This document shows positions 1 to 64,000 of a stretch of DNA of 64,000 nt, piece after piece (position 1 is the first letter of the stretch; each line of letters starts with the position of its first letter). The stretch is from Zunongwangia mangrovi. Its GTDB lineage: Bacteria > Bacteroidota > Bacteroidia > Flavobacteriales > Flavobacteriaceae. The position numbers and the translations under genes were made by a program. The stretch spans positions 372,001 to 436,000 of the forward strand of contig NZ_FOKV01000002.1 of the NCBI RefSeq assembly GCF_900112105.1, read 5' to 3'. Below the pieces are notes generated by a model, which searched no databases, had not been told where the DNA came from, and was given only the letters and a program-made list of their open reading frames with translations.

Positions 1-1
1 C

Positions 2-127
2 AAAGATCTTGGTATTAATTTTACGCAAAAAGCAGTAATTAGTCTTGATATTTTAAATTTTGAAGATCAGGATTATTTACTAGTAACCTATAACAACCAT
101 AAACCACAGGTTTATAAACTCAACTAA
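2..127 (+). CDS. C-terminal end of a truncated protein, possibly a VCBS/FG-GAP repeat protein
   Basis: An open frame enters from the left edge and ends at TAA 125-127, giving about 41 residues that end in YKLN. The hydrophobic/polar alternation (DYLLVTYNNHKPQVYKLN) resembles the last blade of VCBS/FG-GAP (UnbV-type) beta-propeller proteins, which in Flavobacteriaceae often sit directly upstream of a vanadium-haloperoxidase-type gene. The next gene starts 2 nt after this stop, so the two are probably co-transcribed. The family call is inferred from a short tail and gene order and is weak. That it is a real gene end is more secure. Confidence 0.45.
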   Translation, partial: KDLGINFTQKAVISLDILNFEDQDYLLVTYNNHKPQVYKLN

Positions 128-129
128 GC

Positions 130-1470
130 ATGAGAAAAGCTCTAGTATTACTTTTAAGTATTGCAATTTTTAGCAGCTGTGCAGATGATAAGAACACTAA
201 TGTTGAAGCGATAAACATAAGTGCGGCAGATTATCATGCCTCTTTAGACCAGATCACCAATATCATGGTGCACGATATTTTCTCGCCACCGGTAGCAAGC
301 CGAATTTATTCGTATTCCAATCTTGCTGCTTACGAGATCGTAGCACAGCATAATCCCGAATTCGAATCACTCACAAAAAGGATAAATGCAGATATTTCTA
401 TCCCTGCATTAGATACGACCAAAGCTATCGATTACAAAATGGCGGCCTTGATCGCGCAGTTGGAAATTGGTAAAACGCTTATTTTTTCTGAAGTTGAAAT
501 TACCAATTACAGGGATAGCTTATTTGTAAGCTGGAAAGAAAATAATGAAGAGATCTTTACAAATTCTGAAGCCTACGGAATGCAGGTTGCAGATGCATTT
601 AAAAAATGGATCGATAAAGACAATTACAAAGAAACGCGTACGATGCCTAAATTTTCGGTATATACTGAAGATGTTTCGCGATGGCAACCTACTCCCCCAA
701 CCTATATGGATGGAATAGAACCACATTGGATGAAGATTAGGCCTTTCACTTTAGATTCAGCTTCACAATTTAAGCCAGAACCTCATCCCGAATTTTCCAT
801 GGAAGAAGGATCTGATTTTTACAAAGAATTGATGGAGGTATATGAAGTACGAAACGAAATGGATATAAGCGGTAACAAATCTGAAGAAATGTCTATCGCC
901 AAATTTTGGGATTGTAATCCTTATGTTTCTACCCAACGTGGGCATTTAATGTTTGCAACAAAAAAGATCACTCCTGGTGGTCACTGGATTGGTATTACAA
1001 AAATTGCCGGTAGAAGAGCTAATCTCGATTTCGATAAAACCGTTTACGCTTATACGACAACAAGTATGGGAATTGCCGATGCTTTTATTAGTTGTTGGGA
1101 CGAAAAATACCGTAGTAATTTGGTACGCCCGGAAACGCTAATCAATAAGTATATCGACGACCAGTGGAAGCCGGTTTTACAAACACCACCATTTCCAGAG
1201 TACACCAGTGGACATTCTGTGGTAAGTGGAGCTTCAGCAGAAATATTAACGCAACTATTTGGTGATCAATTTCAGTTCTTAGATGACACTGAAGTCCGTT
1301 ATGGATTACCAGAAAGGGAATACACCTCTTTTAGAAATGCAGCGCAAGAAGCGGCTTTAAGCAGACTTTATGGTGGTATCCACTATCGTGCAGCTATCGA
1401 AAATGGTCTAGACCAGGGAATCGACCTGGGAAAACATGTAGTTAACACCTTAAATGTAAAAGCACTTTAA
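130..1470 (+). CDS. Vanadium-dependent haloperoxidase / PAP2-superfamily lipoprotein
   Basis: The 446-residue protein begins with a lipoprotein signal (lipobox FSSC, Cys17), so it should be anchored in an envelope membrane facing the periplasm. The C-terminal half has the vanadate/phosphate-binding pattern of the family: K..RP-like KYRSNLVRP (about residues 326-334), PEYTSGH with His362, and SRLYGGIH with Arg412 and His418. Proteins of this family are either haloperoxidases or acid phosphatases, and the sequence alone does not decide which. The ATG start follows the previous stop by 2 nt and the next gene follows by 3 nt, so a three-gene operon is likely. Confidence 0.85.
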   Translation: MRKALVLLLSIAIFSSCADDKNTNVEAINISAADYHASLDQITNIMVHDIFSPPVASRIYSYSNLAAYEIVAQHNPEFESLTKRINADISIPALDTTKAIDYKMAALIAQLEIGKTLIFSEVEITNYRDSLFVSWKENNEEIFTNSEAYGMQVADAFKKWIDKDNYKETRTMPKFSVYTEDVSRWQPTPPTYMDGIEPHWMKIRPFTLDSASQFKPEPHPEFSMEEGSDFYKELMEVYEVRNEMDISGNKSEEMSIAKFWDCNPYVSTQRGHLMFATKKITPGGHWIGITKIAGRRANLDFDKTVYAYTTTSMGIADAFISCWDEKYRSNLVRPETLINKYIDDQWKPVLQTPPFPEYTSGHSVVSGASAEILTQLFGDQFQFLDDTEVRYGLPEREYTSFRNAAQEAALSRLYGGIHYRAAIENGLDQGIDLGKHVVNTLNVKAL

Positions 1471-1473
1471 TCG

Positions 1474-2367
1474 ATGAAGAAATTACTTTTGGGACTATTG
1501 ATCGTAGGCTTAGTTGGTATTTCTATTTGGTATCTTGCTGTTAAACCCTACGATTATAGCATCGCCTTTACCACCAATACTCCAAGTGGTATTATTTATG
1601 AAAAAATACAATATTGGAAATATGATCATTTTAATGATGCTGAAATCCTTGACCAAGAACTCAATAAAAGCGTAACCCACGAGCTCGATTTTAGTGACAA
1701 ATCCTTGGTTATCGATTGGAATATTTCACCAATAAATGATTCTGTAAATCAAGTAAAAGCAGTAGTAAATCATCCCGAAAACCTTATTTCTAATCGTATT
1801 TCTTTATTAACCGGAGAAAGTGAAGAACAAGACAGTCTTAAAGCGGAGCTCGAAATTCTTAGAAAATCGCTTGAAGACGATAAAGGCAATTATAATATCG
1901 AAATCTTAGGCGAAACAAAAGCGCCAAAAACAGATTGCGCTTGTATGAGCTTAAAAGGGCAGCTACAACAAAAAGCCATGCTTATGATGACCAATATTGG
2001 TTATTTATCAGACTATGTTTTAGAACATGATTTAGAAATGCCTGCAAAACCACGAGTTTTAGTTAAAAGTTGGGATAAAGAAACCAATGAAATTAAGTTC
2101 GATTTTTGCTTTCCTATCATTAAAAAAGAAGGCCTGCCAGAAACGGAAAAAATCAAATTAAAAACCTTACCATCGTTTAGTGCGATGCACGTTGTATTTA
2201 ACGGAAATTACCTTTTTACGCATTACGGCTGGTATAAATTGCAAGATTACGCGAAAAGGCATGATCTAAATCTTAGCGAACAGGTTTTAGAGGTCTTTAA
2301 TAATAATCCTGAAATGGGAGGAAATTCTATAGACTGGAAAACTGATATTTATACTTTAGTTAGATAA
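1474..2367 (+). CDS. Membrane-anchored protein with AraC-effector-binding (GyrI-like) domain
   Basis: This 297-residue protein has one N-terminal membrane segment (about residues 3-22) and an acidic region with a short coiled stretch around residues 115-135. Its C-terminal half (about 185-297) resembles the GyrI-like/effector-binding fold: PRVLVKSWD, a central FDFCFPI strand, an HYGWYKL helix start and a final WKTDIYTLVR strand. In this family the domain binds small molecules or proteins; no enzymatic residue is evident. It starts 3 nt after the haloperoxidase-like gene and is followed by a strong terminator, so it closes that operon. The specific function is unknown. Confidence 0.6.
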   Translation: MKKLLLGLLIVGLVGISIWYLAVKPYDYSIAFTTNTPSGIIYEKIQYWKYDHFNDAEILDQELNKSVTHELDFSDKSLVIDWNISPINDSVNQVKAVVNHPENLISNRISLLTGESEEQDSLKAELEILRKSLEDDKGNYNIEILGETKAPKTDCACMSLKGQLQQKAMLMMTNIGYLSDYVLEHDLEMPAKPRVLVKSWDKETNEIKFDFCFPIIKKEGLPETEKIKLKTLPSFSAMHVVFNGNYLFTHYGWYKLQDYAKRHDLNLSEQVLEVFNNNPEMGGNSIDWKTDIYTLVR

Positions 2368-2492
2368 AATTTTCAGAAAAAATTATTGCTGAAAATATCG
2401 AATTTCAGCTAAGTGTTTATTTCCATTTTTTTCGATTTACCTGAAGTTCTAAAATCGATTATTTTTCAAAAAAGTAAAATACCAAGATTCAA

Positions 2493-2530
2493 TAAAAAAA
2501 GCTGTCTTTTTTTAGAAGACAGCTTTTTTC
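2493..2530. terminator. Bidirectional intrinsic terminator
   Basis: A perfect 9-bp stem (AGCTGTCTT at 2500-2508 with AAGACAGCT at 2516-2524) has a run of A before it and a run of T after it. It lies between convergent genes ending at 2367 (+) and 2635 (-), although it sits about 105 nt before the minus-strand gene end. Confidence 0.85.
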
Positions 2531-2634
2531 CGGATAATTAGTAATTTTTAAGTCAATTTCTTTGATAAATTAACTCCTCACAATATACTTCAATTTTTGC
2601 TTAAAAACCCATAAAAACTGAAGTTATTTGAATT

Positions 2635-3288
2635 TTAAAGCGACATTGCTTTACCGCCACCAAATTCTTCTACGCTGCCGCAAGGAACATATTCACCAGG
2701 AATTGGATCGTACCAAAGTACGTTTTCTCCAATTTGTTCGCTTGTTTTCCAAGCCCAAATTCCCATATCTCTTACTGTTTCTAAGTAAGCAAGCGCACCA
2801 GCATCATGATTCATTAAATCTTCATCATCTGGAGTCTTGTCTTGCGGATCCTGAGTTTCAGTAGTTCGCTTTGGCCTGAAGCTTTCTTTTTCTTCAGGAG
2901 TGGCTTTTAAATATTTTGCTATTATTTTATCGTATTCTTCGGCTGTTCCATTACCTGGATCTTTATCAAATTCTTTTTCGAAAGCACTTGCAAAAGCATC
3001 AGCAGATTTTTTGAAATCCTCCTGCTGAGATTCTGGTGCTACTTCAGTCATATAAGAATCGATAAATTCAGCTATATTTAATTCACTTGCACCGGCAGTA
3101 TCTGTCTTAGGCAGAATAATATCCAGCACTTCTTTCAGAATAAATCCATTAGATGCAGTTAAATATGAAGGCTGCCAGTCGTAAGAAGGTTCGCTTTTAC
3201 AACTTTGCAATAAGCTTAAAGTACTTGGCCCAACGACCATCACTCCAGCTCCTAATCCTATATTTCTTAAGGCCTGTCTTCTATTCAT
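2635..3288 (-). CDS. Gluconate 2-dehydrogenase subunit 3 family protein
   Basis: The 217-residue protein starts MNRRQALRNIGLG, a twin-arginine-like leader that ends in a lipobox-like LLQSC at about residue 30. This predicts export in a folded state, probably with lipid anchoring. The region ILKEVLDIILPKTDTAGASE followed by FIDSYM is typical of the small subunit (subunit 3) of membrane-bound FAD sugar/gluconate dehydrogenases. It lies 9 nt downstream of the GMC flavoprotein on the same strand. The family precedent is that this subunit carries the Tat signal and co-exports the signal-less flavoprotein, and the same arrangement is seen here. Confidence 0.85.
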   Translation of the reverse strand: MNRRQALRNIGLGAGVMVVGPSTLSLLQSCKSEPSYDWQPSYLTASNGFILKEVLDIILPKTDTAGASELNIAEFIDSYMTEVAPESQQEDFKKSADAFASAFEKEFDKDPGNGTAEEYDKIIAKYLKATPEEKESFRPKRTTETQDPQDKTPDDEDLMNHDAGALAYLETVRDMGIWAWKTSEQIGENVLWYDPIPGEYVPCGSVEEFGGGKAMSL

Positions 3289-3297
3289 GATTTTGGT

Positions 3298-5004
3298 TTA
3301 TGCGTTAGACGAATTTTTAAAGTTCTTAGAAGCATGATCTGCAGCTCTGGCAGTCATTGCCATGTACGTTAATGAAGGGTTTTGACATCCAGAAGACGTC
3401 ATAAAAGCACCATCTGTAACATATACGTTTTTAACTGAATGAACCTGGTTGTTACCATTTAAAACCGAAGTTTTAGGATCACGACCCATTCGTGCAGTTC
3501 CCATCTCGTGAATTCCAAGACCGGGAGCTCCAAGATTATCGTAAGAAGAAATTTCACGACAACCTGCTTTTTCTAGCATGGCGATCGCCTGTTCTTTCAT
3601 ATCCTTACGCATTTTAAGTTCATTTTCTTTAAATTCAGCATCAAAAGTTATAGTTGGTAATCCCCACTTATCTAACTTATCATAATTTAAAGTCATCTTA
3701 TTTTCGTGGTAAGGAAGACATTCTCCAAAAGCTAAAAGTCCCATCGTCCAACCTCCTGGCTTAACGATCGCTTCTTTTAGTTCTTTACCATAACCAAGCT
3801 CGGCTACAGCTTCCTGCCAATCTCCACGGCTAGCACCACCCTGGTAACCATAACCTCTAATAAAGTCTAATCCTTCGTTATCTGTAAGGTTTCTAAATCT
3901 TGGAAGGTAAATTCCGTTTGGTTTTCTTCCTTTATAATAAGAATCTTCAAATCCATCAAATTTTCCGGAGGCTCCAACCTGAAAATGGTGATCCATTACG
4001 TTATGTCCTAACTCTCCACTATCATTTCCTAATCCTTCAGGAAATCTATCAGATTTAGATTGCATTAAAATACTTGTAGAAGCCATGGCAGAAGCACAAA
4101 GGAATATCACGTTGGCTTTAAACTCCATTTCTTCTTTAGTTTCAGTATCTATTACCTTAACCCCGGTAGCTTCTTTAGTATCTGGATCGTATAAAACCTC
4201 GCTTACAATAGAGTAAGGTCTTAAGGTCATATTGTCCGTTCTACTAGCTGCAGGTAAAGTTGAAGATGGACTACTAAAGTATCCTCCATAAGGACATCCT
4301 CTAATACAACGATTTCTAAACTGACAATTAGAGCGTCCTTCAAATTTTTTATCTCCAGTAATATGTGCTACACGACCAGCGGTTAACACCCGTCCATCAA
4401 AGCTCTCTGCAATTCTTTCTCTTACATGTTCTTCTACACAATTAAGATCCATTGGTGGTAAAAAGTTACCATCGGGTAATTGTGTAAGTCCTTCTTTACG
4501 ACCACTTACTCCTATATAAGATTCTACATAATCGTACCAAGGCGCAATATCTTTATATCGAATAGGCCAATCTACTGCAATACCATCTTTCTTATTCGCT
4601 GCAAAGTCCAGATCACTTAAACGATAACTATGGCGACCCCACATAATAGAACGTCCACCAACATGGTATCCACGCATCCAATCAAACCTTTTAGTCTCGT
4701 TATATGGATGATCTACGTCATCTACAAACCAGTGCGCACTGGCCTTATTTGTAGTATAACCTGTACGTGCTTGTTTTTGCTGGCGAGCAGCTTCCTCGCG
4801 GGTTTGCTCTCCTTTAAATTTATAATCCCAAGGATCATCATTCATCGTAGGATAGTCTTTCACATGCTCTATCATACGACCTCTTTCTAAAACAAGGGTC
4901 TTAAATCCCTTCTCACATAATTCTTTTGCGGCCCAACCTCCGCTAATACCTGTTCCAACCACAATGGCATCATAGGTATCGTTTTCGTAATAACTTTTGC
5001 TCAC
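3298..5004 (-). CDS. GMC family FAD-dependent sugar oxidoreductase
   Basis: The 568-residue flavoprotein uses a GTG start at 5004. An FAD-binding GTGISG motif lies at residues 17-22 and a GGRSIMWGRHS segment at about 116-126. The C-terminal GMC signature has HEMGTARMG (His499) and CQNPS (Asn542), the likely catalytic pair. Three cysteines (227, 233, 237) in a CQFRNRCIRGCPYGG loop are characteristic of the gluconate-2-dehydrogenase-like branch of GMC enzymes. There is no signal peptide of its own, so Tat export together with the adjacent subunit 3 is inferred. Gene context (DUF1080, sugar isomerases, Gfo/Idh) points to oxidation of a glycoside or sugar, plausibly at C3. Confidence 0.9.
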   Translation of the reverse strand: MSKSYYENDTYDAIVVGTGISGGWAAKELCEKGFKTLVLERGRMIEHVKDYPTMNDDPWDYKFKGEQTREEAARQQKQARTGYTTNKASAHWFVDDVDHPYNETKRFDWMRGYHVGGRSIMWGRHSYRLSDLDFAANKKDGIAVDWPIRYKDIAPWYDYVESYIGVSGRKEGLTQLPDGNFLPPMDLNCVEEHVRERIAESFDGRVLTAGRVAHITGDKKFEGRSNCQFRNRCIRGCPYGGYFSSPSSTLPAASRTDNMTLRPYSIVSEVLYDPDTKEATGVKVIDTETKEEMEFKANVIFLCASAMASTSILMQSKSDRFPEGLGNDSGELGHNVMDHHFQVGASGKFDGFEDSYYKGRKPNGIYLPRFRNLTDNEGLDFIRGYGYQGGASRGDWQEAVAELGYGKELKEAIVKPGGWTMGLLAFGECLPYHENKMTLNYDKLDKWGLPTITFDAEFKENELKMRKDMKEQAIAMLEKAGCREISSYDNLGAPGLGIHEMGTARMGRDPKTSVLNGNNQVHSVKNVYVTDGAFMTSSGCQNPSLTYMAMTARAADHASKNFKNSSNA

Positions 5005-5044
5005 GGTAATGTTATTGGTTAATAATTTGATAATCGAATCTTCT

Positions 5045-5052
5045 CAAATATA
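5045..5052 (-). promoter_or_regulatory. Candidate -7 box for the GMC operon
   Basis: On the minus strand this reads TATATTTG, an exact match to the Bacteroidota TAnnTTTG -7 element, 40 nt upstream of the GTG start. No good TTTG -33 element was found at the usual spacing, so the assignment is tentative. Confidence 0.35.
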
Positions 5053-5152
5053 TAAATTATTGCGTATAATTTCACATCTTTGAAAAAAACTATACATTTA
5101 GAACTCAAAAAAAATCAATCTTACATTTTTTTATAACATATTAACAAATTAT

Positions 5153-6154
5153 ATGAATAGCAATTTTTCCCGATTCCGTATCGTAATTTTAGGGTTAATT
5201 GTCTTTAATTTATCATTGCTTTCCTGTAAAAATAAGGAAGCTGAAAATAAAGACGATAGCTCTGCAGCCATTGATTCTACTGTAAGCAATGAGCCTTTCT
5301 TCAAATTAAGCTTAGCACAATGGTCTTTAGAAAAACCAATTCACGAAGGTGAATTAGATCCAGTAGATTTTGCAGAGAAAGCTAAAGAACTTGGCTTTGA
5401 TGGTATTGAATATGTGAATCAACTTTATTTCGATAAATATCGAGATGCTGAAGATCCTGAAGCTGCTTTTTCGCTACTTTTAGATACTTTAAAAGCAAAA
5501 AGTACCGAATTTAATGTTAAAAACGTGTTAATCATGGTTGATGGCGAAGGTGATCTAGCTGCTATCAAGGATAAGGAAAGAACAGATGCTGTAGAAAAAC
5601 ACAAAAGATGGGTAGATGCTGCAAAATTTTTGGGCTGCCATGCTATTCGTGTAAATTTATTTGGAAGTAATGATGAAGCCGAATGGAAATCTAATGCAGT
5701 AAAAGGACTTACAGAATTATCCAAATACGCTGCTTCAAAAAAGATTAACGTACTTGTAGAAAATCATGGTGGTTTATCCAGCAATGGTAAACTGTTAGCT
5801 GAAGTAATGGAAGAAGTAGATCTACCAAACTGTGGTACCCTACCCGATTTTGGGAATTTCTGTTTACGCAGAAAAGACGGAAAAATGTGGGGAACAGAAT
5901 GTATCGAAGAATATCCTACTTACCAGGGAATCGAAGAAATGATCCCTTATGCAAAAGCAGTGAGCGCAAAAACTTACGAATTCGACGAAAACGGTAAAGA
6001 AACAACATTAGATATTGGTCGAATTTTGAAGATCGTAAAAGACTCTGGTTACGAAGGTTGGATTGGTGTCGAATATGAAGGTTCTGGTTTAGAACCTGAA
6101 GAAGGAATTTTAAAAACTAAAGAATTATTACTTAACGAAGCTAAGCAGCTTTAA
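5153..6154 (+). CDS. Secreted sugar phosphate isomerase/epimerase-like lipoprotein
   Basis: The 333-residue protein has a lipoprotein signal (lipobox SLLSC) and a Ser/Asp-rich linker. An AP-endonuclease-2/xylose-isomerase-like TIM barrel follows: LSLAQWSLEKPI, LGFDGIEYV, FLGCHAIRVNLFG, NVLVENHGGLSS, LPDFGNF and WIGVEYEG carry the usual acidic and His metal-site residues. Periplasmic members sit in 3-keto-glycoside and inositol-type clusters, acting as isomerases, epimerases or lyases on oxidised sugars. It is the first gene of the plus-strand operon divergent from the GMC pair. The exact substrate cannot be read from the sequence. Confidence 0.8.
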   Translation: MNSNFSRFRIVILGLIVFNLSLLSCKNKEAENKDDSSAAIDSTVSNEPFFKLSLAQWSLEKPIHEGELDPVDFAEKAKELGFDGIEYVNQLYFDKYRDAEDPEAAFSLLLDTLKAKSTEFNVKNVLIMVDGEGDLAAIKDKERTDAVEKHKRWVDAAKFLGCHAIRVNLFGSNDEAEWKSNAVKGLTELSKYAASKKINVLVENHGGLSSNGKLLAEVMEEVDLPNCGTLPDFGNFCLRRKDGKMWGTECIEEYPTYQGIEEMIPYAKAVSAKTYEFDENGKETTLDIGRILKIVKDSGYEGWIGVEYEGSGLEPEEGILKTKELLLNEAKQL

Positions 6155-6169
6155 ACATTACTACACACT

Positions 6170-7396
6170 ATGAAGAAACTGGTAAGATTTCAATTATCCT
6201 TAATGATGTTCTTAGAATTTTTCATCTGGGGTGGTTGGTTTGTAACTCTGGGAACATTTTTAGCAGATAATTTGCAGGCGACTGGAGCAGAAACCGCAAT
6301 GGCTTTTTCTACACAATCCTGGGGCGCTATTATTGCTCCTTTTATTATTGGGCTAATTGCCGATAGATTTTTTAATGCTGAACGAATTTTAGGAGTACTT
6401 CATTTAATTGGTGCTATTTTAATGTACATGATGTACAGCTCTGTCGACTTCGGAAGTTTTTATCCTTACGTGCTTAGTTATATGATCCTTTATATGCCAA
6501 CACTGGCTTTGGTTAATTCAATTTCTTTTGCACAAATGAAAGATCCTTCAAAAGAATTTTCTAATATTAGGGTATTTGGTACCATTGGCTGGATTATTTC
6601 TGGAGTGGTAATTAGTACTGTGTTTGCTTGGGATTCACCCGAAGCCAGAGCGGAAGGTATGCTTAAAAACACGTTTTTAATGGTAGCAATCGCTTCAGCC
6701 TTTTTAGGCTTATTTAGTTTTAGCCTACCTAAAACTCCACCTTCAGGAAAAGGTGAAAAAATAACGATCAAAGATATTTTAGGATTAGAAGCAATAGGAT
6801 TATTAAAGAACAGAAACTTTTTTATGTTCTTTTTATCTTCAATATTGATCTGTATTCCGCTTGCCTTTTATTATCAAAATGCCAACCCATTTTTAGCCGA
6901 AGTTGGTATGGGGGCTCCAACAGTTAAAATGGCTATTGGTCAGGTTTCTGAAGCTTTATTTTTATTGCTTATTCCTTTCTTCTTTAAGAGATACGGATTT
7001 AAAATTACACTTATCGCCGGAATGCTTGCATGGACCATACGATACCTATTATTCGCCTATGGAAATGCAGACGAATTAGTGCTAATGCTTTACTTAGGAA
7101 TTGCTTTACATGGTATCTGCTACGACTTCTTCTTTGTATCCGGGCAGATCTATACCGATTCTAAAGCAGGACCAAAAATTAAAAGTGCTGCACAGGGATT
7201 AATTACACTGGCTACTTATGGAGTTGGGATGCTAATAGGCTTCTGGGTAGCAGGACAAATTAGCGATATGTATCTTAATGCAGATGGCACTCACGATTGG
7301 TCTAATATATGGATCGTGCCAGCTGGTTTTGCTTTTGTGGTGATGATTGTTTTTGCTATCTTCTTCCGCAATGAAAAAGTTGAATATTCAGAATAA
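6170..7396 (+). CDS. NupG-type major facilitator permease
   Basis: The 408-residue protein has about 12 hydrophobic segments, matching the nucleoside:H+ symporter (NupG/XapB) branch of the MFS. Recognisable stretches are FFIWGGWFVTLGTFL in helix 1, GLIADRFF after helix 2 and KEFSNIRVFGTIGWI before helix 5. Annotated members transport nucleosides, but in Bacteroidota they recur in sugar clusters with Gfo/Idh and TIM-barrel isomerases. Import of an oxidised sugar from the periplasm into the cytoplasm is therefore the contextual inference. It begins 15 nt after the upstream isomerase gene. Confidence 0.85.
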   Translation: MKKLVRFQLSLMMFLEFFIWGGWFVTLGTFLADNLQATGAETAMAFSTQSWGAIIAPFIIGLIADRFFNAERILGVLHLIGAILMYMMYSSVDFGSFYPYVLSYMILYMPTLALVNSISFAQMKDPSKEFSNIRVFGTIGWIISGVVISTVFAWDSPEARAEGMLKNTFLMVAIASAFLGLFSFSLPKTPPSGKGEKITIKDILGLEAIGLLKNRNFFMFFLSSILICIPLAFYYQNANPFLAEVGMGAPTVKMAIGQVSEALFLLLIPFFFKRYGFKITLIAGMLAWTIRYLLFAYGNADELVLMLYLGIALHGICYDFFFVSGQIYTDSKAGPKIKSAAQGLITLATYGVGMLIGFWVAGQISDMYLNADGTHDWSNIWIVPAGFAFVVMIVFAIFFRNEKVEYSE

Positions 7397-7412
7397 AAAT
7401 TAAAAAAATATA

Positions 7413-8552
7413 ATGGGAAAGAAAATTAAACTCGGCATCCTTGGTGGTGGCGGTGATTCGTTAATAGGTGTATTACACCGAGTTGCTTCCTCGATGTTCG
7501 ATAAATTTGAAGTTGTAGGTGGGGTATTTAATACCGACATCAATGAAAGTTTAAAATTTGCTGAAGAACTTGGTATTGGCACAGATCGCATTTATGCCAA
7601 TCTTGATGACCTTATAGAACAGGAAAATAGACTACCAGAAGAAGATAGGATTCAGGTCGTATCTGTACTTACCCCAAACTTCCTTCATTTTCCTATGGCG
7701 AAACAGCTTGTAGAAGGTGGCTTTCACGTGATCTGCGAAAAACCAATGACCACTACTTTAGAAGAAGCTAAAATTCTAAAGGAAGCTTCAGATAAAGCAG
7801 GAAAAGTTTTTGCGGTGACATACACATACACAGGCTATCCAATGGTGCGCCAAATGCGTGAAATGATCACTTCAGGAAAATTAGGTAAAATTCAGAAGAT
7901 CGATGTGCAGTATTATCAGGGTTGGATCAATCCTATTATCCATGATAAAGAACAACGTAATACCATCTGGCGTTTAGATCCAGAAAAATCTGGAATTAGC
8001 TGTTGTATTGGTGATATTGGTACACATGCTTACGATATGATCGAGTATGTTACTGGTATGGAGGTTAAAAAGATCCTTGCAGATCTTAATTATCTATATG
8101 AAGATAACGCCATGGACATCGATGGTACAGTACTATTACGCTTTGAAGATCAAATTAAGGGAGTGCTTAGAGCAAGCCAGATTGCTACCGGAGAAGAAAA
8201 TAACTTTACTGTAAAAGTTTATGGCGATAAAGCCGGAATAAAATGGGAGCAGGAAAATCCTAATTATCTTTATTTATTAGAAGAAGATAAACCTTTGCAG
8301 GTCTTAAAACCGGGACATGCTTACAATAGCGATTTTTCTTTAAGCGGAACAAAATTACCACCGGGACATCCGGAAGGAATTTTCGATTCTATGGGAAATA
8401 TTTATCACGGAGTTGCAAAAGCAATCCTGGGAGAAGAAGCTTTTGATGGCGAATATCCAACGATCACAGATGGTTTACGCGGAATGAACTTTATTGAAAA
8501 AGCCGTAGAAAGCCATAAAAATGGTAATGTTTGGACAAGCATAGACGATTAA
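7413..8552 (+). CDS. Gfo/Idh/MocA family NAD(P)-dependent oxidoreductase
   Basis: The 379-residue protein has no export signal, so it is cytoplasmic. An N-terminal Rossmann fold begins IKLGILGGGGDS (about residues 5-16), and the family EKP motif (CEKPMTTT) lies near residue 110. The C-terminal alpha/beta domain includes CCIGDIGTHAYDMIEYV, which carries the conserved Asp and His of the active site. Family members reversibly oxidise sugar hydroxyls, including 3-keto sugars to or from sugars. It lies 16 nt after the permease and 18 nt before another isomerase. Reduction of an imported keto-sugar is a plausible role but is inferred from context. Confidence 0.88.
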   Translation: MGKKIKLGILGGGGDSLIGVLHRVASSMFDKFEVVGGVFNTDINESLKFAEELGIGTDRIYANLDDLIEQENRLPEEDRIQVVSVLTPNFLHFPMAKQLVEGGFHVICEKPMTTTLEEAKILKEASDKAGKVFAVTYTYTGYPMVRQMREMITSGKLGKIQKIDVQYYQGWINPIIHDKEQRNTIWRLDPEKSGISCCIGDIGTHAYDMIEYVTGMEVKKILADLNYLYEDNAMDIDGTVLLRFEDQIKGVLRASQIATGEENNFTVKVYGDKAGIKWEQENPNYLYLLEEDKPLQVLKPGHAYNSDFSLSGTKLPPGHPEGIFDSMGNIYHGVAKAILGEEAFDGEYPTITDGLRGMNFIEKAVESHKNGNVWTSIDD

Positions 8553-8570
8553 CCTGAAAAATACCAACTA

Positions 8571-9626
8571 ATGAAAACGATAAAAGGACCTGCAGTTTAT
8601 TTAGCTCAGTTTATGGATTCTAAAGCTCCGTTTAATAGTTTAGACGGACTTTGCCAATGGGCTGCAGATTTAGGATATAAAGGAATACAGATCCCTACCT
8701 GGGAAACGGCTTTGATCGATCTGGAAAAAGCCGGAGAAAGTAAAACCTACTGCGATGAGCTTAAAGGAAAAGTTGAATCTTACGGTTTAGAAATCACAGA
8801 ACTTTGTACGCACTTACAGGGGCAATTAGTAGCTGTACATCCCGCTTACGATATCATGTTCGATAATTTTGCTCCAGATGAATACAAAGGAAATCCAAAA
8901 GCCAGAACGGAATGGGCTATAGAACAACTAAAAAGCGCAGCTAAAGCCAGTAGACATTTTGGCTTAGATGTTCATGGTACATTTAGTGGTTCTCTTTTAT
9001 GGCATACCGCTCACCCATGGCCGCAACGACCAGATGGTCTTGTAGAACTTGGCTTTAAAGAACTAGCAAATCGCTGGTTACCTATTTTAGATGTTTTTGA
9101 TGAAAACGGAGTTGACCTTTGCTATGAAATTCATCCCGGTGAGGATCTTCATGATGGTGATACGTTCGAACGCTTTTTAGCGGAAACTAATAATCATAAA
9201 AGAGTTAATCTTCTTTACGATCCAAGTCATTTTGTGCTTCAGCAATTAGATTATTTAACATATATCGATCACTATCATGAATTCATAAAAATGTTTCATG
9301 TAAAAGATGCCGAATTTAATCCTACCGGAAAAAAAGGAAGCTTTGGTGGCTATAATGATTGGGTAGACCGCGCAGGTAGATATCGCCACCCAGGTGATGG
9401 TCAGGTAGATTTTAAAACCATTTTCTCTAAACTTACACAATATGGTTGTGATGTTTGGGCAGTTATGGAATGGGAATGTTGTATAAAATCACCAGAACAG
9501 GGAGCTAAAGAAGGTGCGCCTTTTATTCAAGGCCATATTATTGAAGCTACTCAGAAAAAGTTTGACGATTTTGCAGGATCCGAAATTAATGAAGATCGTC
9601 TTAAGCGAATTCTAGGGTTAAAATAA
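8571..9626 (+). CDS. Cytoplasmic sugar phosphate isomerase/epimerase (TIM barrel)
   Basis: The 351-residue protein has no signal peptide. The AP-endonuclease-2-like barrel is complete: LGYKGIQIPTWE, DVHGTFSGSLLWH, VDLCYEIHPGED (metal-binding Glu/His), NLLYDPSHFV, FHVKDAEFN, RHPGDGQVDF and VMEWEC. The long HPWPQRPDG insertion recurs in the branch linked to Gfo/Idh oxidoreductases. It is the cytoplasmic counterpart to the secreted paralogue at 5153-6154 and probably acts on the product of the preceding oxidoreductase. Family assignment is firm and substrate unknown. Confidence 0.85.
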   Translation: MKTIKGPAVYLAQFMDSKAPFNSLDGLCQWAADLGYKGIQIPTWETALIDLEKAGESKTYCDELKGKVESYGLEITELCTHLQGQLVAVHPAYDIMFDNFAPDEYKGNPKARTEWAIEQLKSAAKASRHFGLDVHGTFSGSLLWHTAHPWPQRPDGLVELGFKELANRWLPILDVFDENGVDLCYEIHPGEDLHDGDTFERFLAETNNHKRVNLLYDPSHFVLQQLDYLTYIDHYHEFIKMFHVKDAEFNPTGKKGSFGGYNDWVDRAGRYRHPGDGQVDFKTIFSKLTQYGCDVWAVMEWECCIKSPEQGAKEGAPFIQGHIIEATQKKFDDFAGSEINEDRLKRILGLK

Positions 9627-9692
9627 ATATTCAAGACCAGTAATATCGAGATTAACCATCTCGTTTAATTTTTAACCTAAACCTAACCGCAA

Positions 9693-10451
9693 ATGAAAAA
9701 ATTAGGATTAGTTTTAATGGCAGCTGCTGTAACAACAATAAGCTGCAAAAATCAGGAATCTGAAACTTCAGAAAATAAAGCCGATAACGAAGAAGTGGTC
9801 GTTACCGGTAAACCAACCGCAAACAGTGATTGGAAAGACCTTACAAAAGGAGATATTAATGAAAACTGGAAAGGCTATAATCGCGATTCAATAACTCAAT
9901 GGACTTTAAGTGATGGCAACTTGCATTTTGTACCGAAAGATGGAAGAAATCAAAGTGAAAATCTTATTACTAAAGAAACCTATACCGATTTTGAACTTTC
10001 TATGGAATGGAAAATTTCTGAAGGTGGTAATAGTGGATTTATGTGGGCTGTCGAAGAAGATCCAAATCTTGGTGAACCTTATTTAACCGGTCCTGAAATT
10101 CAGGTTTTGGATAATGAAAAACATCCTGATGGTAAAAATGGTCCTAATCGTCACTCCGGTGCATTATACGATATGGTTGAACCATCAGAAAACACAACAA
10201 AACCAGTTGGTGAATGGAATAATGTAGTTCTAAAAATAGACCATGAAGCCAACGAAGGATCTGTAACTCAAAACGGAGTTACAATTGTAGAATTTCCGGT
10301 AGAAGGAGATGGATGGGAAAAGCTTGTAAAAAACTCAAAGTTTGCAGATTGGGAACGATTTGGTAAGTCTAAATCTGGCCATATTGCTTTACAGGATCAC
10401 GGTCATGAAGTTTGGTTCCGCAATATCACGATCAAAAGATTAAACGAATAA
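9693..10451 (+). CDS. DUF1080 (3-keto-disaccharide hydrolase domain) lipoprotein
   Basis: The 252-residue protein starts with a lipoprotein signal (lipobox TISC at about residue 18) and an acidic linker. The PF06439-type concanavalin-like domain then runs from WKDLTKGDINENWKGYN to the C-terminal EVWFRNITIKRL. Core motifs include ENLITKETYTDFELSMEWK, GGNSGFMWAV and GPEIQVLDNEKHPD. The family is named for cleavage of 3-keto-glycosides, and this gene closes a cluster that also contains a GMC oxidase able to make such substrates. A small CGAGA/TCTCG hairpin (9647-9663) in the leader may allow separate expression. It ends at a strong terminator. Confidence 0.85.
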   Translation: MKKLGLVLMAAAVTTISCKNQESETSENKADNEEVVVTGKPTANSDWKDLTKGDINENWKGYNRDSITQWTLSDGNLHFVPKDGRNQSENLITKETYTDFELSMEWKISEGGNSGFMWAVEEDPNLGEPYLTGPEIQVLDNEKHPDGKNGPNRHSGALYDMVEPSENTTKPVGEWNNVVLKIDHEANEGSVTQNGVTIVEFPVEGDGWEKLVKNSKFADWERFGKSKSGHIALQDHGHEVWFRNITIKRLNE

Positions 10452-10465
10452 AATAAATTGAATTT

Positions 10466-10499
10466 TAAAAAAGCCGCTCAGTTATGTGCGGCTTTTTTT
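10466..10499 (+). terminator. Intrinsic terminator after the sugar operon
   Basis: The stem AGCCGC (10472-10477) / GCGGCT (10488-10493) is preceded by A-rich sequence and followed by seven T. It lies just after the DUF1080 stop codon. Confidence 0.85.
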
Positions 10500-10719
10500 G
10501 TTTTCTTAGAATAGAGTTCAGTCCTAATAGTTAGACGAAAATCGATAATTCTATAATAGTTTTTTCCTGTAATTAGTATAACTTAATAAGTATCTAAAAA
10601 ACGCTAAACTATTGTATTTATTGGCCTGGCTTGTGTTAAGCTTGCCTTAAATGCTTGCATTGTTTTTATAATCGTAGTACATTCGTTCCAATTAATTGTA
10701 AAACCAATCACTAAATTTT

Positions 10720-11328
10720 ATGAAACGTATAAGCTTATCTCTGCTTTTTTGTGCTACGCTTTTTATTACAAGTTGTAAAAACGAGAATAAAGAAAGTGAA
10801 AACACAGAATTAGAAGAAGAGACTACAGAAATGAACGCTGAATCTAGCGAAATGGAGTCTGAATCTTCTGAAGTTAAAGAACTAAAAGTAACATTAGAAC
10901 CTAAAAGTGATAGTAATCTTTCTGGTGAAGTAATCTTTACTGAAGAAAATGGTGAAGTTACTATGGAAGCAACAATTATGGGGCTTTCTGAAGGTAAACA
11001 TGCTATCCATATTCATCAAAAAGCAGATTGTTCTGCAGCAGATGGAACTTCAGCAGGTGGACACTGGAATCCAACTAACGAGCCTCACGGTAAATGGGGA
11101 TCTGAAGAAGGTTATCACAAAGGTGACATAGGAAACTTTGAGGTTGATGCTTCAGGAAAAGGAACTATTACTGTAACTACAGACGAATGGTGTATAGGAT
11201 GTGGCGATGATACGAAAGATATCGTTGGTAAAGCTATTATCGTACACGATGGTGTAGACGACTTTACTTCTCAACCTTCTGGTGCTGCTGGTACTCGTGT
11301 AGGATGTGGAGTTATTGAAATGAAATAA
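10720..11328 (+). CDS. sodC: Cu/Zn superoxide dismutase, lipoprotein
   Basis: The 202-residue protein has a lipobox ITSC at about residue 19, then a Glu/Ser/Met-rich linker of about 35 residues and the SodC beta-barrel. Copper and zinc ligand motifs are all present: HAIHIHQKADC, GGHWNPTNEPHG, HKGDIGN and KAIIVHDGVDDF, followed by GAAGTRVGCGVI with the disulphide partner cysteine and the conserved Arg. It dismutates superoxide in the periplasm or at the cell surface. It stands alone between two terminators. A possible promoter (CTTG at 10654, TACATTCG at 10678-10685, spacing 20) lies upstream but matches imperfectly. Confidence 0.92.
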   Translation: MKRISLSLLFCATLFITSCKNENKESENTELEEETTEMNAESSEMESESSEVKELKVTLEPKSDSNLSGEVIFTEENGEVTMEATIMGLSEGKHAIHIHQKADCSAADGTSAGGHWNPTNEPHGKWGSEEGYHKGDIGNFEVDASGKGTITVTTDEWCIGCGDDTKDIVGKAIIVHDGVDDFTSQPSGAAGTRVGCGVIEMK

Positions 11329-11360
11329 TTTTTTAGGTGAAATACCTTCAAAATCGAAAT

Positions 11361-11397
11361 AAAAGCAGCTAATTATTTAGCTGCTTTTATTTTTTTA
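11361..11397 (+). terminator. Intrinsic terminator after sodC
   Basis: A perfect 10-bp stem, AAAAGCAGCT (11361-11370) with AGCTGCTTTT (11379-11388), is followed by a T-rich tail. It insulates sodC from the sigma-factor operon. Confidence 0.85.
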
Positions 11398-11428
11398 TCT
11401 ATTTTTAAAGAAACTAACCATTTATTTT

Positions 11429-11959
11429 ATGCAGCAGGATGGCCTAATTCTGGAGCTTCAAAAAGGAAATCAAAAAGCCTTTGAACGTATCTACCAGCTT
11501 TATTCAGAAAGTACGTATGGCATTATTTTTAGTATCATTGGCGAAAAGGATATCGCAGAAGAGGTTTTACAAGACGTTTTTATGAAAATATGGGATAATG
11601 CAGATTCCTATGATTCCAGCAAAGGGCGTTTTTTCACCTGGATTCTAAATATTGCTCGAAATGCTTCAATAGATAAAATTCGATCTAAAAGCTTTAAAAA
11701 CAAAAAGCAAAACCTTGCGGCAGATAATTTCGTAGATATATTAGAATCAAAAACGAATTTTAGTGCTTCTTCAGACGCTATAGGATTAAAGAAATATATC
11801 GAAATTCTAAAGCCCGTTTGTAAAAAGTTAATCGACCTATTATTTTTCAAAGGCTATACTCAAAAAGAGACTGCTGAAGAATTAGAAATGCCTCTGGGAA
11901 CGGTTAAAACCAGAAACAGAGCTTGTATCAATAAATTAAGAGAAATCGTAGGAAACTAA
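11429..11959 (+). CDS. ECF-type RNA polymerase sigma factor
   Basis: The 176-residue protein has a region-2 core (AFERIYQLYSESTYGIIFSI ... EEVLQDVFMKIWDN) and a region-4 helix-turn-helix (YTQKETAEELEMPLGTVKTR). The pattern matches the RskA-paired ECF group of Bacteroidota. Its stop codon overlaps the start of the next gene (TAATG), which encodes a matching membrane anti-sigma factor. The sigma factor is therefore probably held inactive until an envelope signal releases it. The ATG at 11429 follows an A/T-rich leader without a Shine-Dalgarno sequence. Confidence 0.92.
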   Translation: MQQDGLILELQKGNQKAFERIYQLYSESTYGIIFSIIGEKDIAEEVLQDVFMKIWDNADSYDSSKGRFFTWILNIARNASIDKIRSKSFKNKKQNLAADNFVDILESKTNFSASSDAIGLKKYIEILKPVCKKLIDLLFFKGYTQKETAEELEMPLGTVKTRNRACINKLREIVGN

Positions 11960-12765
11960 TGGCTGAAATAGAAGAATACATATCGTCTGGGATTCTGGAG
12001 CTCTATGTTTACGGCGCACTTAGCGAAACCGAAAGTCGGGAAGTTACCAATATGCTTAGAGAATATCCTGAAGTTGAAAAGGAAGTAGAAGAAATTGAAG
12101 ATGCGCTCCAAAAACTGGCAGTTGGAGTAGCTCCCTACAATCCTGAAGCTTTACTGGCTTCACTTAAATCCAAGCTCACACCACGAACACCGGTTAGATC
12201 GATCACGCCAGAAAGTACTCGACGTACTAAATGGGTGGCCTATATTGGATGGGCAGCAAGTTTGGTGCTGTTAATTGGATTGTTCTTTTTATTCCAGCAA
12301 AACAGTGCACTTAGAAATTCATTAACTGAAGCTGAAACCAAAAACAGCATTATGGAGCAACAAATTGCAGACATTCGTGAGGATGCAGAAAATACTAAAC
12401 AAATCCTGGCGGCCATTAGAGATAATAATATTTCTAGAATTCCGCTACAAGGACAAGGTGTCGCTCCAGATGCTTATGCTACGGTGTACTGGAATAATGA
12501 AGACAACACCGCTTATATCGATGCGCAAGGTTTACCAGAGCCACCAAGAGGCCAGGTTTACCAGGTTTGGTCTTTAACAATGCAACCATTAACGCCTACA
12601 AGTATTGGTTTGCTAGACGATTTTGTTGATGATGACAACAAAATTTTCGCACTGCAGAACGCAAACGAATCTGAAGCTTTTGGTATTACCTTAGAACCTG
12701 AAGGTGGAAGCGAATCTCCTACAATGGAACAACTTTATGTACTTGGTACAGTAGCTGCTCCCTAA
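11959..12765 (+). CDS. RskA-like membrane anti-sigma factor
   Basis: The 268-residue protein has an N-terminal zinc-finger-less anti-sigma helix bundle (EEYISSGILELYVYGALSE). One membrane segment follows at about residues 91-113, then a periplasmic coiled region (EAETKNSIMEQQIADIRED) and a C-terminal RskA-type domain (PPRGQVYQVWSL ... FGITLEPEGGSESPT). It overlaps the sigma gene by one base, so translation is coupled. The expected role is sequestering the cognate ECF factor at the inner membrane. The signal sensed is unknown. Confidence 0.9.
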   Translation: MAEIEEYISSGILELYVYGALSETESREVTNMLREYPEVEKEVEEIEDALQKLAVGVAPYNPEALLASLKSKLTPRTPVRSITPESTRRTKWVAYIGWAASLVLLIGLFFLFQQNSALRNSLTEAETKNSIMEQQIADIREDAENTKQILAAIRDNNISRIPLQGQGVAPDAYATVYWNNEDNTAYIDAQGLPEPPRGQVYQVWSLTMQPLTPTSIGLLDDFVDDDNKIFALQNANESEAFGITLEPEGGSESPTMEQLYVLGTVAAP

Positions 12766-12792
12766 TCATAAAAATTAAAACCTATAATAATC

Positions 12793-12824
12793 AAAAACGC
12801 CCCGCAAATGCAGGGCGTTTTTTT
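12793..12824 (+). terminator. Intrinsic terminator after the sigma/anti-sigma operon
   Basis: AAAAACGCCC (12793-12802) pairs perfectly with GGGCGTTTTT (12813-12822), leaving a 10-nt loop, and is followed by further T residues. Confidence 0.88.
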
Positions 12825-12864
12825 CATAGGTGTTAGTAGTAAAACTCAATAGTTTGAGCAAACT

Positions 12865-12890
12865 GAAAGGCTTGTAAAAACAAGCCTTTC
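12865..12890. repeat. Perfect hairpin in a convergent intergenic region
   Basis: GAAAGGCTTG (12865-12874) and CAAGCCTTTC (12881-12890) form a 10-bp stem with loop TAAAAA. There is no T-run on either strand, so it is not a standard intrinsic terminator. A smaller hairpin (CTCAA/TTGAG) lies just upstream, and a second GCCTTTCACT motif occurs about 90 nt downstream. Confidence 0.6.
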
Positions 12891-13056
12891 ACTCTAACCA
12901 ACCAAAAAAAATCAAAAACTCAAATCAGAAATTCGACCAAAAAAACGATTCAAGTAAAAAGGCTTTTTTGCTGCCTTTCACTTATACATACGTGAAGAAG
13001 TTTTCTTCGGTTTTAAAAAGATTCAATTTTAACATTTTTTAACGATTGGTATATCG

Positions 13057-13809
13057 CTAGGAAATCCAGTTCTTGAAATCCTTTACGCGTTCACGACTTA
13101 CAATAACCTGAAATTCGTTGAAATTAAAGAGTTTTAATTCTAACCTCGAATTGGTGTAAGAAATAATATCTTTAATGGCTTTTAGATGAACGATACATTT
13201 TCTATTTATTCTGAAAAACTTTTCTGGATCCAATTCTTTTTCCAATTGTTCCAAGGAAACATCCATTAAATATCCTCTACCTTCATTATTTTGAATGTAC
13301 GTTGCTTTATTTTCAGAATAAAAACATACAATATCGTCGACATCAATAATTTTTAAATGCTGCCCTACCTGGATGGTAAATCGAGATTTGTAATTATTTG
13401 AACTAGAAAAATTAAGCAGACTTCTAAAATCATCTACATTTAATTTAACCGATTTTGACTGATGGGTTTCTTCAAACTTTGCGATGGCTTCATCCAGTTC
13501 TTCGTCATCGATAGGCTTCAGTAAATAATCTACACTATTCAGCTTAAAAGCTTTTAAAGCATATTCATCATAAGCAGTTGTGAAGATGATAGCACTTTTC
13601 ACTTTTACCGCTTCAAAGATCTCGAAAGATAGTCCGTCACTAAGCTGAATATCTAAAAATATAAGATCTGGATGTTCATTTTCAGAAAACCATGAAATCC
13701 CTTCAGCAACCGAATGTAACATGGTTTCTACTTCTAATCCTTTTTTATTCAGTAAACGATTTAAGCGCCTTGCAGCGGGCTTTTCGTCCTCGATAATTAC
13801 TATTTTCAT
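13057..13809 (-). CDS. LytTR-family response regulator
   Basis: The 250-residue protein begins with a receiver domain (MKIVIIEDEKPAARRLNRLL; phosphoacceptor Asp in HPDLIFLDIQLSDG at about residue 54; FTTAYDEYALKAF and a KPI Lys). A LytTR DNA-binding domain follows at about 140-250 (FTIQVGQHLKIID ... FFRINRKCIVHLKAI). It is the last gene of a minus-strand operon with a LytS-type kinase and a 2TM protein. It should be phosphorylated by that kinase and act as a transcription factor; target genes cannot be seen. Confidence 0.92.
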   Translation of the reverse strand: MKIVIIEDEKPAARRLNRLLNKKGLEVETMLHSVAEGISWFSENEHPDLIFLDIQLSDGLSFEIFEAVKVKSAIIFTTAYDEYALKAFKLNSVDYLLKPIDDEELDEAIAKFEETHQSKSVKLNVDDFRSLLNFSSSNNYKSRFTIQVGQHLKIIDVDDIVCFYSENKATYIQNNEGRGYLMDVSLEQLEKELDPEKFFRINRKCIVHLKAIKDIISYTNSRLELKLFNFNEFQVIVSRERVKDFKNWIS

Positions 13810-13819
13810 CTACTCCTTA

Positions 13820-14116
13820 TTATTCCCAGCGTTGCTGATCCTGTTCTTTATTCATGTATTCGTTGATCTTTCGCTCTTCCCAATCTTTGTTGAACATTGG
13901 GTTTTTATCAAAAGCTTTTAAATAATCGAAAGCCAATCCTATTCCCCAGCCAAATAGAACCCATAAAAACCAGGGATATTGTAGATCGATAGTGTACCAG
14001 TTTATTCCGAATAAAAAGAGATTTACTACGATGAACACCATTAAGTGCGTATAAAAATCCTTCATTTTTTGCACTTTTTTACGTGCTTCTATATATTTTT
14101 CTTCTGAATTTTTCAT
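13820..14116 (-). CDS. Free-standing 2TM domain protein
   Basis: This 98-residue protein has the 2TM-domain layout: a basic amphipathic start (YIEARKKVQKMKDFYTHLMVF), two membrane helices (about 23-42 and 48-66) and a conserved C-terminal FNKDWEERKINEYMNKE. It lies 10 nt from both the kinase and the regulator gene. 2TM proteins are frequent in Flavobacteriia next to LytS/LytTR systems, and a role in membrane sensing or kinase assembly is suspected but not established. A close paralogue of this domain forms the C-terminus of the neighbouring kinase. Confidence 0.82.
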   Translation of the reverse strand: MKNSEEKYIEARKKVQKMKDFYTHLMVFIVVNLFLFGINWYTIDLQYPWFLWVLFGWGIGLAFDYLKAFDKNPMFNKDWEERKINEYMNKEQDQQRWE

Positions 14117-14126
14117 GATCGATGAT

Positions 14127-15464
14127 TTAGTCTTCTTTGTTCATTATTTCTTTGATCTTGCGCTCTTCCCAGTCTCTTCCTAAAAACGGACTATAATTGA
14201 AAGCTGCAAGACCGTGAAATAAAAGCCCTATTCCCCAACCTAAAGCCGGGAAGATAACCCATAAAAAACCCGTTGTTAGATAATTAAACACTGCTAAAAC
14301 CGGGATTACAATACAATAAGAAGTTAAGTTTCCATAAAACTCTTTTTCTTTTTTCACCCGTTCTTTTGCATTTAGGTAGCTTTTATTTTCTAATTCTAAA
14401 GTTTTCATTTTTTCAGTATTAATTGGTTTGATCTGGTTAGTTTGTTTGGTTAATAACGGAAGACGCACCATAAATTCATCTTCAGTTTTAATGATCTCCA
14501 TTGTTCTATTGGTAAGCAAATTATAACGCTCCTTGATGTTTACAAGACCTACACCGCTACCACTTCTTAAAATTTCTTTTGGCTGAAGGTTATTCTTAAC
14601 TACCAAAACTTTATCTGCTTCGTAAATAGTGATCACTAAAGGAGAATCTGACGTAATCTTATTATGTTTTACAGTATTTTCTAACAATAACTGAAGCGAA
14701 AGCGGAACCACCTTAGCATCGGGATTTGTTAATTTTTCAGGAAAATTGTAAATAATAGAATCTTCAAAACGCATTTTTAAAAGATTCATATACACTTTGG
14801 CGAATTTTAACTCCTCTTCTACCGTTACCAATTCTTTGCTTTTTTGCTCTAAAACATACCGATAGACTTTAGAAAGTGAGCCGGTAAATTTTTGAGCCAT
14901 ATCTGGATCTTCATCGATCAAAGAGCTTAAAACATTTAAACTATTAAAAAGAAAATGGGGGTCTAATTGATTTTTAAGCGCATCGAACCTGGATGTCGCT
15001 GTTCCTGCAATGATCTTTTGTTCTTTAACCTTTTCTTCCTGGGAAGCTTTAAAAAAGTAAACCAGATGAAAGAAAAGGGAAATACAGGTGCTAAAAAGTA
15101 ATGGAAATAAATAATTGCTAAGATCTTCGTTAGCAAGAAATTCTGATACATTATAAACAGGATCGATTAGTGTTAAATGCACCATACGGCAAAAAAAATA
15201 GGCAATCAAAGTTACCAATATCGACCCTCCGGTAGAAAGCAATAATTTACGAATGCCAGTATTTTCCCAGCCAACAAACTTTTCGAATGCCATCGAAAAC
15301 AATACGTTTACAATAGTTAGGGCAAAGCAATAAAAAAGGTAAATCCCTATAGTACCAAAGCTTTTCATTTCGCGAATCTCGAAATTATTTGCCGCGGCAT
15401 CCAGTAAAATAACAAGTACTGAAACTATAAAGCCTATTTTTATAACTTTTAAGATCGTTTTCAT
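14127..15464 (-). CDS. LytS/YehU-type sensor histidine kinase with C-terminal 2TM domain
   Basis: The 445-residue protein has four N-terminal membrane helices (to about residue 140). A His_kinase core follows (phosphoacceptor in DPHFLFNSLNVLSSLID), then the N box LLLENTVKHN and a glycine-rich GSGVGLVNIKERY. From about residue 353 a second module follows in the same frame: NAKERVKKEKEFYGNL, two more helices and GRDWEERKIKEIMNKED, which is a 2TM domain like the neighbouring gene product. Typical kinases of this kind end near residue 350, so this is an unusual fusion. It is the first gene of the operon. No stop codon or frameshift was seen at the junction. Confidence 0.9.
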   Translation of the reverse strand: MKTILKVIKIGFIVSVLVILLDAAANNFEIREMKSFGTIGIYLFYCFALTIVNVLFSMAFEKFVGWENTGIRKLLLSTGGSILVTLIAYFFCRMVHLTLIDPVYNVSEFLANEDLSNYLFPLLFSTCISLFFHLVYFFKASQEEKVKEQKIIAGTATSRFDALKNQLDPHFLFNSLNVLSSLIDEDPDMAQKFTGSLSKVYRYVLEQKSKELVTVEEELKFAKVYMNLLKMRFEDSIIYNFPEKLTNPDAKVVPLSLQLLLENTVKHNKITSDSPLVITIYEADKVLVVKNNLQPKEILRSGSGVGLVNIKERYNLLTNRTMEIIKTEDEFMVRLPLLTKQTNQIKPINTEKMKTLELENKSYLNAKERVKKEKEFYGNLTSYCIVIPVLAVFNYLTTGFLWVIFPALGWGIGLLFHGLAAFNYSPFLGRDWEERKIKEIMNKED

Positions 15465-15518
15465 AAGAATATTATTGCTTTCTAAAAATACTATAATTTC
15501 ATCTAAATTGAGACTAGC

Positions 15519-16139
15519 TTAGTTTTTACAACTTTTTAAAGCTTCTACTGCCTGATCTTTTCCCCAGTTTGGATAAAATGGCGTATCATTTTCAAATTCA
15601 TCGAATAGCGCGATCGAAGCTTCGATCTCCTTGCAAATTGGTGTTAGATCACTTCCAAAAAACTTTGCACCACCAAGCTCAAATTGTGCTTTTTCGAATT
15701 TCACTCTTGGATTTTTTGGATCCAGTTTTTCAGCTTTTGCGTAGATTTCATTTACTTTCGGCATATATTTTTGTCCGTTTGTCATTGGATTTTGCGTGAT
15801 CTTCACCGTATAAATTAAAGCCTCTAAAACTAAAAGCTCGGCATTTTCTTCAGTTTTTAATAAAGCAGATTGTAAGGCTGCTTCGGCTTTTTTAAGTTGA
15901 GCCTCCAAAACTTTATTATCTTTTGTACTGAAGGCTGCAGTGGTATTCACCAAACCTAAATAATAATCTGGTAACCATTTTTCCTGCTCAACAGCTGCAA
16001 CACGCTCAAAAATAGCGCTGGCTGTTTCAACATTTCCTTCCTGCCAGTTTTGCATTGCTTTTTGCATGGCATCCTTGTAATTTTGTCCTGAAACTAATTG
16101 CGATACACTAAGTAAAAATAGAATAATAACTGTTTTCAT
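15519..16139 (-). CDS. Exported TPR-like protein of unknown function
   Basis: The 206-residue protein has a cleavable-type signal (MKTVIILFLLSVSQLVSGQ). The mature protein is helical and rich in Ala, Glu and Lys, with TPR-like repeats: AMQNWQEGNVETASAIFERV, YYLGLVNTTAAFS, AEAALQSALLKTEENAE and KAEKLDPKNPRVKFEKAQF. It should be periplasmic and probably mediates protein contacts. It lies 54 nt upstream of the kinase operon on the same strand, so co-transcription is possible. I do not recognise a more specific family. Confidence 0.7.
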   Translation of the reverse strand: MKTVIILFLLSVSQLVSGQNYKDAMQKAMQNWQEGNVETASAIFERVAAVEQEKWLPDYYLGLVNTTAAFSTKDNKVLEAQLKKAEAALQSALLKTEENAELLVLEALIYTVKITQNPMTNGQKYMPKVNEIYAKAEKLDPKNPRVKFEKAQFELGGAKFFGSDLTPICKEIEASIALFDEFENDTPFYPNWGKDQAVEALKSCKN

Positions 16140-16328
16140 TTTTTGATTGTTTTAATTCCTTATTAAGGTTTTGATTACCCGAGACGTATCTCGAAAATTT
16201 AAAATGTCCATATTCAATTCTCGTGGACTTGCCGAGCTTTTTGATTTGTTAATGTAAAATTGAATGATTTGAAGCTTCTTTAAAATAATAGGTTGCTGAA
16301 TTGTCAAATTTCGATACCCAACTGTTTT

Positions 16329-18491
16329 TTAAAGTTGATCTAGTTGATTTCGATTTTTATTATCACTTATCGTCCAAAAGAATCCAACAAAGAAAAACCT
16401 ATCTGCCGTTGGCCTTATCGCTCTTGCGGTATACGTTCCTGAAGCATCTGGTGTGTTAGAATAGTCGTATCCAAATACATTTTGAGTTCCCAAAACATTA
16501 GAAACAGATACATAAAGAATTTGCTGTTTATTTAATAAATACGCCCAGTTAAAATTCAAACTATGATAAGATTTTACCTTTTCAGCCATAAAATTAGGAG
16601 TATTGGGATCGTTGTAGGGGCGACCAGAATTAAAATTATAAGTGAATCCTGCCTGGCTTCGTAAGGATTGGATCCAATATTTACTAACCACAGATAAATT
16701 ATGATTTGCCACAAAATTTGGCGTTACCTGCTCTGGATAATTCTGGTATTTTCTTTCTGAATCTATAAACGAATACGAAATCCAATAATCTAAGTTTTTA
16801 AAGTGGCCATCGCGCCAAAAAATATCAATCCCTTTTGCATAACCAGAACCTGAATTATCGAAATTAGAATCGAAAGTAATTTCATCTCCTGAATAGGTTA
16901 ATAAATCTCGATATTCTTTAAAATATGCCTCGGCTCTTAAAGTCGTAGATGCTTTTTTGTATTGATAATTTAAGATGTAATGCGTTGCTTTTTGCTGAAC
17001 TAAATGCTCGCTGAATTTTAAATAATCTTGGCCTGCCTGCTGCCTGAAGTTCCCAAAAGCTGTCGAAATTTGTTGATTTTCATCAATTTTATAGGCTAAA
17101 GATAAACGCGGACTCACATAAACCTCACTCAACAAGGCATCCTGGGTTGCTCTTACGCCAACTTTCGCCGCCAGGTTTTGACTAAAGAAAATATCGGTTT
17201 CTGTAAATACCGAAAATAAACCCGAATTATAGTTGGGGTTAAAGTTCCCCGCTTCAGATTGGTAAGATTGTTTAAAATCGGTATTAAAATATTCAGCTCC
17301 AAAATTCAGTTTTATCTTATCAGTAAATCTTTTGCTCAGTTTGGTCTTTAGATGAAAACTATTTTCTGTATCATCGATTAACTCTTCAGATTCTTCAGCA
17401 ATTAAATTGATATCATTTTGGCTGTTTCCGTAGCTAATTCCACCAAATAAATGCCATTTATTCCCTAAAGAATGTACATACGAAGAATTCAGATAAAAAT
17501 TATTGTTTTTTAGATCTACCGTTTGGGTGCTTCCGTAGATAGGCTGCTCGACATTAAAAGAAGAATGATCGTAAGCGGTATATACCTTTAAAAGTCCGTT
17601 TTCGAATTGATTTCTAAAAACCGCTTCGCCCGCGATTGACTGGAAAGGCTTATTAAAAGATATATTTTGATCGATCAATGATTGATATGGTCCAAGATTC
17701 GCATAACTAGTGTTTAGTGTAATCGAGCTTTTCTCCCAGTTCTTGGTTTTTCCAATCCCAAATCCCAGACTCATAAAACTAAGCTCTGTATTATCTTCTT
17801 CAGCTTCATCCTGGGTATCCATTACCAAAACACTAGATAAAGCATTACCGTATTCAGCGCTGTAACCACCCGTAGAAAACGACATTCCTTTAAATAAATA
17901 AGGCGAAAACCGACCTCTGGAAGGGATATTTCTAACCGAGGCATTATAGGGTTGCGCCACACGCAAACCGTCTACAAAAGTTTGGGTTTCACTAGCATCG
18001 CCGCCGCGAACAAACAACCGGCCGTCTTCTCCTACACTTTGTGTCCCAGGTAAAGTTTCTAGAGCAGTAATGATATTTCCCACACTTCCGGCTGTGGTCA
18101 CGATATCCAAAGGTTTTAATACTGAAGCTTCTGAAGTTGTTCCAGCTTCAAAATTACCTGCATTGATCACCACGGCATCCAAAGCATCGAACTTTTCTGT
18201 AAGCTGAATTTGTAGGTTTTTGAAGCTACTTATTTCTCCTGAAATCTCTTTAGTTTCAAAAGAAAGAAATGAAATAACTAGCGTTTTTGTTCCTGTTTCT
18301 TCTGAAGTGAAATTAAAACGACCATTTTCATCTGAAATGGCGCCATCGTAAGTTCCTTTAAGGTAAATATTAGCTCCGGCAATGGGCTGCTCTTTTTTAT
18401 CGGTTATCACCCCATGAATCTCCTGTTGTGCGAATGATGATCTTCCAATAAAAATAAAAACGAATAGAAAAAGATAGTAGTTGAAGTTCAT
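16329..18491 (-). CDS. TonB-dependent outer-membrane receptor with carboxypeptidase-like N-terminal domain
   Basis: The ATG at 18491 is chosen over an upstream TTG at 18515 because it gives a clean signal peptide (MNFNYYLFLFVFIFIG...SFAQQ) and a 720-residue protein. After the signal comes a CarboxypepD_reg-like beta-sandwich (IHGVITDKKEQPIAGANIYL), then a plug (GNIITALETLPGTQSVGEDG, LFVRGGDASETQTFVDG) and a 22-strand-type barrel ending FFFVGFFWTISD. The length is typical of vitamin or siderophore-type receptors rather than of SusC (about 1000 residues). No SusD partner is adjacent, and the substrate is not predictable. Confidence 0.9.
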   Translation of the reverse strand: MNFNYYLFLFVFIFIGRSSFAQQEIHGVITDKKEQPIAGANIYLKGTYDGAISDENGRFNFTSEETGTKTLVISFLSFETKEISGEISSFKNLQIQLTEKFDALDAVVINAGNFEAGTTSEASVLKPLDIVTTAGSVGNIITALETLPGTQSVGEDGRLFVRGGDASETQTFVDGLRVAQPYNASVRNIPSRGRFSPYLFKGMSFSTGGYSAEYGNALSSVLVMDTQDEAEEDNTELSFMSLGFGIGKTKNWEKSSITLNTSYANLGPYQSLIDQNISFNKPFQSIAGEAVFRNQFENGLLKVYTAYDHSSFNVEQPIYGSTQTVDLKNNNFYLNSSYVHSLGNKWHLFGGISYGNSQNDINLIAEESEELIDDTENSFHLKTKLSKRFTDKIKLNFGAEYFNTDFKQSYQSEAGNFNPNYNSGLFSVFTETDIFFSQNLAAKVGVRATQDALLSEVYVSPRLSLAYKIDENQQISTAFGNFRQQAGQDYLKFSEHLVQQKATHYILNYQYKKASTTLRAEAYFKEYRDLLTYSGDEITFDSNFDNSGSGYAKGIDIFWRDGHFKNLDYWISYSFIDSERKYQNYPEQVTPNFVANHNLSVVSKYWIQSLRSQAGFTYNFNSGRPYNDPNTPNFMAEKVKSYHSLNFNWAYLLNKQQILYVSVSNVLGTQNVFGYDYSNTPDASGTYTARAIRPTADRFFFVGFFWTISDNKNRNQLDQL

Positions 18492-18589
18492 TTTTTGATT
18501 GATTTTATACTTCAAAAATGCTTCAGATATTCAGGCTTCAACAAAAAAGAAAACCGAACTGTAATTTTTTCAGGACCAATTGAAAAAAC

Positions 18590-18617
18590 AAAACCCGAAT
18601 CGTTCGATTCGGGTTTT
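18590..18617 (-). terminator. Intrinsic terminator after the NADH dehydrogenase gene
   Basis: A 13-bp perfect stem (AAAACCCGAATCG 18590-18602 and CGATTCGGGTTTT 18605-18617) with a 2-nt loop lies 29 nt past the minus-strand stop at 18646. It separates this gene from the TonB receptor gene. Confidence 0.8.
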
Positions 18618-18645
18618 CTCTATCTTTTTATTCTGTCTTAAAATG

Positions 18646-19953
18646 CTATACTTTTTTCTGGTCGGCTTCCAGATTTTCTCTATTCGACTTATAAGGTCTT
18701 ATAATTAACCGAGCTGCGCGATCGAAATTAATATAGTTGTACACCCAGTTACAAAATGTCACCAAACGGTTTCTAAAACCTATCAAAAAGAAAAGGTGTA
18801 CAAACATCCAGATAAACCAGGCGAAAAAGCCTCCAAAAGTTGATTTTCCAAGATCTACAACAGCTTTATTTCTTCCAATGGTAGCCATACTTCCTTTGTC
18901 GAAATAATCAAAAGGTTCTAATTTTTCACCCTTAATTAATTTCTTTAGATTCTTTGCCAAATGTTTCCCTTGCTGAATAGCCGGTTGTGCAACCATTGGG
19001 TGTCCTTTTGGATATTCTTCAGTTTGCATAACAGCAATATCTCCAATAGCAAATATATTTTCGTAACCATTAACCTGATTAAACGCATTTACCTCGTAGC
19101 GATTTGCTTTTTCGATCATTGCCGAAGCGTTTAAACCTTTTACAGGAGCACCGGTAACTCCGGCAGACCATATTAGAGTTTCAGTCTTTAAAGCCAGATC
19201 TGTATTGGTGGTAACCAAGTGACCATCATAACTTTCTACCATGGTATTTAAATGAATTTTCACTCCCAAATCTTCTAAGAATTTATGAGATTTTTCAGAA
19301 GATTTTTCACTCATAGGCGGCAGTACACGCCCTAAACCTTCTAATAAGTGAATATTCATTTCCGCTGGATTAAGATCGGGGTAATCTTTAGGTACAATTT
19401 GATTTCGAAGTCCGGCTATAGCTCCACTCAATTCCACTCCTGTAGGACCTGCACCAACTAAAACAAAATTAAGTAAAGCTTTACGCTTTTCTGGATCTGT
19501 TTCAATGACAGCTTGCTCTAAATTCTCTAAGATAAGACTTCTAATATTTAAGGCTTGTGGAATCGTTTTCATCCACATCGCATTTTTTTCTACACTATCG
19601 TTCCCAAAGAAATTTGTTTTAGATCCTGTGGCTATCACCAGGTAATCGTAAATAAGTTCTCCAATATTAGAGTGTATGATGTTATTATCTGCATCGATAG
19701 ATTGTACTTCGGCATTTCTGAAAAAACATTTCTTCGAGTTCCTCGTAACTTTCCTTAAGGGATATGCAATTGAATCTGGCTCTAATCCAGAGGTTGATAC
19801 TTGATATAAAAGGGGTTGAAAGGTGTGATAATTGTTACGGTCTAGTAAGACCATTTGTACTTCTTCGTTTAATAACTTTCTTGCCAAAGAAATTCCGGCA
19901 AAACCGCCACCAATGATAACCACCCTGGGCAATTCGGTTCTGGGTATATTCAT
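18646..19953 (-). CDS. ndh: Type II NADH dehydrogenase-like FAD oxidoreductase
   Basis: The 435-residue protein has an FAD-binding Rossmann fold (RVVIIGGGFAGISLARKL), NNYHTFQPLLYQVSTSGL typical of NDH-2, and the ATG motif YLVIATGSKTNFFG. An NADH-binding GAGPTGVELSGAIAG and an FAD-end IFAIGDIAVMQ follow. The C-terminus has a hydrophobic anchor (FFAWFIWMFVHLFFLIGFRN) for membrane association. It would pass electrons from NADH to quinone without proton pumping. It is a single gene, divergent from the ECF factor at 20074 across a 120-nt A/T-rich spacer. Confidence 0.9.
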   Translation of the reverse strand: MNIPRTELPRVVIIGGGFAGISLARKLLNEEVQMVLLDRNNYHTFQPLLYQVSTSGLEPDSIAYPLRKVTRNSKKCFFRNAEVQSIDADNNIIHSNIGELIYDYLVIATGSKTNFFGNDSVEKNAMWMKTIPQALNIRSLILENLEQAVIETDPEKRKALLNFVLVGAGPTGVELSGAIAGLRNQIVPKDYPDLNPAEMNIHLLEGLGRVLPPMSEKSSEKSHKFLEDLGVKIHLNTMVESYDGHLVTTNTDLALKTETLIWSAGVTGAPVKGLNASAMIEKANRYEVNAFNQVNGYENIFAIGDIAVMQTEEYPKGHPMVAQPAIQQGKHLAKNLKKLIKGEKLEPFDYFDKGSMATIGRNKAVVDLGKSTFGGFFAWFIWMFVHLFFLIGFRNRLVTFCNWVYNYINFDRAARLIIRPYKSNRENLEADQKKV

Positions 19954-20073
19954 AACTATTGATTGGTTTATCGTAAAGTTACAGCTTATAGCATAAATAG
20001 TGGGCTCATTAACTTGAATTTAAAATAATTTGTAACATTTTATATATTATTACTACATATTAGTAGCTAACCA

Positions 20074-20574
20074 GTGATTGTGGAAAAAGAATTAGAGCAC
20101 CAGTTTGTTTCCAAATTAGAGCGACACCAAAACATTGCGCATAAGATCTGTAGATTGTATACGCACGACAGGGAGTCGCATAACGATCTGTTTCAGGAAA
20201 TTACGATACAGCTTTGGAAAGCCTACCCAAAATTTAGAGGTGAGGCAAAATTTAGCACCTGGATGTATCGAGTAGCACTAAACACCGCAATTACTTTATA
20301 CAGAAAGAAAAAAAGAGGGATTAGAACCCAGGATTTCGATACTGTTCATTTTAAAATTAAAGCCGAAGAGTATGATGACGAAACCGAACAGCAATTAGGT
20401 TTAATGTATAATGCGATAAAAGAATTAAATGATATTGAAAAAGCCTTAGTTTTTTTATATCTGGAAGACAAAAATTACAAAGAAATATCTGAAACTTTAG
20501 GAATAAGTGAGGTGAATGCCAGAGTGAAAATGAATAGAATAAAAACTAAACTTAAAAGCGTTTTAAATCCGTAA
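20074..20574 (+). CDS. ECF-type RNA polymerase sigma factor (second)
   Basis: The 166-residue protein carries sigma region 2 (RLYTHDRESHNDLFQEITIQ, FSTWMYRVALNTAI) and region 4 (YLEDKNYKEISETLGISEVN). The start is GTG at 20074; a second GTG at 20080 is possible. It is followed 2 nt later by a membrane protein gene that is not an RskA-type anti-sigma but may play that part. In Flavobacteriaceae this sigma plus small membrane protein pair recurs as a unit. Regulated targets are unknown. Confidence 0.88.
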   Translation: MIVEKELEHQFVSKLERHQNIAHKICRLYTHDRESHNDLFQEITIQLWKAYPKFRGEAKFSTWMYRVALNTAITLYRKKKRGIRTQDFDTVHFKIKAEEYDDETEQQLGLMYNAIKELNDIEKALVFLYLEDKNYKEISETLGISEVNARVKMNRIKTKLKSVLNP

Positions 20575-20576
20575 CT

Positions 20577-21218
20577 ATGGATGGATTAGAATTATTAAAA
20601 AAGAACTGGAAAAGCCAGGAAGCAACGCTTCCGCAGGTTTCCTATGACGAGATCTACAAGATGATCTGGAAGCGATCTTCGTCTATCGTAAAGTGGATCT
20701 TTATTATAAGTATATGTGAGTTTCTATTTGGTGTTATATTAAATGTTGGATTGGCAGATGAAGAATACTGGAATTCACTAGAACAACTCCAAATTAAAGA
20801 AATAACTATATGGGCATATGGCATCAATTACTTGATCACTATCTACTTTATGTTTCGATTTTACATGAATTATAGGCAGATAAACTCAACTAGTTCAGCA
20901 AAGAGATTAATGAAAGATATTATAAAAACTCGTAAAACGGTTAAATCTTATATCCTATATGTCTTAATATCATTAGCTGTAGTAACCTTATCTCTTTTCT
21001 ATCTTATAGCCTATCATCATATTGAAAATACCCAAGTAGCAGATAGTAGCGCGTATGTTTTTGATGCCTTAGATTGGCTAAAATTTACTGGGATAACCAT
21101 AATTGGCTTAGGAATATTTCTAGGAGTAATTTGGTTCTTCTATCAACTATTATATGGCATTCTTTTAAAACGACTAAAGAAAAATTATACACAGCTGGAG
21201 AATTTAGACTGCGATTAA
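20577..21218 (+). CDS. Four-helix membrane protein paired with an ECF sigma factor
   Basis: The 213-residue protein has a cytoplasmic N-terminal helix (LELLKKNWKSQEATLPQVSYDEIYKMI written here as about residues 4-30) and then four membrane segments at about 38-58, 77-95, 123-145 and 165-190. The end is basic and Asn/Asp-rich. The N-terminal helix resembles sigma-binding helices of membrane anti-sigma factors, and the gene begins 2 nt after the sigma gene. A regulatory role is an inference; no enzymatic motif is visible. Confidence 0.65.
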   Translation: MDGLELLKKNWKSQEATLPQVSYDEIYKMIWKRSSSIVKWIFIISICEFLFGVILNVGLADEEYWNSLEQLQIKEITIWAYGINYLITIYFMFRFYMNYRQINSTSSAKRLMKDIIKTRKTVKSYILYVLISLAVVTLSLFYLIAYHHIENTQVADSSAYVFDALDWLKFTGITIIGLGIFLGVIWFFYQLLYGILLKRLKKNYTQLENLDCD

Positions 21219-21243
21219 CACCTTCATACTATAATTCTGAATC

Positions 21244-21288
21244 AAAAGCGCTGTTATTCTTCTTTGTAAGAGTAACGGCGTTTTTCGT
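21244..21288. terminator. Bidirectional terminator overlapping the acyltransferase stop codon
   Basis: An 18-bp stem with three G-U type pairs joins 21244-21261 to 21268-21285 around the loop CTTTGT, with A and T runs at the ends. The acyltransferase stop (21254-21256) and its last codons lie inside the stem. Confidence 0.65.
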
Positions 21289-22066
21289 TTAGATGTTCTA
21301 TTTCTTCCAGCTCTTCCATCGGGATCACTTTTAAGAAAGAAGAATGCTGCTCGATAGCATATTCAATTTTGCCTACAATGGCATCAACGCTATCATTTTC
21401 GTAGTCGATCTTTAAAGGTTCCTTTACCTGAAAGGATTGTAAAATTCCGCGTTTTTTAATTCTTAGTCCTTTTTTATCAAAAGAACGTCTAAAACCATCA
21501 ATAACGATAGGTACAACAATAGGTTTGTATTGCTTAATAATATGCGCCGTTCCTTTTCTTATGGGTTTAAAAGGCGTTGTGGTTCCCTGCGGAAATGTAA
21601 TTACCCAACCATCATCTAAAGCAACGCCTACATTTTTAGAATCATCTGGATTCACTTTTCGCTTTACGTCCTGACCTTTAGAGCGCCAGGTTCTTTCAAC
21701 TTTAATAGCACCGGCATAAGCCATAATTCTGGCAAGCAAACCAGCCTTCATGGTTTCCTTTGCCGCTACATAATAAATATTGAGTTTGGGATGCCAAATA
21801 TATCCTACATTTTTTATACTATCTACCCTACCGCTAAGACTCGCATTAAAAACGTGAAACATAGCCACTACATCTGCAAAATAGGTTTGGTGATTAGACA
21901 CGAACAATACGCCCGTATCCGGTAAATTTTTAATAATTTCTGAACCTTCTATACTTAATTCATTAAAGCCGCGATAACGCCTATGCGTCATTAAGCCAAA
22001 AACACGAATAAGCCATTTTTTAATAATTAATATATGTCCAAATGGATTTTTCTTTAATAATCCCAT
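21254..22066 (-). CDS. 1-acyl-sn-glycerol-3-phosphate acyltransferase-like protein (PlsC family)
   Basis: The 270-residue protein has the PlsC fold: motif I as SNHQTYFADVV, a motif-II-like KNVGYIWHPKLN, a motif-III-like VITFPQGTTTPF and a motif-IV-like KPIVVPIVIDGF. Two deviations stand out. The His and Asp of motif I are separated by five residues rather than four, and the FPEG glutamate is Gln. Members of this branch are still annotated as lysophospholipid or lysophosphatidate acyltransferases, but the substrate could differ. It lies alone on the minus strand, and its 3' end is shared with a terminator. Confidence 0.8.
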   Translation of the reverse strand: MGLLKKNPFGHILIIKKWLIRVFGLMTHRRYRGFNELSIEGSEIIKNLPDTGVLFVSNHQTYFADVVAMFHVFNASLSGRVDSIKNVGYIWHPKLNIYYVAAKETMKAGLLARIMAYAGAIKVERTWRSKGQDVKRKVNPDDSKNVGVALDDGWVITFPQGTTTPFKPIRKGTAHIIKQYKPIVVPIVIDGFRRSFDKKGLRIKKRGILQSFQVKEPLKIDYENDSVDAIVGKIEYAIEQHSSFLKVIPMEELEEIEHLNEKRRYSYKEE

Positions 22067-22235
22067 AGTTTCTTTTACGCTATTTAATCGATAATTAAAA
22101 TGCCGCTACAGTCGTAATTCTTAAAAGGAAAAACTTAGACTAAAACATTTTGCTACCTACTTCAGCATTTCTTAGAACATCATCAAAATCTCTCTTTTTT
22201 CTGCTGAAAAACCCACAAATATAAGTAATTCAATT

Positions 22236-22874
22236 TTATAGAATCTCGCGAAGCATTTCTCGCAATTCTCCCAGCATCATTCCTGTTGCTCCCCAAACGA
22301 TTTGGTCATTGAGTAAAAAAGCAGGCACATCGATATTTTCCATGTACGAGGTACTTAAATTCCTAGTGACAAAATTCGATTCATTTAAAAAATCCTCGAG
22401 TTTTACTTCCAAAATATCTTCGACTTCACTTTCCTGCGGAATAAGCTGCGGAGTTTCAGTCATCACTCCAACATAAGGATGTACCCAAAAATTACTTGGC
22501 GGAATGTACAATTTCGATAATCCACGAATCACTTCTATTTTTTCCTGCGGAATACCAACTTCCTCTTCGGTCTCCCGTAACGCTGTATCTTCTAGATCAC
22601 GATCCTCTGCTTCTACCCGTCCGCCGGGGAAACCAATTTGATTTGAATGGACGCCTTTGTAGGTTTTACGAAGTATAAGCACAAAGTAAGTTTGGTCGTT
22701 TTTAGGATAGAACACCGCCATTACTCCGGCTTTATTTGTTTTTTTTGCCGAAAAATCTATCTTTTTAAGTTCCTGCACCCTAATAGACGGCGCTAATTTA
22801 TTGTGAGCCGCTTCGCCGGGTAATTCTATTTTTTTTAAATTTGAAATTCTATTTTTAAACTCGAAGAAATCCAT
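22236..22874 (-). CDS. NUDIX hydrolase, coenzyme A pyrophosphatase-like
   Basis: I place the start at ATG 22874, which gives 212 residues beginning MDFFEFKNRI. A longer frame to 23162 exists but lies over the divergent gene's signal peptide and linker. The NUDIX box is GGRVEAEDRDLEDTALRETE followed by EEVGI, in the extended form used by CoA-cleaving NudL-type enzymes. The preceding LPGEAAHNKLAPSIR region is also typical of that family. The predicted reaction is hydrolysis of CoA to 4'-phosphopantetheine and 3',5'-ADP. The start codon overlaps that of the divergent isomerase gene by 2 bp. Confidence 0.88.
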   Translation of the reverse strand: MDFFEFKNRISNLKKIELPGEAAHNKLAPSIRVQELKKIDFSAKKTNKAGVMAVFYPKNDQTYFVLILRKTYKGVHSNQIGFPGGRVEAEDRDLEDTALRETEEEVGIPQEKIEVIRGLSKLYIPPSNFWVHPYVGVMTETPQLIPQESEVEDILEVKLEDFLNESNFVTRNLSTSYMENIDVPAFLLNDQIVWGATGMMLGELREMLREIL

Positions 22875-23631
22875 GTTTAAACGTGTATCAGTAATCGCAA
22901 TTTTGGTTGTTAGTATTTTTGCAAGTTGTGAAGATAAGAAAACTTCAAAGGAAAATAATTCAGAAAACACCTCTAAAGCCGTTAAAAATAGCACAAAAAA
23001 TGAGGATTCTGTAAAAAGCGAAGTAGATTCGGCTAAAATCAAAAAAGAGCAGGCAAAAGCACTTACCGAGAAAGATACCGCATTTCCTATTCCGCAGGAA
23101 AAATTAATTCCTTTCTTAATGGAATACGGAAAGAAAAATCCAGAGAATAAAGTCCGTATCACAACCAGTTTTGGTTCTTTCGAGGTGACTTTATATAGAG
23201 ATACGCCACTTCACCGTGCAAATTTTATCATGCTTATTAAAAACGATTATTTTGATAACACCTATTTTCATCGTGTAGCACCAAATTTTGTGATCCAGGG
23301 AGGAAATTCAGATAACGCATCTACAAATATCAAAAGACACGATATTGGTGATTATTTAATTCCGAATGAATTAGATGCTGGTCACCGCCATGTACGCGGA
23401 GCTTTTTCAGCAGCAAAATATGCCGAGCAAAATACGAGTAAAGCTTCTAGTCCGTTTGAATTTTTCGTGGTGTTGAATCCTAATGGAGCGCATCACCTGG
23501 ACGACGAACATACGGTTTACGGTTATGTTTCTAAAGGAATGGATGTGGTCGACGAGATTTCTAAAGTAAAAACCGGCCAATCTGAATGGCCAATCGATAA
23601 CATCGAAATGCAGGTAGAGATTATTGAGTAG
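22873..23631 (+). CDS. Cyclophilin-type peptidylprolyl isomerase, lipoprotein
   Basis: The 252-residue protein starts MFKRVSVIAIL with lipobox IFASC (about residue 19), followed by a long charged linker to about residue 90. The cyclophilin domain follows: VRITTSFGSFEVTLY, HRANFIMLIKNDYFDNTYFH, FVIQGGNSDN, GAFSAAKY, SPFEFFVVLNPN and HTVYGYVSKGMDVVD. It would assist proline isomerisation of secreted proteins in the periplasm. Its ATG overlaps the divergent NUDIX start (CATG at 22872-22875), so its 5' leader must lie inside the NUDIX coding region. Confidence 0.9.
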   Translation: MFKRVSVIAILVVSIFASCEDKKTSKENNSENTSKAVKNSTKNEDSVKSEVDSAKIKKEQAKALTEKDTAFPIPQEKLIPFLMEYGKKNPENKVRITTSFGSFEVTLYRDTPLHRANFIMLIKNDYFDNTYFHRVAPNFVIQGGNSDNASTNIKRHDIGDYLIPNELDAGHRHVRGAFSAAKYAEQNTSKASSPFEFFVVLNPNGAHHLDDEHTVYGYVSKGMDVVDEISKVKTGQSEWPIDNIEMQVEIIE

Positions 23632-23639
23632 CTTTTCTG

Positions 23640-24022
23640 TAGGCAGTGGACAATTAACAGTTAGCAATTATCAATAATCTAGGTTTTGGAGCAGCATTTT
23701 TAATTAAACAGATCTAATTTCTAGGCTCCAACTTCTAAAATCCAGACTTTCAATTCGAATGTTTTGTTCAATTGACAGTTTCAGTAAGCAGTCTAAGTGA
23801 GCAGTCTCAGTAGGCAGTGAGCAACAATCAATTAACAGTTAGCAATTATCAATATTCTAAGTTTTGAAGTTTTCTTTTTCGGGAAAAAGTCAGATTTCTA
23901 AATGCTATGATCTCAAATCTAATAATCTAAGTTTTAGAGCACTATTTTTAATTAAACAGGTCTCCTTTCTAGCCTCTAACTTCTAAAATCTAGAGTCTAA
24001 GATCTCAAATCTAACTTCTAAC
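23640..24022. repeat. Degenerate direct-repeat region between convergent genes
   Basis: The 391-nt gap holds no plausible gene. A 26-bp stretch at 23651-23676 recurs exactly at 23829-23854. A second unit, GAGCA..ATTTTTAATTAAACAG, occurs at 23689-23711 and 23937-23959 and is followed in both copies by related CTTCTAAAAT text. The filler is rich in TCTAA and GCAGT words. It looks like an ancient duplicated intergenic element. Confidence 0.65.
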
Positions 24023-24736
24023 CTATTGCTGTGTGAAATAATTATAATCTTCGATCACTCGTTTTACAAAAACCATAGGTTTTTCATCGAATTTCACCCC
24101 GAGTAGATTAGATAATTTTTCAGCTAAAGCGATGATCACCTTATGATTTCCCTTTATTCGGGCATTTCTATAGATCTCTTTGACTTCCTGAACGTCGCGA
24201 TCTTTTAAAATGGTAACCTGAGGATATTTTGGCACGTAATCTTCAGGAATTTCAACAGCTAAAGTATTAGCTAAGCTTAGTTTTCGTTTTTCAGAAATTA
24301 CCGTTGTTTTTGCCGCCATATCTCCTAAACGCTGCCCTTTACCATTCAATAAAATAGTAACTACGGCAATACTTCCGCTACCTAAACTTATATCAATAAT
24401 TCGCAGCAACCATCGTATTAGATAGTTTACGAAAGCCGGGCGAGATCCATCTAATTTTACGACTTTAATTTTCATGGCAGATTTTCCCGGTGTTTTGCCA
24501 TCCCAAAAAGTTTCGAACATTAGATAGTAAAGAAAAATAGGCAAACCAATCACCATATAGTAGACCATTTCACCAAATCGATCGGCTTCAAAACCCGCTA
24601 GTAATAGCGCAGAAATGATCGAATAAATGATCATAATAAAAAAATCTATTAGAAAAGCTAAAACCCGATCACCAATTGAGGCCGAATTTTGCTGAATTCC
24701 GATATTTTGAGCGGTTTCAATTTGAAAATTATCCAT
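24023..24736 (-). CDS. RDD family membrane protein
   Basis: The 237-residue protein has an RDD domain with three membrane helices: ASIGDRVLAFLIDFFIMIIY (the R-D-D pattern), a second helix GEMVYYMVIGLPIFLYYLM, then FWDGKTPGKSAMKIKVV and a third segment. A soluble C-terminal extension of about 80 residues follows. The gene is divergent, with only 38 bp between starts, from the SpoIIM-like gene at 24775. RDD proteins recur next to SpoIIM/DUF4129/MoxR/DUF58 blocks in Bacteroidota, so a shared envelope function is likely, although transport roles are also known for RDD proteins. Confidence 0.85.
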   Translation of the reverse strand: MDNFQIETAQNIGIQQNSASIGDRVLAFLIDFFIMIIYSIISALLLAGFEADRFGEMVYYMVIGLPIFLYYLMFETFWDGKTPGKSAMKIKVVKLDGSRPAFVNYLIRWLLRIIDISLGSGSIAVVTILLNGKGQRLGDMAAKTTVISEKRKLSLANTLAVEIPEDYVPKYPQVTILKDRDVQEVKEIYRNARIKGNHKVIIALAEKLSNLLGVKFDEKPMVFVKRVIEDYNYFTQQ

Positions 24737-24774
24737 TAAATATGTTTCTTTGAGGATCTAATTTAATCCTGAAT

Positions 24775-25740
24775 ATGCGCGAGGCTGCTTTTGTGAAGCA
24801 AAATAAAGATAAATGGCTAAAGTTTGAAAGTCTCCTGAAAAATAATAGCAACATTTCTCCAGATCAACTTTCTGCGGCTTATGTTGAAATTACAGACCAT
24901 TTAAGCTACGCAAACACCTTTTACACAGGCAGTAATACGGCCAGATATCTTAACGATCTTGCTTCACAGGCGCATCAAAAAGTGTATCGAAATAAAAAAG
25001 AATCAAAAAATAAATTCATTTTATTTTATACCAAAGAGTTTCCGCTGTTCTTTTACCAGTATCAAAAGCAATTATTATTCAGTTTTTTGGTCTTCGCTAT
25101 TTTTGCGATCGTTGGGGCATATTCGGCCGCTAACGAAGATAGTTTTGTAAGAGCCGTTCTTGGTGACGCCTATGTAAATGCTACGCTAAATAATATTGAA
25201 AACGACGATCCTATGGCTGTTTATAAACAGGCATCAGAAACCGATATGTTTTTGGGGATTACCATAAACAATGTTAGAGTTGGTTTAATGGCATTTTCAT
25301 TTGGAGTTCTGGCAGGTTTAGGAACGCTTATCGTACTTATGCAAAATGCAATTATGCTGGGATCATTTCAGTATTTCTTTTATGATAAAGGTTTATTGTG
25401 GGAATCTGCCAGAACGATTTGGATTCATGGTACCATAGAAATTTCAGTAATTATTATTGCAGCCTGTGCCGGGCTGGTTGTTGGGCGCAGTATTTTATTT
25501 CCTAAAACCTATAGCAGATTACATTCTTTTGTGACAGGAGTTAAAGACGGACTCAAAATTGTAATTTCTACCGTTCCCTTCTTTATTATCGCAGGTTTTT
25601 TGGAAGGTTTTGTAACGCGACATACAGAGATGCCAGATGTTCTGGCCATTTTAATCATAAGCTTATCATTAATTCTAATTTTGTGGTATTATGTGATCTT
25701 ACCACAACGTTTACATAAAAAATTCATTGATGGAAAATAA
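24775..25740 (+). CDS. SpoIIM-like (DUF95) membrane protein
   Basis: The 321-residue protein opens with a cytoplasmic helical stretch (REAAFVKQNKDKWLKFESLL). A DUF95/stage II sporulation M-type integral domain follows at about 100-310, with FLGITINNVRVGLMAFSFGV, GTLIVLMQNAIMLGSFQYFF and IWIHGTIEISVIIIAACAG as key conserved stretches. The organism is not expected to sporulate; non-sporulating bacteria carry this family in MoxR/DUF58 clusters. It is the first gene of a tightly packed plus-strand operon, overlapping the next gene by 11 nt. The function is not established. Confidence 0.85.
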   Translation: MREAAFVKQNKDKWLKFESLLKNNSNISPDQLSAAYVEITDHLSYANTFYTGSNTARYLNDLASQAHQKVYRNKKESKNKFILFYTKEFPLFFYQYQKQLLFSFLVFAIFAIVGAYSAANEDSFVRAVLGDAYVNATLNNIENDDPMAVYKQASETDMFLGITINNVRVGLMAFSFGVLAGLGTLIVLMQNAIMLGSFQYFFYDKGLLWESARTIWIHGTIEISVIIIAACAGLVVGRSILFPKTYSRLHSFVTGVKDGLKIVISTVPFFIIAGFLEGFVTRHTEMPDVLAILIISLSLILILWYYVILPQRLHKKFIDGK

Positions 25741-26593
25741 GATTTTCAGGTTTAGAAAAACCAGGGATTTTGGAGAGCTATTAAGTGATACCTTTAAGTT
25801 TTTGCGGGAAAATGCAAAAAGTTTTTTAAGTATCAATTTTAAAGTTTGTGCTCCTTTTTTAATCACCCTGATTATTACAAATGCATATTATACTTATGCT
25901 ACTCTTGGGGTTGGATTTGAAGGTTATTCGAATCTTACCGGCTTTATAATTCCGGCGCTTATCAATACGCTGGCACTTTTCGTTTACTTTACTGCGCTAT
26001 ATCTAAGTGTATTTAATTACATCAAAGCTTACATTGCCAAGGATGGAAATGTAAATATAGAAGACGTAAAAAATGGTTTAAAAAATGACCTTGGAAACGG
26101 ACTTCTATTAAACTTTATTGTTGGTCTATTGACCGTTGTAGGATTTTTGTTTTTATTTATTCCCGGTATCTATCTTGGGGTTGTATTAACTTTAGCATTA
26201 CCAATATTGGTTTTTGATCAAAAAGGTGTTGGTGATACAATTTCCAGTGCTTTCGAATTAATAAAAGATAACTGGTGGCTTACTTTTGGGATTCTTATCG
26301 TTTTTGGAATCATTATGTACATTATTAATGTTGTTTTCCAAATGCCAATGATCATTTATATGATGATGTCTATGTTCTCTGGACTAGACGCTGGTATAGA
26401 AACGATGGCTCAAAATATGCAAACCAAAGATCCGGTTTTAATCGTACTAACAATTTTGGCTTCGATCGCACAATACCTGCTTTATATTATCACTCCAATT
26501 TTAATAAGCCTTATATATTTTAATTTAAACGAAGAAAAAAACTTTACCGGTACTTACGACAGTATCGATAAGTTAGGTGAAGACCACGAATGA
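25730..26593 (+). CDS. Multi-spanning membrane protein of the MoxR/DUF58 cluster
   Basis: The ATG at 25730 is preferred over a TTG one codon earlier. The roughly 287-residue protein begins with a soluble FRFRKTRDFGELLSDTFKFL segment. About six membrane helices follow, resembling glycerophosphodiester-phosphodiesterase membrane-domain/DUF975-like proteins (FLFIPGIYLGVVLTLALPIL, STAFELIKDNWW-like SSAFELIKDNWW). It overlaps the upstream SpoIIM-like gene, and its stop overlaps the next start (ATGA). Such proteins occupy this position in Flavobacteriaceae clusters; the biochemical role is unknown. Confidence 0.75.
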   Translation: MENKIFRFRKTRDFGELLSDTFKFLRENAKSFLSINFKVCAPFLITLIITNAYYTYATLGVGFEGYSNLTGFIIPALINTLALFVYFTALYLSVFNYIKAYIAKDGNVNIEDVKNGLKNDLGNGLLLNFIVGLLTVVGFLFLFIPGIYLGVVLTLALPILVFDQKGVGDTISSAFELIKDNWWLTFGILIVFGIIMYIINVVFQMPMIIYMMMSMFSGLDAGIETMAQNMQTKDPVLIVLTILASIAQYLLYIITPILISLIYFNLNEEKNFTGTYDSIDKLGEDHE

Positions 26594-27408
26594 GAATCTT
26601 AATTTCCTTTCTTTTAATTCTGAATTTTAATTTTGCGCTTGCGCAGCAGGATACTATTGTCCAAACTGAAGCTGATACTAAGCTTGATCCTAATGCTGAA
26701 GTAGAATCTAAAAATACTTCTCAAGCTGAAGCTGAAGTGCAATTCGACAATACCAGCGATCTTAATCCTGTTCAGTTTAGTGAAACAAAAATTGAAGAGC
26801 TTAAAAAAGACGAAGATTTTAATTATTTAGAAGAAAAGCAGGAAAAAACCTGGTGGCAACAATTTAAAGAGTGGATCAATCAAAAATACCAGCAATTTTT
26901 AAACTGGTTATTTGGCGATTACGATGCTGGTAGTTTCTTTGGATTTATTCTGAAAATATTGCCTTATCTGCTTTTGATAGGGATCATTTGTTTAGTGATC
27001 TGGCTATTTACCCGAATGAATCCCGGAAAAAACATTCTTCAGGAACCACAAACATCAAAAATGCATTTAGATGATGAAGAAGAAATTATCCAAAATGCAG
27101 ATATCCCGGCTTTAATAAAAAATGCGATCGAAAATGGCGAATATCGCATGGCAGTGCGATACTATTATCTTCAGGCTTTAAAAGAACTCGATCTCAAAAA
27201 AATTATTGATTTTGAAGCTCAAAAGACCAACAACGATTATATTTCAGAAATTCAAAATACCTCGCTAAATAATATATTCAAAAAAGTAACCCGCATCTAC
27301 AATTTTATCTGGTATGGTGATTTTCAGGTTTCAAAAGAAGACTTTTTATTGGCAGAAAAGGGCTTTTCAGAATTAAATTCAACGATCAAAAACACCAAAA
27401 ATGAGTAG
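26590..27408 (+). CDS. DUF4129 domain protein
   Basis: The 272-residue protein has a signal peptide (RILISFLLILNFNFALAQ), a Glu/Asp/Ser-rich periplasmic region and one membrane helix (about 118-140). A cytoplasmic C-terminal DUF4129 domain follows: IENGEYRMAVRYYYLQALKE, then KTNNDYISEI and FIWYGDFQVSKEDF. It is translationally coupled on both sides (ATGA overlap upstream, 8-nt overlap downstream). DUF4129 proteins are regular members of MoxR/DUF58 loci and probably take part in a membrane complex with them. Confidence 0.82.
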   Translation: MRILISFLLILNFNFALAQQDTIVQTEADTKLDPNAEVESKNTSQAEAEVQFDNTSDLNPVQFSETKIEELKKDEDFNYLEEKQEKTWWQQFKEWINQKYQQFLNWLFGDYDAGSFFGFILKILPYLLLIGIICLVIWLFTRMNPGKNILQEPQTSKMHLDDEEEIIQNADIPALIKNAIENGEYRMAVRYYYLQALKELDLKKIIDFEAQKTNNDYISEIQNTSLNNIFKKVTRIYNFIWYGDFQVSKEDFLLAEKGFSELNSTIKNTKNE

Positions 27409-28633
27409 GTTTTATAAAATTGCGCTTGGTGTTTTTATCCTTTTGGTAGCTTTTTTAACCTACCTCGAGGCGATCGAACCTACACCAATTAACTGGTATC
27501 CCAGCTATTCGAAACTCGATAAGATTCCGCTTGGCAGCTATATTTTCTATGAGAACTGGAAAGAAACTAATTTAGAACATTTTGAGGAGGTTAATATTCC
27601 GCCATTCGAATTTCTTAGCGATAGTTTAAGCATCACTGATGGATCTTATTTTTTCCTAAATAATTATGTGAGTTTCGACGAAGATGAGCTTAATAAACTG
27701 CTTGCCTGGGTCGAGAAAGGAAATACCGCATTTATAGCTTCAGATGTGTTTGGCGACAATGTTTTAGACACATTAAATCTGGATACCAAACCCTACAACA
27801 AAAAGATTGAAAACCAGATAAGTTTTATCCCAAAGACCGAATTAGATTTGGTGAATCCAAATTTTAAGCAAGATGGTCCTTTTGAAGTTCCGCATGAATT
27901 CAGCTCTATTTATTTTAGCAAGATCGATACGCTAAAAACCACTATTTTAGGTACGGTAAGATACGACGACGATACCTTAAGTGAACCACAGATTAATTTT
28001 ATTGAAACTGAATTTGGTGATGGGAAGATCTTTATGCACAGCACACCTGAAGCTTTTGGCAATTATTTTATGCTGAAAAACAACAATTTTAAATATGCTG
28101 AAAATATTTTAGCTTATATCGATCAGGATGCTCCAATTTACTGGGATAATTATTACAAAACCGGCAAAGCGCAACCAACGAATCTGTTGTATGTGATCAT
28201 GCAAAATAAAGCGCTAAAATGGGCCTATTATTTAATGATATTAGCCTCGCTGTTATTTATTATTTTTGAAGGGAAGCGTAAACAACGAGCAATTCCGGTA
28301 GTAAAACCACTTAAAAATCAGTCGTACGAATACACGCAAACCATTGCAGATCTTTACTTAGAACAAAAAAAGATCGATGAATTAACCCAAAAGCGAATTC
28401 AGCATTTTAAAGAATATATCCGTACAGACTTAAAGCTCGATCCTGATAAAAAACAAGATCATTTTTATACAATATTGGCTGATAAATCAGGGAATTCTAT
28501 AGAATTTGTAAAAGAATTATTTAAAAATATCGAAGCCGTGAGCAATAAAAAAGCGACCGCCCAAGATTTTGAGAATATTAGCAAAGGCATCCATAAATTT
28601 AAATATGCCAATGCGCCAAAAGAAAAAATTTAG
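27401..28633 (+). CDS. DUF4350 domain membrane protein
   Basis: The 410-residue protein has an N-terminal membrane helix (residues 4-22) and a large periplasmic DUF4350/GATase-like domain (PFEFLSDSLSITDGSYFFLN, LLAWVEKGNTAFIASDVFG, GKIFMHSTPEAFGNYFM). A second helix lies near residue 280, followed by a cytoplasmic helical tail rich in Lys and Glu. It completes the packed membrane-protein set before MoxR. After its stop, a 135-nt spacer includes a small CGATTTT/AAAATCG hairpin (28636-28653) and may carry a separate promoter for moxR. Confidence 0.8.
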   Translation: MSRFYKIALGVFILLVAFLTYLEAIEPTPINWYPSYSKLDKIPLGSYIFYENWKETNLEHFEEVNIPPFEFLSDSLSITDGSYFFLNNYVSFDEDELNKLLAWVEKGNTAFIASDVFGDNVLDTLNLDTKPYNKKIENQISFIPKTELDLVNPNFKQDGPFEVPHEFSSIYFSKIDTLKTTILGTVRYDDDTLSEPQINFIETEFGDGKIFMHSTPEAFGNYFMLKNNNFKYAENILAYIDQDAPIYWDNYYKTGKAQPTNLLYVIMQNKALKWAYYLMILASLLFIIFEGKRKQRAIPVVKPLKNQSYEYTQTIADLYLEQKKIDELTQKRIQHFKEYIRTDLKLDPDKKQDHFYTILADKSGNSIEFVKELFKNIEAVSNKKATAQDFENISKGIHKFKYANAPKEKI

Positions 28634-28768
28634 TTCGATTTTCGATAAAATCGGCTTAAAATATTGATTGAATTAAATTAAAGCTAATGAAGTTATTATT
28701 GATATTAGATCTTTAATGAGAAAAAACTTCATAGCAATTAATCTCGATAATCGAGTAAAACTAGAACC

Positions 28769-29782
28769 ATGGAAGAACCAAACATACAACCCGAAAACGA
28801 AGAAAATAGCGAGCTTAATTTTGATACCCGTATTCCGCTAGAAGAATTAAAAACTTCAGTTGACGATCTAAAATCTCAGCTTTCGAAAATCATCGTTGGG
28901 CAAACCGAATTTGTAGAATTATTGATCGTGGGCTTACTTTCTAACGGTCACGTGCTAATCGAAGGTGTTCCCGGTGTGGCAAAAACAGTAACGGCAAAGC
29001 TTTTTGCCAAATGCCTGCAAACCGATTTTAGCCGAATTCAGTTTACACCAGATCTTATGCCTAGTGATGTCTTGGGAACATCAGTTCTAAACATGAAAAC
29101 TTCAGATTTTGAATTTAAACCCGGTCCTGTTTTCTCGAATATCGTTCTAATTGACGAGATTAACCGCGCACCGGCAAAAACCCAGGCTGCCCTTTTTGAG
29201 GTGATGGAGGAACGCCAGGTAACCATCGACGGGACTCGTCACCAGTTACAAGATCCTTTTATGGTATTGGCAACTCAAAACCCGGTAGAACAAGAAGGAA
29301 CTTACGCCTTACCCGAAGCACAATTAGACCGTTTTCTATTTAAGATCGAGGTAGATTATCCAAAATTAGAGGAAGAAATTGATATCTTAAAAGGTCACAA
29401 CGAACGAAAAGGAGCAAAACCCGAAACGAACATCATCCCAACACTTTCTCCTGAAAAATTAAATGAGCTTAAAACGCACATTTTCGATATTAAGATTGAA
29501 GAAAAATTGTTGCATTATATCGCTGAACTGGTGAGTAAAACTCGCCAGCACGCGCATCTTTATTTGGGAGCTTCTCCAAGAGCTTCGATCGCAATTATGA
29601 ATGCGGCAAAGGCTTTTGCGGCTATTGATGGTCGTGATTTTGTGATTCCAGAAGATATTAAAAGGTCACTGAATCCTGTGTTAGGGCATCGTATCATTCT
29701 TTCTCCAGATCGCGAAATGGAAGGCATGAAAACTCGTGATGTTATTCAAATGATTAGCCAATCTGTAGAAATCCCACGATAG
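28769..29782 (+). CDS. MoxR-type AAA+ ATPase
   Basis: The 337-residue protein has Walker A GVPGVAKT (residues 66-73), Walker [20 protein letters not shown], sensor-1 [14 protein letters not shown] and the lid helix [19 protein letters not shown]. MoxR proteins act as chaperone-like ATPases that help assemble or activate substrate complexes. The adjacent DUF58/DUF4129/DUF4350 genes suggest envelope or metal-cofactor assembly. Its stop codon overlaps the next start by one base (TAGTG), so the MoxR/DUF58 pair is coupled. Confidence 0.93.
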
Positions 29783-31113
29783 TGATCAAATTCCTTAAAT
29801 CTTTATACTTAACTAAGCGCTTCTTTTATAGTATCGCTGCAATCACAGTGCTGTTCCTTTTTTCGTTCTGGATCACGGCCATTTACCCTATTATTTGGGT
29901 GATATTGGTGATTTTAAGCATTGCTTTAATTATAGATATTATCGCGCTTTATCAAAGTAAAGGTTTAAATGCTCAAAGAATTTTACCAGAGAAATTCAGT
30001 AATTCAGATGCTAATTCGGTAAAAATTCAGATTAAAAATGACTATTCATTTAAGGTTTTTGCTGAAGTTATTGACGAGCTTCCCATTCAGTTTCAGAAAA
30101 GAGATTTTTTATATACTGCTGAAATAAAACCTGCTGAAAACTTCGAATTTGAGTATGAAGTGACGCCATTAGAACGTGGTGAATATATCTTCGGAAGATT
30201 AAATATTTACGCACAAAGCATCCTGAAATTGGCCAAAATCAGGAAGGTTTTTAATGCTGAACAAATGGTGAAGGTTTATCCGTCGTTCATCCAGATGAAA
30301 AAACTGGATTTCCTGGCAATCGATAACCGAATTTCGCAAGCCGGACTCAAAAAAATACGCCGACTTGGTCATACCATGGAGTTCGAGCAGATAAAAGAAT
30401 ACGTAACTGGCGACGATGTAAGAACCATTAACTGGAAAGCTACGGCAAAACATCGAAGTTTGATGGTGAATCAATTTCAGGATGAAAAAGCACAGCCGGT
30501 TTATTCGATTATTGATACAGGTCGCGTAATGAAAATGCCTTTTGAAGGTCTTAGTTTACTGGATTACGCGATAAACAGTAGTCTTGCTTTTTCGAATATC
30601 GCTCTGCGGAAAAAGGACAAAACAGGGATGATTAGTTTTTCTGCGAAAATTGAAAAAATCCTGAAAGATTCTTCAAGGATGAGTCAGCTTCAACGCATCA
30701 TGGAGAGTTTGTATAATATTAGCACAGATTTTAAAGAATCTGATTTTGGTAGTTTATATGCCGGGATCAATAGATTTATTACACATCGCAGCTTATTGAT
30801 GCTTTATACCAATTTTGAGCATCCATCGGCTTTAGAAAGACAATTACCTTATCTAAAAGCCATCAATAAACGACATGTTTTAGTGGTGATCTTTTTTGAA
30901 AATACTGAAATTACCAAACTACTCCATTCTACTCCTGAGAATCTTAGTGAAAGTGCTCACCAGGGAATCGCCGAAGAGTTTAGCCAGAATAAAGTAAAAA
31001 TGGCTAAAGAATTACAAAGACACGGCATCCAAACCGTACTTACCAAACCAAAAGATCTAAGCATCAATGCCATTAATAAGTATCTTGAAATTAAAGCAAG
31101 AGGCTTGATTTAG
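29782..31113 (+). CDS. DUF58 domain protein
   Basis: The 443-residue protein starts at a GTG overlapping the moxR stop. Two N-terminal membrane helices (about 15-55) precede a beta-rich segment, then the DUF58 signature VTGDDVRTINWKATAKHRS (about 211-230). A VWA-like region with a degenerate MIDAS (YSIIDTGRVM where DxSxS is usual) follows. The family typically partners MoxR ATPases, which are thought to act on the VWA-like domain. It is the last gene of the operon; no clear intrinsic terminator was seen immediately after it. Confidence 0.88.
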   Translation: MIKFLKSLYLTKRFFYSIAAITVLFLFSFWITAIYPIIWVILVILSIALIIDIIALYQSKGLNAQRILPEKFSNSDANSVKIQIKNDYSFKVFAEVIDELPIQFQKRDFLYTAEIKPAENFEFEYEVTPLERGEYIFGRLNIYAQSILKLAKIRKVFNAEQMVKVYPSFIQMKKLDFLAIDNRISQAGLKKIRRLGHTMEFEQIKEYVTGDDVRTINWKATAKHRSLMVNQFQDEKAQPVYSIIDTGRVMKMPFEGLSLLDYAINSSLAFSNIALRKKDKTGMISFSAKIEKILKDSSRMSQLQRIMESLYNISTDFKESDFGSLYAGINRFITHRSLLMLYTNFEHPSALERQLPYLKAINKRHVLVVIFFENTEITKLLHSTPENLSESAHQGIAEEFSQNKVKMAKELQRHGIQTVLTKPKDLSINAINKYLEIKARGLI

Positions 31114-31437
31114 AAGTTTAAAATATTGGATTGTTAGTATTCTAGATAGTTAGATTTTTGGTATGTTGGTATTTTAGAAAATTTTTCTGAAAATATAGAT
31201 CCTTCTATTCTTTTTGAATTCTCTTGACAGAAAAGACTTTAAAGTATACTAATACAAGTGTTAATTAATTCTTAAAAACCCTAAACCAAGAACGCTTCGC
31301 TGTGAACCGTAAACAGTTATCTAGTTAACTCCAAAATACAATTCAGTAGTAAAAAATTACAGTTCAGTAAGTTGATTTCTAATCAATTGAACCTATTCCC
31401 TACTTTTATAGTGTTCAACTAAATAAAACCAATCAAT
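31114..31437. other. Intergenic gap without recognised gene
   Basis: This 324-nt A/T-rich gap follows the DUF58 gene. The first part contains TTGGTAT / TTAGAT type word repeats (31130-31180) like other degenerate spacers in the window. No ORF of note, no strong terminator and no exact TAnnTTTG element were found. The promoter of the DUF2141 gene presumably lies in its last 100 nt. Confidence 0.5.
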
Positions 31438-31866
31438 ATGAGAACTTTAGCCATTATTTTCGCATTATTTATTTCAGGACTTGCTGCAAAAGCACAAGAA
31501 ACCGCAAAAGATTCTACCGGAACTATTTCCGTAGAAATACTAAACGTGACCAGCGATAACGGAAAAATCGTTTACGGTATTTATACCAAAGACAGTTTTA
31601 TGAAAAAACCAAATTTCTCTAAAACTGCTAAAATAGAAGATGGAAAATCTGTTGTAACTTTTACAGATATTCCAGCAGGTGAATATGCTGTGATCTGCTT
31701 TCATGACAAAAATGATAACGACAAAATGGATTTTGAAACTAACGGAATGCCTCAGGAAGATTATGGGGTTTCAAATAACAAGCTTAATCCTTTTGGCCCA
31801 CCGGTATGGAACGATGGTAAATTTAATTTTGACGGTGATGAAGAAAAAATTAGCATTCGATTTTAA
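31438..31866 (+). CDS. DUF2141 domain secreted protein
   Basis: The 142-residue protein has a signal peptide (MRTLAIIFALFISGLAAKAQ). A single DUF2141 beta-sandwich follows, with the pattern GKIVYGIYTKDSFM, FTDIPAGEYAVICFHDKNDN, KMDFETNGMPQEDYGVSNN and FGPPVWND. The Asp/Asn-rich HDKNDNDKMD loop resembles a calcium-binding site. Such proteins are secreted or periplasmic, with no established function. It is a single gene closed by a strong terminator. Confidence 0.88.
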   Translation: MRTLAIIFALFISGLAAKAQETAKDSTGTISVEILNVTSDNGKIVYGIYTKDSFMKKPNFSKTAKIEDGKSVVTFTDIPAGEYAVICFHDKNDNDKMDFETNGMPQEDYGVSNNKLNPFGPPVWNDGKFNFDGDEEKISIRF

Positions 31867-31885
31867 GCGTTACATTATAAGTTTT

Positions 31886-31922
31886 AAAGCCGCAATTAGT
31901 CTTGATTAATTGCGGCTTTCTA
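31886..31922 (+). terminator. Intrinsic terminator after the DUF2141 gene
   Basis: A perfect 13-bp stem joins AAAGCCGCAATTA (31886-31898) to TAATTGCGGCTTT (31907-31919) with loop GTCTTGAT. The T-run after it is short. Confidence 0.8.
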
Positions 31923-31969
31923 GTATAGATAATCTTTAGGTTTTATTCGTTTTCAATAGAAAAAACTAA

Positions 31970-31977
31970 TATATTTG
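31970..31977 (+). promoter_or_regulatory. Candidate -7 promoter box upstream of oxyR
   Basis: TATATTTG matches TAnnTTTG exactly and lies about 105 nt before the oxyR ATG. No clear TTTG -33 element precedes it. The resulting leader would contain a GCCTC/GAGGC hairpin (32023-32037). Confidence 0.4.
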
Positions 31978-32082
31978 TACTTCAGAAAAGATGAAAAACT
32001 ATTTCATTTTTTTGAGAAAACGGCCTCAGGGCGAGGCTTAGAGCATTTAATTATGATTATCGATTAAATATCGCTATAGATT

Positions 32083-33045
32083 ATGACCATTACCCAACTA
32101 CATTATGTTCTGGCAGTAGCAGAACATAAAAACTTTACAAGAGCAGCTCAAAAAGTATTTGTTACTCAGCCTACTTTAAGTATGCAAATACAAAAGCTTG
32201 AAGAAGAGCTGGATGTGCTTATTTTCGACCGCAGTAAAAAGCCTATCGAACTTACTGAAACTGGGAAGAAAATTGTTACTCAGGCTAGAAATATTGTAAA
32301 CGAGAGTGATCGAATTCAGGATATCGTAGATCAACAAAAAGGATTTATTGGCGGTGCCTTTCGTTTAGGGATTATTCCTACGGTTATGCCTACGCTATTA
32401 CCGATGTTCATCAATAATTTCATCAAAAAATATCCAAAAGTAAAACTTCAGATCGAAGAATTGCATACCGAGGCTATTATTGAAAAACTAAAAGAGGGAC
32501 ATTTAGACGCAGCAATCGCGGCAACTCCGCTAAATATAGAAGGCATTAAGGAAAATGCATTATATTACGAGCCTTTTGTAGGATATATTCCGCCAAGTCA
32601 CCGTTTACACAACGAGTATAAAATTGATGTAAATGACCTGGATATCGATGACATTTTACTTTTGCAAGATGGCCATTGTTTTAAAGACGGTATCATCAAC
32701 TTATGTAAAACGGTAAAATCTAGCGAAGACGAACATTTTAGACTACAAAGCGGTAGTTTTGAAACCTTGATCAAGCTTGCTAATGAAGGTTTAGGAATGA
32801 CGCTTTTACCTTACCTGCATACTTTAGATATTGCTGAAAAAGATAAGAACAACTTAAAAATGTTTAAGGATCCTGTGCCAGCGAGAGAAGTAAGTTTGAT
32901 CTATAATCGTAGCGAATTGAAAATGCAGATTATCGATGCGATGCGTAAAGTTATCGCCTCTGTAGTGAAAGGAGCGATTACCTTCCAAAATGTAGAAATT
33001 ATTAGTCCTGCGCAGCAGAAGAATAAAAAAGAACTTCAGTATTAA
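32083..33045 (+). CDS. oxyR: OxyR, LysR-type peroxide-sensing transcription factor
   Basis: The 320-residue protein has an N-terminal LysR winged helix (TITQLHYVLAVAEHKNFTRA) and a periplasmic-binding-like sensor domain. The peroxide-sensing pair is intact in GHCFKDGIINLC. By my count these cysteines are residues 199 and 208, the same numbering as Escherichia coli OxyR, and HFR and TLLP stretches follow as in the family. It should activate peroxide-defence genes on disulphide formation. It is a single gene with a bidirectional terminator downstream; no catalase or Dps gene lies in the window. Confidence 0.94.
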   Translation: MTITQLHYVLAVAEHKNFTRAAQKVFVTQPTLSMQIQKLEEELDVLIFDRSKKPIELTETGKKIVTQARNIVNESDRIQDIVDQQKGFIGGAFRLGIIPTVMPTLLPMFINNFIKKYPKVKLQIEELHTEAIIEKLKEGHLDAAIAATPLNIEGIKENALYYEPFVGYIPPSHRLHNEYKIDVNDLDIDDILLLQDGHCFKDGIINLCKTVKSSEDEHFRLQSGSFETLIKLANEGLGMTLLPYLHTLDIAEKDKNNLKMFKDPVPAREVSLIYNRSELKMQIIDAMRKVIASVVKGAITFQNVEIISPAQQKNKKELQY

Positions 33046-33066
33046 AAATCTGATCTTATAAAAAAG

Positions 33067-33092
33067 AAAAAGCGGCTTTTAGCCGCTTTTTT
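33067..33092. terminator. Bidirectional terminator between oxyR and a small minus-strand gene
   Basis: AAAAAGCGGCT (33067-33077) pairs perfectly with AGCCGCTTTTT (33081-33091) around a 3-nt loop. Confidence 0.9.
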
Positions 33093-33106
33093 AATTTTTT
33101 ATCATG

Positions 33107-33304
33107 TCAAGAATTTAAATAAATTAAGCATTGATTTAGTTCCGGATTCTGTTTCGTAAGTGCTTCAATCCAAATTTTAAGTTCCTCTATTTCGTGAGGC
33201 AATAATCTAGAAATCGCTTTTTTTACTTCCTTACAGAATAATGTTGCATCAAAACTCACCTTATCAAGGATCGTTTTGGTGTATTCAAACATCGCTCTCG
33301 CCAT
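33107..33304 (-). CDS. Small conserved-looking helical protein (65 aa)
   Basis: The protein runs from MARAMFEYTKTILDK to QCLIYLNS and has no signal peptide or membrane helix. It is predicted to be mostly helical with a conserved-looking RLLPHEIEELKIW centre. Its ATG, coding-like composition and position opposite a dedicated bidirectional terminator support a real gene rather than a chance frame. I recall similar short proteins in Flavobacteriaceae but no assigned function. It may be an adaptor or regulator; nothing in the context decides. Confidence 0.65.
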   Translation of the reverse strand: MARAMFEYTKTILDKVSFDATLFCKEVKKAISRLLPHEIEELKIWIEALTKQNPELNQCLIYLNS

Positions 33305-33438
33305 AATTTGATACTGATTTAATTATTAGTTAGGTTAATTTAAAAAAATGTAAAAATTTCTCTATAAGCTGCGATTTTAACGTCTTAAATATAGAAAATT
33401 TTCACACTTAAACCACATATAAACAAATCTTTAACATT

Positions 33439-34239
33439 TTAAAATCGGTTATCGCCGCTTAAAATATCACCAATTCCTCCTAAAATACTTCCTTCACCTT
33501 TATCTTTTCCTCCAGCTTGCGGAGCAGCCTGTAAAACTCTGTTTGCTAATCTGCTAAATGGTAAAGATTGTACGTAAACAACGCCCGGGCCAGTTAAAGT
33601 GGCAAAGAAAAGTCCTTCACCTCCAAAGAAAGTATTACGAATTCCGCCTACAAACTCGATATCATAATTAACAGTTTGTGTGAAACCAATAATGCATCCT
33701 GTGTCGACTTTTAAAGTTTCGCCAATAGCTAATTCTTTTCTGGCCATTGTTCCGCCGGCATGCACAAAAGCCATCCCGTCACCTTCTACTTTTTGCATAA
33801 TAAATCCTTCACCTCCAAAGAAACCACGACCTAGCTTTCGGCTAAATTCTATTCCTATAGAAACACCTTTCGCTGCACATAGAAATGCATCTTTCTGGCA
33901 AATAAATTTACCTCCAAATTGTGTAAGATCGATAGGAATGATCTTTCCCGGATATGGTGAGGCAAAACTTATTTTCTTTTTTCCCTGCCCCATATTCGAA
34001 AAGATCGTCATAAATAAACTTTCTCCTGTAAGTAATCGCTTCCCGGCACCCAGCACTTTTCCTAAAAAGCCTTCGTTTTCTTTACTCCCGTCTCCAAAAA
34101 TGGTATCCATTTTAATACCATTATCCATCATCATAAAGTTACCAGCTTCTGCAATCGCAGCTTCCTGTGGATCTAACTCCAACTCTACATACTGCATTTC
34201 TTCGCCAAATATTTCGTAATCTATTTCGTGAGCATTCAT
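33439..34239 (-). CDS. AIM24 / TIGR00266 family protein
   Basis: The 266-residue protein forms a Gly-rich beta-sheet repeat fold: EIFGEEMQYVELELDPQEA, FMMMDNGIKMDTIFGDG, KVLGAGKRLLTGESLFMTIF, then KISFASPYPGKIIPIDL, FGGEGFIMQKVEGDG and NTFFGGEGLFFATLTGPG. The pattern matches AIM24-like proteins found in bacteria and mitochondria, whose biochemical role is unclear. The C-terminal 30 residues are Gly/Asp-rich and probably flexible. It has no signal peptide. A DUF4442 gene lies about 70 nt upstream on the same strand. Confidence 0.88.
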   Translation of the reverse strand: MNAHEIDYEIFGEEMQYVELELDPQEAAIAEAGNFMMMDNGIKMDTIFGDGSKENEGFLGKVLGAGKRLLTGESLFMTIFSNMGQGKKKISFASPYPGKIIPIDLTQFGGKFICQKDAFLCAAKGVSIGIEFSRKLGRGFFGGEGFIMQKVEGDGMAFVHAGGTMARKELAIGETLKVDTGCIIGFTQTVNYDIEFVGGIRNTFFGGEGLFFATLTGPGVVYVQSLPFSRLANRVLQAAPQAGGKDKGEGSILGGIGDILSGDNRF

Positions 34240-34308
34240 AATTTAAGTTTTAGTGGTTTTATCTATTAGAAGAGAAAATTATTGAAATGTTACAGGCGGT
34301 TTAAAAGT

Positions 34309-34770
34309 TTATTTTCTTGTCTTTACTTTTACCGTCCATTCAAATTCGAATGTAGAAACCGGTATTCCCTCTTCATTGATGCCTATAGATTTCATCCAAA
34401 AGGTCTGGCCTTCTCCTGTTTTTAAAGTTTCTGAAATTGCATTATCAATCAAAGCTCCGTCTTCACATTTAAAGATGATCTTTCCTGTAGCCTTTTTGGT
34501 AAAAACCGATCTATTTTGAGCCACTAACATTGATATTGATTGTTTTTGCGCTCTTATTTTTGAAATAACCAAAGCTCCTGTACTTAACTCGGCTGCCATT
34601 GCCTGCACTGCGAAATACATACTTTTAAAAGGATTTTGATTAATCCATTTATGTTTTACTCCTACACTGCAATTAGTATCTGAAATCGCTTTAACCCTAA
34701 CACCACAAAGCCATGCGCTTGGTAATTTCAGCATTAAAAATTGATTGAGTTTCTTAGGCGTTATTGGCAT
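34309..34770 (-). CDS. DUF4442 (hotdog-fold, thioesterase-like) protein
   Basis: I use ATG 34770 (MPITPKKLNQFL) rather than a TTG three codons upstream, giving about 153 residues. A hot-dog fold is suggested by the long helix AVQAMAAELSTGALVISKI within the strand pattern of the DUF4442/YiiD-C family. Catalytic competence as an acyl-CoA thioesterase cannot be judged from the sequence. It could be co-transcribed with the AIM24-like gene downstream, although the 69-nt spacer leaves room for a promoter. Confidence 0.75.
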   Translation of the reverse strand: MPITPKKLNQFLMLKLPSAWLCGVRVKAISDTNCSVGVKHKWINQNPFKSMYFAVQAMAAELSTGALVISKIRAQKQSISMLVAQNRSVFTKKATGKIIFKCEDGALIDNAISETLKTGEGQTFWMKSIGINEEGIPVSTFEFEWTVKVKTRK

Positions 34771-34862
34771 AATCTTCAATATTTCTTTTAAAGATATTTA
34801 ATTTATTTCAATTAGTATAAATACTTCAAATCTTAATTAAATGTTAAATTTAAGTACTATGC

Positions 34863-34895
34863 TTTGCAAAATACCTTCTTTTAACCATATATTTG
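34863..34895 (+). promoter_or_regulatory. Promoter of the DUF4870 gene
   Basis: TTTG at 34863-34866 and TATATTTG at 34888-34895 are separated by 21 nt, a good match to the Bacteroidota -33/-7 consensus. The start codon is about 160 nt downstream, which predicts a long leader containing the 34991-35035 hairpin. Confidence 0.6.
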
Positions 34896-34990
34896 TATAA
34901 GAAATTAACTGGTATAAGAATTTCTACATTTAATTAGATAAGAATTATCATATTTTATCAATCAAAAAAACGTCTTTATCAGGACATTAC

Positions 34991-35035
34991 AAACCGGACT
35001 TAAAAACATCAAAACCATCATTTTAAGTCCGGTTT
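34991..35035 (+). promoter_or_regulatory. Long perfect hairpin in the leader of the DUF4870 gene
   Basis: AAACCGGACTTAAAA (34991-35005) is perfectly complementary to TTTTAAGTCCGGTTT (35021-35035), with a 15-nt loop. The stem ends 18 nt before the ATG at 35054. It is followed by ATTAAAAAAG, not a T-run, so it is not a classic terminator on the plus strand. It may shape mRNA stability or translation. Confidence 0.6.
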
Positions 35036-35053
35036 ATTAAAAAAGAAAACGCA

Positions 35054-35545
35054 ATGGAATCATCAGCAATCAAACAACAAGATCAAACCCTGGCCACGAT
35101 CATCCACCTTTCGGTTTTTTCAAAATTATTTATCCCTTTTGGCAATTTTATTTTCCCGGTGATCATCTGGCTGGTAAGTAAAGAGAAAAAATTTGTTAAC
35201 CATCACGGTCGAAATGCGGTAAACTTTCAGTTAAGTTTATTACTTTATTACATCATCATTGCCTGTATTCTTATTGCCACGATAATTATTATGGGTGCTA
35301 GAATCCCTTTTGAATTTTTTGAATATAACGCTTACAACTTCAGGATAGACCGCGTTAACGAAGAAGCTATTTTGCCCTTTGTTATCGTTCTATTTACAGG
35401 AGGAATATTTCTACTTGGCCTAATTGTCTTTGAACTTTACGCTGTAATTAGTGCAGCTAAGGATGCAAGCGAAGCAAAAGAATACAAATATCCATTATGC
35501 ATCAACTTTATCAAAGAAGACACTACTCTAAACGAAGCTTCTTAA
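35054..35545 (+). CDS. DUF4870 (Tic20-like) membrane protein
   Basis: The 163-residue protein has three to four membrane helices and the DUF4870 pattern: TLATIIHLSVFSKLFIPFGN, WLVSKEKKFVNHHGRNAVNF and a final YKYPLCINFIKED. The conserved (V)NHHG(R/K)xAxNFQ motif is diagnostic. The function is unknown. A long structured leader precedes it, and a small lipoprotein gene follows after 10 nt, suggesting a two-gene transcript. Confidence 0.88.
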   Translation: MESSAIKQQDQTLATIIHLSVFSKLFIPFGNFIFPVIIWLVSKEKKFVNHHGRNAVNFQLSLLLYYIIIACILIATIIIMGARIPFEFFEYNAYNFRIDRVNEEAILPFVIVLFTGGIFLLGLIVFELYAVISAAKDASEAKEYKYPLCINFIKEDTTLNEAS

Positions 35546-35555
35546 AACATCCATC

Positions 35556-35951
35556 ATGAAAAAATTAATCAACATCAGTCTAATATTAGTCGTTTTACTC
35601 AACAATTCTTGTGTAAAAATTGAAAATGAAATCTCCGATTCCAAAAATTATGATCTTGACGGAAGCTGGGAATTATACGAGGGTAAAAACGACATCAAAA
35701 GAATCGATTTCGAAGATAAGAATGTAGTTCTTAGTTCTAAAGATCAAACTATCCAAGGCAAATTAGGGACTTTCATTACAAGCACTTCATCTATAGATTT
35801 ATTTATTTTCTCTACGGTAAAAAACAAGAAAGTACCATCTATAGAATATTACAATAGTGATAAAAAAATAGAAATCCCTATTTATTATGAAAGCCTGGAC
35901 GACGAGTATTTTATCACTTTAAATGACGACGTTTATCAAAAAGTAAAATAA
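35556..35951 (+). CDS. Small putative lipoprotein
   Basis: The 131-residue protein starts MKKLINISLILVVLLNNSC, with a lipobox-like LNNSC at residue 19. The mature part is beta-rich and charged (LDGSWELYEGKNDIKRIDFE, then IYYESLDDEYFITLNDDVY), reminiscent of lipocalin-like or META-type small lipoproteins, but I do not recognise a family. It follows the DUF4870 gene by 10 nt and is probably in the same transcript. Confidence 0.7.
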   Translation: MKKLINISLILVVLLNNSCVKIENEISDSKNYDLDGSWELYEGKNDIKRIDFEDKNVVLSSKDQTIQGKLGTFITSTSSIDLFIFSTVKNKKVPSIEYYNSDKKIEIPIYYESLDDEYFITLNDDVYQKVK

Positions 35952-35953
35952 CT

Positions 35954-36026
35954 TGGGGCAAGCCCTCAAGGCATTCATTGGAAACAAATTTTTAATTTCA
36001 AGGCAAGCCTCGGAGTATTTTATCCT
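35954..36026. repeat. Two copies of a short GGCAAGCC-centred repeat
   Basis: Copy 1 (35954-35980) starts TGGGGCAAGCCCTCAAGG and copy 2 (35999-36024) starts CAAGGCAAGCCTCGGAG. Both end in a related A/T-rich word (GCATTCATT / GTATTTTAT). A third related copy lies at 32027-32052 in the oxyR leader. Each has a tiny palindromic core. Confidence 0.5.
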
Positions 36027-36064
36027 TTGGCGGTGCCAATAAAATAATCATCAATTTATCGAAT

Positions 36065-36937
36065 ATGAATCCATCAATCAAAATATCACAAATCATCATC
36101 GCCATTTTGTGTGCTTTATATACCAGTTTTGGTTTAGCGCAGCAAAATGAAAAAGTAGAGATCTTGCTTGTAGGTTTTGCGCACTTAAGCCAAATGCAAA
36201 ATGGCACTGAGGCTGCAAGTATGTTTAATCCAAAAAAACAACAGGAGCTTGAAAAAATAACGGCTAAAATTGCACAGTTTCAACCCGATGCCATTATGGT
36301 TGAATTAACTCCGCAGGAACAACAATGGGCAGATAGCCTTTACGAGTTATACCAAAACGATAAACTAGATCTTAAGAAGTTTGAATATGGTGCAGGTGAG
36401 ACTTACCAGATAGGTTTTAGGCTAGCTAATAAACTGAATTTAGATCATGTTTACGGAATCGACTTCAAGTCTTCTACATCCCAAAATTTACTGAAAGAAG
36501 GTAATCATTTTGAGTATTTCCAAGAGCAATTAAAAAAGCTTCAGCAAACCTCAAGACCTTTAGGGAAACAGGTGATGGAAAATTCACTTTCATTATACGA
36601 TTTCACAAAAAAGATCAACGAGCCAGAAATGCTTAACCTTTCGTATAGAGCAGTTTTCAACTATCCGGCTTATGTGCAAAATGGCGATTTTAATAAGGAT
36701 AGTATTAATTACAGAGAATTAAATTCCGAAGAAAAAAGATATGCAGGCGCCGAGTATATTAGTCTGTTTTTCGATAGAAACATTAAGATTTATTCAAACA
36801 TTTTAAACACACAATTAAAAACAGGAAGCAAGAGAATTTATGTAATGATGGGACAGGCTCATATTGGGATTTTAAAAGATCTTTTAGAAGACAACCCAAA
36901 TTATGAGATTGTAGACGCTCTTGCATATTTAGATTAG
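36065..36937 (+). CDS. DUF5694 domain protein, exported
   Basis: The 290-residue protein has a signal peptide (about residues 1-28, ending FGLAQQ). The DUF5694 pattern follows: VEILLVGFAHLSQMQNGTEA, FQPDAIMVELTPQEQQWADS, KLNLDHVYGIDFKSS and a C-terminal KRIYVMMGQAHIGILKDLL. The paired His-containing motifs (GFAH near the start, GQAH near the end) and an internal Glu echo the TraB/GumN-type fold, so a hydrolase is conceivable. No catalytic role is established. It is a single gene, preceded by two short intergenic repeats. Confidence 0.8.
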   Translation: MNPSIKISQIIIAILCALYTSFGLAQQNEKVEILLVGFAHLSQMQNGTEAASMFNPKKQQELEKITAKIAQFQPDAIMVELTPQEQQWADSLYELYQNDKLDLKKFEYGAGETYQIGFRLANKLNLDHVYGIDFKSSTSQNLLKEGNHFEYFQEQLKKLQQTSRPLGKQVMENSLSLYDFTKKINEPEMLNLSYRAVFNYPAYVQNGDFNKDSINYRELNSEEKRYAGAEYISLFFDRNIKIYSNILNTQLKTGSKRIYVMMGQAHIGILKDLLEDNPNYEIVDALAYLD

Positions 36938-37007
36938 TCATTCAATTTATCAAACATAATCATCAATCAAAAAATGAACATTTTAACAACATTCAAAACC
37001 AAACGCT

Positions 37008-37352
37008 ATGAAGATAGAGAACACCAAAGCACAAATGCGTAAAGGTGTACTGGAGTATTGTATACTTTCGGTTTTAAAAGATGAAGATGCTTACGTAGCT
37101 GAAATCTTAGACACCCTTAAAGATGCCAAATTACTGGTAGTAGAAGGAACGATATATCCTTTGTTAACCCGACTTAAAAACGCAGGACTGCTCTCTTACA
37201 GATGGGAAGAGTCTACCAGTGGGCCACCAAGAAAATATTATGGATTAACAGAAACTGGCAGATTGTTCTTAACCGAACTTTCCTCGACCTGGGATGAGCT
37301 GCAAACCGCAGTAAACATTGTAACTACTCAAAAAAAGAAAAATCATGAATAA
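37008..37352 (+). CDS. PadR-family transcriptional regulator
   Basis: The 114-residue winged-helix protein reads MRKGVLEYCILSVLKDEDAY, VVEGTIYPLLTRLKNAGLL, SGPPRKYYGLTETG, matching the PadR fold closely. It overlaps the PspC gene by 8 nt, an arrangement conserved in Bacteroidota. It probably represses its own operon and the downstream PspC/GIN-domain genes in response to an envelope or drug-like cue. No operator was identified. Confidence 0.93.
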   Translation: MKIENTKAQMRKGVLEYCILSVLKDEDAYVAEILDTLKDAKLLVVEGTIYPLLTRLKNAGLLSYRWEESTSGPPRKYYGLTETGRLFLTELSSTWDELQTAVNIVTTQKKKNHE

Positions 37353-39081
37353 GACGATAAACATAAATCTTGCGGGCATGTTCTTTCATATCGACGAGGA
37401 TGCCTTTAAAAAATTACAGCATTATCTGGATGCCATAAAACGTTCGTTTACCGATAAACAGGGACGTGACGAGATTATCCTGGATATTGAAGCCCGTATT
37501 GCTGAACTTTTTGCTGAAAAAAGAGCCGATAAGAGTCAGGTAATAAGTATGAAAGATGTCGATGAAGTAATCGCCATTATGGGGCAACCTGAAGATTATA
37601 TGGTAGATGAAGATATCTTTGAGGACGAGCCCGAAACCACAACTTCTAAAAAGACCAAAAAATCTTCTAATAAGCGTCTTTACCGTGATACTGAAAACTC
37701 TTATGTTGGCGGTGTAAGCAGTGGTTTAGGTCATTACTTAGAAATAGATGCCATTTGGATACGCCTACTTTGGGTTGTTCTTACACTGGCCTCTAGCGGT
37801 ATTTTTCTTTTGATCTATGTTGCCTTTTGGATTTTTACTCCTGAAGCTAAAACCACTGCAGAGAAACTTTCTATGCGCGGGGAAGAAGTAACGATATCAA
37901 ACATCGAAAAAAAAATTAGAGAAGGATTTGATAATGTTTCAGAAAAAGTAAAAAATGTAGATTACCAAAAATACGGTAATCGCGCAAAAGCAGGTGCAGG
38001 AAGTGCAGCATCAGCCTTCGCAAGTATTATCAATGTATTTTTAAGAATTATCGTTGGTTTTGTAGGAATCATAATTCTACTTGTTGCCGGTGGTGGTTTG
38101 ATCGCATTGTTCATTAGCTTGTTCACTTTTGGAACTTTTGGAATCATCGACGCTCCCTGGAACGATTATTTAATGATGCATATTTCTGAAACCTCTTTAT
38201 GGTTGGGAGTGATCTTCAGTTTCTTTGTTTTTGGAATCCTTTTATTCTTCTTGTTCGTCCTTGGATTAAAGATTCTGGTTAAGAATTTAAAATCGATAGG
38301 AAATACTGCAAAACTAGTATTACTGGGTATTTGGATCATTTCAGCAATTGGTCTAGCGGTTATTTCTGTAAAAGAAGCTACAAGTAGAGCGATTAGTGAA
38401 AATGTGGTTGAAACATTTTCTATTCCTACTACTAAACAAGATACGCTAACGATCGAAATGAGAAATAACAATCAGTATAAATCGTACGTGGGGTATAGAA
38501 ATCATAACGTTCAATTAAAATATGACGAGAACGAGAATGGCGTATTGTATTCTGAAAATATCAGAGTAATCATTCGTTCCACAAAAGACTCAATTGCGAA
38601 AATAGAAGTCAATAAAGAGGCAGATGGTAAAAGTGTATTAGATGCAAAAAGAAGAGCTGAAAACATCGAATATGGCTTTGATCTAAAAGGCAATACACTT
38701 TATTTGGACAGCTACTTTTTAGTAAAGGAACAATTAAAAGCCAGAGATCAGGAACTTTATGTTACCCTATGGCTTCCTGAAGGTAGTCACTTTATTGCAG
38801 ACGATAATGTAAATTATTTTCATAGAAATGGTTATAGATCTAATGATATCTTACAAAACGACCAGGAAGGTTATTTGCTAAGAGTTGAAGACGATCATGC
38901 GGTATGTTTAGATTGTCCCATCGAAGAAATTGAAGATGAAGATGAAGATGTTTTTGATTCAGACGATGATACTTTTAATACCTCTGCAGAAGAAGAAAAA
39001 TATTTAGAGGAACAAAAAAAGAGATTTGAGGAAGATACCACAGCTATAGATGAACCTACTGACGCATCAGACGATTTTTGA
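37345..39081 (+). CDS. PspC domain membrane protein
   Basis: The 578-residue protein begins with a cytoplasmic region (INLAGMFFHIDEDAFKKLQH) and a HAAS-like helical stretch. A PspC domain follows (KRLYRDTENSYVGGVSSGLG, LLWVVLTLASSGIFLLIYVA, at about 112-172), then three further membrane helices at about 228-330 and a long extracytoplasmic C-terminal domain with an acidic tail (EEIEDEDEDVFDSDDDTF). It belongs to the PadR-PspC envelope-stress type operon. The last 50 residues are low complexity. Confidence 0.92.
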   Translation: MNKTININLAGMFFHIDEDAFKKLQHYLDAIKRSFTDKQGRDEIILDIEARIAELFAEKRADKSQVISMKDVDEVIAIMGQPEDYMVDEDIFEDEPETTTSKKTKKSSNKRLYRDTENSYVGGVSSGLGHYLEIDAIWIRLLWVVLTLASSGIFLLIYVAFWIFTPEAKTTAEKLSMRGEEVTISNIEKKIREGFDNVSEKVKNVDYQKYGNRAKAGAGSAASAFASIINVFLRIIVGFVGIIILLVAGGGLIALFISLFTFGTFGIIDAPWNDYLMMHISETSLWLGVIFSFFVFGILLFFLFVLGLKILVKNLKSIGNTAKLVLLGIWIISAIGLAVISVKEATSRAISENVVETFSIPTTKQDTLTIEMRNNNQYKSYVGYRNHNVQLKYDENENGVLYSENIRVIIRSTKDSIAKIEVNKEADGKSVLDAKRRAENIEYGFDLKGNTLYLDSYFLVKEQLKARDQELYVTLWLPEGSHFIADDNVNYFHRNGYRSNDILQNDQEGYLLRVEDDHAVCLDCPIEEIEDEDEDVFDSDDDTFNTSAEEEKYLEEQKKRFEEDTTAIDEPTDASDDF

Positions 39082-39161
39082 TGCGCCAGTTTCTAACACA
39101 AATAAAAGTGTATAAATAGCACACAGCTAAAACTTAACCATCAATCAAAAACCAACCAATT

Positions 39162-39311
39162 ATGATTAGTCTTTTAAATGTAATCATCAGTTTTCTTATG
39201 CTCGTGCTTTCTCCTCACTTGGAGATTGCACGACAAAAGGAAAAAATGCTTGAAATTTCTCATAAGATCGAGTGCAGCTATGCTGAAAACGAATTTTTGA
39301 ATAAGATTTAG
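39162..39311 (+). CDS. Candidate small membrane protein (49 aa) downstream of PspC
   Basis: An ATG frame (MISLLNVIISFLMLVLSPHL, ending FLNKI) lies 80 nt after the PspC stop. It has one hydrophobic helix (residues 2-17) followed by a charged amphipathic tail (EIARQKEKMLEISHKIE). It fits the small membrane proteins that follow PadR-PspC operons in related genomes, but is too short to be certain from one sequence. The A/T-rich leader CAATTATG is typical for the window. Confidence 0.5.
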   Translation: MISLLNVIISFLMLVLSPHLEIARQKEKMLEISHKIECSYAENEFLNKI

Positions 39312-39621
39312 AAACTAAATATTACTTAATAAAGCTTATCTCTTTCGTAGCCTGACATGTAGAGTGAATAATTAATAGCCAGAACTTTAAAAAATGGGTT
39401 GCTGTTGGAAAGCAAACTGTCATAGCGTATCATCTTAAGTAGATTTATCGAATTTTGGCATCGCTCTTTTTAGGCTTAAAGGCTTCGTGTTAGAATATTT
39501 TCTTCCCCTATTCAAGGTCCAGAGAATGTATCCATTCAAATAAAATGCACTCGTGTCTCCTTAATTTTTGAAAAACTCTACTTTAACCTATTCCTTCCAT
39601 TAAAAAAACCTCAATTTCTAT
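39312..39621. other. Intergenic gap of 310 nt, no recognised gene
   Basis: No credible ORF, no long hairpin and no exact TAnnTTTG box were seen. Base composition is slightly more even than in neighbouring spacers, and the region separates the PadR-PspC operon from the metallophosphoesterase gene. Confidence 0.4.
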
Positions 39622-40899
39622 ATGAAACAAAAACGCCACATAATTATCAAAACCTTAAAATGGGGCGCCATTTGTATATTCGGATACTTATTCTTAACAA
39701 CGCTAATATTTGGACATACTAATTTAGATACAAGAACTGGAGTTCAGAGCTTTGGATGGTCTGGACTAGATGCGTTATTTTCAGATCAAGCATTCGGTCT
39801 TTTTATAAACGAACCCTACAAAACTAAATTGAAGGGAGTTGATGGACCTTATATTTTCGATAATATTAAGTACGAGGTCAATCAAAAAAATGAACTTAAA
39901 AAAAATACGTTTGATAGAAGAAAACCAATAAAAGTTCACGTGAGGAATCAAGATGAGGATAAATTTGAAATTATCCTTAAAAATTCTTACGAAAATGAGG
40001 TGGCTAATTATGACCTCCCATCTAGATTAATTGCGATTTCTGATATCGAGGGAAACTTCAATGCCCTTTACAGCTTCCTTATTAATAATAAGGTAATGGA
40101 TAAGAATTATAACTGGATCTTTGGCGATGGACATTTAGTATTAAATGGTGATTTTTTTGATCGCGGAAAAAACGTTACACAGTGTTTGTGGCTTATTTAT
40201 ACTTTAGAGAAAAAAGCGGAAGAGAAGCATGGAAAAGTACATTTTATTAATGGCAATCATGAGATAATGAATTTGGAGGGTGATATCTCCTATTCTCAGC
40301 ATCAATACATTGAAGTCGCTAAACAAGTTAGCCAGAAAACAAATTGGGAAAAGGCAGCAAAATTTATGTATTCTGAAAAATCAGAATTAGGGAAATGGCT
40401 TAGAACAAAAAATGTTATCGAAAAAATTGGCCCGTACTTGTTTGTTCATGCCGGGCTAACTAAAAGATATATTCAAGAAGATTTAAAAATCGATGAGATC
40501 AATAAAATTGCTAGAAAATATTATGGAAAGACTGTAGCAAAGACACTTTCTGGTTCTAAGGAAAAATTGATAATAAATTCTCAAAATAGTCCTTATTGGG
40601 ACAGGAGCTTAGCCACAAAAACTTCTTACAAACTAGCATTCATGCTCAACGGAGATTCTTTAATTGAGACATCTCAAACGGAATTAGATTCAATTTTAAA
40701 TTTTTATGATGCAAAGAAACTTATAATAGGTCACTCTGTAGTAAATGATGTTAGTACAGATTATAATACCAAGCTTATTAAGATTGATGTAAAACATGGT
40801 TTAACGAAAAATAGCCCTAAAACTAAGGGTATCTTAATTGAAAACAATAAAATCTTTATCATAAATAGTTTAGGAGAAAAGAAAAGATTGTTGTCTTAA
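39622..40899 (+). CDS. Calcineurin-like metallophosphoesterase
   Basis: The 425-residue protein has an N-terminal membrane anchor (residues 13-30). The complete phosphoesterase motif set follows: IAISDIEGNFNAL (D-x-E/H), LNGDFFDRGKNV (GDxxDRG), FINGNHEIMNL (GNHE), a VHAG-like FVHAGLT and GHSVVND. It resembles Shewanella-like protein phosphatases, probably with the active domain outside the cytoplasm. Codon use is more A-rich (many AAA/AAT) than in adjacent genes. The location between a PspC operon and a GIN-domain gene, which often adjoin in relatives, suggests insertion. Confidence 0.85.
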   Translation: MKQKRHIIIKTLKWGAICIFGYLFLTTLIFGHTNLDTRTGVQSFGWSGLDALFSDQAFGLFINEPYKTKLKGVDGPYIFDNIKYEVNQKNELKKNTFDRRKPIKVHVRNQDEDKFEIILKNSYENEVANYDLPSRLIAISDIEGNFNALYSFLINNKVMDKNYNWIFGDGHLVLNGDFFDRGKNVTQCLWLIYTLEKKAEEKHGKVHFINGNHEIMNLEGDISYSQHQYIEVAKQVSQKTNWEKAAKFMYSEKSELGKWLRTKNVIEKIGPYLFVHAGLTKRYIQEDLKIDEINKIARKYYGKTVAKTLSGSKEKLIINSQNSPYWDRSLATKTSYKLAFMLNGDSLIETSQTELDSILNFYDAKKLIIGHSVVNDVSTDYNTKLIKIDVKHGLTKNSPKTKGILIENNKIFIINSLGEKKRLLS

Positions 40900-40942
40900 A
40901 TTATGAAAATGCCGCTATCTCTAATCTAATTTTAAGCCTGAA

Positions 40943-41383
40943 ATGAAAAAATTAACAAAAGTATTTCTACTATTCCTTTCAATAAGCTTAATAGGCTGTG
41001 ACAACATGACTCAGCATGTTTCAGAAGAACTAATCATAAATTTCAATGCTGAAAATTTAGATTCAAATTATAAGAAAATACAATGTTTTATTTTCGATAT
41101 CGATCGACAAGCTCTTAAAAATGATATCTCATTAACTTTTGATTCTATTTACCCTGATTCTTTTGACCTTCGTTTAAATACCATGAAGGTAGAAACTAGC
41201 ATTACAAAAAATGTAAATAATGTGACCACTACATCATCCAAAGCGCAATTCGTAAAAGTTCAAATAGAAATTTCTTATAAAAGTGAACTAAATGAGTCAC
41301 AGGCTTTTTTAATTAGAGATTATTGCAAAGAATATTTAAATAAAGAGCTTACCAAGCAGGGTTATATTATCCATACACAATAA
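40943..41383 (+). CDS. Small putative lipoprotein downstream of the phosphoesterase
   Basis: The 146-residue protein has a lipoprotein signal (LTKVFLLFLSISLIGC). The mature region has no domain I recognise: ELIINFNAENLDSNYKKIQC and a C-terminal helix ESQAFLIRDYCKEYLNKEL. It sits 43 nt after the phosphoesterase and shares its A-rich codon use, so the pair may have been acquired together. Function unknown. Confidence 0.65.
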   Translation: MKKLTKVFLLFLSISLIGCDNMTQHVSEELIINFNAENLDSNYKKIQCFIFDIDRQALKNDISLTFDSIYPDSFDLRLNTMKVETSITKNVNNVTTTSSKAQFVKVQIEISYKSELNESQAFLIRDYCKEYLNKELTKQGYIIHTQ

Positions 41384-41478
41384 TCTTTAAGTTACTGCCT
41401 ATATTTCGTATTTTAGATTGAAAACATTCAGTTTATGGCGTTCTTTTTGATATAGCTAACTGAATCAAAAATAGAAAT

Positions 41479-42297
41479 ATGAAAAAAGGTCTTTGTCTCC
41501 TACTATTTTTAGTGACGCTTGCTTCACAGGCGCAGGTGGTAGGAAATCGAAATGTAGTGAACAAAAAAAGAAATCTTGATAATTTTACCGAAATCCACAT
41601 TACAGGAGATTTTGAAGTTAGTCTTACCCGCGGAAATTCCGCCTTTGCTGAAGTTGAGGCCGACGAGAATCTTCACGATATTATACGAACAGATGTGGTT
41701 GATGGCGTACTTTTTATCAAACCTGCAAAAGAAATTAAACGCTCTAAACGACAGGAAATAAAAGTGGAATTCCCAGAAACCATAACCAAAATAAAACTAG
41801 AAGAAAATGCCGAATTAGATGCTTCTAAAGGACTTAATTTATCTGATATCGAAATTGAAACTACGGATAAGTCGAAGCTATTTTTAACCTTAAACACAAC
41901 TAACTTTAAGCTTAAAAACGGCGAAGATGCCCAAATAGAGTTAAATCTGGAAGCTAAAGATGTTTATTTTCAGTTTAATGGAAGCAGTAAAATAAAGGCT
42001 TTAGTCAACTCCCCTATTCTTAAGTTAGATAACTATGAACGTGCTGATGCTGAACTTGAAGGAACTGTTGAAGATTTTGAACTTAGAACAGAACATTCCA
42101 GTACTTTTGAAGGTAAAAACCTAACTGCAACCAATGCAAAACTTATTGCTGAAGGACGTTCTAAAAATGAAATTTCTGTAGTAGAAAATTTAAACATCAT
42201 TGCCGAAGATCGCAGTGAAACTACAATTTTTAACACTCCAAAGATCAAGATCGAAAAATTTACAGGAGAAGCAGTTTTAAAGAAAGCTGAGTTTTAA
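41479..42297 (+). CDS. GIN-domain (DUF2807) exported beta-helix protein
   Basis: The 272-residue protein has a signal peptide (LCLLLFLVTLASQAQ). A DUF2807/GIN repeat fold follows: RNLDNFTEIHITGDFEVSLT, TDVVDGVLFIKPAKEIK, then stacked short strands (LNLEAKDVYFQFNGSSKIKA, TEHSSTFEGKNLTATNAKL). It is predicted to lie in the periplasm or at the surface. Proteins of this family commonly accompany PadR-PspC genes in Bacteroidota; here the two are separated by the phosphoesterase and its neighbour. No enzymatic activity is established. Confidence 0.87.
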   Translation: MKKGLCLLLFLVTLASQAQVVGNRNVVNKKRNLDNFTEIHITGDFEVSLTRGNSAFAEVEADENLHDIIRTDVVDGVLFIKPAKEIKRSKRQEIKVEFPETITKIKLEENAELDASKGLNLSDIEIETTDKSKLFLTLNTTNFKLKNGEDAQIELNLEAKDVYFQFNGSSKIKALVNSPILKLDNYERADAELEGTVEDFELRTEHSSTFEGKNLTATNAKLIAEGRSKNEISVVENLNIIAEDRSETTIFNTPKIKIEKFTGEAVLKKAEF

Positions 42298-42317
42298 AAT
42301 TAGTTTTAATACAAAAT

Positions 42318-42349
42318 AGAAAGGCCGGATTTTGCAATCCAGCCTTTCT
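42318..42349. terminator. Terminator between convergent GIN-domain gene and trxB
   Basis: AGAAAGGCCGGATT (42318-42331) pairs with AATCCAGCCTTTCT (42336-42349), with one C/A mismatch and loop TTGC. It lies between the convergent gene ends. Confidence 0.7.
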
Positions 42350-42383
42350 AATAGTTATGAGTAAATTACTGCTTAGATTATAC

Positions 42384-43364
42384 TTAGGCAGTAACTTCTT
42401 TTTCCTCTTCTTCGGTAGTTTCGATTTCAGCTAAATAACGCTCAGCGTCCATCGCGGCCATACAACCTGTACCTGCAGCGGTAATTGCCTGGCGATATTC
42501 TTTATCCTGAACATCTCCCGATGCAAAAACTCCAGGAATATTCGTTTTTGTAGATTTTCCCTGAGTGATTAGATATCCTGTTTCGTCCATATCTAAATGG
42601 CCTTTAAAAATATCTGTATTTGGTTTATGTCCAATAGCGATAAATAATCCGGTAATTGCAATTTCTTCTTTCTCACCAGTCTTATTATTTACCATGCGTA
42701 ATCCATCTACAACCTGATCACCAATAACCTCATCCACTTCAGTATTGTAACGAACTTCAAGATTCTTAGTATTATTTACACGGTGCTGCATAGCTTTAGA
42801 AGCTCTCATCTCGTCTTTTCTAACCAACATGGTAACTTTCTTACAAATGTTCGCTAAATAAGTTGCTTCTTCAGCAGCAGTATCTCCACCGCCAACGATA
42901 GCTACATCCTGATTTTTATAGAAAAATCCATCACAAACCGCACAGGCTGAAACTCCGCCTCCTCTTAATTTCTGTTCACTAGGCAATCCTAAATATTTTG
43001 CAGTGGCACCTGTAGAAATAATTACTGTTTCGGCTTCTACCCATTTAGAATTATCGATACAAGCTTTGTGAATTCCTCCAGCTTCTTTACTAAACTCAAC
43101 TTCAGTAACCATTCCCATACGAACTTCTGTACCAAAACGTTCAGCTTGCTTTTGTAGATCCATCATCATAGCCGGGCCATCGATACCTTCAGGATAACCA
43201 GGAAAGTTATCAACTTCAGTAGTTGTAGTTAACTGCCCACCAGGCTCCATTCCGGTATACATAATTGGTTTTAGATCTGCTCTGGAAGCATAAATTGCTG
43301 CAGTATATCCGGCAGGACCAGATCCAATGATCAAACACTTAATTCTTTCGATTGTCTCGCTCAT
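42384..43364 (-). CDS. trxB: Thioredoxin reductase
   Basis: I use ATG 43364 (MSETIERIKCLIIGSGPAGY), giving about 326 residues; 17 further codons upstream lack family resemblance. An FAD site GSGPAGYTAAIYASRA, a redox-active SACAVCDG (CxxC), an NADPH site GGGDTAAEEA and the FAD-end VFASGDVQD are all present. It reduces thioredoxin with NADPH in the cytoplasm. The C-terminal tail is Glu-rich (ETTEEEEKEVTA). It is a single gene, divergent from the TRIC-type gene at 43549. Confidence 0.95.
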   Translation of the reverse strand: MSETIERIKCLIIGSGPAGYTAAIYASRADLKPIMYTGMEPGGQLTTTTEVDNFPGYPEGIDGPAMMMDLQKQAERFGTEVRMGMVTEVEFSKEAGGIHKACIDNSKWVEAETVIISTGATAKYLGLPSEQKLRGGGVSACAVCDGFFYKNQDVAIVGGGDTAAEEATYLANICKKVTMLVRKDEMRASKAMQHRVNNTKNLEVRYNTEVDEVIGDQVVDGLRMVNNKTGEKEEIAITGLFIAIGHKPNTDIFKGHLDMDETGYLITQGKSTKTNIPGVFASGDVQDKEYRQAITAAGTGCMAAMDAERYLAEIETTEEEEKEVTA

Positions 43365-43534
43365 ATGTTCTTTAAATCTTATTCTTAATTTAGATTGTAA
43401 AAGTAGTAACTTCAATTAAAAACTTACAGTAAATCACATATAGATTTACTATATATCGATAGTTGCAGCATATTAGTCTGTTTAACTGACTAATAATTAC
43501 TTACTGCGTTTCTACAAATTTAAAACAATAAAAT

Positions 43535-43542
43535 TACCTTTG
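43535..43542 (+). promoter_or_regulatory. Candidate -7 box giving a nearly leaderless TRIC-gene transcript
   Basis: TACCTTTG matches TAnnTTTG and ends 6 nt before the ATG at 43549. If it is used, the mRNA would start at or within a few nt of the start codon. The -33 element is weak (TTTC at 43509-43512). Confidence 0.35.
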
Positions 43543-43548
43543 CCAATT

Positions 43549-44178
43549 ATGGAGTTTAGCCTGTTTAATATACTGGATATTCTTGGTACCGCAGCTTTTG
43601 CGATTTCTGGTGCATTATCTGCCATGAACCGCAGGTTAGATCTCTTCGGTATTTTTATCATTGCCTTTGTAACTGCTATTGGTGGTGGCACATTACGCGA
43701 TGTTTTAATTGGTAATACTCCTGTCACCTGGATGGAAAACACGATTTATATTTATCTTATAAGCGTAGTGACGATATTGGCTATTTTATTCAGAAATTAT
43801 TTAAATCATCTTCGGAAATCATTATTCTTATTCGATACGATAGGCCTTGGTGTATTTACGATCACCGGTGTAGAAATTGGAATAAGAAATGAACTGGATC
43901 CTATAATTTCTATCGCTTTAGGTGGAATGACCGGTGCATTTGGTGGTGTGATTCGGGATATTTTATGTAATGAAATTCCTGTAATTTTTAGAAAAGAAGA
44001 GATTTATGCAACGGCTTGTCTGGTAGGCGGACTCATTTTCGTAATCATGCACGATCAAAATATCAATACTGATATTACTTATTTAGTAACGTCTCTAACT
44101 GTAATAATCTTAAGATTACTTGCAGTAAAATATCACATCACACTCCCTGACTTTTATCCTGAAAAAGAGCAAAAGTAA
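43549..44178 (+). CDS. TRIC-type / UPF0126 trimeric cation channel family protein
   Basis: The 209-residue protein is read from ATG 43549 rather than a TTG 9 nt upstream. It has seven hydrophobic helices and the two internal UPF0126 repeats: GTAAFAISGALSAMNRRLDL with FVTAIGGGTLRDVLIG, and GLGVFTITGVEIGI with GGMTGAFGGVIRDILCNEIP. The (G/A)GG..R-D repeats are diagnostic. Bacterial homologues form trimeric cation channels. It is a single gene. Confidence 0.9.
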   Translation: MEFSLFNILDILGTAAFAISGALSAMNRRLDLFGIFIIAFVTAIGGGTLRDVLIGNTPVTWMENTIYIYLISVVTILAILFRNYLNHLRKSLFLFDTIGLGVFTITGVEIGIRNELDPIISIALGGMTGAFGGVIRDILCNEIPVIFRKEEIYATACLVGGLIFVIMHDQNINTDITYLVTSLTVIILRLLAVKYHITLPDFYPEKEQK

Positions 44179-44250
44179 ATTGTACGTTTGGTTGAAGAAT
44201 CAATTAAATCTTCAACTAAAATTTATCATTAAAACATCAAATTTCAGCCA

Positions 44251-44287
44251 AAAAAAACAGCAATTAGCTGTAGGGAACTAATTGCTG
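44251..44287 (-). terminator. Intrinsic terminator of the YeeE/YedE operon
   Basis: On the minus strand, CAGCAATTAG/CTAATTGCTG forms a 10-bp stem (44258-44267 with 44278-44287) followed by seven T. It lies 25 nt beyond the stop at 44313. Confidence 0.85.
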
Positions 44288-44312
44288 CTAAAAATCACAT
44301 TAATAGAATTTT

Positions 44313-44726
44313 CTAATGTGGTAGTTTCTTACGAAGTAATCCATATATAAAAGTTCCCAACATGGCACCGGCAAAAACCACTAATATTGGCCAATAACCT
44401 GCGCCTGCTAAAACATAGATTGGTCCCGGGCAAGCTCCTGCTAATGCCCAACCTAATCCAAAAATGATTCCTCCAAACATGTAGCGGCTAAAGCTTTTAT
44501 CCTTCGGAACAAAATTTATAGGTTGCCCAAAAAAGGACTTTAAATTCTTTTTTTTGATAACCTGAACCCCAATCACTCCTAAAAATAAAGCTGAACCAAT
44601 GATCCCGTACATATGGAACGATTGGAATTTAAACATCTCGTAGATTCTAAACCACGAAGCAGCTTCAGACTTAAACATTACGATCCCAAAAAATATTCCT
44701 ATCACTAAAAATCCTATTTGTCTCAT
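44313..44726 (-). CDS. YeeE/YedE-type sulfur transporter half (DUF6691-like)
   Basis: The 137-residue protein has four membrane helices, with GGIIFGLGWALAGACPGPIY as the family signature; the conserved Cys in GACPGP is thought to handle sulfur species. It is the second half of a split transporter, beginning 3 nt after the larger half. Homologous pairs (PmpA/PmpB-like) are linked to uptake of thiosulfate or similar reduced sulfur compounds. The operon is preceded by a GTAAC-N4-GTTAC inverted repeat. Confidence 0.87.
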   Translation of the reverse strand: MRQIGFLVIGIFFGIVMFKSEAASWFRIYEMFKFQSFHMYGIIGSALFLGVIGVQVIKKKNLKSFFGQPINFVPKDKSFSRYMFGGIIFGLGWALAGACPGPIYVLAGAGYWPILVVFAGAMLGTFIYGLLRKKLPH

Positions 44727-44729
44727 TGT

Positions 44730-45290
44730 TTAAAATATTAATGGGTATAAAAAATGAATCATTAACAATCCACCAATAAAAAAGCCAATTACGGCAATTA
44801 ATGATGGTAATTGTAGGTTACTTAATCCTGAAATTGCATGCCCAGAAGTACATCCACCGGCGTATCTTGCTCCAAATCCAATTAAAATCCCGCCTATTAA
44901 AAGCACTAAAAGCGTAAGCGGTTCAGAAAAAACATTTGTCGAAAATAATTCGGTTGGCAAATAGGCTTTCCCTGCACTTTCAAACCCAAGATTGTTTAGA
45001 TCCTGAATCGTTTCTGAAGAAATTGCAACGGTAGTTGGATCTTCGCTCAAATAAAATTGTGCGATAAAACCACCAATTACGGCACCTAGCAATACCAGTA
45101 AATTCCATTGCTGTGCTCTCCAATCGAAATTAAAAAAATCTGCTTTTTTATCTGCACCACACATGCTACACATGGTTCGCAGGTTGGAAGACATTCCAAA
45201 CTGACGCCCCATAAAAATGAGTAAAAACATGGTAAATGCGATCAATGGCCCGGAAACATACCACGGCCAGGGTTCTAATATCCAATTCAT
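44730..45290 (-). CDS. YeeE/YedE-type sulfur transporter half
   Basis: The ATG at 45290 is chosen (MNWILEPWPWYVSG); a longer frame to 45341 would run across the upstream operator. The roughly 186-residue protein has about five helices, a cytoplasmic cysteine loop (TMCSMCGADKKADFF) and the signature GFGARYAGGCTSGHAISG. It should form a membrane transporter with the following DUF6691-type half. The 5' spacer of about 60 nt carries a perfect inverted repeat that is also found upstream of the desaturase/MBL-rhodanese operon. Confidence 0.88.
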   Translation of the reverse strand: MNWILEPWPWYVSGPLIAFTMFLLIFMGRQFGMSSNLRTMCSMCGADKKADFFNFDWRAQQWNLLVLLGAVIGGFIAQFYLSEDPTTVAISSETIQDLNNLGFESAGKAYLPTELFSTNVFSEPLTLLVLLIGGILIGFGARYAGGCTSGHAISGLSNLQLPSLIAVIGFFIGGLLMIHFLYPLIF

Positions 45291-45333
45291 AGTCTTCTTT
45301 TGTGCAAATAAACCAGAAATTAAGAAAACGGCC

Positions 45334-45349
45334 TGTAACAATGGTTACA
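45334..45349 (-). promoter_or_regulatory. Inverted-repeat operator TGTAAC-N4-GTTACA
   Basis: A perfect 6-bp dyad with a 4-nt spacer (AATG) lies 43 nt upstream of the YeeE/YedE start and abuts the stop codon of the upstream dehydrogenase gene. Its geometry matches CRP/FNR-superfamily sites. A near copy is at 52935-52948. Confidence 0.65.
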
Positions 45350-46252
45350 TTAATTTTCCTGAAGGTATTCTTTAAAGTTTTTTACTACTTTTTCTGATAA
45401 TCTTTCCTGAGTTTTAAGCGTCCAGCCGGCACTTTTCTTCCCAATCACCACATTCTTTCTTTCATGAATATCCTGCGGAACATCTTTTTTGGCGTCCCCA
45501 TCGAAAATCGCAAAATTTGAGGTCGATTTTATCCAATTTCGAAAAGCTTTTAAATCGAATGGCATTCCCAGCGAAGTATTGATAAAAATTTTCCCGTTAC
45601 CGAATTTCTCAAAATGTTCTGGCTGAAGAATTTCCAGGTTTTTGGGAAGATGAATCGAGATCACATCTACCGTTTCCAAAAGTTCATCAAGCTCTAAATA
45701 GTCCAGTCCTTTTTGCTCGTATTGAAGTTTTCTGCTTCTGCTGAAGTAATAAAGATCGGCTCCAAAAGGCAATAAACAATCGGCTAAAAGCTGCCCGGTA
45801 ACACCCAAACCAATGATCCCAATTTTAAGATCGGTAAGTTCATGCGGAATTTCCTTCCACTGTTTTTCAGCATAACCGTGGATAAGCATGATCAATTCTG
45901 AAATCACAAATTCTGCCACTCCGGGATCGCCATAATCAAAAATTCCGGTGACTGTAATTCCCTTTTCGCGTGCATAATTTACCGCTACATTGGCTGAAGC
46001 ATCATCAAACAAACTACAGCACATCCCGATATACTTAAGATTAGGACATTCTTGAATAATTTCTTCTGTGATCTGCGTTTTCCAGGAAACAAAGATCACC
46101 TCAGCATCACCAATTCTATTTAAAATTTCCTCTTTGGTTTCCGGGAAATCATCAGGATGAATTATTTTTTCTTCGGAATATTCCTGAAGCTGCGCAATAG
46201 CTTCATCATTCATTTTTGTATAATCGACACAGGCGATTTTGTTGAATTTCAT
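45350..46252 (-). CDS. D-2-hydroxyacid dehydrogenase-like protein lacking canonical catalytic residues
   Basis: The 300-residue protein has the two-domain fold of the family, with an NAD-binding GIIGLGVTGQLLADCLLPFG at about residues 157-176 and a DVISIHLP strand. The usual catalytic Arg (in N-x-S-R-G) is replaced in FINTSLGMPFD. Where family members have a Glu-containing segment there is FAIFDGDAKKDV, and where the catalytic His would follow there is KKSAGWT. It may be inactive, use different residues or bind NAD for another purpose. It lies between the carboxylase genes and the YeeE/YedE operator. Confidence 0.8.
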   Translation of the reverse strand: MKFNKIACVDYTKMNDEAIAQLQEYSEEKIIHPDDFPETKEEILNRIGDAEVIFVSWKTQITEEIIQECPNLKYIGMCCSLFDDASANVAVNYAREKGITVTGIFDYGDPGVAEFVISELIMLIHGYAEKQWKEIPHELTDLKIGIIGLGVTGQLLADCLLPFGADLYYFSRSRKLQYEQKGLDYLELDELLETVDVISIHLPKNLEILQPEHFEKFGNGKIFINTSLGMPFDLKAFRNWIKSTSNFAIFDGDAKKDVPQDIHERKNVVIGKKSAGWTLKTQERLSEKVVKNFKEYLQEN

Positions 46253-46364
46253 CTTTAATTTTTGGGAAACATAAGAAAAAATCGAAGAATTTTAGCCATT
46301 AGCACTCAGCTTTTGGGGAATAGTATGGAATTAATTATACGCGATTTTTGTTAATTAAGCTTTC

Positions 46365-46450
46365 GTCATTCCGGACTTGATCCGGAATCTCATATCTTAT
46401 TGAATATCCAAGCTTATTAGTGTGAGATCCTGAATCAAGTTCAGGATGAC
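46365..46450. repeat. Imperfect inverted-repeat element (GTCATTCCGGA type)
   Basis: Left arm 46365-46392 begins GTCATTCCGGACTTGATCC and right arm 46423-46450 ends AAGTTCAGGATGAC. The right arm reversed matches the left at most positions. Each arm also contains its own short palindrome. A related element is at 54149-54253. Confidence 0.75.
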
Positions 46451-46534
46451 TGTTCTTTTTAAAAGCATTTATCGATACTATTTCAACGCTACCGCTATAA
46501 AATCACTCGAATTGAAGATTCAACATAATTTGAA

Positions 46535-46563
46535 AAGAGATCTCTCCACAAGGTCGAGATGAC
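46535..46563. repeat. Short GAGATGAC-type dispersed repeat
   Basis: GAGATCTCTCCACAAGGTCG followed by AGATGAC resembles a widespread bacterial intergenic word family and ends in the same ATGAC word as the neighbouring inverted repeat. Confidence 0.45.
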
Positions 46564-46592
46564 ACATAACCTTTGCACATTCCACATTTAGA

Positions 46593-46627
46593 ATTCAGCA
46601 TTCAGCATACAGCATACAGCATACAGC
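46593..46627. repeat. Five-copy heptamer tandem repeat
   Basis: Five head-to-tail units of 7 nt read ATTCAGC, ATTCAGC, ATACAGC, ATACAGC, ATACAGC, with a partial sixth. It lies in the 451-nt spacer between the dehydrogenase and carboxylase genes and has the character of a slippage-prone microsatellite. Confidence 0.8.
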
Positions 46628-46703
46628 ATTCAAAATAAAAAAATCTATATTCTAAAAGCGCAGCGCTCTAATCTCTAAAATCTAAAAAGTAGCGGTCTAA
46701 AGT

Positions 46704-48248
46704 CTACAAAGGAATATTCCCATGTTTTCGGTCTGGTCTTAGCACACTTTTATTTTCGAGCATACTAAAAGCTTTCAGTAATTTTCTACGAGTGTCTTTC
46801 GGCATAATTACCTCATCAATAAATCCGCGTTGTGCGGCTTCAAAAGGATTGGCAAACTTTTCGGCATACTCCGCTTCTTTCTCAGCTAGTTTTTGTTCAG
46901 GATCATCAGCTTCTTTAATTTCTTTTCTAAATATAATTTCACTTGCTCCTTTGGCTCCCATAACAGCAATTTCCGCACTTGGCCAGGCAAAATTCATATC
47001 AGCTCCAATATGCTTACTATTCATAACATCGTACGCACCACCATAAGCTTTTCGGGTAATCACCGTCACCTTTGGCACCGTAGCTTCACTCAGCGCATAC
47101 AATAACTTCGCACCGTGAAGAATGATCCCGTTCCATTCCTGATCTGTTCCCGGCAAGAATCCAGGTACATCGACTAAAACCAATAGCGGAATATTAAAAC
47201 AATCGCAAAAACGTGTAAATCGAGCCGCTTTTTTAGAACTATCTACATCTAAAACTCCGGCTAAACTCATTGGCTGATTGGCAACAATACCAATACTTCT
47301 CCCGCCCAATCGTGCAAAACCAACGATGATATTGTCGGCATAATTCTTATGAATTTCAAAGAAAGAATCGGCATCGATAATTCCCTCAATAACCGAATGC
47401 ATATCGTAAGGTTTATTGGAAGTATCTGGAATAATTGTGTCCAATTTTTCACGAATCTCATCCTGTGGCTCGAAAGCTAATTTTTCGGTTTTCTGTTTAT
47501 TGTTTTGAGGCATATAGCTAATCAGCTTTTTTATATCCTCTAAACAGCTAATATCGTTGTTGGCTGTTAAATGAGTTACGCCAGATTTTGTAGAATGCGT
47601 GCTCGCACCGCCCAATTCTTCTGAAGTTACTGTTTCATTTGTTACCGTTTTAACCACATTTGGACCTGTCACGAACATATAACTGGTATCTTCTACCATG
47701 ATCGTAAAATCGGTCATTGCAGGAGAATAAACCGCTCCACCAGCACAAGGCCCCATAATTGCTGAAATCTGCGGAATCACTCCTGAAGCTTTGACATTGC
47801 GATGAAAAATATCGGCATAACCACCAAGCGATTTTACACCTTCCTGAATCCGTGCTCCGCCAGAATCATTTAAACCGATCATCGGGGCGCCGGTTTTTAC
47901 CGCGAGATCCATTACTTTACAAATCTTTTCGGCATGCGTTTCTGAAAGTGCGCCACCAAAAACCGTAAAATCCTGAGCAAAAACATAGACCAATCTTCCG
48001 TTTATCGTTCCATAACCTGTAACAACGCCATCGCCATAAAATTTCTGATCCTGCATTCCAAAATCGGTAGTACGATGCGTTACCAAAATCCCTATTTCTT
48101 CAAAAGATCCTTCGTCCAATAAATAATCAATTCGTTCTCTTGCGGTAAGCTTTTTCTTTTCGTGCTGCTTTGCAATACGCTTTTCACCACCGCCAAGATG
48201 CGCCTGTTCTATTTTTTGATTTAATTGCTCTATATTTTTCTTACTCAT
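46704..48248 (-). CDS. pccB: Acyl-CoA (propionyl-CoA-type) carboxylase, carboxyltransferase subunit
   Basis: The 514-residue protein is a full-length biotin-dependent carboxyltransferase with crotonase-like halves: [53 protein letters not shown] and, in the second half, [14 protein letters not shown] and [13 protein letters not shown]. It transfers carboxyl from biotin to an acyl-CoA, most likely propionyl-CoA, feeding methylmalonyl-CoA. It is the third gene of a minus-strand set with biotin carboxylase and biotin carrier; a 231-nt spacer with a repeat separates it from the second. Confidence 0.92.
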
Positions 48249-48344
48249 TGGTTTTAATTTTTAGCCGTCAGCTTTTAGCTTTCTGACCTGCTTTCGCTTT
48301 TAAATTTAAATTGATCTTGGTTTAAGATTTCTCCGTTTCAATTT

Positions 48345-48378
48345 GTCTCACCTGCCAGCGAGGCTGGGTGGAAATGAC
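48345..48378. repeat. CCTGCCAG-type palindromic repeat
   Basis: GTCTCACCTGCCAGCGAGG followed by CTGGGTGGAAATGAC lies in the pccB upstream spacer. Its core is similar, reversed, to an insert inside the left arm of the 54149-54253 element. Confidence 0.5.
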
Positions 48379-48479
48379 AATACTCTGCTACTCAATTTCG
48401 AATTCTTAGAATTTTCAAATCGACTAATCAGCACAAATTCAAATCAACCTTTACTGAAAACTGTTACTGCCCACTGATC

Positions 48480-49934
48480 TTACTCTCTTGCTTCAGTAAT
48501 CGGTAATCTTAGTTTTTTCTTATCTTTTAAATATTGCTTCAAGGCAACCAAAGCGGCCAACTTCGATTCTTCTTCAATTTCATTTTGCAGCTTTTCTGGG
48601 GAATAATATTTCTTCACAAAATGGGTATCAAAATTTCCTGAAGTAAAGGCTTCATGTTCAAAAACGAACTTCCCGAAAGTCAGCGTTGTAGAAACACCTT
48701 CTACATGGTAATCATCGATCGCTTTGATCATTAACTGTATCGCTTCTTCTCTATTCTTTCCGTAGGTAATTAACTTTGCCAGCATAGGATCGTAATAGAT
48801 CGGCACGTCCATCCCTTCTTCAAATCCATTGTCTACCCGAATTTTCTCTCCTGAAGGAATTTTATATTTCTCCAATTTCCCAACGCTTGGCAGAAAATTA
48901 TCCATAGGATCTTCAGCATAAACCCGCAACTCCAGTGCATGACCGGTAATTTTTAAATCATCCTGTTTAATACTGAGCTCCTCTCCCTTTGCAATTTTAA
49001 TTTGTTCTTCAACAAGATCGATTCCCGTGATATATTCGGTTACGGGATGCTCTACCTGAAGTCTTGTATTCATTTCTAAAAAATAAAAGTTTCGATTTTC
49101 ATCGAATAAGAACTCCACCGTACCGGCGCCTACATAATCGCAGGCTTCAGCAACCCGAACGGCTGCTTTTCCCATTTCGTCCCTTAATTTTTCGTCTAAA
49201 ACTATCGATGGCGCTTCCTCGATCACTTTTTGGTGACGACGTTGTACCGAGCATTCACGCTCAAATAAATGAAGTGTATTTCCGTGCGCATCGGCTAAAA
49301 CCTGAATCTCGATATGACGCGGAGAAGCCACATATTTTTCAATAAAAACTGATCCATCTCCAAAGGCAGATTCGGCTTCACTAATGGCACGTTTCATCTG
49401 GTCTTCCAGATCTTTTTCCTGCTCTACCACTCGCATTCCTTTTCCTCCACCACCGGCAGAAGCTTTTATTAAAATAGGATAACCAATCTCTGTAGCGATC
49501 TTTTTAGCTTCTGCGGTATCTGTAATCGCTTCGTCAATCCCGGGAACCATAGGAATATCATATTTCTTCACCGCATCTTTGGCAGCGAGCTTACTTCCCA
49601 TGATGCGGATGGCTTTACTACGCGGACCAATAAACGTTATTCCAGCTTTCTCAACAGCTTCAGCAAAACCAGCATTTTCGCTTAGAAATCCGTATCCGGG
49701 ATGAATTCCGTCGACATTTAATTCTATACAAATTTCAATGATCTTATCTCCTAACAAATAGGATTGATTAGACGGTGCCGGCCCAACGCAAACCGCTTCA
49801 TCAGCAAATTTTACGTTCGGTGCATTTCTATCGGCTTCAGAAAAAATAGCAACGGTTTTAATGCCCATTTTCTGAATAGTTTTTAGTACTCGCAGGGCAA
49901 TTTCACCACGGTTAGCTACTAATATTTTCTTCAT
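48480..49934 (-). CDS. accC: Biotin carboxylase subunit of acyl-CoA carboxylase
   Basis: The 484-residue protein has the ATP-grasp biotin carboxylase fold: KKILVANRGEIALRVLKT, GIHPGYGFLSENAGFAEAVE, the glycine-rich loop KASAGGGGKGMRVV, ERECSVQRRHQKVIEEAPS and the active-site EMNTRLQVEHPVTE. It carboxylates biotin on the carrier protein with bicarbonate and ATP. It begins 27 nt after the carrier gene. It could equally be called pccA; the separate carrier gene favours an AccC-type description. Confidence 0.94.
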   Translation of the reverse strand: MKKILVANRGEIALRVLKTIQKMGIKTVAIFSEADRNAPNVKFADEAVCVGPAPSNQSYLLGDKIIEICIELNVDGIHPGYGFLSENAGFAEAVEKAGITFIGPRSKAIRIMGSKLAAKDAVKKYDIPMVPGIDEAITDTAEAKKIATEIGYPILIKASAGGGGKGMRVVEQEKDLEDQMKRAISEAESAFGDGSVFIEKYVASPRHIEIQVLADAHGNTLHLFERECSVQRRHQKVIEEAPSIVLDEKLRDEMGKAAVRVAEACDYVGAGTVEFLFDENRNFYFLEMNTRLQVEHPVTEYITGIDLVEEQIKIAKGEELSIKQDDLKITGHALELRVYAEDPMDNFLPSVGKLEKYKIPSGEKIRVDNGFEEGMDVPIYYDPMLAKLITYGKNREEAIQLMIKAIDDYHVEGVSTTLTFGKFVFEHEAFTSGNFDTHFVKKYYSPEKLQNEIEEESKLAALVALKQYLKDKKKLRLPITEARE

Positions 49935-49961
49935 TTTTTACAAATTTTAGCGGAATAAGGA

Positions 49962-50447
49962 TTATTCCATTTCAATAAGCAACTGGTTTTTCTCTACGGT
50001 TTCGCCTTTTTTGATCTGGATACTTTTTACCACTCCGTCTCGTGGTGCGGTAATCGTATTCTCCATTTTCATGGCTTCTAAAACCAGTAAATAATCGCCT
50101 TCTTTTACCGCTGTGCCTTCTTCGACATTCACTTCCAGAATTAATCCTGGCATTGGTGCTTTAATATCGTTGATCAATTGCGCAGAGCCTAGGGAAAGTC
50201 CCATCTTTTCAATCAAAAGATCTAAATCGTTTGCGATATTAATATTGTAAATATTGGAGTTGATTTTTATCGAATATTGCCTTTTTAGAAAATCACTCTT
50301 TTCTACGGAAGCTTTAAAGGATTTATGCTCGTGAAGTATATGAAAATCGGCATTTCCAATGGCTTGAATATCTAAATCTAAGATTTGGTCTTCAGTGAAC
50401 TCAAATTCTGATGTATCATTCACTTTAACCTTAAACTTTTTCTCCAT
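49962..50447 (-). CDS. Biotin carboxyl carrier protein
   Basis: The 161-residue protein has a C-terminal biotinyl domain with the biotinylation site EAMKMENTITAPRDG (Lys in MKM) inside the barrel-sandwich IKAPMPGLILEVNVEEG ... GETVEKNQLLIEME. The N-terminal 85 residues are specific to this carboxylase type. It is the first gene of the carboxylase set and would shuttle carboxybiotin between the two enzymes. The spacer upstream is A/T-rich, with a TATATTTA word as a weak -7 candidate. Confidence 0.93.
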   Translation of the reverse strand: MEKKFKVKVNDTSEFEFTEDQILDLDIQAIGNADFHILHEHKSFKASVEKSDFLKRQYSIKINSNIYNINIANDLDLLIEKMGLSLGSAQLINDIKAPMPGLILEVNVEEGTAVKEGDYLLVLEAMKMENTITAPRDGVVKSIQIKKGETVEKNQLLIEME

Positions 50448-50581
50448 ATTTGATCAATTTTTGCTCATTTTAAGCAACAAGCTTTGTAAATATAGAAAAT
50501 TAATAAGGCTTTTACTGAAGGATTAATAATTTATTAATATTCTAAAAATTATGCTCCGAAACATCGAATTTCAGCATAAAG

Positions 50582-50613
50582 AAAAATCCCAACTTCACTT
50601 GGAAATTGGGATT
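50582..50613 (-). terminator. Intrinsic terminator after the MBL/rhodanese gene
   Basis: On the minus strand, AATCCCAA (50613-50606) and TTGGGATT (50592-50585) form an 8-bp stem followed by TTTC. It lies 36 nt past the stop at 50649. Confidence 0.7.
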
Positions 50614-50648
50614 GACTCAAAATTTTATAAAAGAAAATCTTTAAATAT

Positions 50649-51986
50649 CTATTTAAAATCGTTCACGGCATCACTTAAATCAAAAACTTTAATTCCGTTT
50701 AACTGCTTATCTACAATGCTACTTCCGGCTGCAGATCGATAGCCGCCGGCACAATGCACAACGACTGGTTTATCTGTTGGGATTTCGTCTGTACGATCTC
50801 TTAATTCATTTAGTGGAATGGCAATCGCACTTTCAAAAAACTTCCCTTCTTCAACTTCAGAAGTATTTCTAATATCCACAATTGTATATGCTGAAGGATT
50901 TTCTTTAAAATGATCTACCTCTAAAAATTCGGTAGAACCTTCAAGATCTTCAGCAACAGTAATGATCGCTTTTAGATGTTTTTCGTAACCAATTTTTGCA
51001 ACACGCTCCAACAAAGCATCAATATCTTCTACTGAAGGCGCCACTAAATAAAAAGCTTCTTCTGGCTGAATGATCGCTCCTAACCAGGTTTCGAACTTTT
51101 GCTTAGGCGATGTCGCCATAATATTAATGCTTCCCGGCAAATGTGACTTTTTAAAATCGTCTCCGCCTCTTGTATCTACGATCGTTAGACCTTCTTCAAC
51201 TTCATCTACATTTAGAAAAACCGGAACATTATATTTTGCTTTCTGAACGTTTAAAGCTCCAGCTTTGTTGATATCTACATCAAACCCAAAATAAGATGGT
51301 ATAAACGGCTGATCTTTTAAAATCTCATCTACAAACTCATCCTCGGTTTGCTCTTTAAAAGCCCAATTTCCCATACGTTCATTTCCTAAAGTACTGGAAG
51401 AATCGCTGCTCATATTTTTACCACATAACGAACCTGCTCCATGCGCCGGATACACCAAAGAATCATCTGGCAGATCGTTAAATTTGGTTTGCATGGTGTT
51501 ATACATTTGCTTGGCAAGATCGATACGCTTGGCTTTCATGTTCCCGGCTTTTTCACGTAAATCTGGCCGACCAACATTTCCAATAAATAAAGTATCACCG
51601 GTAAAAAGAGCTGTTTCGTTTTCTTCTTTTGCTACTACCGTGATACTATCTGGACTGTGCCCCGGGGTGTTTAAAGCGCTAAAAGTTACCTTTCCTAATT
51701 CGAAAGTATCACCTTCATCAAAACTTTTATGATCATAATCTGCGCCTACCAATTTGCTCACAAAAATAGTTGCAGCAGTTTCTTCATGAATTTGTAAATG
51801 ACTGCTTATAAAATCGGCATGAGGATGTGTTTCGAAAACCGCTACGATCTTTGCATTATTTTCTTCAGCAAACTTATAATACGGCATAGGATTTCTAGAT
51901 GGATCTACCAGCGCCATTTCACCTTCACTTACAATTGCATACGAATAATGGGCTAAAGCCTCGTCATTAAACTGTTCTATGATCAT
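50649..51986 (-). CDS. Persulfide-dioxygenase-like MBL protein with two rhodanese domains
   Basis: The 445-residue protein has an N-terminal metallo-beta-lactamase domain (ETHPHADFISSHL, LNTPGHSPDSI, FTGDTLFIGNVGRPDL, VYPAHGAGSLCG) as in ETHE1/CstB-like persulfide dioxygenases. Two rhodanese domains follow. The first (TIVDTRGGDDFKKSHLPGSI) has no catalytic Cys, while the second ends in VVHCAGGYRSAAGSS with an active-site loop. The MBL motif reads HxHxDF where DH is common. The expected role is oxidation and transfer of sulfane sulfur in sulfide detoxification. It follows the sterol-desaturase-like gene by 15 nt. Confidence 0.88.
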   Translation of the reverse strand: MIIEQFNDEALAHYSYAIVSEGEMALVDPSRNPMPYYKFAEENNAKIVAVFETHPHADFISSHLQIHEETAATIFVSKLVGADYDHKSFDEGDTFELGKVTFSALNTPGHSPDSITVVAKEENETALFTGDTLFIGNVGRPDLREKAGNMKAKRIDLAKQMYNTMQTKFNDLPDDSLVYPAHGAGSLCGKNMSSDSSSTLGNERMGNWAFKEQTEDEFVDEILKDQPFIPSYFGFDVDINKAGALNVQKAKYNVPVFLNVDEVEEGLTIVDTRGGDDFKKSHLPGSINIMATSPKQKFETWLGAIIQPEEAFYLVAPSVEDIDALLERVAKIGYEKHLKAIITVAEDLEGSTEFLEVDHFKENPSAYTIVDIRNTSEVEEGKFFESAIAIPLNELRDRTDEIPTDKPVVVHCAGGYRSAAGSSIVDKQLNGIKVFDLSDAVNDFK

Positions 51987-52001
51987 TTCTCTTTTCTTTT
52001 A

Positions 52002-52886
52002 TTAGTTTGTTTCTCTTTTAATTTTAAACGGAAAAGTCATTTGTTCTTTAAAGCTTCTAGGAAAATCTTCGTCTCCTTCAAAACCAAGTTCTATACTTTT
52101 TCCGCTCTTCGGAATATATGCTGTTCTAAAAATATAATCCCAAATACTTAAACTTAAGCCGAAATTCATTCCGTAGGGATGCGAATCGGGTAATGCTTTG
52201 GAGTGATGCCAGATATGCATTTTTGGATTATTGAAAATATAACCTAAAAATCCATAATTCCAGCCCACGTTTGCGTGGTTTAAATGCCCAATTAATACAC
52301 TAAACATATGAACGATAAAAAACTCCTGAATCCCAAAACCTATCATCGCCAATGGGATATACTGTGCGGTTTTGTAAACAATAGTTTCCATAAAATGAAA
52401 CCTAAACTGCGCCGCAAATCCCATTTCTTTTACGCTATGATGCACTTTATGAAATTGCCATAACCAGGGACGTTTATGTAGCTGCCGATGAACATTCCAC
52501 TGAATAAAATCGGCTATAACGAACATGATTAGCAATTGCCCCCAAACTGGCAGATTTTGGATATTTATGGCTACTATATTTTCGATCCCAAAAAGTCCCA
52601 AGAAATCATTGAAAAGCGCTACACCAATATTCGATAAGGCATTGTAACCAATCAACGAAAACAGGAAAAAATTGAATAAAATATAAAAACCATCCAGCCA
52701 AAAACCTTTTCTAAAGATCGGCTGATCTTTACGCCAGGGTAATACAATTTCTAAAATCCAGACAAATAACGAAATCGCTATAAGCCAGTAAAAATAATTG
52801 GTCCAGGAAGGATTGGTAATCTCCTGCACCAGGTAATTAAAATACCCGATAAATGAATCCTGAATTATTATTAAATATTTGTCCAT
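52002..52886 (-). CDS. Sterol desaturase / fatty acid hydroxylase superfamily protein
   Basis: The ATG at 52886 (MDKYLIIIQDSF) is used in place of a TTG 21 nt upstream. The roughly 294-residue protein has four to five membrane helices and the histidine clusters of the di-iron family: NVHRQLHKRPWLWQFHKVHHS, GHLNHANVGW and KMHIWHHSKALPDSHP. It probably hydroxylates or desaturates a lipid. It is co-transcribed with the persulfide-dioxygenase-like gene and shares an operator-like dyad with the YeeE/YedE operon, an unexpected link of lipid oxidation with sulfur metabolism. Confidence 0.88.
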   Translation of the reverse strand: MDKYLIIIQDSFIGYFNYLVQEITNPSWTNYFYWLIAISLFVWILEIVLPWRKDQPIFRKGFWLDGFYILFNFFLFSLIGYNALSNIGVALFNDFLGLFGIENIVAINIQNLPVWGQLLIMFVIADFIQWNVHRQLHKRPWLWQFHKVHHSVKEMGFAAQFRFHFMETIVYKTAQYIPLAMIGFGIQEFFIVHMFSVLIGHLNHANVGWNYGFLGYIFNNPKMHIWHHSKALPDSHPYGMNFGLSLSIWDYIFRTAYIPKSGKSIELGFEGDEDFPRSFKEQMTFPFKIKRETN

Positions 52887-52934
52887 TTTTAAATTATTCC
52901 GCAGCAAAAGTAACCAAAAGCTAAAGCAAGGCCA

Positions 52935-52948
52935 GTAACTTTTGTTAC
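52935..52948 (-). promoter_or_regulatory. Inverted-repeat operator GTAAC-N4-GTTAC
   Basis: A perfect 5-bp dyad with spacer TTTT lies 48 nt upstream of the sterol-desaturase-like start. It matches the site at 45334-45349 in half-site, spacing and distance to the gene. Confidence 0.6.
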
Positions 52949-53108
52949 AGTCTTCCCATTCAAAGTCTTACTAAATGATTAAAGAATCTTGAATATCCTT
53001 TAACAATCGCAAACCTTTAAGTATAAATATAAATGTTATAAGGCGTTAAACTAAGCATGAGTAATTAAATACTTTATTATTTTCAGGCTAAAATCAGAAA
53101 AAGAAAAT

Positions 53109-54101
53109 ATGAGCACGAAGAAAAATTTAAAATTAGAAAAACTGGCTTTTGGCGGTGTGGCTATTGGTACCGGTTTTGAAAAAATAGATGATAAACAATC
53201 TGGCCAGGTGCTAGAATCTGCCTGGGAAAGCGGTATAAGACAATATGATACTTCGCCATGGTACGGTTTAGGTTTAAGTGAGCGAAGAATGGGCCATTTC
53301 CTAAAAAATAAAAAACGCGAAGATTATATCCTCTCAACCAAAGTTGGTCGACTTTTTACTCCGACAAACAATATTCCTGAAACGCAATGGGTAGATCCTT
53401 CTCCTTTCGATTATCGTTATGATTATACTGCCGACGGTGTTAGAAGATCTGTAGAAGACAGTTTGCAGCGATTGGGCGTAGAAAGTATCGATTATGCTTT
53501 TATCCACGATCTTTCGCCAGACAATAATGCCGATCTTGGTGATTGGGAAGAACATTTTGAAATCGCTAAAAAAGGCGCGATGCCAGAGCTTACCAAAATG
53601 CGTGAAGAAGGTTTAATTAAAGGTTGGGGACTTGGTGTGAATACCGTAGAACCAATTATAAGAACGATTGATTATGCCGATCCAGATTTATTTGTTTCTG
53701 CAATTCAATACTCGATGATCGATCATAAAGATTCTTTAGATCGTCTTTTCCCAAAGGTTGAAGAAAGTGGTGTTGGATTAATTGTTGCTGCGCCTTTTAA
53801 TGCTGGTTTGCTAAGCGGCCAAAAGCGATATAATTATGCAGGTGAAATGCCCGAAGATGTAGATTCTCGCTATAAAAAGATGATCAAAATTGCCGATAAA
53901 TATGATGTAGATCTTGCAAAAGCAGCCATACAGTTTTCTTACGCGCCAAAAGTAGTCGATACTGTTTTAGCCGGTGCCAGCAAACCTTATCAAAACGTCG
54001 AAAATGTAAAAGCTTTTGATGTGAAGATCCCAAAAGACTTTTGGGTCGAACTAAAAAACGAAGGATTAATCGATGAGCGCTGCGAAACTCCGCAATTCTA
54101 A
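53109..54101 (+). CDS. Aldo/keto reductase (aldose 1-dehydrogenase-like)
   Basis: The 330-residue TIM-barrel protein has the AKR residues: Asp and Tyr in YDTSPWYGLGLSERRMG, Lys in LSTKVGR and His in FIHDL. The C-terminal NADP-site pattern DTVLAGASKPYQNVENV is also present. It resembles D-threo-aldose 1-dehydrogenase/L-fucose dehydrogenase-type enzymes, which oxidise aldoses with NAD(P). It stands alone between the desaturase promoter region and a dispersed repeat. The substrate is uncertain. Confidence 0.88.
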   Translation: MSTKKNLKLEKLAFGGVAIGTGFEKIDDKQSGQVLESAWESGIRQYDTSPWYGLGLSERRMGHFLKNKKREDYILSTKVGRLFTPTNNIPETQWVDPSPFDYRYDYTADGVRRSVEDSLQRLGVESIDYAFIHDLSPDNNADLGDWEEHFEIAKKGAMPELTKMREEGLIKGWGLGVNTVEPIIRTIDYADPDLFVSAIQYSMIDHKDSLDRLFPKVEESGVGLIVAAPFNAGLLSGQKRYNYAGEMPEDVDSRYKKMIKIADKYDVDLAKAAIQFSYAPKVVDTVLAGASKPYQNVENVKAFDVKIPKDFWVELKNEGLIDERCETPQF

Positions 54102-54148
54102 TTTTTTAAATGAATTAAATGTGAGCTAAAAGTCAAGATGGAATTATA

Positions 54149-54253
54149 GTCACCCTGAACCTGCTTCGCCGGCTGGCAGGCTTGATTCAGGTTCTCACTC
54201 TATAATTTTTATTTTACAATCTTTATGAGATTCCGGATCAAGTCCGGAATGAC
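54149..54253. repeat. Inverted-repeat element with an internal insert
   Basis: Right arm 54226-54253 (TGAGATTCCGGATCAAGTCC then GGAATGAC) is the reverse of the 46365 left arm. The left arm (54149-54196) begins GTCACCCTGAAC and ends GATTCAGGTTCTCA, but is interrupted by about 20 nt, CTGCTTCGCCGGCTGGCAGG. That insert resembles the repeat at 48345-48378 reversed. Confidence 0.7.
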
Positions 54254-54268
54254 GAATAGTTGATAATT

Positions 54269-54305
54269 AAAAAAGCTGCTTTTTACATAGAAGCGGCTTT
54301 TTTAT
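54269..54305 (+). terminator. Intrinsic terminator after the aldo/keto reductase gene
   Basis: AAAAAGCTGCTT (54270-54281) pairs with AAGCGGCTTTTT (54291-54302) with one wobble position, and T-rich sequence follows. Confidence 0.75.
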
Positions 54306-54353
54306 TTTCTAGCTGAATTGAAAACAGTAATTTTAAAGCTCAAAATCGATAAA

Positions 54354-55916
54354 ATGAAACGCAATTTTTTTCTTCTCTCTATTCTGAATACTCTCGCTCC
54401 TGCTTTATTACTAGCGCAAAATCCAAAAGTAGATATCCTGGAATATGAATTTCATCTAAAACTGAATGATGAAACCGATAATATTGAAGGAAAAACACTT
54501 ATCGATTTTAAATATGTTGAAGAATCTGATGTTCTTGAATTAGATTTTGCTGCGGAAGAAAATGGCAAAGGCATGCAGGTGGACAGTATTCTTCAAAATG
54601 GAAAAAGCTTAGATTTTAAACATTCCGAAGAAAAATTAAATATTAGCACTACTGCTGAAGGTGAGGTTACGATCTATTATCATGGAATTCCGGAAGACGG
54701 ACTCATAATTAGCGAAAATAAATACGGAGACCGTACATTTTTTGGTGATAATTGGCCAAATAGAGCACATCTTTGGTTACCACTAATCGATCATCCTTCA
54801 GATAAAGCAAAAGTTTCTTTTCATGTAACTGCCCCTTCAAAATACCAGGTGGTGGCCACAGGAACACTTCAGGAAGTGACCAATATCGATGATGATAATT
54901 CACTTTATGTCTACGCTTCTCCGCTAGAATTACCTACAAAAGTAATGGTGATTGGTGTGGCAGAATTTGCCGTACAACATTTAGGTGAAATTGCAGAAAT
55001 TCCGCTTTCAACCTGGGTATATCCAGAAAATAAAGAGGCTGGCTTTTTCGATTATGCGCAGGCAGAAAGAATCCTAAATTATTTTACTGAAAAAATAGCG
55101 CCTTTTCCTTTTACAAAATTAGCAAACGTACAATCGACCACGCGTTATGGCGGAATGGAAAATGCCGGAAATATTTTCTATTTTGAAAATTCGGTTGATG
55201 GAAAACGTTCATCAGAATTTCTTTTGGCGCACGAAATTGCACATCAATGGTTTGGAGATTCAGCATCTGAAACTGACTGGTCGCATCTTTGGTTAAGCGA
55301 AGGTTTTGCTACGTATTTCACCGATCTTTATGCCGAGCATAAATACGGAAAATCAAAATTAGACGAGAAATTGCAGGAAGAGCGCCGCCAGGTGATTGGT
55401 TTTAGTCAGACTACAAAAACAGCGGTAATCGATAGTTCTCGCACCGATTTAATGGAACTTTTAAATCCAAATTCTTATCAAAAAGGAGCATGGGTATTGC
55501 ACATGCTTCGCAGAAAAGTGGGTAACGAAGATTTCTGGAAGGCAATTCAGCACTATTACCAGAAATATAAATTTAGCAATGCAACTTCAGCAGATCTACA
55601 AGCCGAATTCGAAGCTGCTTATGGAGAAGATTTAGATCAATTTTTTAAGCAGTGGACCACTCAATATGGACAACCAAAAATAAAGATCGATCAATCTTTC
55701 AACAACGGAAAATTAAAGCTTACAATTCGTCAACTTCAGAAAAATCAATTTGAATTTCCATTAGCGCTTCAACTAAATTTTGCTACACAAGAGTCTAAAA
55801 TTATCGAATTTGATATCTCGAAAAAGAAAGAATCTTTTGAAGTTGAAGTTTCAGAAAAACCAATTTCAATAGATTTAGATCCAAATACTAATTTGTTGTT
55901 CGAGGAAGCTTTATAA
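54354..55916 (+). CDS. M1-family zinc metallopeptidase (aminopeptidase), secreted
   Basis: I start at ATG 54354, where a signal peptide begins (MKRNFFLLSILNTLAPALLL AQ), not at the TTG 36 nt upstream. The roughly 520-residue protein has an N-terminal beta-sandwich, the exopeptidase GMENAGN motif (YGGMENAGNIF) and the zinc site HEIAHQWFGD, with the third ligand Glu in WLSEGFATYF. It lacks the large ERAP1-type C-terminal helical domain, ending instead in a short beta domain. It likely trims peptides in the periplasm or outside the cell. It converges on the next gene with only 3 nt between stops. Confidence 0.9.
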   Translation: MKRNFFLLSILNTLAPALLLAQNPKVDILEYEFHLKLNDETDNIEGKTLIDFKYVEESDVLELDFAAEENGKGMQVDSILQNGKSLDFKHSEEKLNISTTAEGEVTIYYHGIPEDGLIISENKYGDRTFFGDNWPNRAHLWLPLIDHPSDKAKVSFHVTAPSKYQVVATGTLQEVTNIDDDNSLYVYASPLELPTKVMVIGVAEFAVQHLGEIAEIPLSTWVYPENKEAGFFDYAQAERILNYFTEKIAPFPFTKLANVQSTTRYGGMENAGNIFYFENSVDGKRSSEFLLAHEIAHQWFGDSASETDWSHLWLSEGFATYFTDLYAEHKYGKSKLDEKLQEERRQVIGFSQTTKTAVIDSSRTDLMELLNPNSYQKGAWVLHMLRRKVGNEDFWKAIQHYYQKYKFSNATSADLQAEFEAAYGEDLDQFFKQWTTQYGQPKIKIDQSFNNGKLKLTIRQLQKNQFEFPLALQLNFATQESKIIEFDISKKKESFEVEVSEKPISIDLDPNTNLLFEEAL

Positions 55917-55919
55917 ATC

Positions 55920-56525
55920 CTATTTAACAACTATAAACATTGATGGGAAGCGAGTAGAATATCTGATTTTAAATTGCTGTCCGTCGAGTCTTGGGATCAT
56001 TCTTTTTCCGTCGTAATTAATCGATTTTCGGAGTAATTTTTCACGCGAATAGCCGTCAACTTTTTTGCCTTGTTGTTCTAAAGTTCCAAAATTATTTTGG
56101 TAATTAAAGATCGCAAAATCTTCGTAGCCATTAGTGGTAAACACTTTAGTGACACGCCGTTCTTCACTAACGACGGCAATGGTTTCATTATATGAATTTT
56201 GAATAATTACTTTGGCTAGTTGATGATTTGCTCCTTCAGCAAAATGTTCTAAAACAATGGCAAAACCAGTAATTCCAATCACAAGGATTATTTGCATCAA
56301 ACTCACCAAAATATAAGTGATTGGGTCTTTTTTAAAGGAACCTTTATCTACTTCTTCAGATCTAATTATTACTCCCACCAACAAGACAGCTAAGCCAACA
56401 AAAATAAAGAAGAGGCTAATACCTTTAACCAACGCATAATATTCTACCAGGTGCGTAAATAGCATTTTGATTAAAAATCCTATGCCTAAAACCAATAATC
56501 CTATAAAATGTCTTGTTTTTAGCAA
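55920..56525 (-). CDS. Membrane protein coupled to the VIT/VWA gene
   Basis: The 201-residue protein uses TTG at 56525: the preceding codons include the upstream gene's stop, and no in-frame ATG occurs before residue 21. Three membrane helices (about 7-24, 32-52, 70-92) precede a soluble C-terminal part (KVIIQNSYNETIAVVSEERR ... KIRYSTRFPSMFIVVK). It starts 3 nt after the VIT/VWA stop, so it is translationally coupled to it and probably its partner. I do not recognise a family. Confidence 0.65.
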   Translation of the reverse strand: MLKTRHFIGLLVLGIGFLIKMLFTHLVEYYALVKGISLFFIFVGLAVLLVGVIIRSEEVDKGSFKKDPITYILVSLMQIILVIGITGFAIVLEHFAEGANHQLAKVIIQNSYNETIAVVSEERRVTKVFTTNGYEDFAIFNYQNNFGTLEQQGKKVDGYSREKLLRKSINYDGKRMIPRLDGQQFKIRYSTRFPSMFIVVK

Positions 56526-56528
56526 ATC

Positions 56529-59500
56529 TTAGAATTTTATTTCGCCAACTTTTAGCTCGTCGTCATTATTTTCTAATCTATAAACTTTTAATGTTTTTTG
56601 CTGGTCTTTAGTTCCGTAATTTTTGAAAACTGTGACTTTTAAAAATGTTGGTCCAGATATTTTCTGAACATTATCGCTATAATAATCAATAAACATCTCG
56701 TAATTACCGCTTATTGCTTCTTTCAATTTAAAAGATTCAGGCCCAAAACCTTCGGTCATATCATCAGACAGTATTCCGCCTATTTTTGTTCTCTTATTTT
56801 GATACCAGCATTTTTCGTCTTTAGGATCGATCACCCAAAGATCGATATCGGTGTCGTTGTGATTCCAGTCGACCACCACGCGAAGATCCATATTCATAGG
56901 GCTGATGAATCTTTTATCAATATTCGATAAATCCAGTTCATTTTTATGAAGTGCAATTAGGTTATTCATTTCTACAAAAGAAATATCCTCGATTCCAGAA
57001 AATCTGCGTGCTTCATCTTTTTCTACTAATTCTCCACTTACAATTTTGTAAAGCAATTTTAAAGCTTCCTGAAAATGCCCATTTTCGATCTTAATTAAAG
57101 CCAGATCACGATAAGATTGGATATCTTCAGGACGTAATTCTAAAACTTTCGCGTAAATATACTCGGCCATTTCAGTTTTTCCTTCGGCTTCTAATTTATA
57201 AGCCAACGCCCGACTCAGCTCATAATTATCAAGCTCAATTTCAGCAATATTAGAAATAATTCTGAAGGCTTTTTCAGCTTCATTTTGTTTCAGAAAATAA
57301 TCGGCAACATCCATATAGAAAGAAGGCATATTATTATAATCTTCTCTTAATTCCAGGTATAATTGATACGCTTCTTCCGCAGAATCTGTTCTTTTAAGTT
57401 GCCTGATATATGCTGAATTTGGATCCCATCCTTTTAATTCCAGTTCGTCTTCAATTTTCAATTCCAGCTCCGCTATTTTCTTTTTTTCTTTTTCTGAAAG
57501 CTCTTTGGTTTTAATTACAACCACACCGCCCGCTGCTTGAGCACCATAGAGTTTAGTGGCATTTTCTGCATTTATATTGTAAAACTCGTCTATATCATCA
57601 GCATCCAAATTGGGCATTTCACTAACTAAATTTCCATTTACAATATAAATTGGGTTTTCATTAGATAAACTAGCAGCACCTCTTATATTTACACTGTTTT
57701 CATTATCTTCCTCTATCTGTATTCCGGCTGCTCTTCCCTGTAAAGCAGTTACTGCACTCGTCCTCGCATTAGACGATTCGCTTTCATAACCCATCACCAC
57801 CACTTCGTCTAGAGCTGCAGTATCTTCTTCTAATGCTACATCAATTTTATCACCAGTAACCAAAATTTCCTTGGTTTTAAAGCCAATATAGCTGAAGATC
57901 AATTTTTCACCTTCGTTTACGTAAATCTGATAATTCCCATCAAAATCGGTTTGAGCTCCGTTTGAACTTCCTTCGATAATAACATTCACACCCGGTAAAA
58001 CAAGATCGTCTCCTGCCGCCTTCACATTTCCTTTTACCAAATGATTTAAATTTTCATTGCCGGGAATATCTTCTCCTGAATTTGATGTTGAATTTGATGT
58101 TGTATTTGAAGTCGGTTCACCCTCTGAAGCTTCCTCTCCAGAATCTACTACGCTCGTAACAGGATTGTTGGTTCTTTGAGAAATAGTATCTTTTGAAATA
58201 TCGACTTTGGGCGTTTTCCCGTACCATTTTTCAATATCATTATATCCATCGATAATCAATAAGCGTTTCGCTTCGAGGTTATTTTTGTGATTTGCTAAAC
58301 TGGATTTTTTACGTCTCATGGCATCCTGATACTCCTCTAACATCTCTTCTGGCGGGGTAATCTCATACTGGATATAATCTGAAAGTCGGTCTAAAACCAA
58401 CAGGGACGTGTAGTCTGAAAGTACCTGATGATCTTCGCTTACTTCAATAATTTTAGCTTCTACATCCCCACTTTGGGCATTTAGGAAGTCAATTTTTTGA
58501 TTTGCCCATTTCTTATCGATTCCCCAATCTTTAACATCGATCGCATTTACCGGATTAATCTCGATCGTATTCACCACTTCGTTGCCAAATCCAAATTTTA
58601 AAGTGATTGTTGTATTTTCAAAACCTTTCCCGGTAAGTGTAAAAGCCTTATTGAGTATCTTTTTCTCTTTTGGATAAATTTCAAGGGAATTATCTTCTGA
58701 AGTTGCTCCTAAAAATAACAAAGGCTGATTTTTCAGTTTTGAAATTGCTCCTTCTAAGCCTAAATTTTTAAGATTGATATAATTCCCACCAGATTGCAGA
58801 GAAACTTGTTGAAGCTCTTTGTGATCTGCTGAAGTTTTGCTGTTTATAGCGAAAATAGGACGATTAAATTCCTCCTTAAAACCTCCAAAATTGTCTAAGC
58901 CATCGCTAAATAATAAAATTACCTCACTATCTTCAGAATTAAAATTTAATTGATTATAAGCCGTTCCTCCATCATAAACCTGAGATTTTAAAAATTCAAA
59001 AAGTGCTTTAGAATCTCCATTTTGGACTTTAAAAGATGATTTTTTTCGCTCTTTATAGTCGAATGTGATCAATTCGACTTCAACATTTTTTAAATCCTCA
59101 AAATAGCACTCTAGAAGATCGATTTCCTTTTGAATTTGTCTGTCTTTTTCTGAATACGAAACATCCCAAAAGATGCTGATTTTTGATGGTTCTGGCCTGA
59201 TGCGCTCCTTGGCTTCAACCGAATTATACCAATAAAAAAAGTCATCCTGAGCTACAAATGTTGGTTTTGCATCATTTTTATCAATTCTGAAAATAAAATC
59301 CTGATCTAACTTAAAGTTCTCTTTCTTAATTTCTGAAATTAATTTTCCATCGGAATTCTCGAATTTCAAGTTTGATTTTAAAGCTGAAGCATCATCGATT
59401 CCTGCAACGCTAATTTTCAAGTTGAAATTCTCAAGTTTTACATCATATTCTAACGGTAATTGATAAAATAACTCACCTTTATTCAGAATCAATTCTTCGT

Positions 59501-59936
59501 CATAAGCCAAAACTACACGTTTATAAGATTTTGCTTCGATAGGAAAAATTCGAGCTTTGTAATTATTTCCCTGCGTTTTCTCGAGCAATGCAGGATCGAT
59601 ACGTCGTCTTACCGTACTTTCGAAAGCAACGCGAGCTTTTTCTTTTTCAACAATTACCGCTTCCCTTAGCTTTCCGTTAATATCTAAGGCGAACCGGCTT
59701 ACTTCACGGCCTTCGCCCAACGGAAAACTTAATTCGCCTTCCAGCCTTTCATCGTTTGGATTGTAGAAAAATAATTCGAATGTTGTGGTGGCCAGGTTTC
59801 CGGCAATTTTCACATCTACATCTAACTTGGCAAGATCCAGTTTTTTATTGCCCACCTTAATTTCTGGTGAGTTCTGAGAAAACAATGTCAGGCTTGCCTG
59901 AAACATCAGGAAACAAAATACTATCGATTTTTTCAT
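56529..59936 (-). CDS. Chimeric VIT/VWA protein with SusC-like plug, TPR and DUF2135 domains
   Basis: This 1135-residue exported protein (signal to about residue 21) has, in order, a VIT domain (about 24-155; YNPNDERLEGELSFPLGEG) and a VWA-like domain (about 250-400; ISIFWDVSYSE, LLFSDGLDNF). A Ser/Thr/Asn linker (about 595-625) leads to a carboxypeptidase-like beta-sandwich (633-705), then LDEVVVMGY and a plug-like region ending KLYGAQAAGGVVVIKTKE (708-812), as in SusC/RagA. TPR helices (about 855-965) and a C-terminal DUF2135 domain (about 1015-1120; DTDIDLWVIDPKDEKCWYQN) close it. No beta-barrel follows the plug, so it cannot be a receptor. It is coupled to a small membrane protein. Confidence 0.88.
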   Translation of the reverse strand: MKKSIVFCFLMFQASLTLFSQNSPEIKVGNKKLDLAKLDVDVKIAGNLATTTFELFFYNPNDERLEGELSFPLGEGREVSRFALDINGKLREAVIVEKEKARVAFESTVRRRIDPALLEKTQGNNYKARIFPIEAKSYKRVVLAYDEELILNKGELFYQLPLEYDVKLENFNLKISVAGIDDASALKSNLKFENSDGKLISEIKKENFKLDQDFIFRIDKNDAKPTFVAQDDFFYWYNSVEAKERIRPEPSKISIFWDVSYSEKDRQIQKEIDLLECYFEDLKNVEVELITFDYKERKKSSFKVQNGDSKALFEFLKSQVYDGGTAYNQLNFNSEDSEVILLFSDGLDNFGGFKEEFNRPIFAINSKTSADHKELQQVSLQSGGNYINLKNLGLEGAISKLKNQPLLFLGATSEDNSLEIYPKEKKILNKAFTLTGKGFENTTITLKFGFGNEVVNTIEINPVNAIDVKDWGIDKKWANQKIDFLNAQSGDVEAKIIEVSEDHQVLSDYTSLLVLDRLSDYIQYEITPPEEMLEEYQDAMRRKKSSLANHKNNLEAKRLLIIDGYNDIEKWYGKTPKVDISKDTISQRTNNPVTSVVDSGEEASEGEPTSNTTSNSTSNSGEDIPGNENLNHLVKGNVKAAGDDLVLPGVNVIIEGSSNGAQTDFDGNYQIYVNEGEKLIFSYIGFKTKEILVTGDKIDVALEEDTAALDEVVVMGYESESSNARTSAVTALQGRAAGIQIEEDNENSVNIRGAASLSNENPIYIVNGNLVSEMPNLDADDIDEFYNINAENATKLYGAQAAGGVVVIKTKELSEKEKKKIAELELKIEDELELKGWDPNSAYIRQLKRTDSAEEAYQLYLELREDYNNMPSFYMDVADYFLKQNEAEKAFRIISNIAEIELDNYELSRALAYKLEAEGKTEMAEYIYAKVLELRPEDIQSYRDLALIKIENGHFQEALKLLYKIVSGELVEKDEARRFSGIEDISFVEMNNLIALHKNELDLSNIDKRFISPMNMDLRVVVDWNHNDTDIDLWVIDPKDEKCWYQNKRTKIGGILSDDMTEGFGPESFKLKEAISGNYEMFIDYYSDNVQKISGPTFLKVTVFKNYGTKDQQKTLKVYRLENNDDELKVGEIKF

Positions 59937-59975
59937 AGGTAAGAAGTATGAACTACCCTATGAATTTAATCGAAA

Positions 59976-61007
59976 TTATTCAAAATCCCACCAATTTTCC
60001 TGCTTAAATTCCTGATTTAGTTGATATAGCTCTCCAATTTTAGGACTCACATAGCTTAATTTATCCGCATCAGCGGCCTTTGTAAAACGTTTAATAGGCT
60101 CGTTCCAAGGATGCATGGCAAGTGTAAATTTTGCCCAGTGAACAGGAATCACTTTTTTGGCTTGTAGATCGTTTGCAGCCTTCACAATCTCTTCTGGGAA
60201 ATTATGAATTTGCGGCCAGTTTTCACCGTATTGGCCACATTCTAAAATTGCAAGGTCAAATTGGCCAAATTTATCACCTATATCTTTAAACTGCGGACTA
60301 TAACCCGAATCGCCACCTAAATATAATTTGTATCCAAAAGCTTCAAAAACAAAAGACGACCACAACGTATTACCACGCTTAAACAAGCGTCCGGAAAAAT
60401 GTCTTGAAGGCGTTGCGGTAATTTGTAGATTATCGATGATCTTTACAGATTCCCACCAGTTTAATTCGGTTATGATCATACTTTGATAGCCCCAATATTC
60501 TAAATGCGCGCCAATACCTAAAGAGCAAACTACTCGTTTAACTTTGGGCCTTAATTTTTCTATTGTGGGATAATCTAAGTGATCGTAATGATCGTGTGTA
60601 AGCAGTAAAATATCAATTTTAGGCATATCCTCTACTCCATATTCATTAGCGCCATCGTAAGCTTTTCCGAAGAAAGAAACCGGCGAAGCATTTCCGCTAA
60701 ACACAGGATCTACCAATATGGTATAGTCTTTTATTTTCAGCAAATAAGAAGAATGTCCAAACCACACAAAAGCAGGTTCTTCAGCATTTATTTCACTAAG
60801 ATTGGTCTTTACAGACGGAATTTTTTTTGACGGATTTACAGATTTTGGACGATTTCGCATATCCTTCATCATTTTAAACATCGATACATTATTGGGGTTT
60901 ACCGAGGTTTCTTCTATGTTATGGAAGCTTCCATCTTTAAAATTTTCACATTCCTGTATTCTTTCTAATCGTTTACCAGATGGGGCTTTTCCAAATTGCT
61001 TGATCAT
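59976..61007 (-). CDS. UlaG / NAPE-PLD-like metallo-beta-lactamase-fold hydrolase
   Basis: The 343-residue protein has the MBL core: AFVWFGHSSYLLKIKDYTIL, LLTHDHYDHLDYPTI (HxHxDH), ATPSRHFSGR, YLGGDSGYSPQF and VIPVHWAKFTLA. The layout matches L-ascorbate-6-phosphate lactonase/NAPE-PLD-like hydrolases, which act on phosphoesters or lactones. It has no signal peptide. It lies 39 nt upstream of the VIT/VWA gene on the same strand and could be co-transcribed. Substrate not predictable. Confidence 0.87.
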   Translation of the reverse strand: MIKQFGKAPSGKRLERIQECENFKDGSFHNIEETSVNPNNVSMFKMMKDMRNRPKSVNPSKKIPSVKTNLSEINAEEPAFVWFGHSSYLLKIKDYTILVDPVFSGNASPVSFFGKAYDGANEYGVEDMPKIDILLLTHDHYDHLDYPTIEKLRPKVKRVVCSLGIGAHLEYWGYQSMIITELNWWESVKIIDNLQITATPSRHFSGRLFKRGNTLWSSFVFEAFGYKLYLGGDSGYSPQFKDIGDKFGQFDLAILECGQYGENWPQIHNFPEEIVKAANDLQAKKVIPVHWAKFTLAMHPWNEPIKRFTKAADADKLSYVSPKIGELYQLNQEFKQENWWDFE

Positions 61008-61112
61008 AATTTATGGGGTATAATAATGAATCTGATGTTGTTGTGTAAAGGTATTTATTAAGACTGAATTCACTTATTAATTATTTCAGAAAAAATAAAA
61101 ATGTAAATAAAA

Positions 61113-61143
61113 CTTGACATTTTAAAAAACTGATCTATATTTG
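61113..61143 (+). promoter_or_regulatory. Promoter of the membrane protein / XRE regulator operon
   Basis: CTTG (61113-61116) and TATATTTG (61136-61143) are spaced by 19 nt, matching the Bacteroidota consensus closely. Between the -7 box and the ATG at 61182 lie a TTTACTT / TTTTACTT direct repeat (61154, 61174) and a GTAAAA/TTTTAC dyad, possible operator sites for the downstream XRE protein. Confidence 0.6.
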
Positions 61144-61181
61144 TAAAACAAACTTTACTTTTAGTTAAATACATTTTACTT

Positions 61182-61595
61182 ATGAAAGCAAAACAAAATA
61201 ACTGGCACAGTGAACTAAAAAAGAACACAAAAGCCTTGGCGGTTTGGACATTTTTATGGGTTTTCACCTTAGCATTTGTTGCTTTTGGCCCAAAATTTAT
61301 CTGGAACGAAAACAAAATTATCACCATTGTGATGATCATTATAAACACTCTTGTAGGGGTTGGCATGATATGGATTAATCGAAAACATCTTAACAGCCAG
61401 GATCCCCTACAACGTAAAATAAGTATGGATGCTATGGCTATAACTTTAGGAATTACATTGATCGTTGGAATTAGTTACTCGATGTTGGATATCACTAACC
61501 TGATCTCTTTTAATGCTGAAATCTCGCATTTGGTTTTCGTAATGGGAATCACGTATCTAATCGCAATGCTAATTGGAAATTCTCGTTACAAATGA
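61182..61595 (+). CDS. Four-helix membrane protein paired with an XRE regulator
   Basis: The 137-residue protein has four hydrophobic helices (about 15-38, 46-64, 84-104, 113-133) and a short basic N-terminus (KAKQNNWHSELKKNTKALAV). It overlaps the next gene by 4 nt (ATGA), which encodes a 64-residue XRE-type repressor. Such two-gene units, in which a small repressor controls its own membrane partner, are common in Firmicutes and Bacteroidota; the membrane protein's role is unknown. Confidence 0.75.
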   Translation: MKAKQNNWHSELKKNTKALAVWTFLWVFTLAFVAFGPKFIWNENKIITIVMIIINTLVGVGMIWINRKHLNSQDPLQRKISMDAMAITLGITLIVGISYSMLDITNLISFNAEISHLVFVMGITYLIAMLIGNSRYK

Positions 61596-61786
61596 AAAAT
61601 AGAATAAAAGTATTACGAGCCGAGCAAAACATCACACAGGCAGAATTGGCCAATCGTGTTGAAGTTTCCAGGCAAACCATAAATGCCATTGAAAAAGGAA
61701 AATTTGATCCCAGTTTACCGCTGGCATTTAAAATTGCCCGATTATTTAATCTGAAAATTGAAGATATTTTTCAGGATGAAGAATAA
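61592..61786 (+). CDS. Small XRE-family (Cro/CI-type) transcriptional regulator
   Basis: The 64-residue protein is almost entirely one helix-turn-helix domain (IKVLRAEQNITQAELANRVE, SRQTINAIEKGKFDPSL, FKIARLFNLKIEDIFQDEE), like the YozG/HTH_3 family that regulates an adjacent membrane protein. Its start overlaps the upstream stop. It likely acts as a dimer on the repeats between the promoter and the first gene. Confidence 0.92.
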   Translation: MKNRIKVLRAEQNITQAELANRVEVSRQTINAIEKGKFDPSLPLAFKIARLFNLKIEDIFQDEE

Positions 61787-61810
61787 AAAAAGCGCCAATC
61801 GGCGCTTTTT
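61787..61810. terminator. Bidirectional terminator between XRE and GH43 genes
   Basis: AAAAAGCGCC (61787-61796) pairs perfectly with GGCGCTTTTT (61801-61810), loop AATC. It lies directly after the XRE stop codon and 25 nt from the GH43 gene end. Confidence 0.9.
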
Positions 61811-61835
61811 CAATTTATATGAACTTAGATAAAAT

Positions 61836-62891
61836 CTAATCTTCAACATCCTGTCCAAAATCTGGGAAACCTTTATCATCCCAGCTAAAGGTTTTCGCTC
61901 TGGTATGACGGTTAAAGTCGTAAAGAGAATTACCTCTTATCTTTTCGTAAACTCGAGCGTGATAAATTAAAACATCGGTTTCTCCATCCTCTGCTACCGT
62001 AAAAGAACTATGTCCCGGTCCAAACCTTCTAAGCTCGGCATTTGTAGAGAATACTGGCTTTTCAGATTTATGCCAAGAATCCGGATTCATAAGATCGGCA
62101 TCTTCTTCTGCCCATAATAACCCGATTGCATAATTAGCATCTGTTGCACTAGCCGAATACGTCATAAATATCTTACCATTTCTTTTGATCACCGCCGGGC
62201 CTTCATTTACAAAATAACCAATGCGCTCCCAATCATATTCTGGATTGGTAATTTCAATTTCTTCTCCTTTAAGTTTTGTGGGAGATTCCATTTGAGAAAG
62301 CAAAATCGAAGTTCCGCCCTCCTCTCTAACCGATTGTGCCCACGCGTAATAAAGTTCTCCATCATGCTCAAAAGTTGTAGCATCTAAAGAAAAAGAATCT
62401 CTACTGGTTTCCATTTGTCCTTCCTCTTTCCATTCACCCGTCATTGGATCTTCAGCATCGTTAGAAAGCACGAACATTCTTATTTTCCAAACATCTTCAG
62501 CTTGTCCTGCTGCAAAATAAACATACCATTTTCCGTCGATCTTGTGTAATTCTGGCGCCCAGATATGGTGACTCATCACTCCGTTTTCGTGCTTGTTCCA
62601 AATCACTTTTGGTTCGGCCGTACCAAGACCATTAATTGTCTTTGCCTGGCGCATTTCTACGCGATCATACTCTGGCGCTGTCGCAATAAAATAATAGGTG
62701 CCATCTTCAGCTTTATGAACCCATGGATCTGCTCGCTGCGCTACAATTGGATTGTGATAAGTGATTTCTTTAGAAGTCTCTTCGGAATTCGTGGTTTCCT
62801 GATCTTTTTTTTCAGCAGTGTCACAGCTAAAAATAGAAATCGTTATCGCTAAAAGAAATAGATGATTTAAGCGTTGCAATTTTGTCGTCAT
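61836..62891 (-). CDS. Glycoside hydrolase family 43 lipoprotein
   Basis: The 351-residue protein has a lipoprotein signal (lipobox IFSC, about residue 23) and an acidic linker. The five-bladed GH43 propeller carries the three acidic catalytic-site residues in their usual motifs: ADPW (general base Asp), FSLDATTF (pKa-modulating Asp) and FVNEGPAVIKRNG (proton donor Glu). Other family stretches are HHIWAPELHKIDGKWYVYFA and FGPGHSSF. It probably cleaves arabinose or xylose from plant or algal polysaccharides at the cell surface. It is not part of a SusCD locus here. Confidence 0.92.
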   Translation of the reverse strand: MTTKLQRLNHLFLLAITISIFSCDTAEKKDQETTNSEETSKEITYHNPIVAQRADPWVHKAEDGTYYFIATAPEYDRVEMRQAKTINGLGTAEPKVIWNKHENGVMSHHIWAPELHKIDGKWYVYFAAGQAEDVWKIRMFVLSNDAEDPMTGEWKEEGQMETSRDSFSLDATTFEHDGELYYAWAQSVREEGGTSILLSQMESPTKLKGEEIEITNPEYDWERIGYFVNEGPAVIKRNGKIFMTYSASATDANYAIGLLWAEEDADLMNPDSWHKSEKPVFSTNAELRRFGPGHSSFTVAEDGETDVLIYHARVYEKIRGNSLYDFNRHTRAKTFSWDDKGFPDFGQDVED

Positions 62892-62972
62892 TTGAGAGAT
62901 TATAAATTTATTGTCTAATATCTAACATTTTGACAAAAAATAAAAGATAAGTGCGAAATTTACACTTAAAAA

Positions 62973-64000
62973 TTATTTCTGAAATTGCTGCTCGTCCCTA
63001 TCAAATATCTTTATCATTTTAAAAGACTTCATTAAATGAAATAATCCCGGCAATATTACTCCGCCTCCAATCAATAAAGATATCCCTAAAACCATAATCA
63101 CGCTATCTGGAGATATATTTTCTAAAAGGCTAATTTCTTCTTCTGAAGTAATAATCACATGAGGGAAATGCGCTACCAGAGCTGCAAAAAGCACTAAAAC
63201 CACCTGAAGACCGGCAAAATATCTGCTTAATATTCGGCGGCCGGCACGTATAAATTTCCACAATGGGAATAATAGAATTCCTGAAAGGATGATACATACA
63301 ATTGAAATTGGATTGGTTACAAAATCCCTGATAAAAGCGATCTCATTAAAAAATCCGTAAGCAATTAATACAAATCCAAGAAGCACTAAAATTCCTGTTG
63401 AAATCTTCGATTTTCGGATATACATATTTCTAATATCACCTTCACTCTCCCCTATTAATAAAGTTGAAGCTAGAAATGCACAAAGTGAAGCATAGAATAA
63501 TCCCATCAAAATACTGAAACCATTAAACCATGGCTGCATAAAAAGATCGTAAAAGCCGTAATTGGTATAATTTTCAGTAACTATTAATTCTCCACCAACA
63601 AGGGCAGCAAAACACATTCCCAGGAAAATTGGTGTTACAAAACTCGAAAATCGAAATAAACCATTATAAATTAATTGCGATTTATCCTGAAAAGCATCAT
63701 AATGTCTAAAAACAAAGGAAACGCCACGCATGGTTATGCCTAACAGCACCAAAGTTAGCGGCACGTGTAAATAAATAATTATGATATTAAAATAGACTGG
63801 AAATGCAATCCATAAAATAACGATAAGAATAATTAACCAAATATGATTGGCTTCCCAAATTGGTCCCATTACCCGGTAAATAGTATCTCTATTGACTTTT
63901 TTATTTTCTCTGGAAGAGAAAAGTTCAACGATCCCGGCACCAAAATCGGCTCCGCCCAAAAGAACATACAGTAATAACGAAAACAGTAAGAAAAATAAAA
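62973..64000 (-). CDS. cydB: Cytochrome bd ubiquinol oxidase subunit II (partial, N-terminus beyond window)
   Basis: The frame stays open to the right window edge, so about 13 codons are visible before the LLGGADFGAGIVELF segment and the true start lies outside. About eight membrane helices and characteristic stretches are present: IWLIILIVILWIAFPVYFN, TMRGVSFVFRHYD and LPGLFHLMKSFKMI. CydB supports CydA in the high-affinity, oxygen-reducing quinol oxidase of the inner membrane. cydA should lie immediately beyond the edge. Confidence 0.92.
   Translation of the reverse strand, partial: LFFLLFSLLLYVLLGGADFGAGIVELFSSRENKKVNRDTIYRVMGPIWEANHIWLIILIVILWIAFPVYFNIIIIYLHVPLTLVLLGITMRGVSFVFRHYDAFQDKSQLIYNGLFRFSSFVTPIFLGMCFAALVGGELIVTENYTNYGFYDLFMQPWFNGFSILMGLFYASLCAFLASTLLIGESEGDIRNMYIRKSKISTGILVLLGFVLIAYGFFNEIAFIRDFVTNPISIVCIILSGILLFPLWKFIRAGRRILSRYFAGLQVVLVLFAALVAHFPHVIITSEEEISLLENISPDSVIMVLGISLLIGGGVILPGLFHLMKSFKMIKIFDRDEQQFQK

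Follow-up and report, generated by a model that had tools for sequence, protein, structure and literature searches.

In the marine bacterium Zunongwangia mangrovi, two operons encoding sulfur-handling proteins are each preceded by a GTAAC-N4-GTTAC dyad. Are the two dyads operators of one regulator, which protein would bind them, and to what would it respond? The DNA analyzed is a window of 64,000 nt (C21:372001-436000), for which a sequence-only reading had proposed a single CRP/FNR-type regulator of both operons, including the 'sterol desaturase' gene of the second. To that reading the present analysis adds a candidate regulator gene, two extra target promoters and a geometry pointing to activation. 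The shared dyad, the promoter geometry and the neighborhood of the regulator gene in Flavobacteriaceae support the proposal, with the 'desaturase' included. The dyads are very probably operators of one CRP/FNR-family class II activator (table) that would drive four sulfur operons.

Features of the proposed regulon (window positions, except for the regulator gene, which is given on the contig)
Feature	Position	Strand	Remarks
YeeE/YedE-family partner (DUF6691/Sulf_transp)	44313..44726	-	
YeeE/YedE-family sulfur transport protein, first half (Sulf_transp)	44730..45290	-	
Predicted sigma-A box, YeeE promoter	45305..45312	-	TTTATTTG; one mismatch to TAnnTTTG; starts 29 nt past dyad centre
Predicted operator, YeeE/YedE operon	45334..45349	-	TGTAAC-N4-GTTACA = TGTAACAATGGTTACA; centre at about -41.5 of predicted transcription start
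MBL-fold persulfide-dioxygenase-like protein with rhodanese domains	50649..51986	-	HCAGGYRS loop in last rhodanese
FA_hydroxylase ('sterol desaturase'), membrane di-iron oxygenase	52002..52886	-	HRQLH, HKVHH and HIWHH boxes
Predicted sigma-A box, FA_hydroxylase promoter	52905..52912	-	TACTTTTG; starts 29 nt past dyad centre
Predicted operator, FA_hydroxylase/MBL-rhodanese operon	52934..52949	-	coding strand TGTAAC-AAAA-GTTACT
CRP/FNR-family regulator gene	C21:439134-439766	-	3.1 kb past right window edge, near TauE dyad

Dyads and the genes behind them

A motif search located GTAACNNNNGTTAC at two places in the window, 45335-45348 and 52935-52948, and no third copy even with one mismatch allowed, as the sequence-only reading had stated. 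Both dyads are exact and lie at the distances it gave, 43 nt from the ATG of YeeE (45290) and 48 nt from that of FA_hydroxylase (52886); its gene identities likewise agree with the domains found (Sulf_transp/DUF6691, FA_hydroxylase, and Lactamase_B with Rhodanese). Judged on count, two dyads are weak evidence. Shuffled windows contain 0.79 copies of the motif on average, and at least two copies in 21 of 100 shuffles. The whole genome holds 8 dyads, 4 of them within ORFs, and a reversed control pattern also gives 8 matches, so the raw motif count was dropped as proof and the case is built on position, conservation and promoter geometry instead of number. Degenerate sites (TGTAACNNNNGTTACA, up to two mismatches) are uninformative, with 175 matches versus 181 for the control.

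Position is more telling. All four intergenic dyads lie upstream of sulfur genes, namely YeeE/YedE, FA_hydroxylase with MBL-rhodanese, TauE/SafE, and a second MBL-rhodanese; two of these target promoters are outside the window. Intergenic copies at unrelated genes, which would have spoken against the proposal, were not encountered in the genome scan. For the MBL-rhodanese protein of the window, the closest solved structures are 3tp9 and 3r2u, with BpPRF and ETHE1 also among its relatives. For each of the two dioxygenases in the genome, the structure ranked second is 3r2u, that of CstB. An MBL fold and a rhodanese domain with an active-site cysteine loop mark the protein of the window as a probable persulfide dioxygenase-rhodanese of the CstB/PRF-like kind. 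Both dioxygenases score below the cut-off of the NCBIfam Blh model (46 and 55.1 versus 625 bits).

Promoter geometry and conservation

The sigma-A box consensus TAnnTTTG is placed at -12 to -5 in the accessible part of a published account (PMC9723704). In the loci of relatives, TAnnTTTG starts exactly 29 nt past the dyad centre for 115 of 232 dyads and within 27-33 nt for 118, where shuffles average 1.5. A box starting at this distance would put the centre of the operator at -41.5, a predicted position that points to a class II activator; -41.5 is the classic position of CRP at class II promoters. The strict box is uneven across target classes: it occurs at the class II distance for TauE (50/53), MBL-rhodanese (30/57), other genes (35/91) and FAH (2/5), and is scarce for YeeE (1/20) and CRP (0/5) among the dyads of relatives. 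In the Z. mangrovi genome the composite of dyad, 22 nt and TAnnTTTG, with at most one mismatch, is confined to the four target promoters, two of which are exact and two of which have one mismatch. Within the genus, the FA_hydroxylase promoter keeps the exact composite in 6/6 genomes, in all of which the gene behind it was confirmed, and the YeeE promoter keeps it with one mismatch in 6/6, with the gene confirmed in 5/6.

The dyad is also maintained around the regulator gene in relatives. The 80 top-ranking named loci, out of 580 confirmed, contain 193 dyads, versus 1, 2, 0, 11 and 2 for the control half-sites GTTAC, CATTG, TAGAC, ATGAC and AGTAC at the same spacing; nine other spacings give 0-5 dyads each. 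A loss of the dyads in relatives, the other outcome that would have weakened the proposal, did not occur, since they are conserved across Flavobacteriaceae and in 6/6 genomes of the genus. The gene nearest downstream (n=245 dyads) is MBL-rhodanese in 57 cases, TauE in 53, YeeE in 20, FAH and CRP in 5 each and CydA in 1; 13 dyads have none within 350 nt. The remaining 91 precede genes outside the query set, including 20 rhodanese and 9 SQR-like genes and some without an obvious sulfur role (outer-membrane efflux protein, DUF983, HMA domain). In relatives, the genes found behind dyads include those for single-domain rhodanese, SQR-like proteins, SulP and molybdopterin oxidoreductase. The SQR-like protein of locus L061 had no match in the Z. 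mangrovi genome, in a search run without a positive control.

A dyad lies within 1.5 kb of 69/74 MBL-rhodanese genes (470 type) in loci with the regulator, a figure biased because these genes were chosen for proximity to it, and of 0/11 such genes in genomes without the regulator; a one-mismatch site is present at 3/11 of the latter, two of them inside the gene. Sulfur genes without an exact dyad occur in 11 of 120 loci; close to such a gene, a site with one change is present in 8 of these loci and a site with two changes in 2, whereas L092 has neither. Dyads without labelled TauE/PDO/YeeE genes occur in 7/120. Operator, promoter position, regulon and the link to the regulator gene are supported by this comparative evidence.

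The candidate regulator and its signal

Eight PF00027 matches exist in the genome. None is inside the window, so the earlier remark that no regulator lies there is right for CRP/FNR genes; one is near the TauE dyad. Its product contains PF00027 (cNMP_binding; 43.7 bits, cut-off 27.5) and PF13545 (Crp-type helix-turn-helix; 37.9, cut-off 27), and a PDB fold search with its model returned generic CRP/FNR chains. By domains and fold, it is a member of the CRP/FNR superfamily. The protein shares fold and helix-turn-helix with E. coli CRP, but scores 54.2 bits versus a cut-off of 266 with PRK11753, the model of the cAMP-responsive CRP equivalog. E. coli CRP has the half-site register TGTnA-N6-TnACA and the class II position, which the dyads match in register and in predicted position. 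The recognition helix reads SRVVVSR in the regulator and SRETVGR in E. coli CRP, a change that fits the A for G in the half-site. For Glu183 regulators (21 loci; spacings 2, 4 and 6), no other 5-mer dyad rose above A/T-rich ones as an operator. An ACTTC dyad is seen 8 times at spacing 4 in these 21 loci.

The regulator has three cysteines in total, Cys77, Cys83 and Cys84, located in the loop corresponding to the cAMP-holding one of CRP. The complete triad is conserved in 115 of 119 orthologues (the exceptions are L075, L091, L092 and L100), a conservation of the kind expected of thiol-based persulfide sensors. Among remoter homologues Cys77 is universal and Cys83 and Cys84 vary. Sulfur genes are nearby in 8/11 of the loci of these remoter homologues with all three cysteines, 5/8 with the first two and 7/21 with one, which is suggestive only of a tie between the triad and a sulfur neighborhood. 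Some loci with one-cysteine regulators have PDO/TauE/YeeE genes (L279, L283, L291), and hence a full triad is not a strict requirement. The model is weakest at this very loop (residues 71-90, pLDDT 65-66), so we make no claim about the geometry of the cysteines.

We propose that a dimer of the regulator would bind TGTAAC-N4-GTTACA centred at -41.5, adjoining the sigma-A box TAnnTTTG, and would turn on yeeE/yedE, FA_hydroxylase with the persulfide-dioxygenase/rhodanese, tauE/safE, and the second dioxygenase/rhodanese. Its signal may be sulfur- or redox-related, and per- or polysulfide might be sensed through Cys77, Cys83 and Cys84. With the same regulon and regulator, the signal could instead be oxygen, peroxide, a metal or an Fe-S cluster on the three cysteines, as in FNR. 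We consider this rather unlikely. In its favour, a cluster or metal could be ligated by three cysteines, cydAB comes after tauE beside the regulator gene, and three peroxiredoxin genes lie downstream of dyads in relatives. However, the labelled targets are mostly genes of sulfide and persulfide handling, and cydAB lacks a separate exact dyad in this genome. Moreover, the N-terminal cysteine cluster of FNR is absent from the regulator sequence, and the model of FNR, the [4Fe-4S] oxygen sensor, gives 18.6 bits versus a cut-off of 228.

The hydroxylase and comparison with known systems

The FA_hydroxylase might be a mere passenger of its operon with no share in a sulfur response; the enzyme is not known to have a biochemical link to such a response, and a lipid is only its presumed substrate. 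The distribution of the gene makes the passenger reading unlikely. Of 11 close homologues, 10 belong to gene sets with a dyad and 10 lie near the same type of dioxygenase, whereas both counts are 0/19 for remoter homologues; in the hydroxylase tree, the 'dyad' label on nine far rows means some dyad in the locus and is not gene-specific. A second hydroxylase lineage, about 48% identical, occurs in 9/120 regulator loci; in three of them a dyad precedes the gene start by 55-68 nt, and in others the gene adjoins molybdopterin oxidoreductase genes. Membership of the FA_hydroxylase in the dyad regulon is thus supported by comparative evidence, and the enzyme presumably acts on a lipid.

In Staphylococcus aureus, CstR, a protein of the CsoR family, controls a similar gene set that includes TauE and the CstB dioxygenase-rhodanese. 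According to the accessible parts of the published accounts, CstR senses persulfide through cysteines, as is proposed here, but is an all-helical tetrameric repressor, whereas our regulator is a presumed activator with a CRP fold. The same sources describe FisR of Cupriavidus as an activator responding to reactive sulfur species, with three conserved cysteines forming di- and tetrasulfide cross-links; the regulator here also has three, although FisR is of an unrelated family. SqrR, BigR, sHdrR and SoxR, which respond to sulfane sulfur, are ArsR-family repressors, and SqrR and BigR use two cysteines; SoxR acts with YeeE-like SoxT transporters (accessible parts of PMC11582611 and PMC12423496). 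By analogy with CstR and SqrR/BigR, the dyad might be a repressor site vacated when the protein meets persulfide. This is quite improbable, since the -12 to -5 box just downstream of the predicted -41.5 dyad centre is well preserved and a single offset accounts for 115/232 dyads; FisR, named in the same review section as CstR and SqrR, is an activator.

The operator itself has a precedent. HcpR2, also a CRP/FNR protein, has the identical published consensus GTAACnnnnGTTAC and regulates hcp, a link described for most Clostridium, Bacteroides, Thermotogales and Treponema, as far as the accessible part of the source goes (Rodionov et al. 2005, PMC1274295), and P. gingivalis HcpR (9day) ranks 27 among the structure matches of the regulator. 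An HcpR2-type response to nitric oxide is nevertheless highly improbable for the Z. mangrovi regulator: gene content and targets set the two apart, as its four predicted targets are sulfur genes, the cysteine loop holds three cysteines, and no Prismane/hcp gene (PF03063) was found in the Z. mangrovi genome by a search that was positive in 5/14 control genomes. HcpR identity was rejected on the absence of hcp. Chance palindromes, for which the shuffles and the control count leave room, are ruled out by conservation in 6/6 genomes of the genus, together with position and promoter evidence.

Implications for Bacteroidota

A review section names CstR, SqrR, BigR, PigS, FisR, OxyR, LasR and OhrR as sulfide or persulfide regulators, and MarR-family proteins, PerR and AdpA are further linked to persulfide; none of those named in these partial sources is of the CRP/FNR family. 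The main text of the review contains no word starting with 'bacteroid', and no CRP/FNR persulfide regulator appeared among the matches listed in the open literature, as judged by titles and abstract starts. Our study provides Bacteroidota with a candidate regulator gene, an operator, a promoter geometry and a target list, all of which a single strain would suffice to test. Further suggestions are a half-site shift from TGTGA to TGTAA that goes with one recognition-helix residue, and a connection of an unassigned membrane hydroxylase to sulfur handling. More tentatively, CRP/FNR class II activators of Bacteroidota may have converted the cAMP pocket to a per- and polysulfide sensor built on a cysteine triad, one that commands sulfide oxidation and membrane-lipid hydroxylation together. 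If this is true, lipid remodelling, perhaps of sulfite-derived sulfonolipids, would be part of a bacterial sulfide response.

Dyads and a candidate regulator gene in Zunongwangia mangrovi

The dyad GTAAC-N4-GTTAC (GTAACNNNNGTTAC) occurs twice in the window, with no further site at one mismatch. A sequence-only reading had described this pair as the sole full copies, given the distances to both start codons, and proposed one sulfur- or redox-responsive regulator of both operons; as checks it named a genome-wide scan, comparison with relatives and a search for CRP/FNR-type genes. The pair and the distances are confirmed. The number of dyads is unremarkable, as two or more arose in 21 of 100 shuffles, and the whole assembly, with the window at C21:372001-436000, holds 8 dyads and 8 copies of a reversed control pattern. 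However, while four of the eight lie within ORFs (contigs C8, C12 and two on C25), all four intergenic copies stand upstream of sulfur genes, so that position, not count, sets the dyads apart.

Coordinates of the intergenic dyads and associated features (C, contig; L, fetched locus; G, genome)
Feature	Position	Strand	Remark
Dyad 1	window 45335-45348		upstream of yeeE/yedE, 43 nt to YeeE ATG; box TTTATTTG, one mismatch
Dyad 2	window 52935-52948		upstream of FA_hydroxylase and MBL-rhodanese, 48 nt to FA_hydroxylase ATG; box TACTTTTG, exact
Dyad 3			upstream of TauE/SafE gene at C21:438391; box TATTTTTG, exact
Dyad 4	C22		upstream of second MBL-rhodanese; box TATTTTTA, one mismatch
Regulator	C21:439134-439766	minus	one of 8 PF00027 matches
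RelE/ParE-like toxin gene (by eye) and 74-aa partner	C21:438491-439033 (L017:4491-5033)		just outside window
cydAB (bd oxidase; by eye)	L017:973-3317		after tauE, beside regulator
DUF983-type gene	L099:9870-10262		behind dyad
DUF983-like gene	L321:1563-1973		genus, with near-site
Near-sites	L318; L327; G152:C1:3920435; G100:C1:3248359		four genus genomes
27-kb region	G152:C1:1932993-1959701		second regulator copy

Names of the genes behind these dyads are backed by Pfam. Both MBL-rhodaneses have 3tp9 and 3r2u as best solved matches and carry the metal-site and rhodanese-loop motifs, and the one in the window also matches BpPRF and human ETHE1; neither attains the cut-off of the curated dioxygenase model (Blh).

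The search for CRP/FNR-type genes identified a candidate regulator near the TauE dyad. It has cNMP_binding and HTH_Crp_2 domains and fails both the curated CRP and FNR models. Four of the other seven PF00027 proteins matched its profile and could be aligned, and its C-x5-CC loop and SRVVVSR helix are absent from all four. Only a toxin-antitoxin-like pair (label by eye) separates it from the TauE dyad. This pair looks like an insertion splitting a regulator-dyad-tauE unit, since in the five other genomes of the genus a regulator relative directly precedes tauE with the dyad in between. The cydA gene follows tauE in 6/6 genus genomes, and in Z. mangrovi it lacks a separate exact dyad. In the G152 region exact and near dyads are numerous, some of them back-to-back; it looks like an enlarged sulfur island.

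Conservation and promoter geometry

The regulator is matched (E 1e-40) in 47 of the 60 genera of the family, and its sequence identity places the source, a marine flavobacterium, close to Salinimicrobium and Salegentibacter. Loci were sampled as a set of 40 and a set of 80, mostly flavobacterial (the best 80 of 580 confirmed relatives); locus counts are not independent, because the two sets share three or more contigs (among them those of 356572, 54425 and 69841 bases) and many species are closely related. Dyads total 52 and 193, respectively, against 0/1 (GTTAC), 3/2 (CATTG), 0/0 (TAGAC), 7/11 (ATGAC) and 1/2 (AGTAC) for control half-sites at the same spacing, and 0-1 and 0-5 for GTAAC at nine other spacings. 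Dyads occur in 28/40 and 75/80 loci, TauE, persulfide-dioxygenase-like (PDO) or YeeE genes in 33/40 and 74/80, and both in 26/40 and 70/80.

A gene start lies within 350 nt of 232 of the 245 dyads, the nearest gene being TauE (53), MBL-rhodanese (57), YeeE (20), FA_hydroxylase (5), the CRP gene (5), CydA (1) or other (91). The last form 23 clusters, and Pfam was run on 10 representatives: rhodanese (20 genes), Tll0287-like/cytochrome protein (12), putatively SQR-like Pyr_redox_2 protein (9), outer-membrane efflux protein (7), DUF983 (6), HMA (5), SulP (4), molybdopterin oxidoreductase (3), peroxiredoxin (3) and one without a family (3). A phosphoribosyltransferase-like cluster (4), outside these ten, was labelled by eye. 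Several of these genes fit sulfide-to-sulfite/sulfate handling; others have no evident tie to it. In six regulator loci (L099, L126, L130, L148, L173, L178) a dyad is followed by the DUF983-type gene, which in several of them sits immediately before the regulator.

With each of the 232 dyads oriented to its gene, TAnnTTTG starts exactly 29 positions past the centre in 115, and at any other offset in at most 3. Over offsets 27-33, 118 dyads have it, versus a mean of 1.5 and a maximum of 7 in shuffled downstream sequence. The box at +29 is found for TauE in 50/53, PDO470 25/50, PDO445 5/7, FA_hydroxylase 2/5 and other genes 35/91. It is rare for CRP (0/5), CydA (0/1) and YeeE (1/20), so YeeE promoters mostly deviate from the strict box. 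A Flavobacterium psychrophilum study places TAnnTTTG at -12 to -5 (PMC9723704). With the box there, the dyad centre is predicted at -41.5. CRP and FNR occupy this position when they act as class II activators.

The composite of dyad, 22 nt and TAnnTTTG has 11 genomic matches at up to two mismatches versus 8 for a control, and those at 0-1 mismatch are the four own promoters only. Across the genus, FA_hydroxylase and TauE promoters match exactly in 6/6 genomes, YeeE at one mismatch in 6/6 and the second MBL-rhodanese at one mismatch in 5/6, gene assignment being checked in 6/6, 6/6, 5/6 and 3/5 and otherwise taken from near-identical sequence. Four genomes of the genus share a conserved near-site, GTAGC-N4-GTTAC or one change off, with TATATTTG at class II distance. 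In L318 and L327 the genes downstream of it are OsmC-like (140 aa) and methionine-synthase-like, both labelled by eye; the near-site is missing from the listed matches of Z. mangrovi.

Candidate regulator, predicted operator and cysteines

Homologues of the MBL-rhodanese (470 type) are present in 11 of 13 genomes without the regulator (E 1e-40). An exact dyad lies within 1.5 kb of the gene in 0/11 of these versus 69/74 in regulator loci, a figure biased by the choice of genes close to the regulator. One-mismatch sites were near it in 3/11, two of the three inside the gene. Among 40 phylum-wide loci, one holding both types, Val183 regulators have 10 dyads in 9/18 loci and Glu183 regulators one dyad in 21. 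We take position 183, by reading of the helix, to be CRP Glu181; its Val or Leu mutants reportedly tolerate A:T at the base separating TGTGA from TGTAA. Descent may account for part of the difference, since Glu183 regulators are also remoter kin. At L269, L270, L273, L274 and L275, Glu183 regulators with a CxxxxxC loop have MBL-rhodanese genes as neighbours, and three of them have TauE nearby as well; GTAAC dyads are absent there, and an operator was looked for and not found. These may be a sister system with another operator.

The regulator has three cysteines in all, retained together in 115/119 orthologues; L091, L092 and L100, where yeeE/yedE are the sole labelled genes, retain C77 only, and L075 C77 and C83. 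All 40 remoter Bacteroidota regulators retain C77, while their cysteine pair is variable. The predicted model places the triad within a low-confidence loop. Sulfane sulfur cross-links three cysteines of FisR (PMC9774590), and by analogy would cross-link those of the regulator. Persulfide sensing by the triad is the least secure step, with roughly even chances of being right.

The hydroxylase and relation to HcpR2

FA_hydroxylase, the 'desaturase' that the initial reading put into the same response, is matched in 111/149 genomes, and the best match of each of the 30 top genomes was compared. Of 11 homologues at 72-100% identity, 6 have the dyad immediately upstream, 4 have it before tauE in a regulator-tauE-FA_hydroxylase row and 1 lacks it; PDO445 is near 10/11. 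At 57-65% identity dyad and PDO445 are each 0/19. The proposal is supported for close homologues (10/11 dyad-linked versus 0/19). G012, G073, G087 and G101 carry both a close and a remoter copy, and for these the comparison covers the locus of the close copy. The three histidine boxes are retained, and we speculate that the substrate is a sulfonolipid made from sulfite released by the predicted dioxygenase. A second lineage, about 48% identical, is present in 9/120 regulator loci, with the dyad 55-68 nt from the start in three (two facing yeeE across it) and 159 nt away in one; four adjoin molybdopterin oxidoreductase genes (L159's by eye). At L069, L136, L145, L149, L159, L174 and L178 it lies beside molybdopterin oxidoreductase genes or faces yeeE or an FAD-protein gene across dyads.

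PMC1274295 already gives this operator for HcpR2, a regulator of hcp, and PMC12750200 describes P. gingivalis HcpR as heme-binding. No hcp gene was found in the Z. mangrovi genome. No CRP/FNR persulfide regulator was among the papers that the literature searches listed. The candidate regulator differs from the published HcpR2 in its predicted targets, the sulfur genes.
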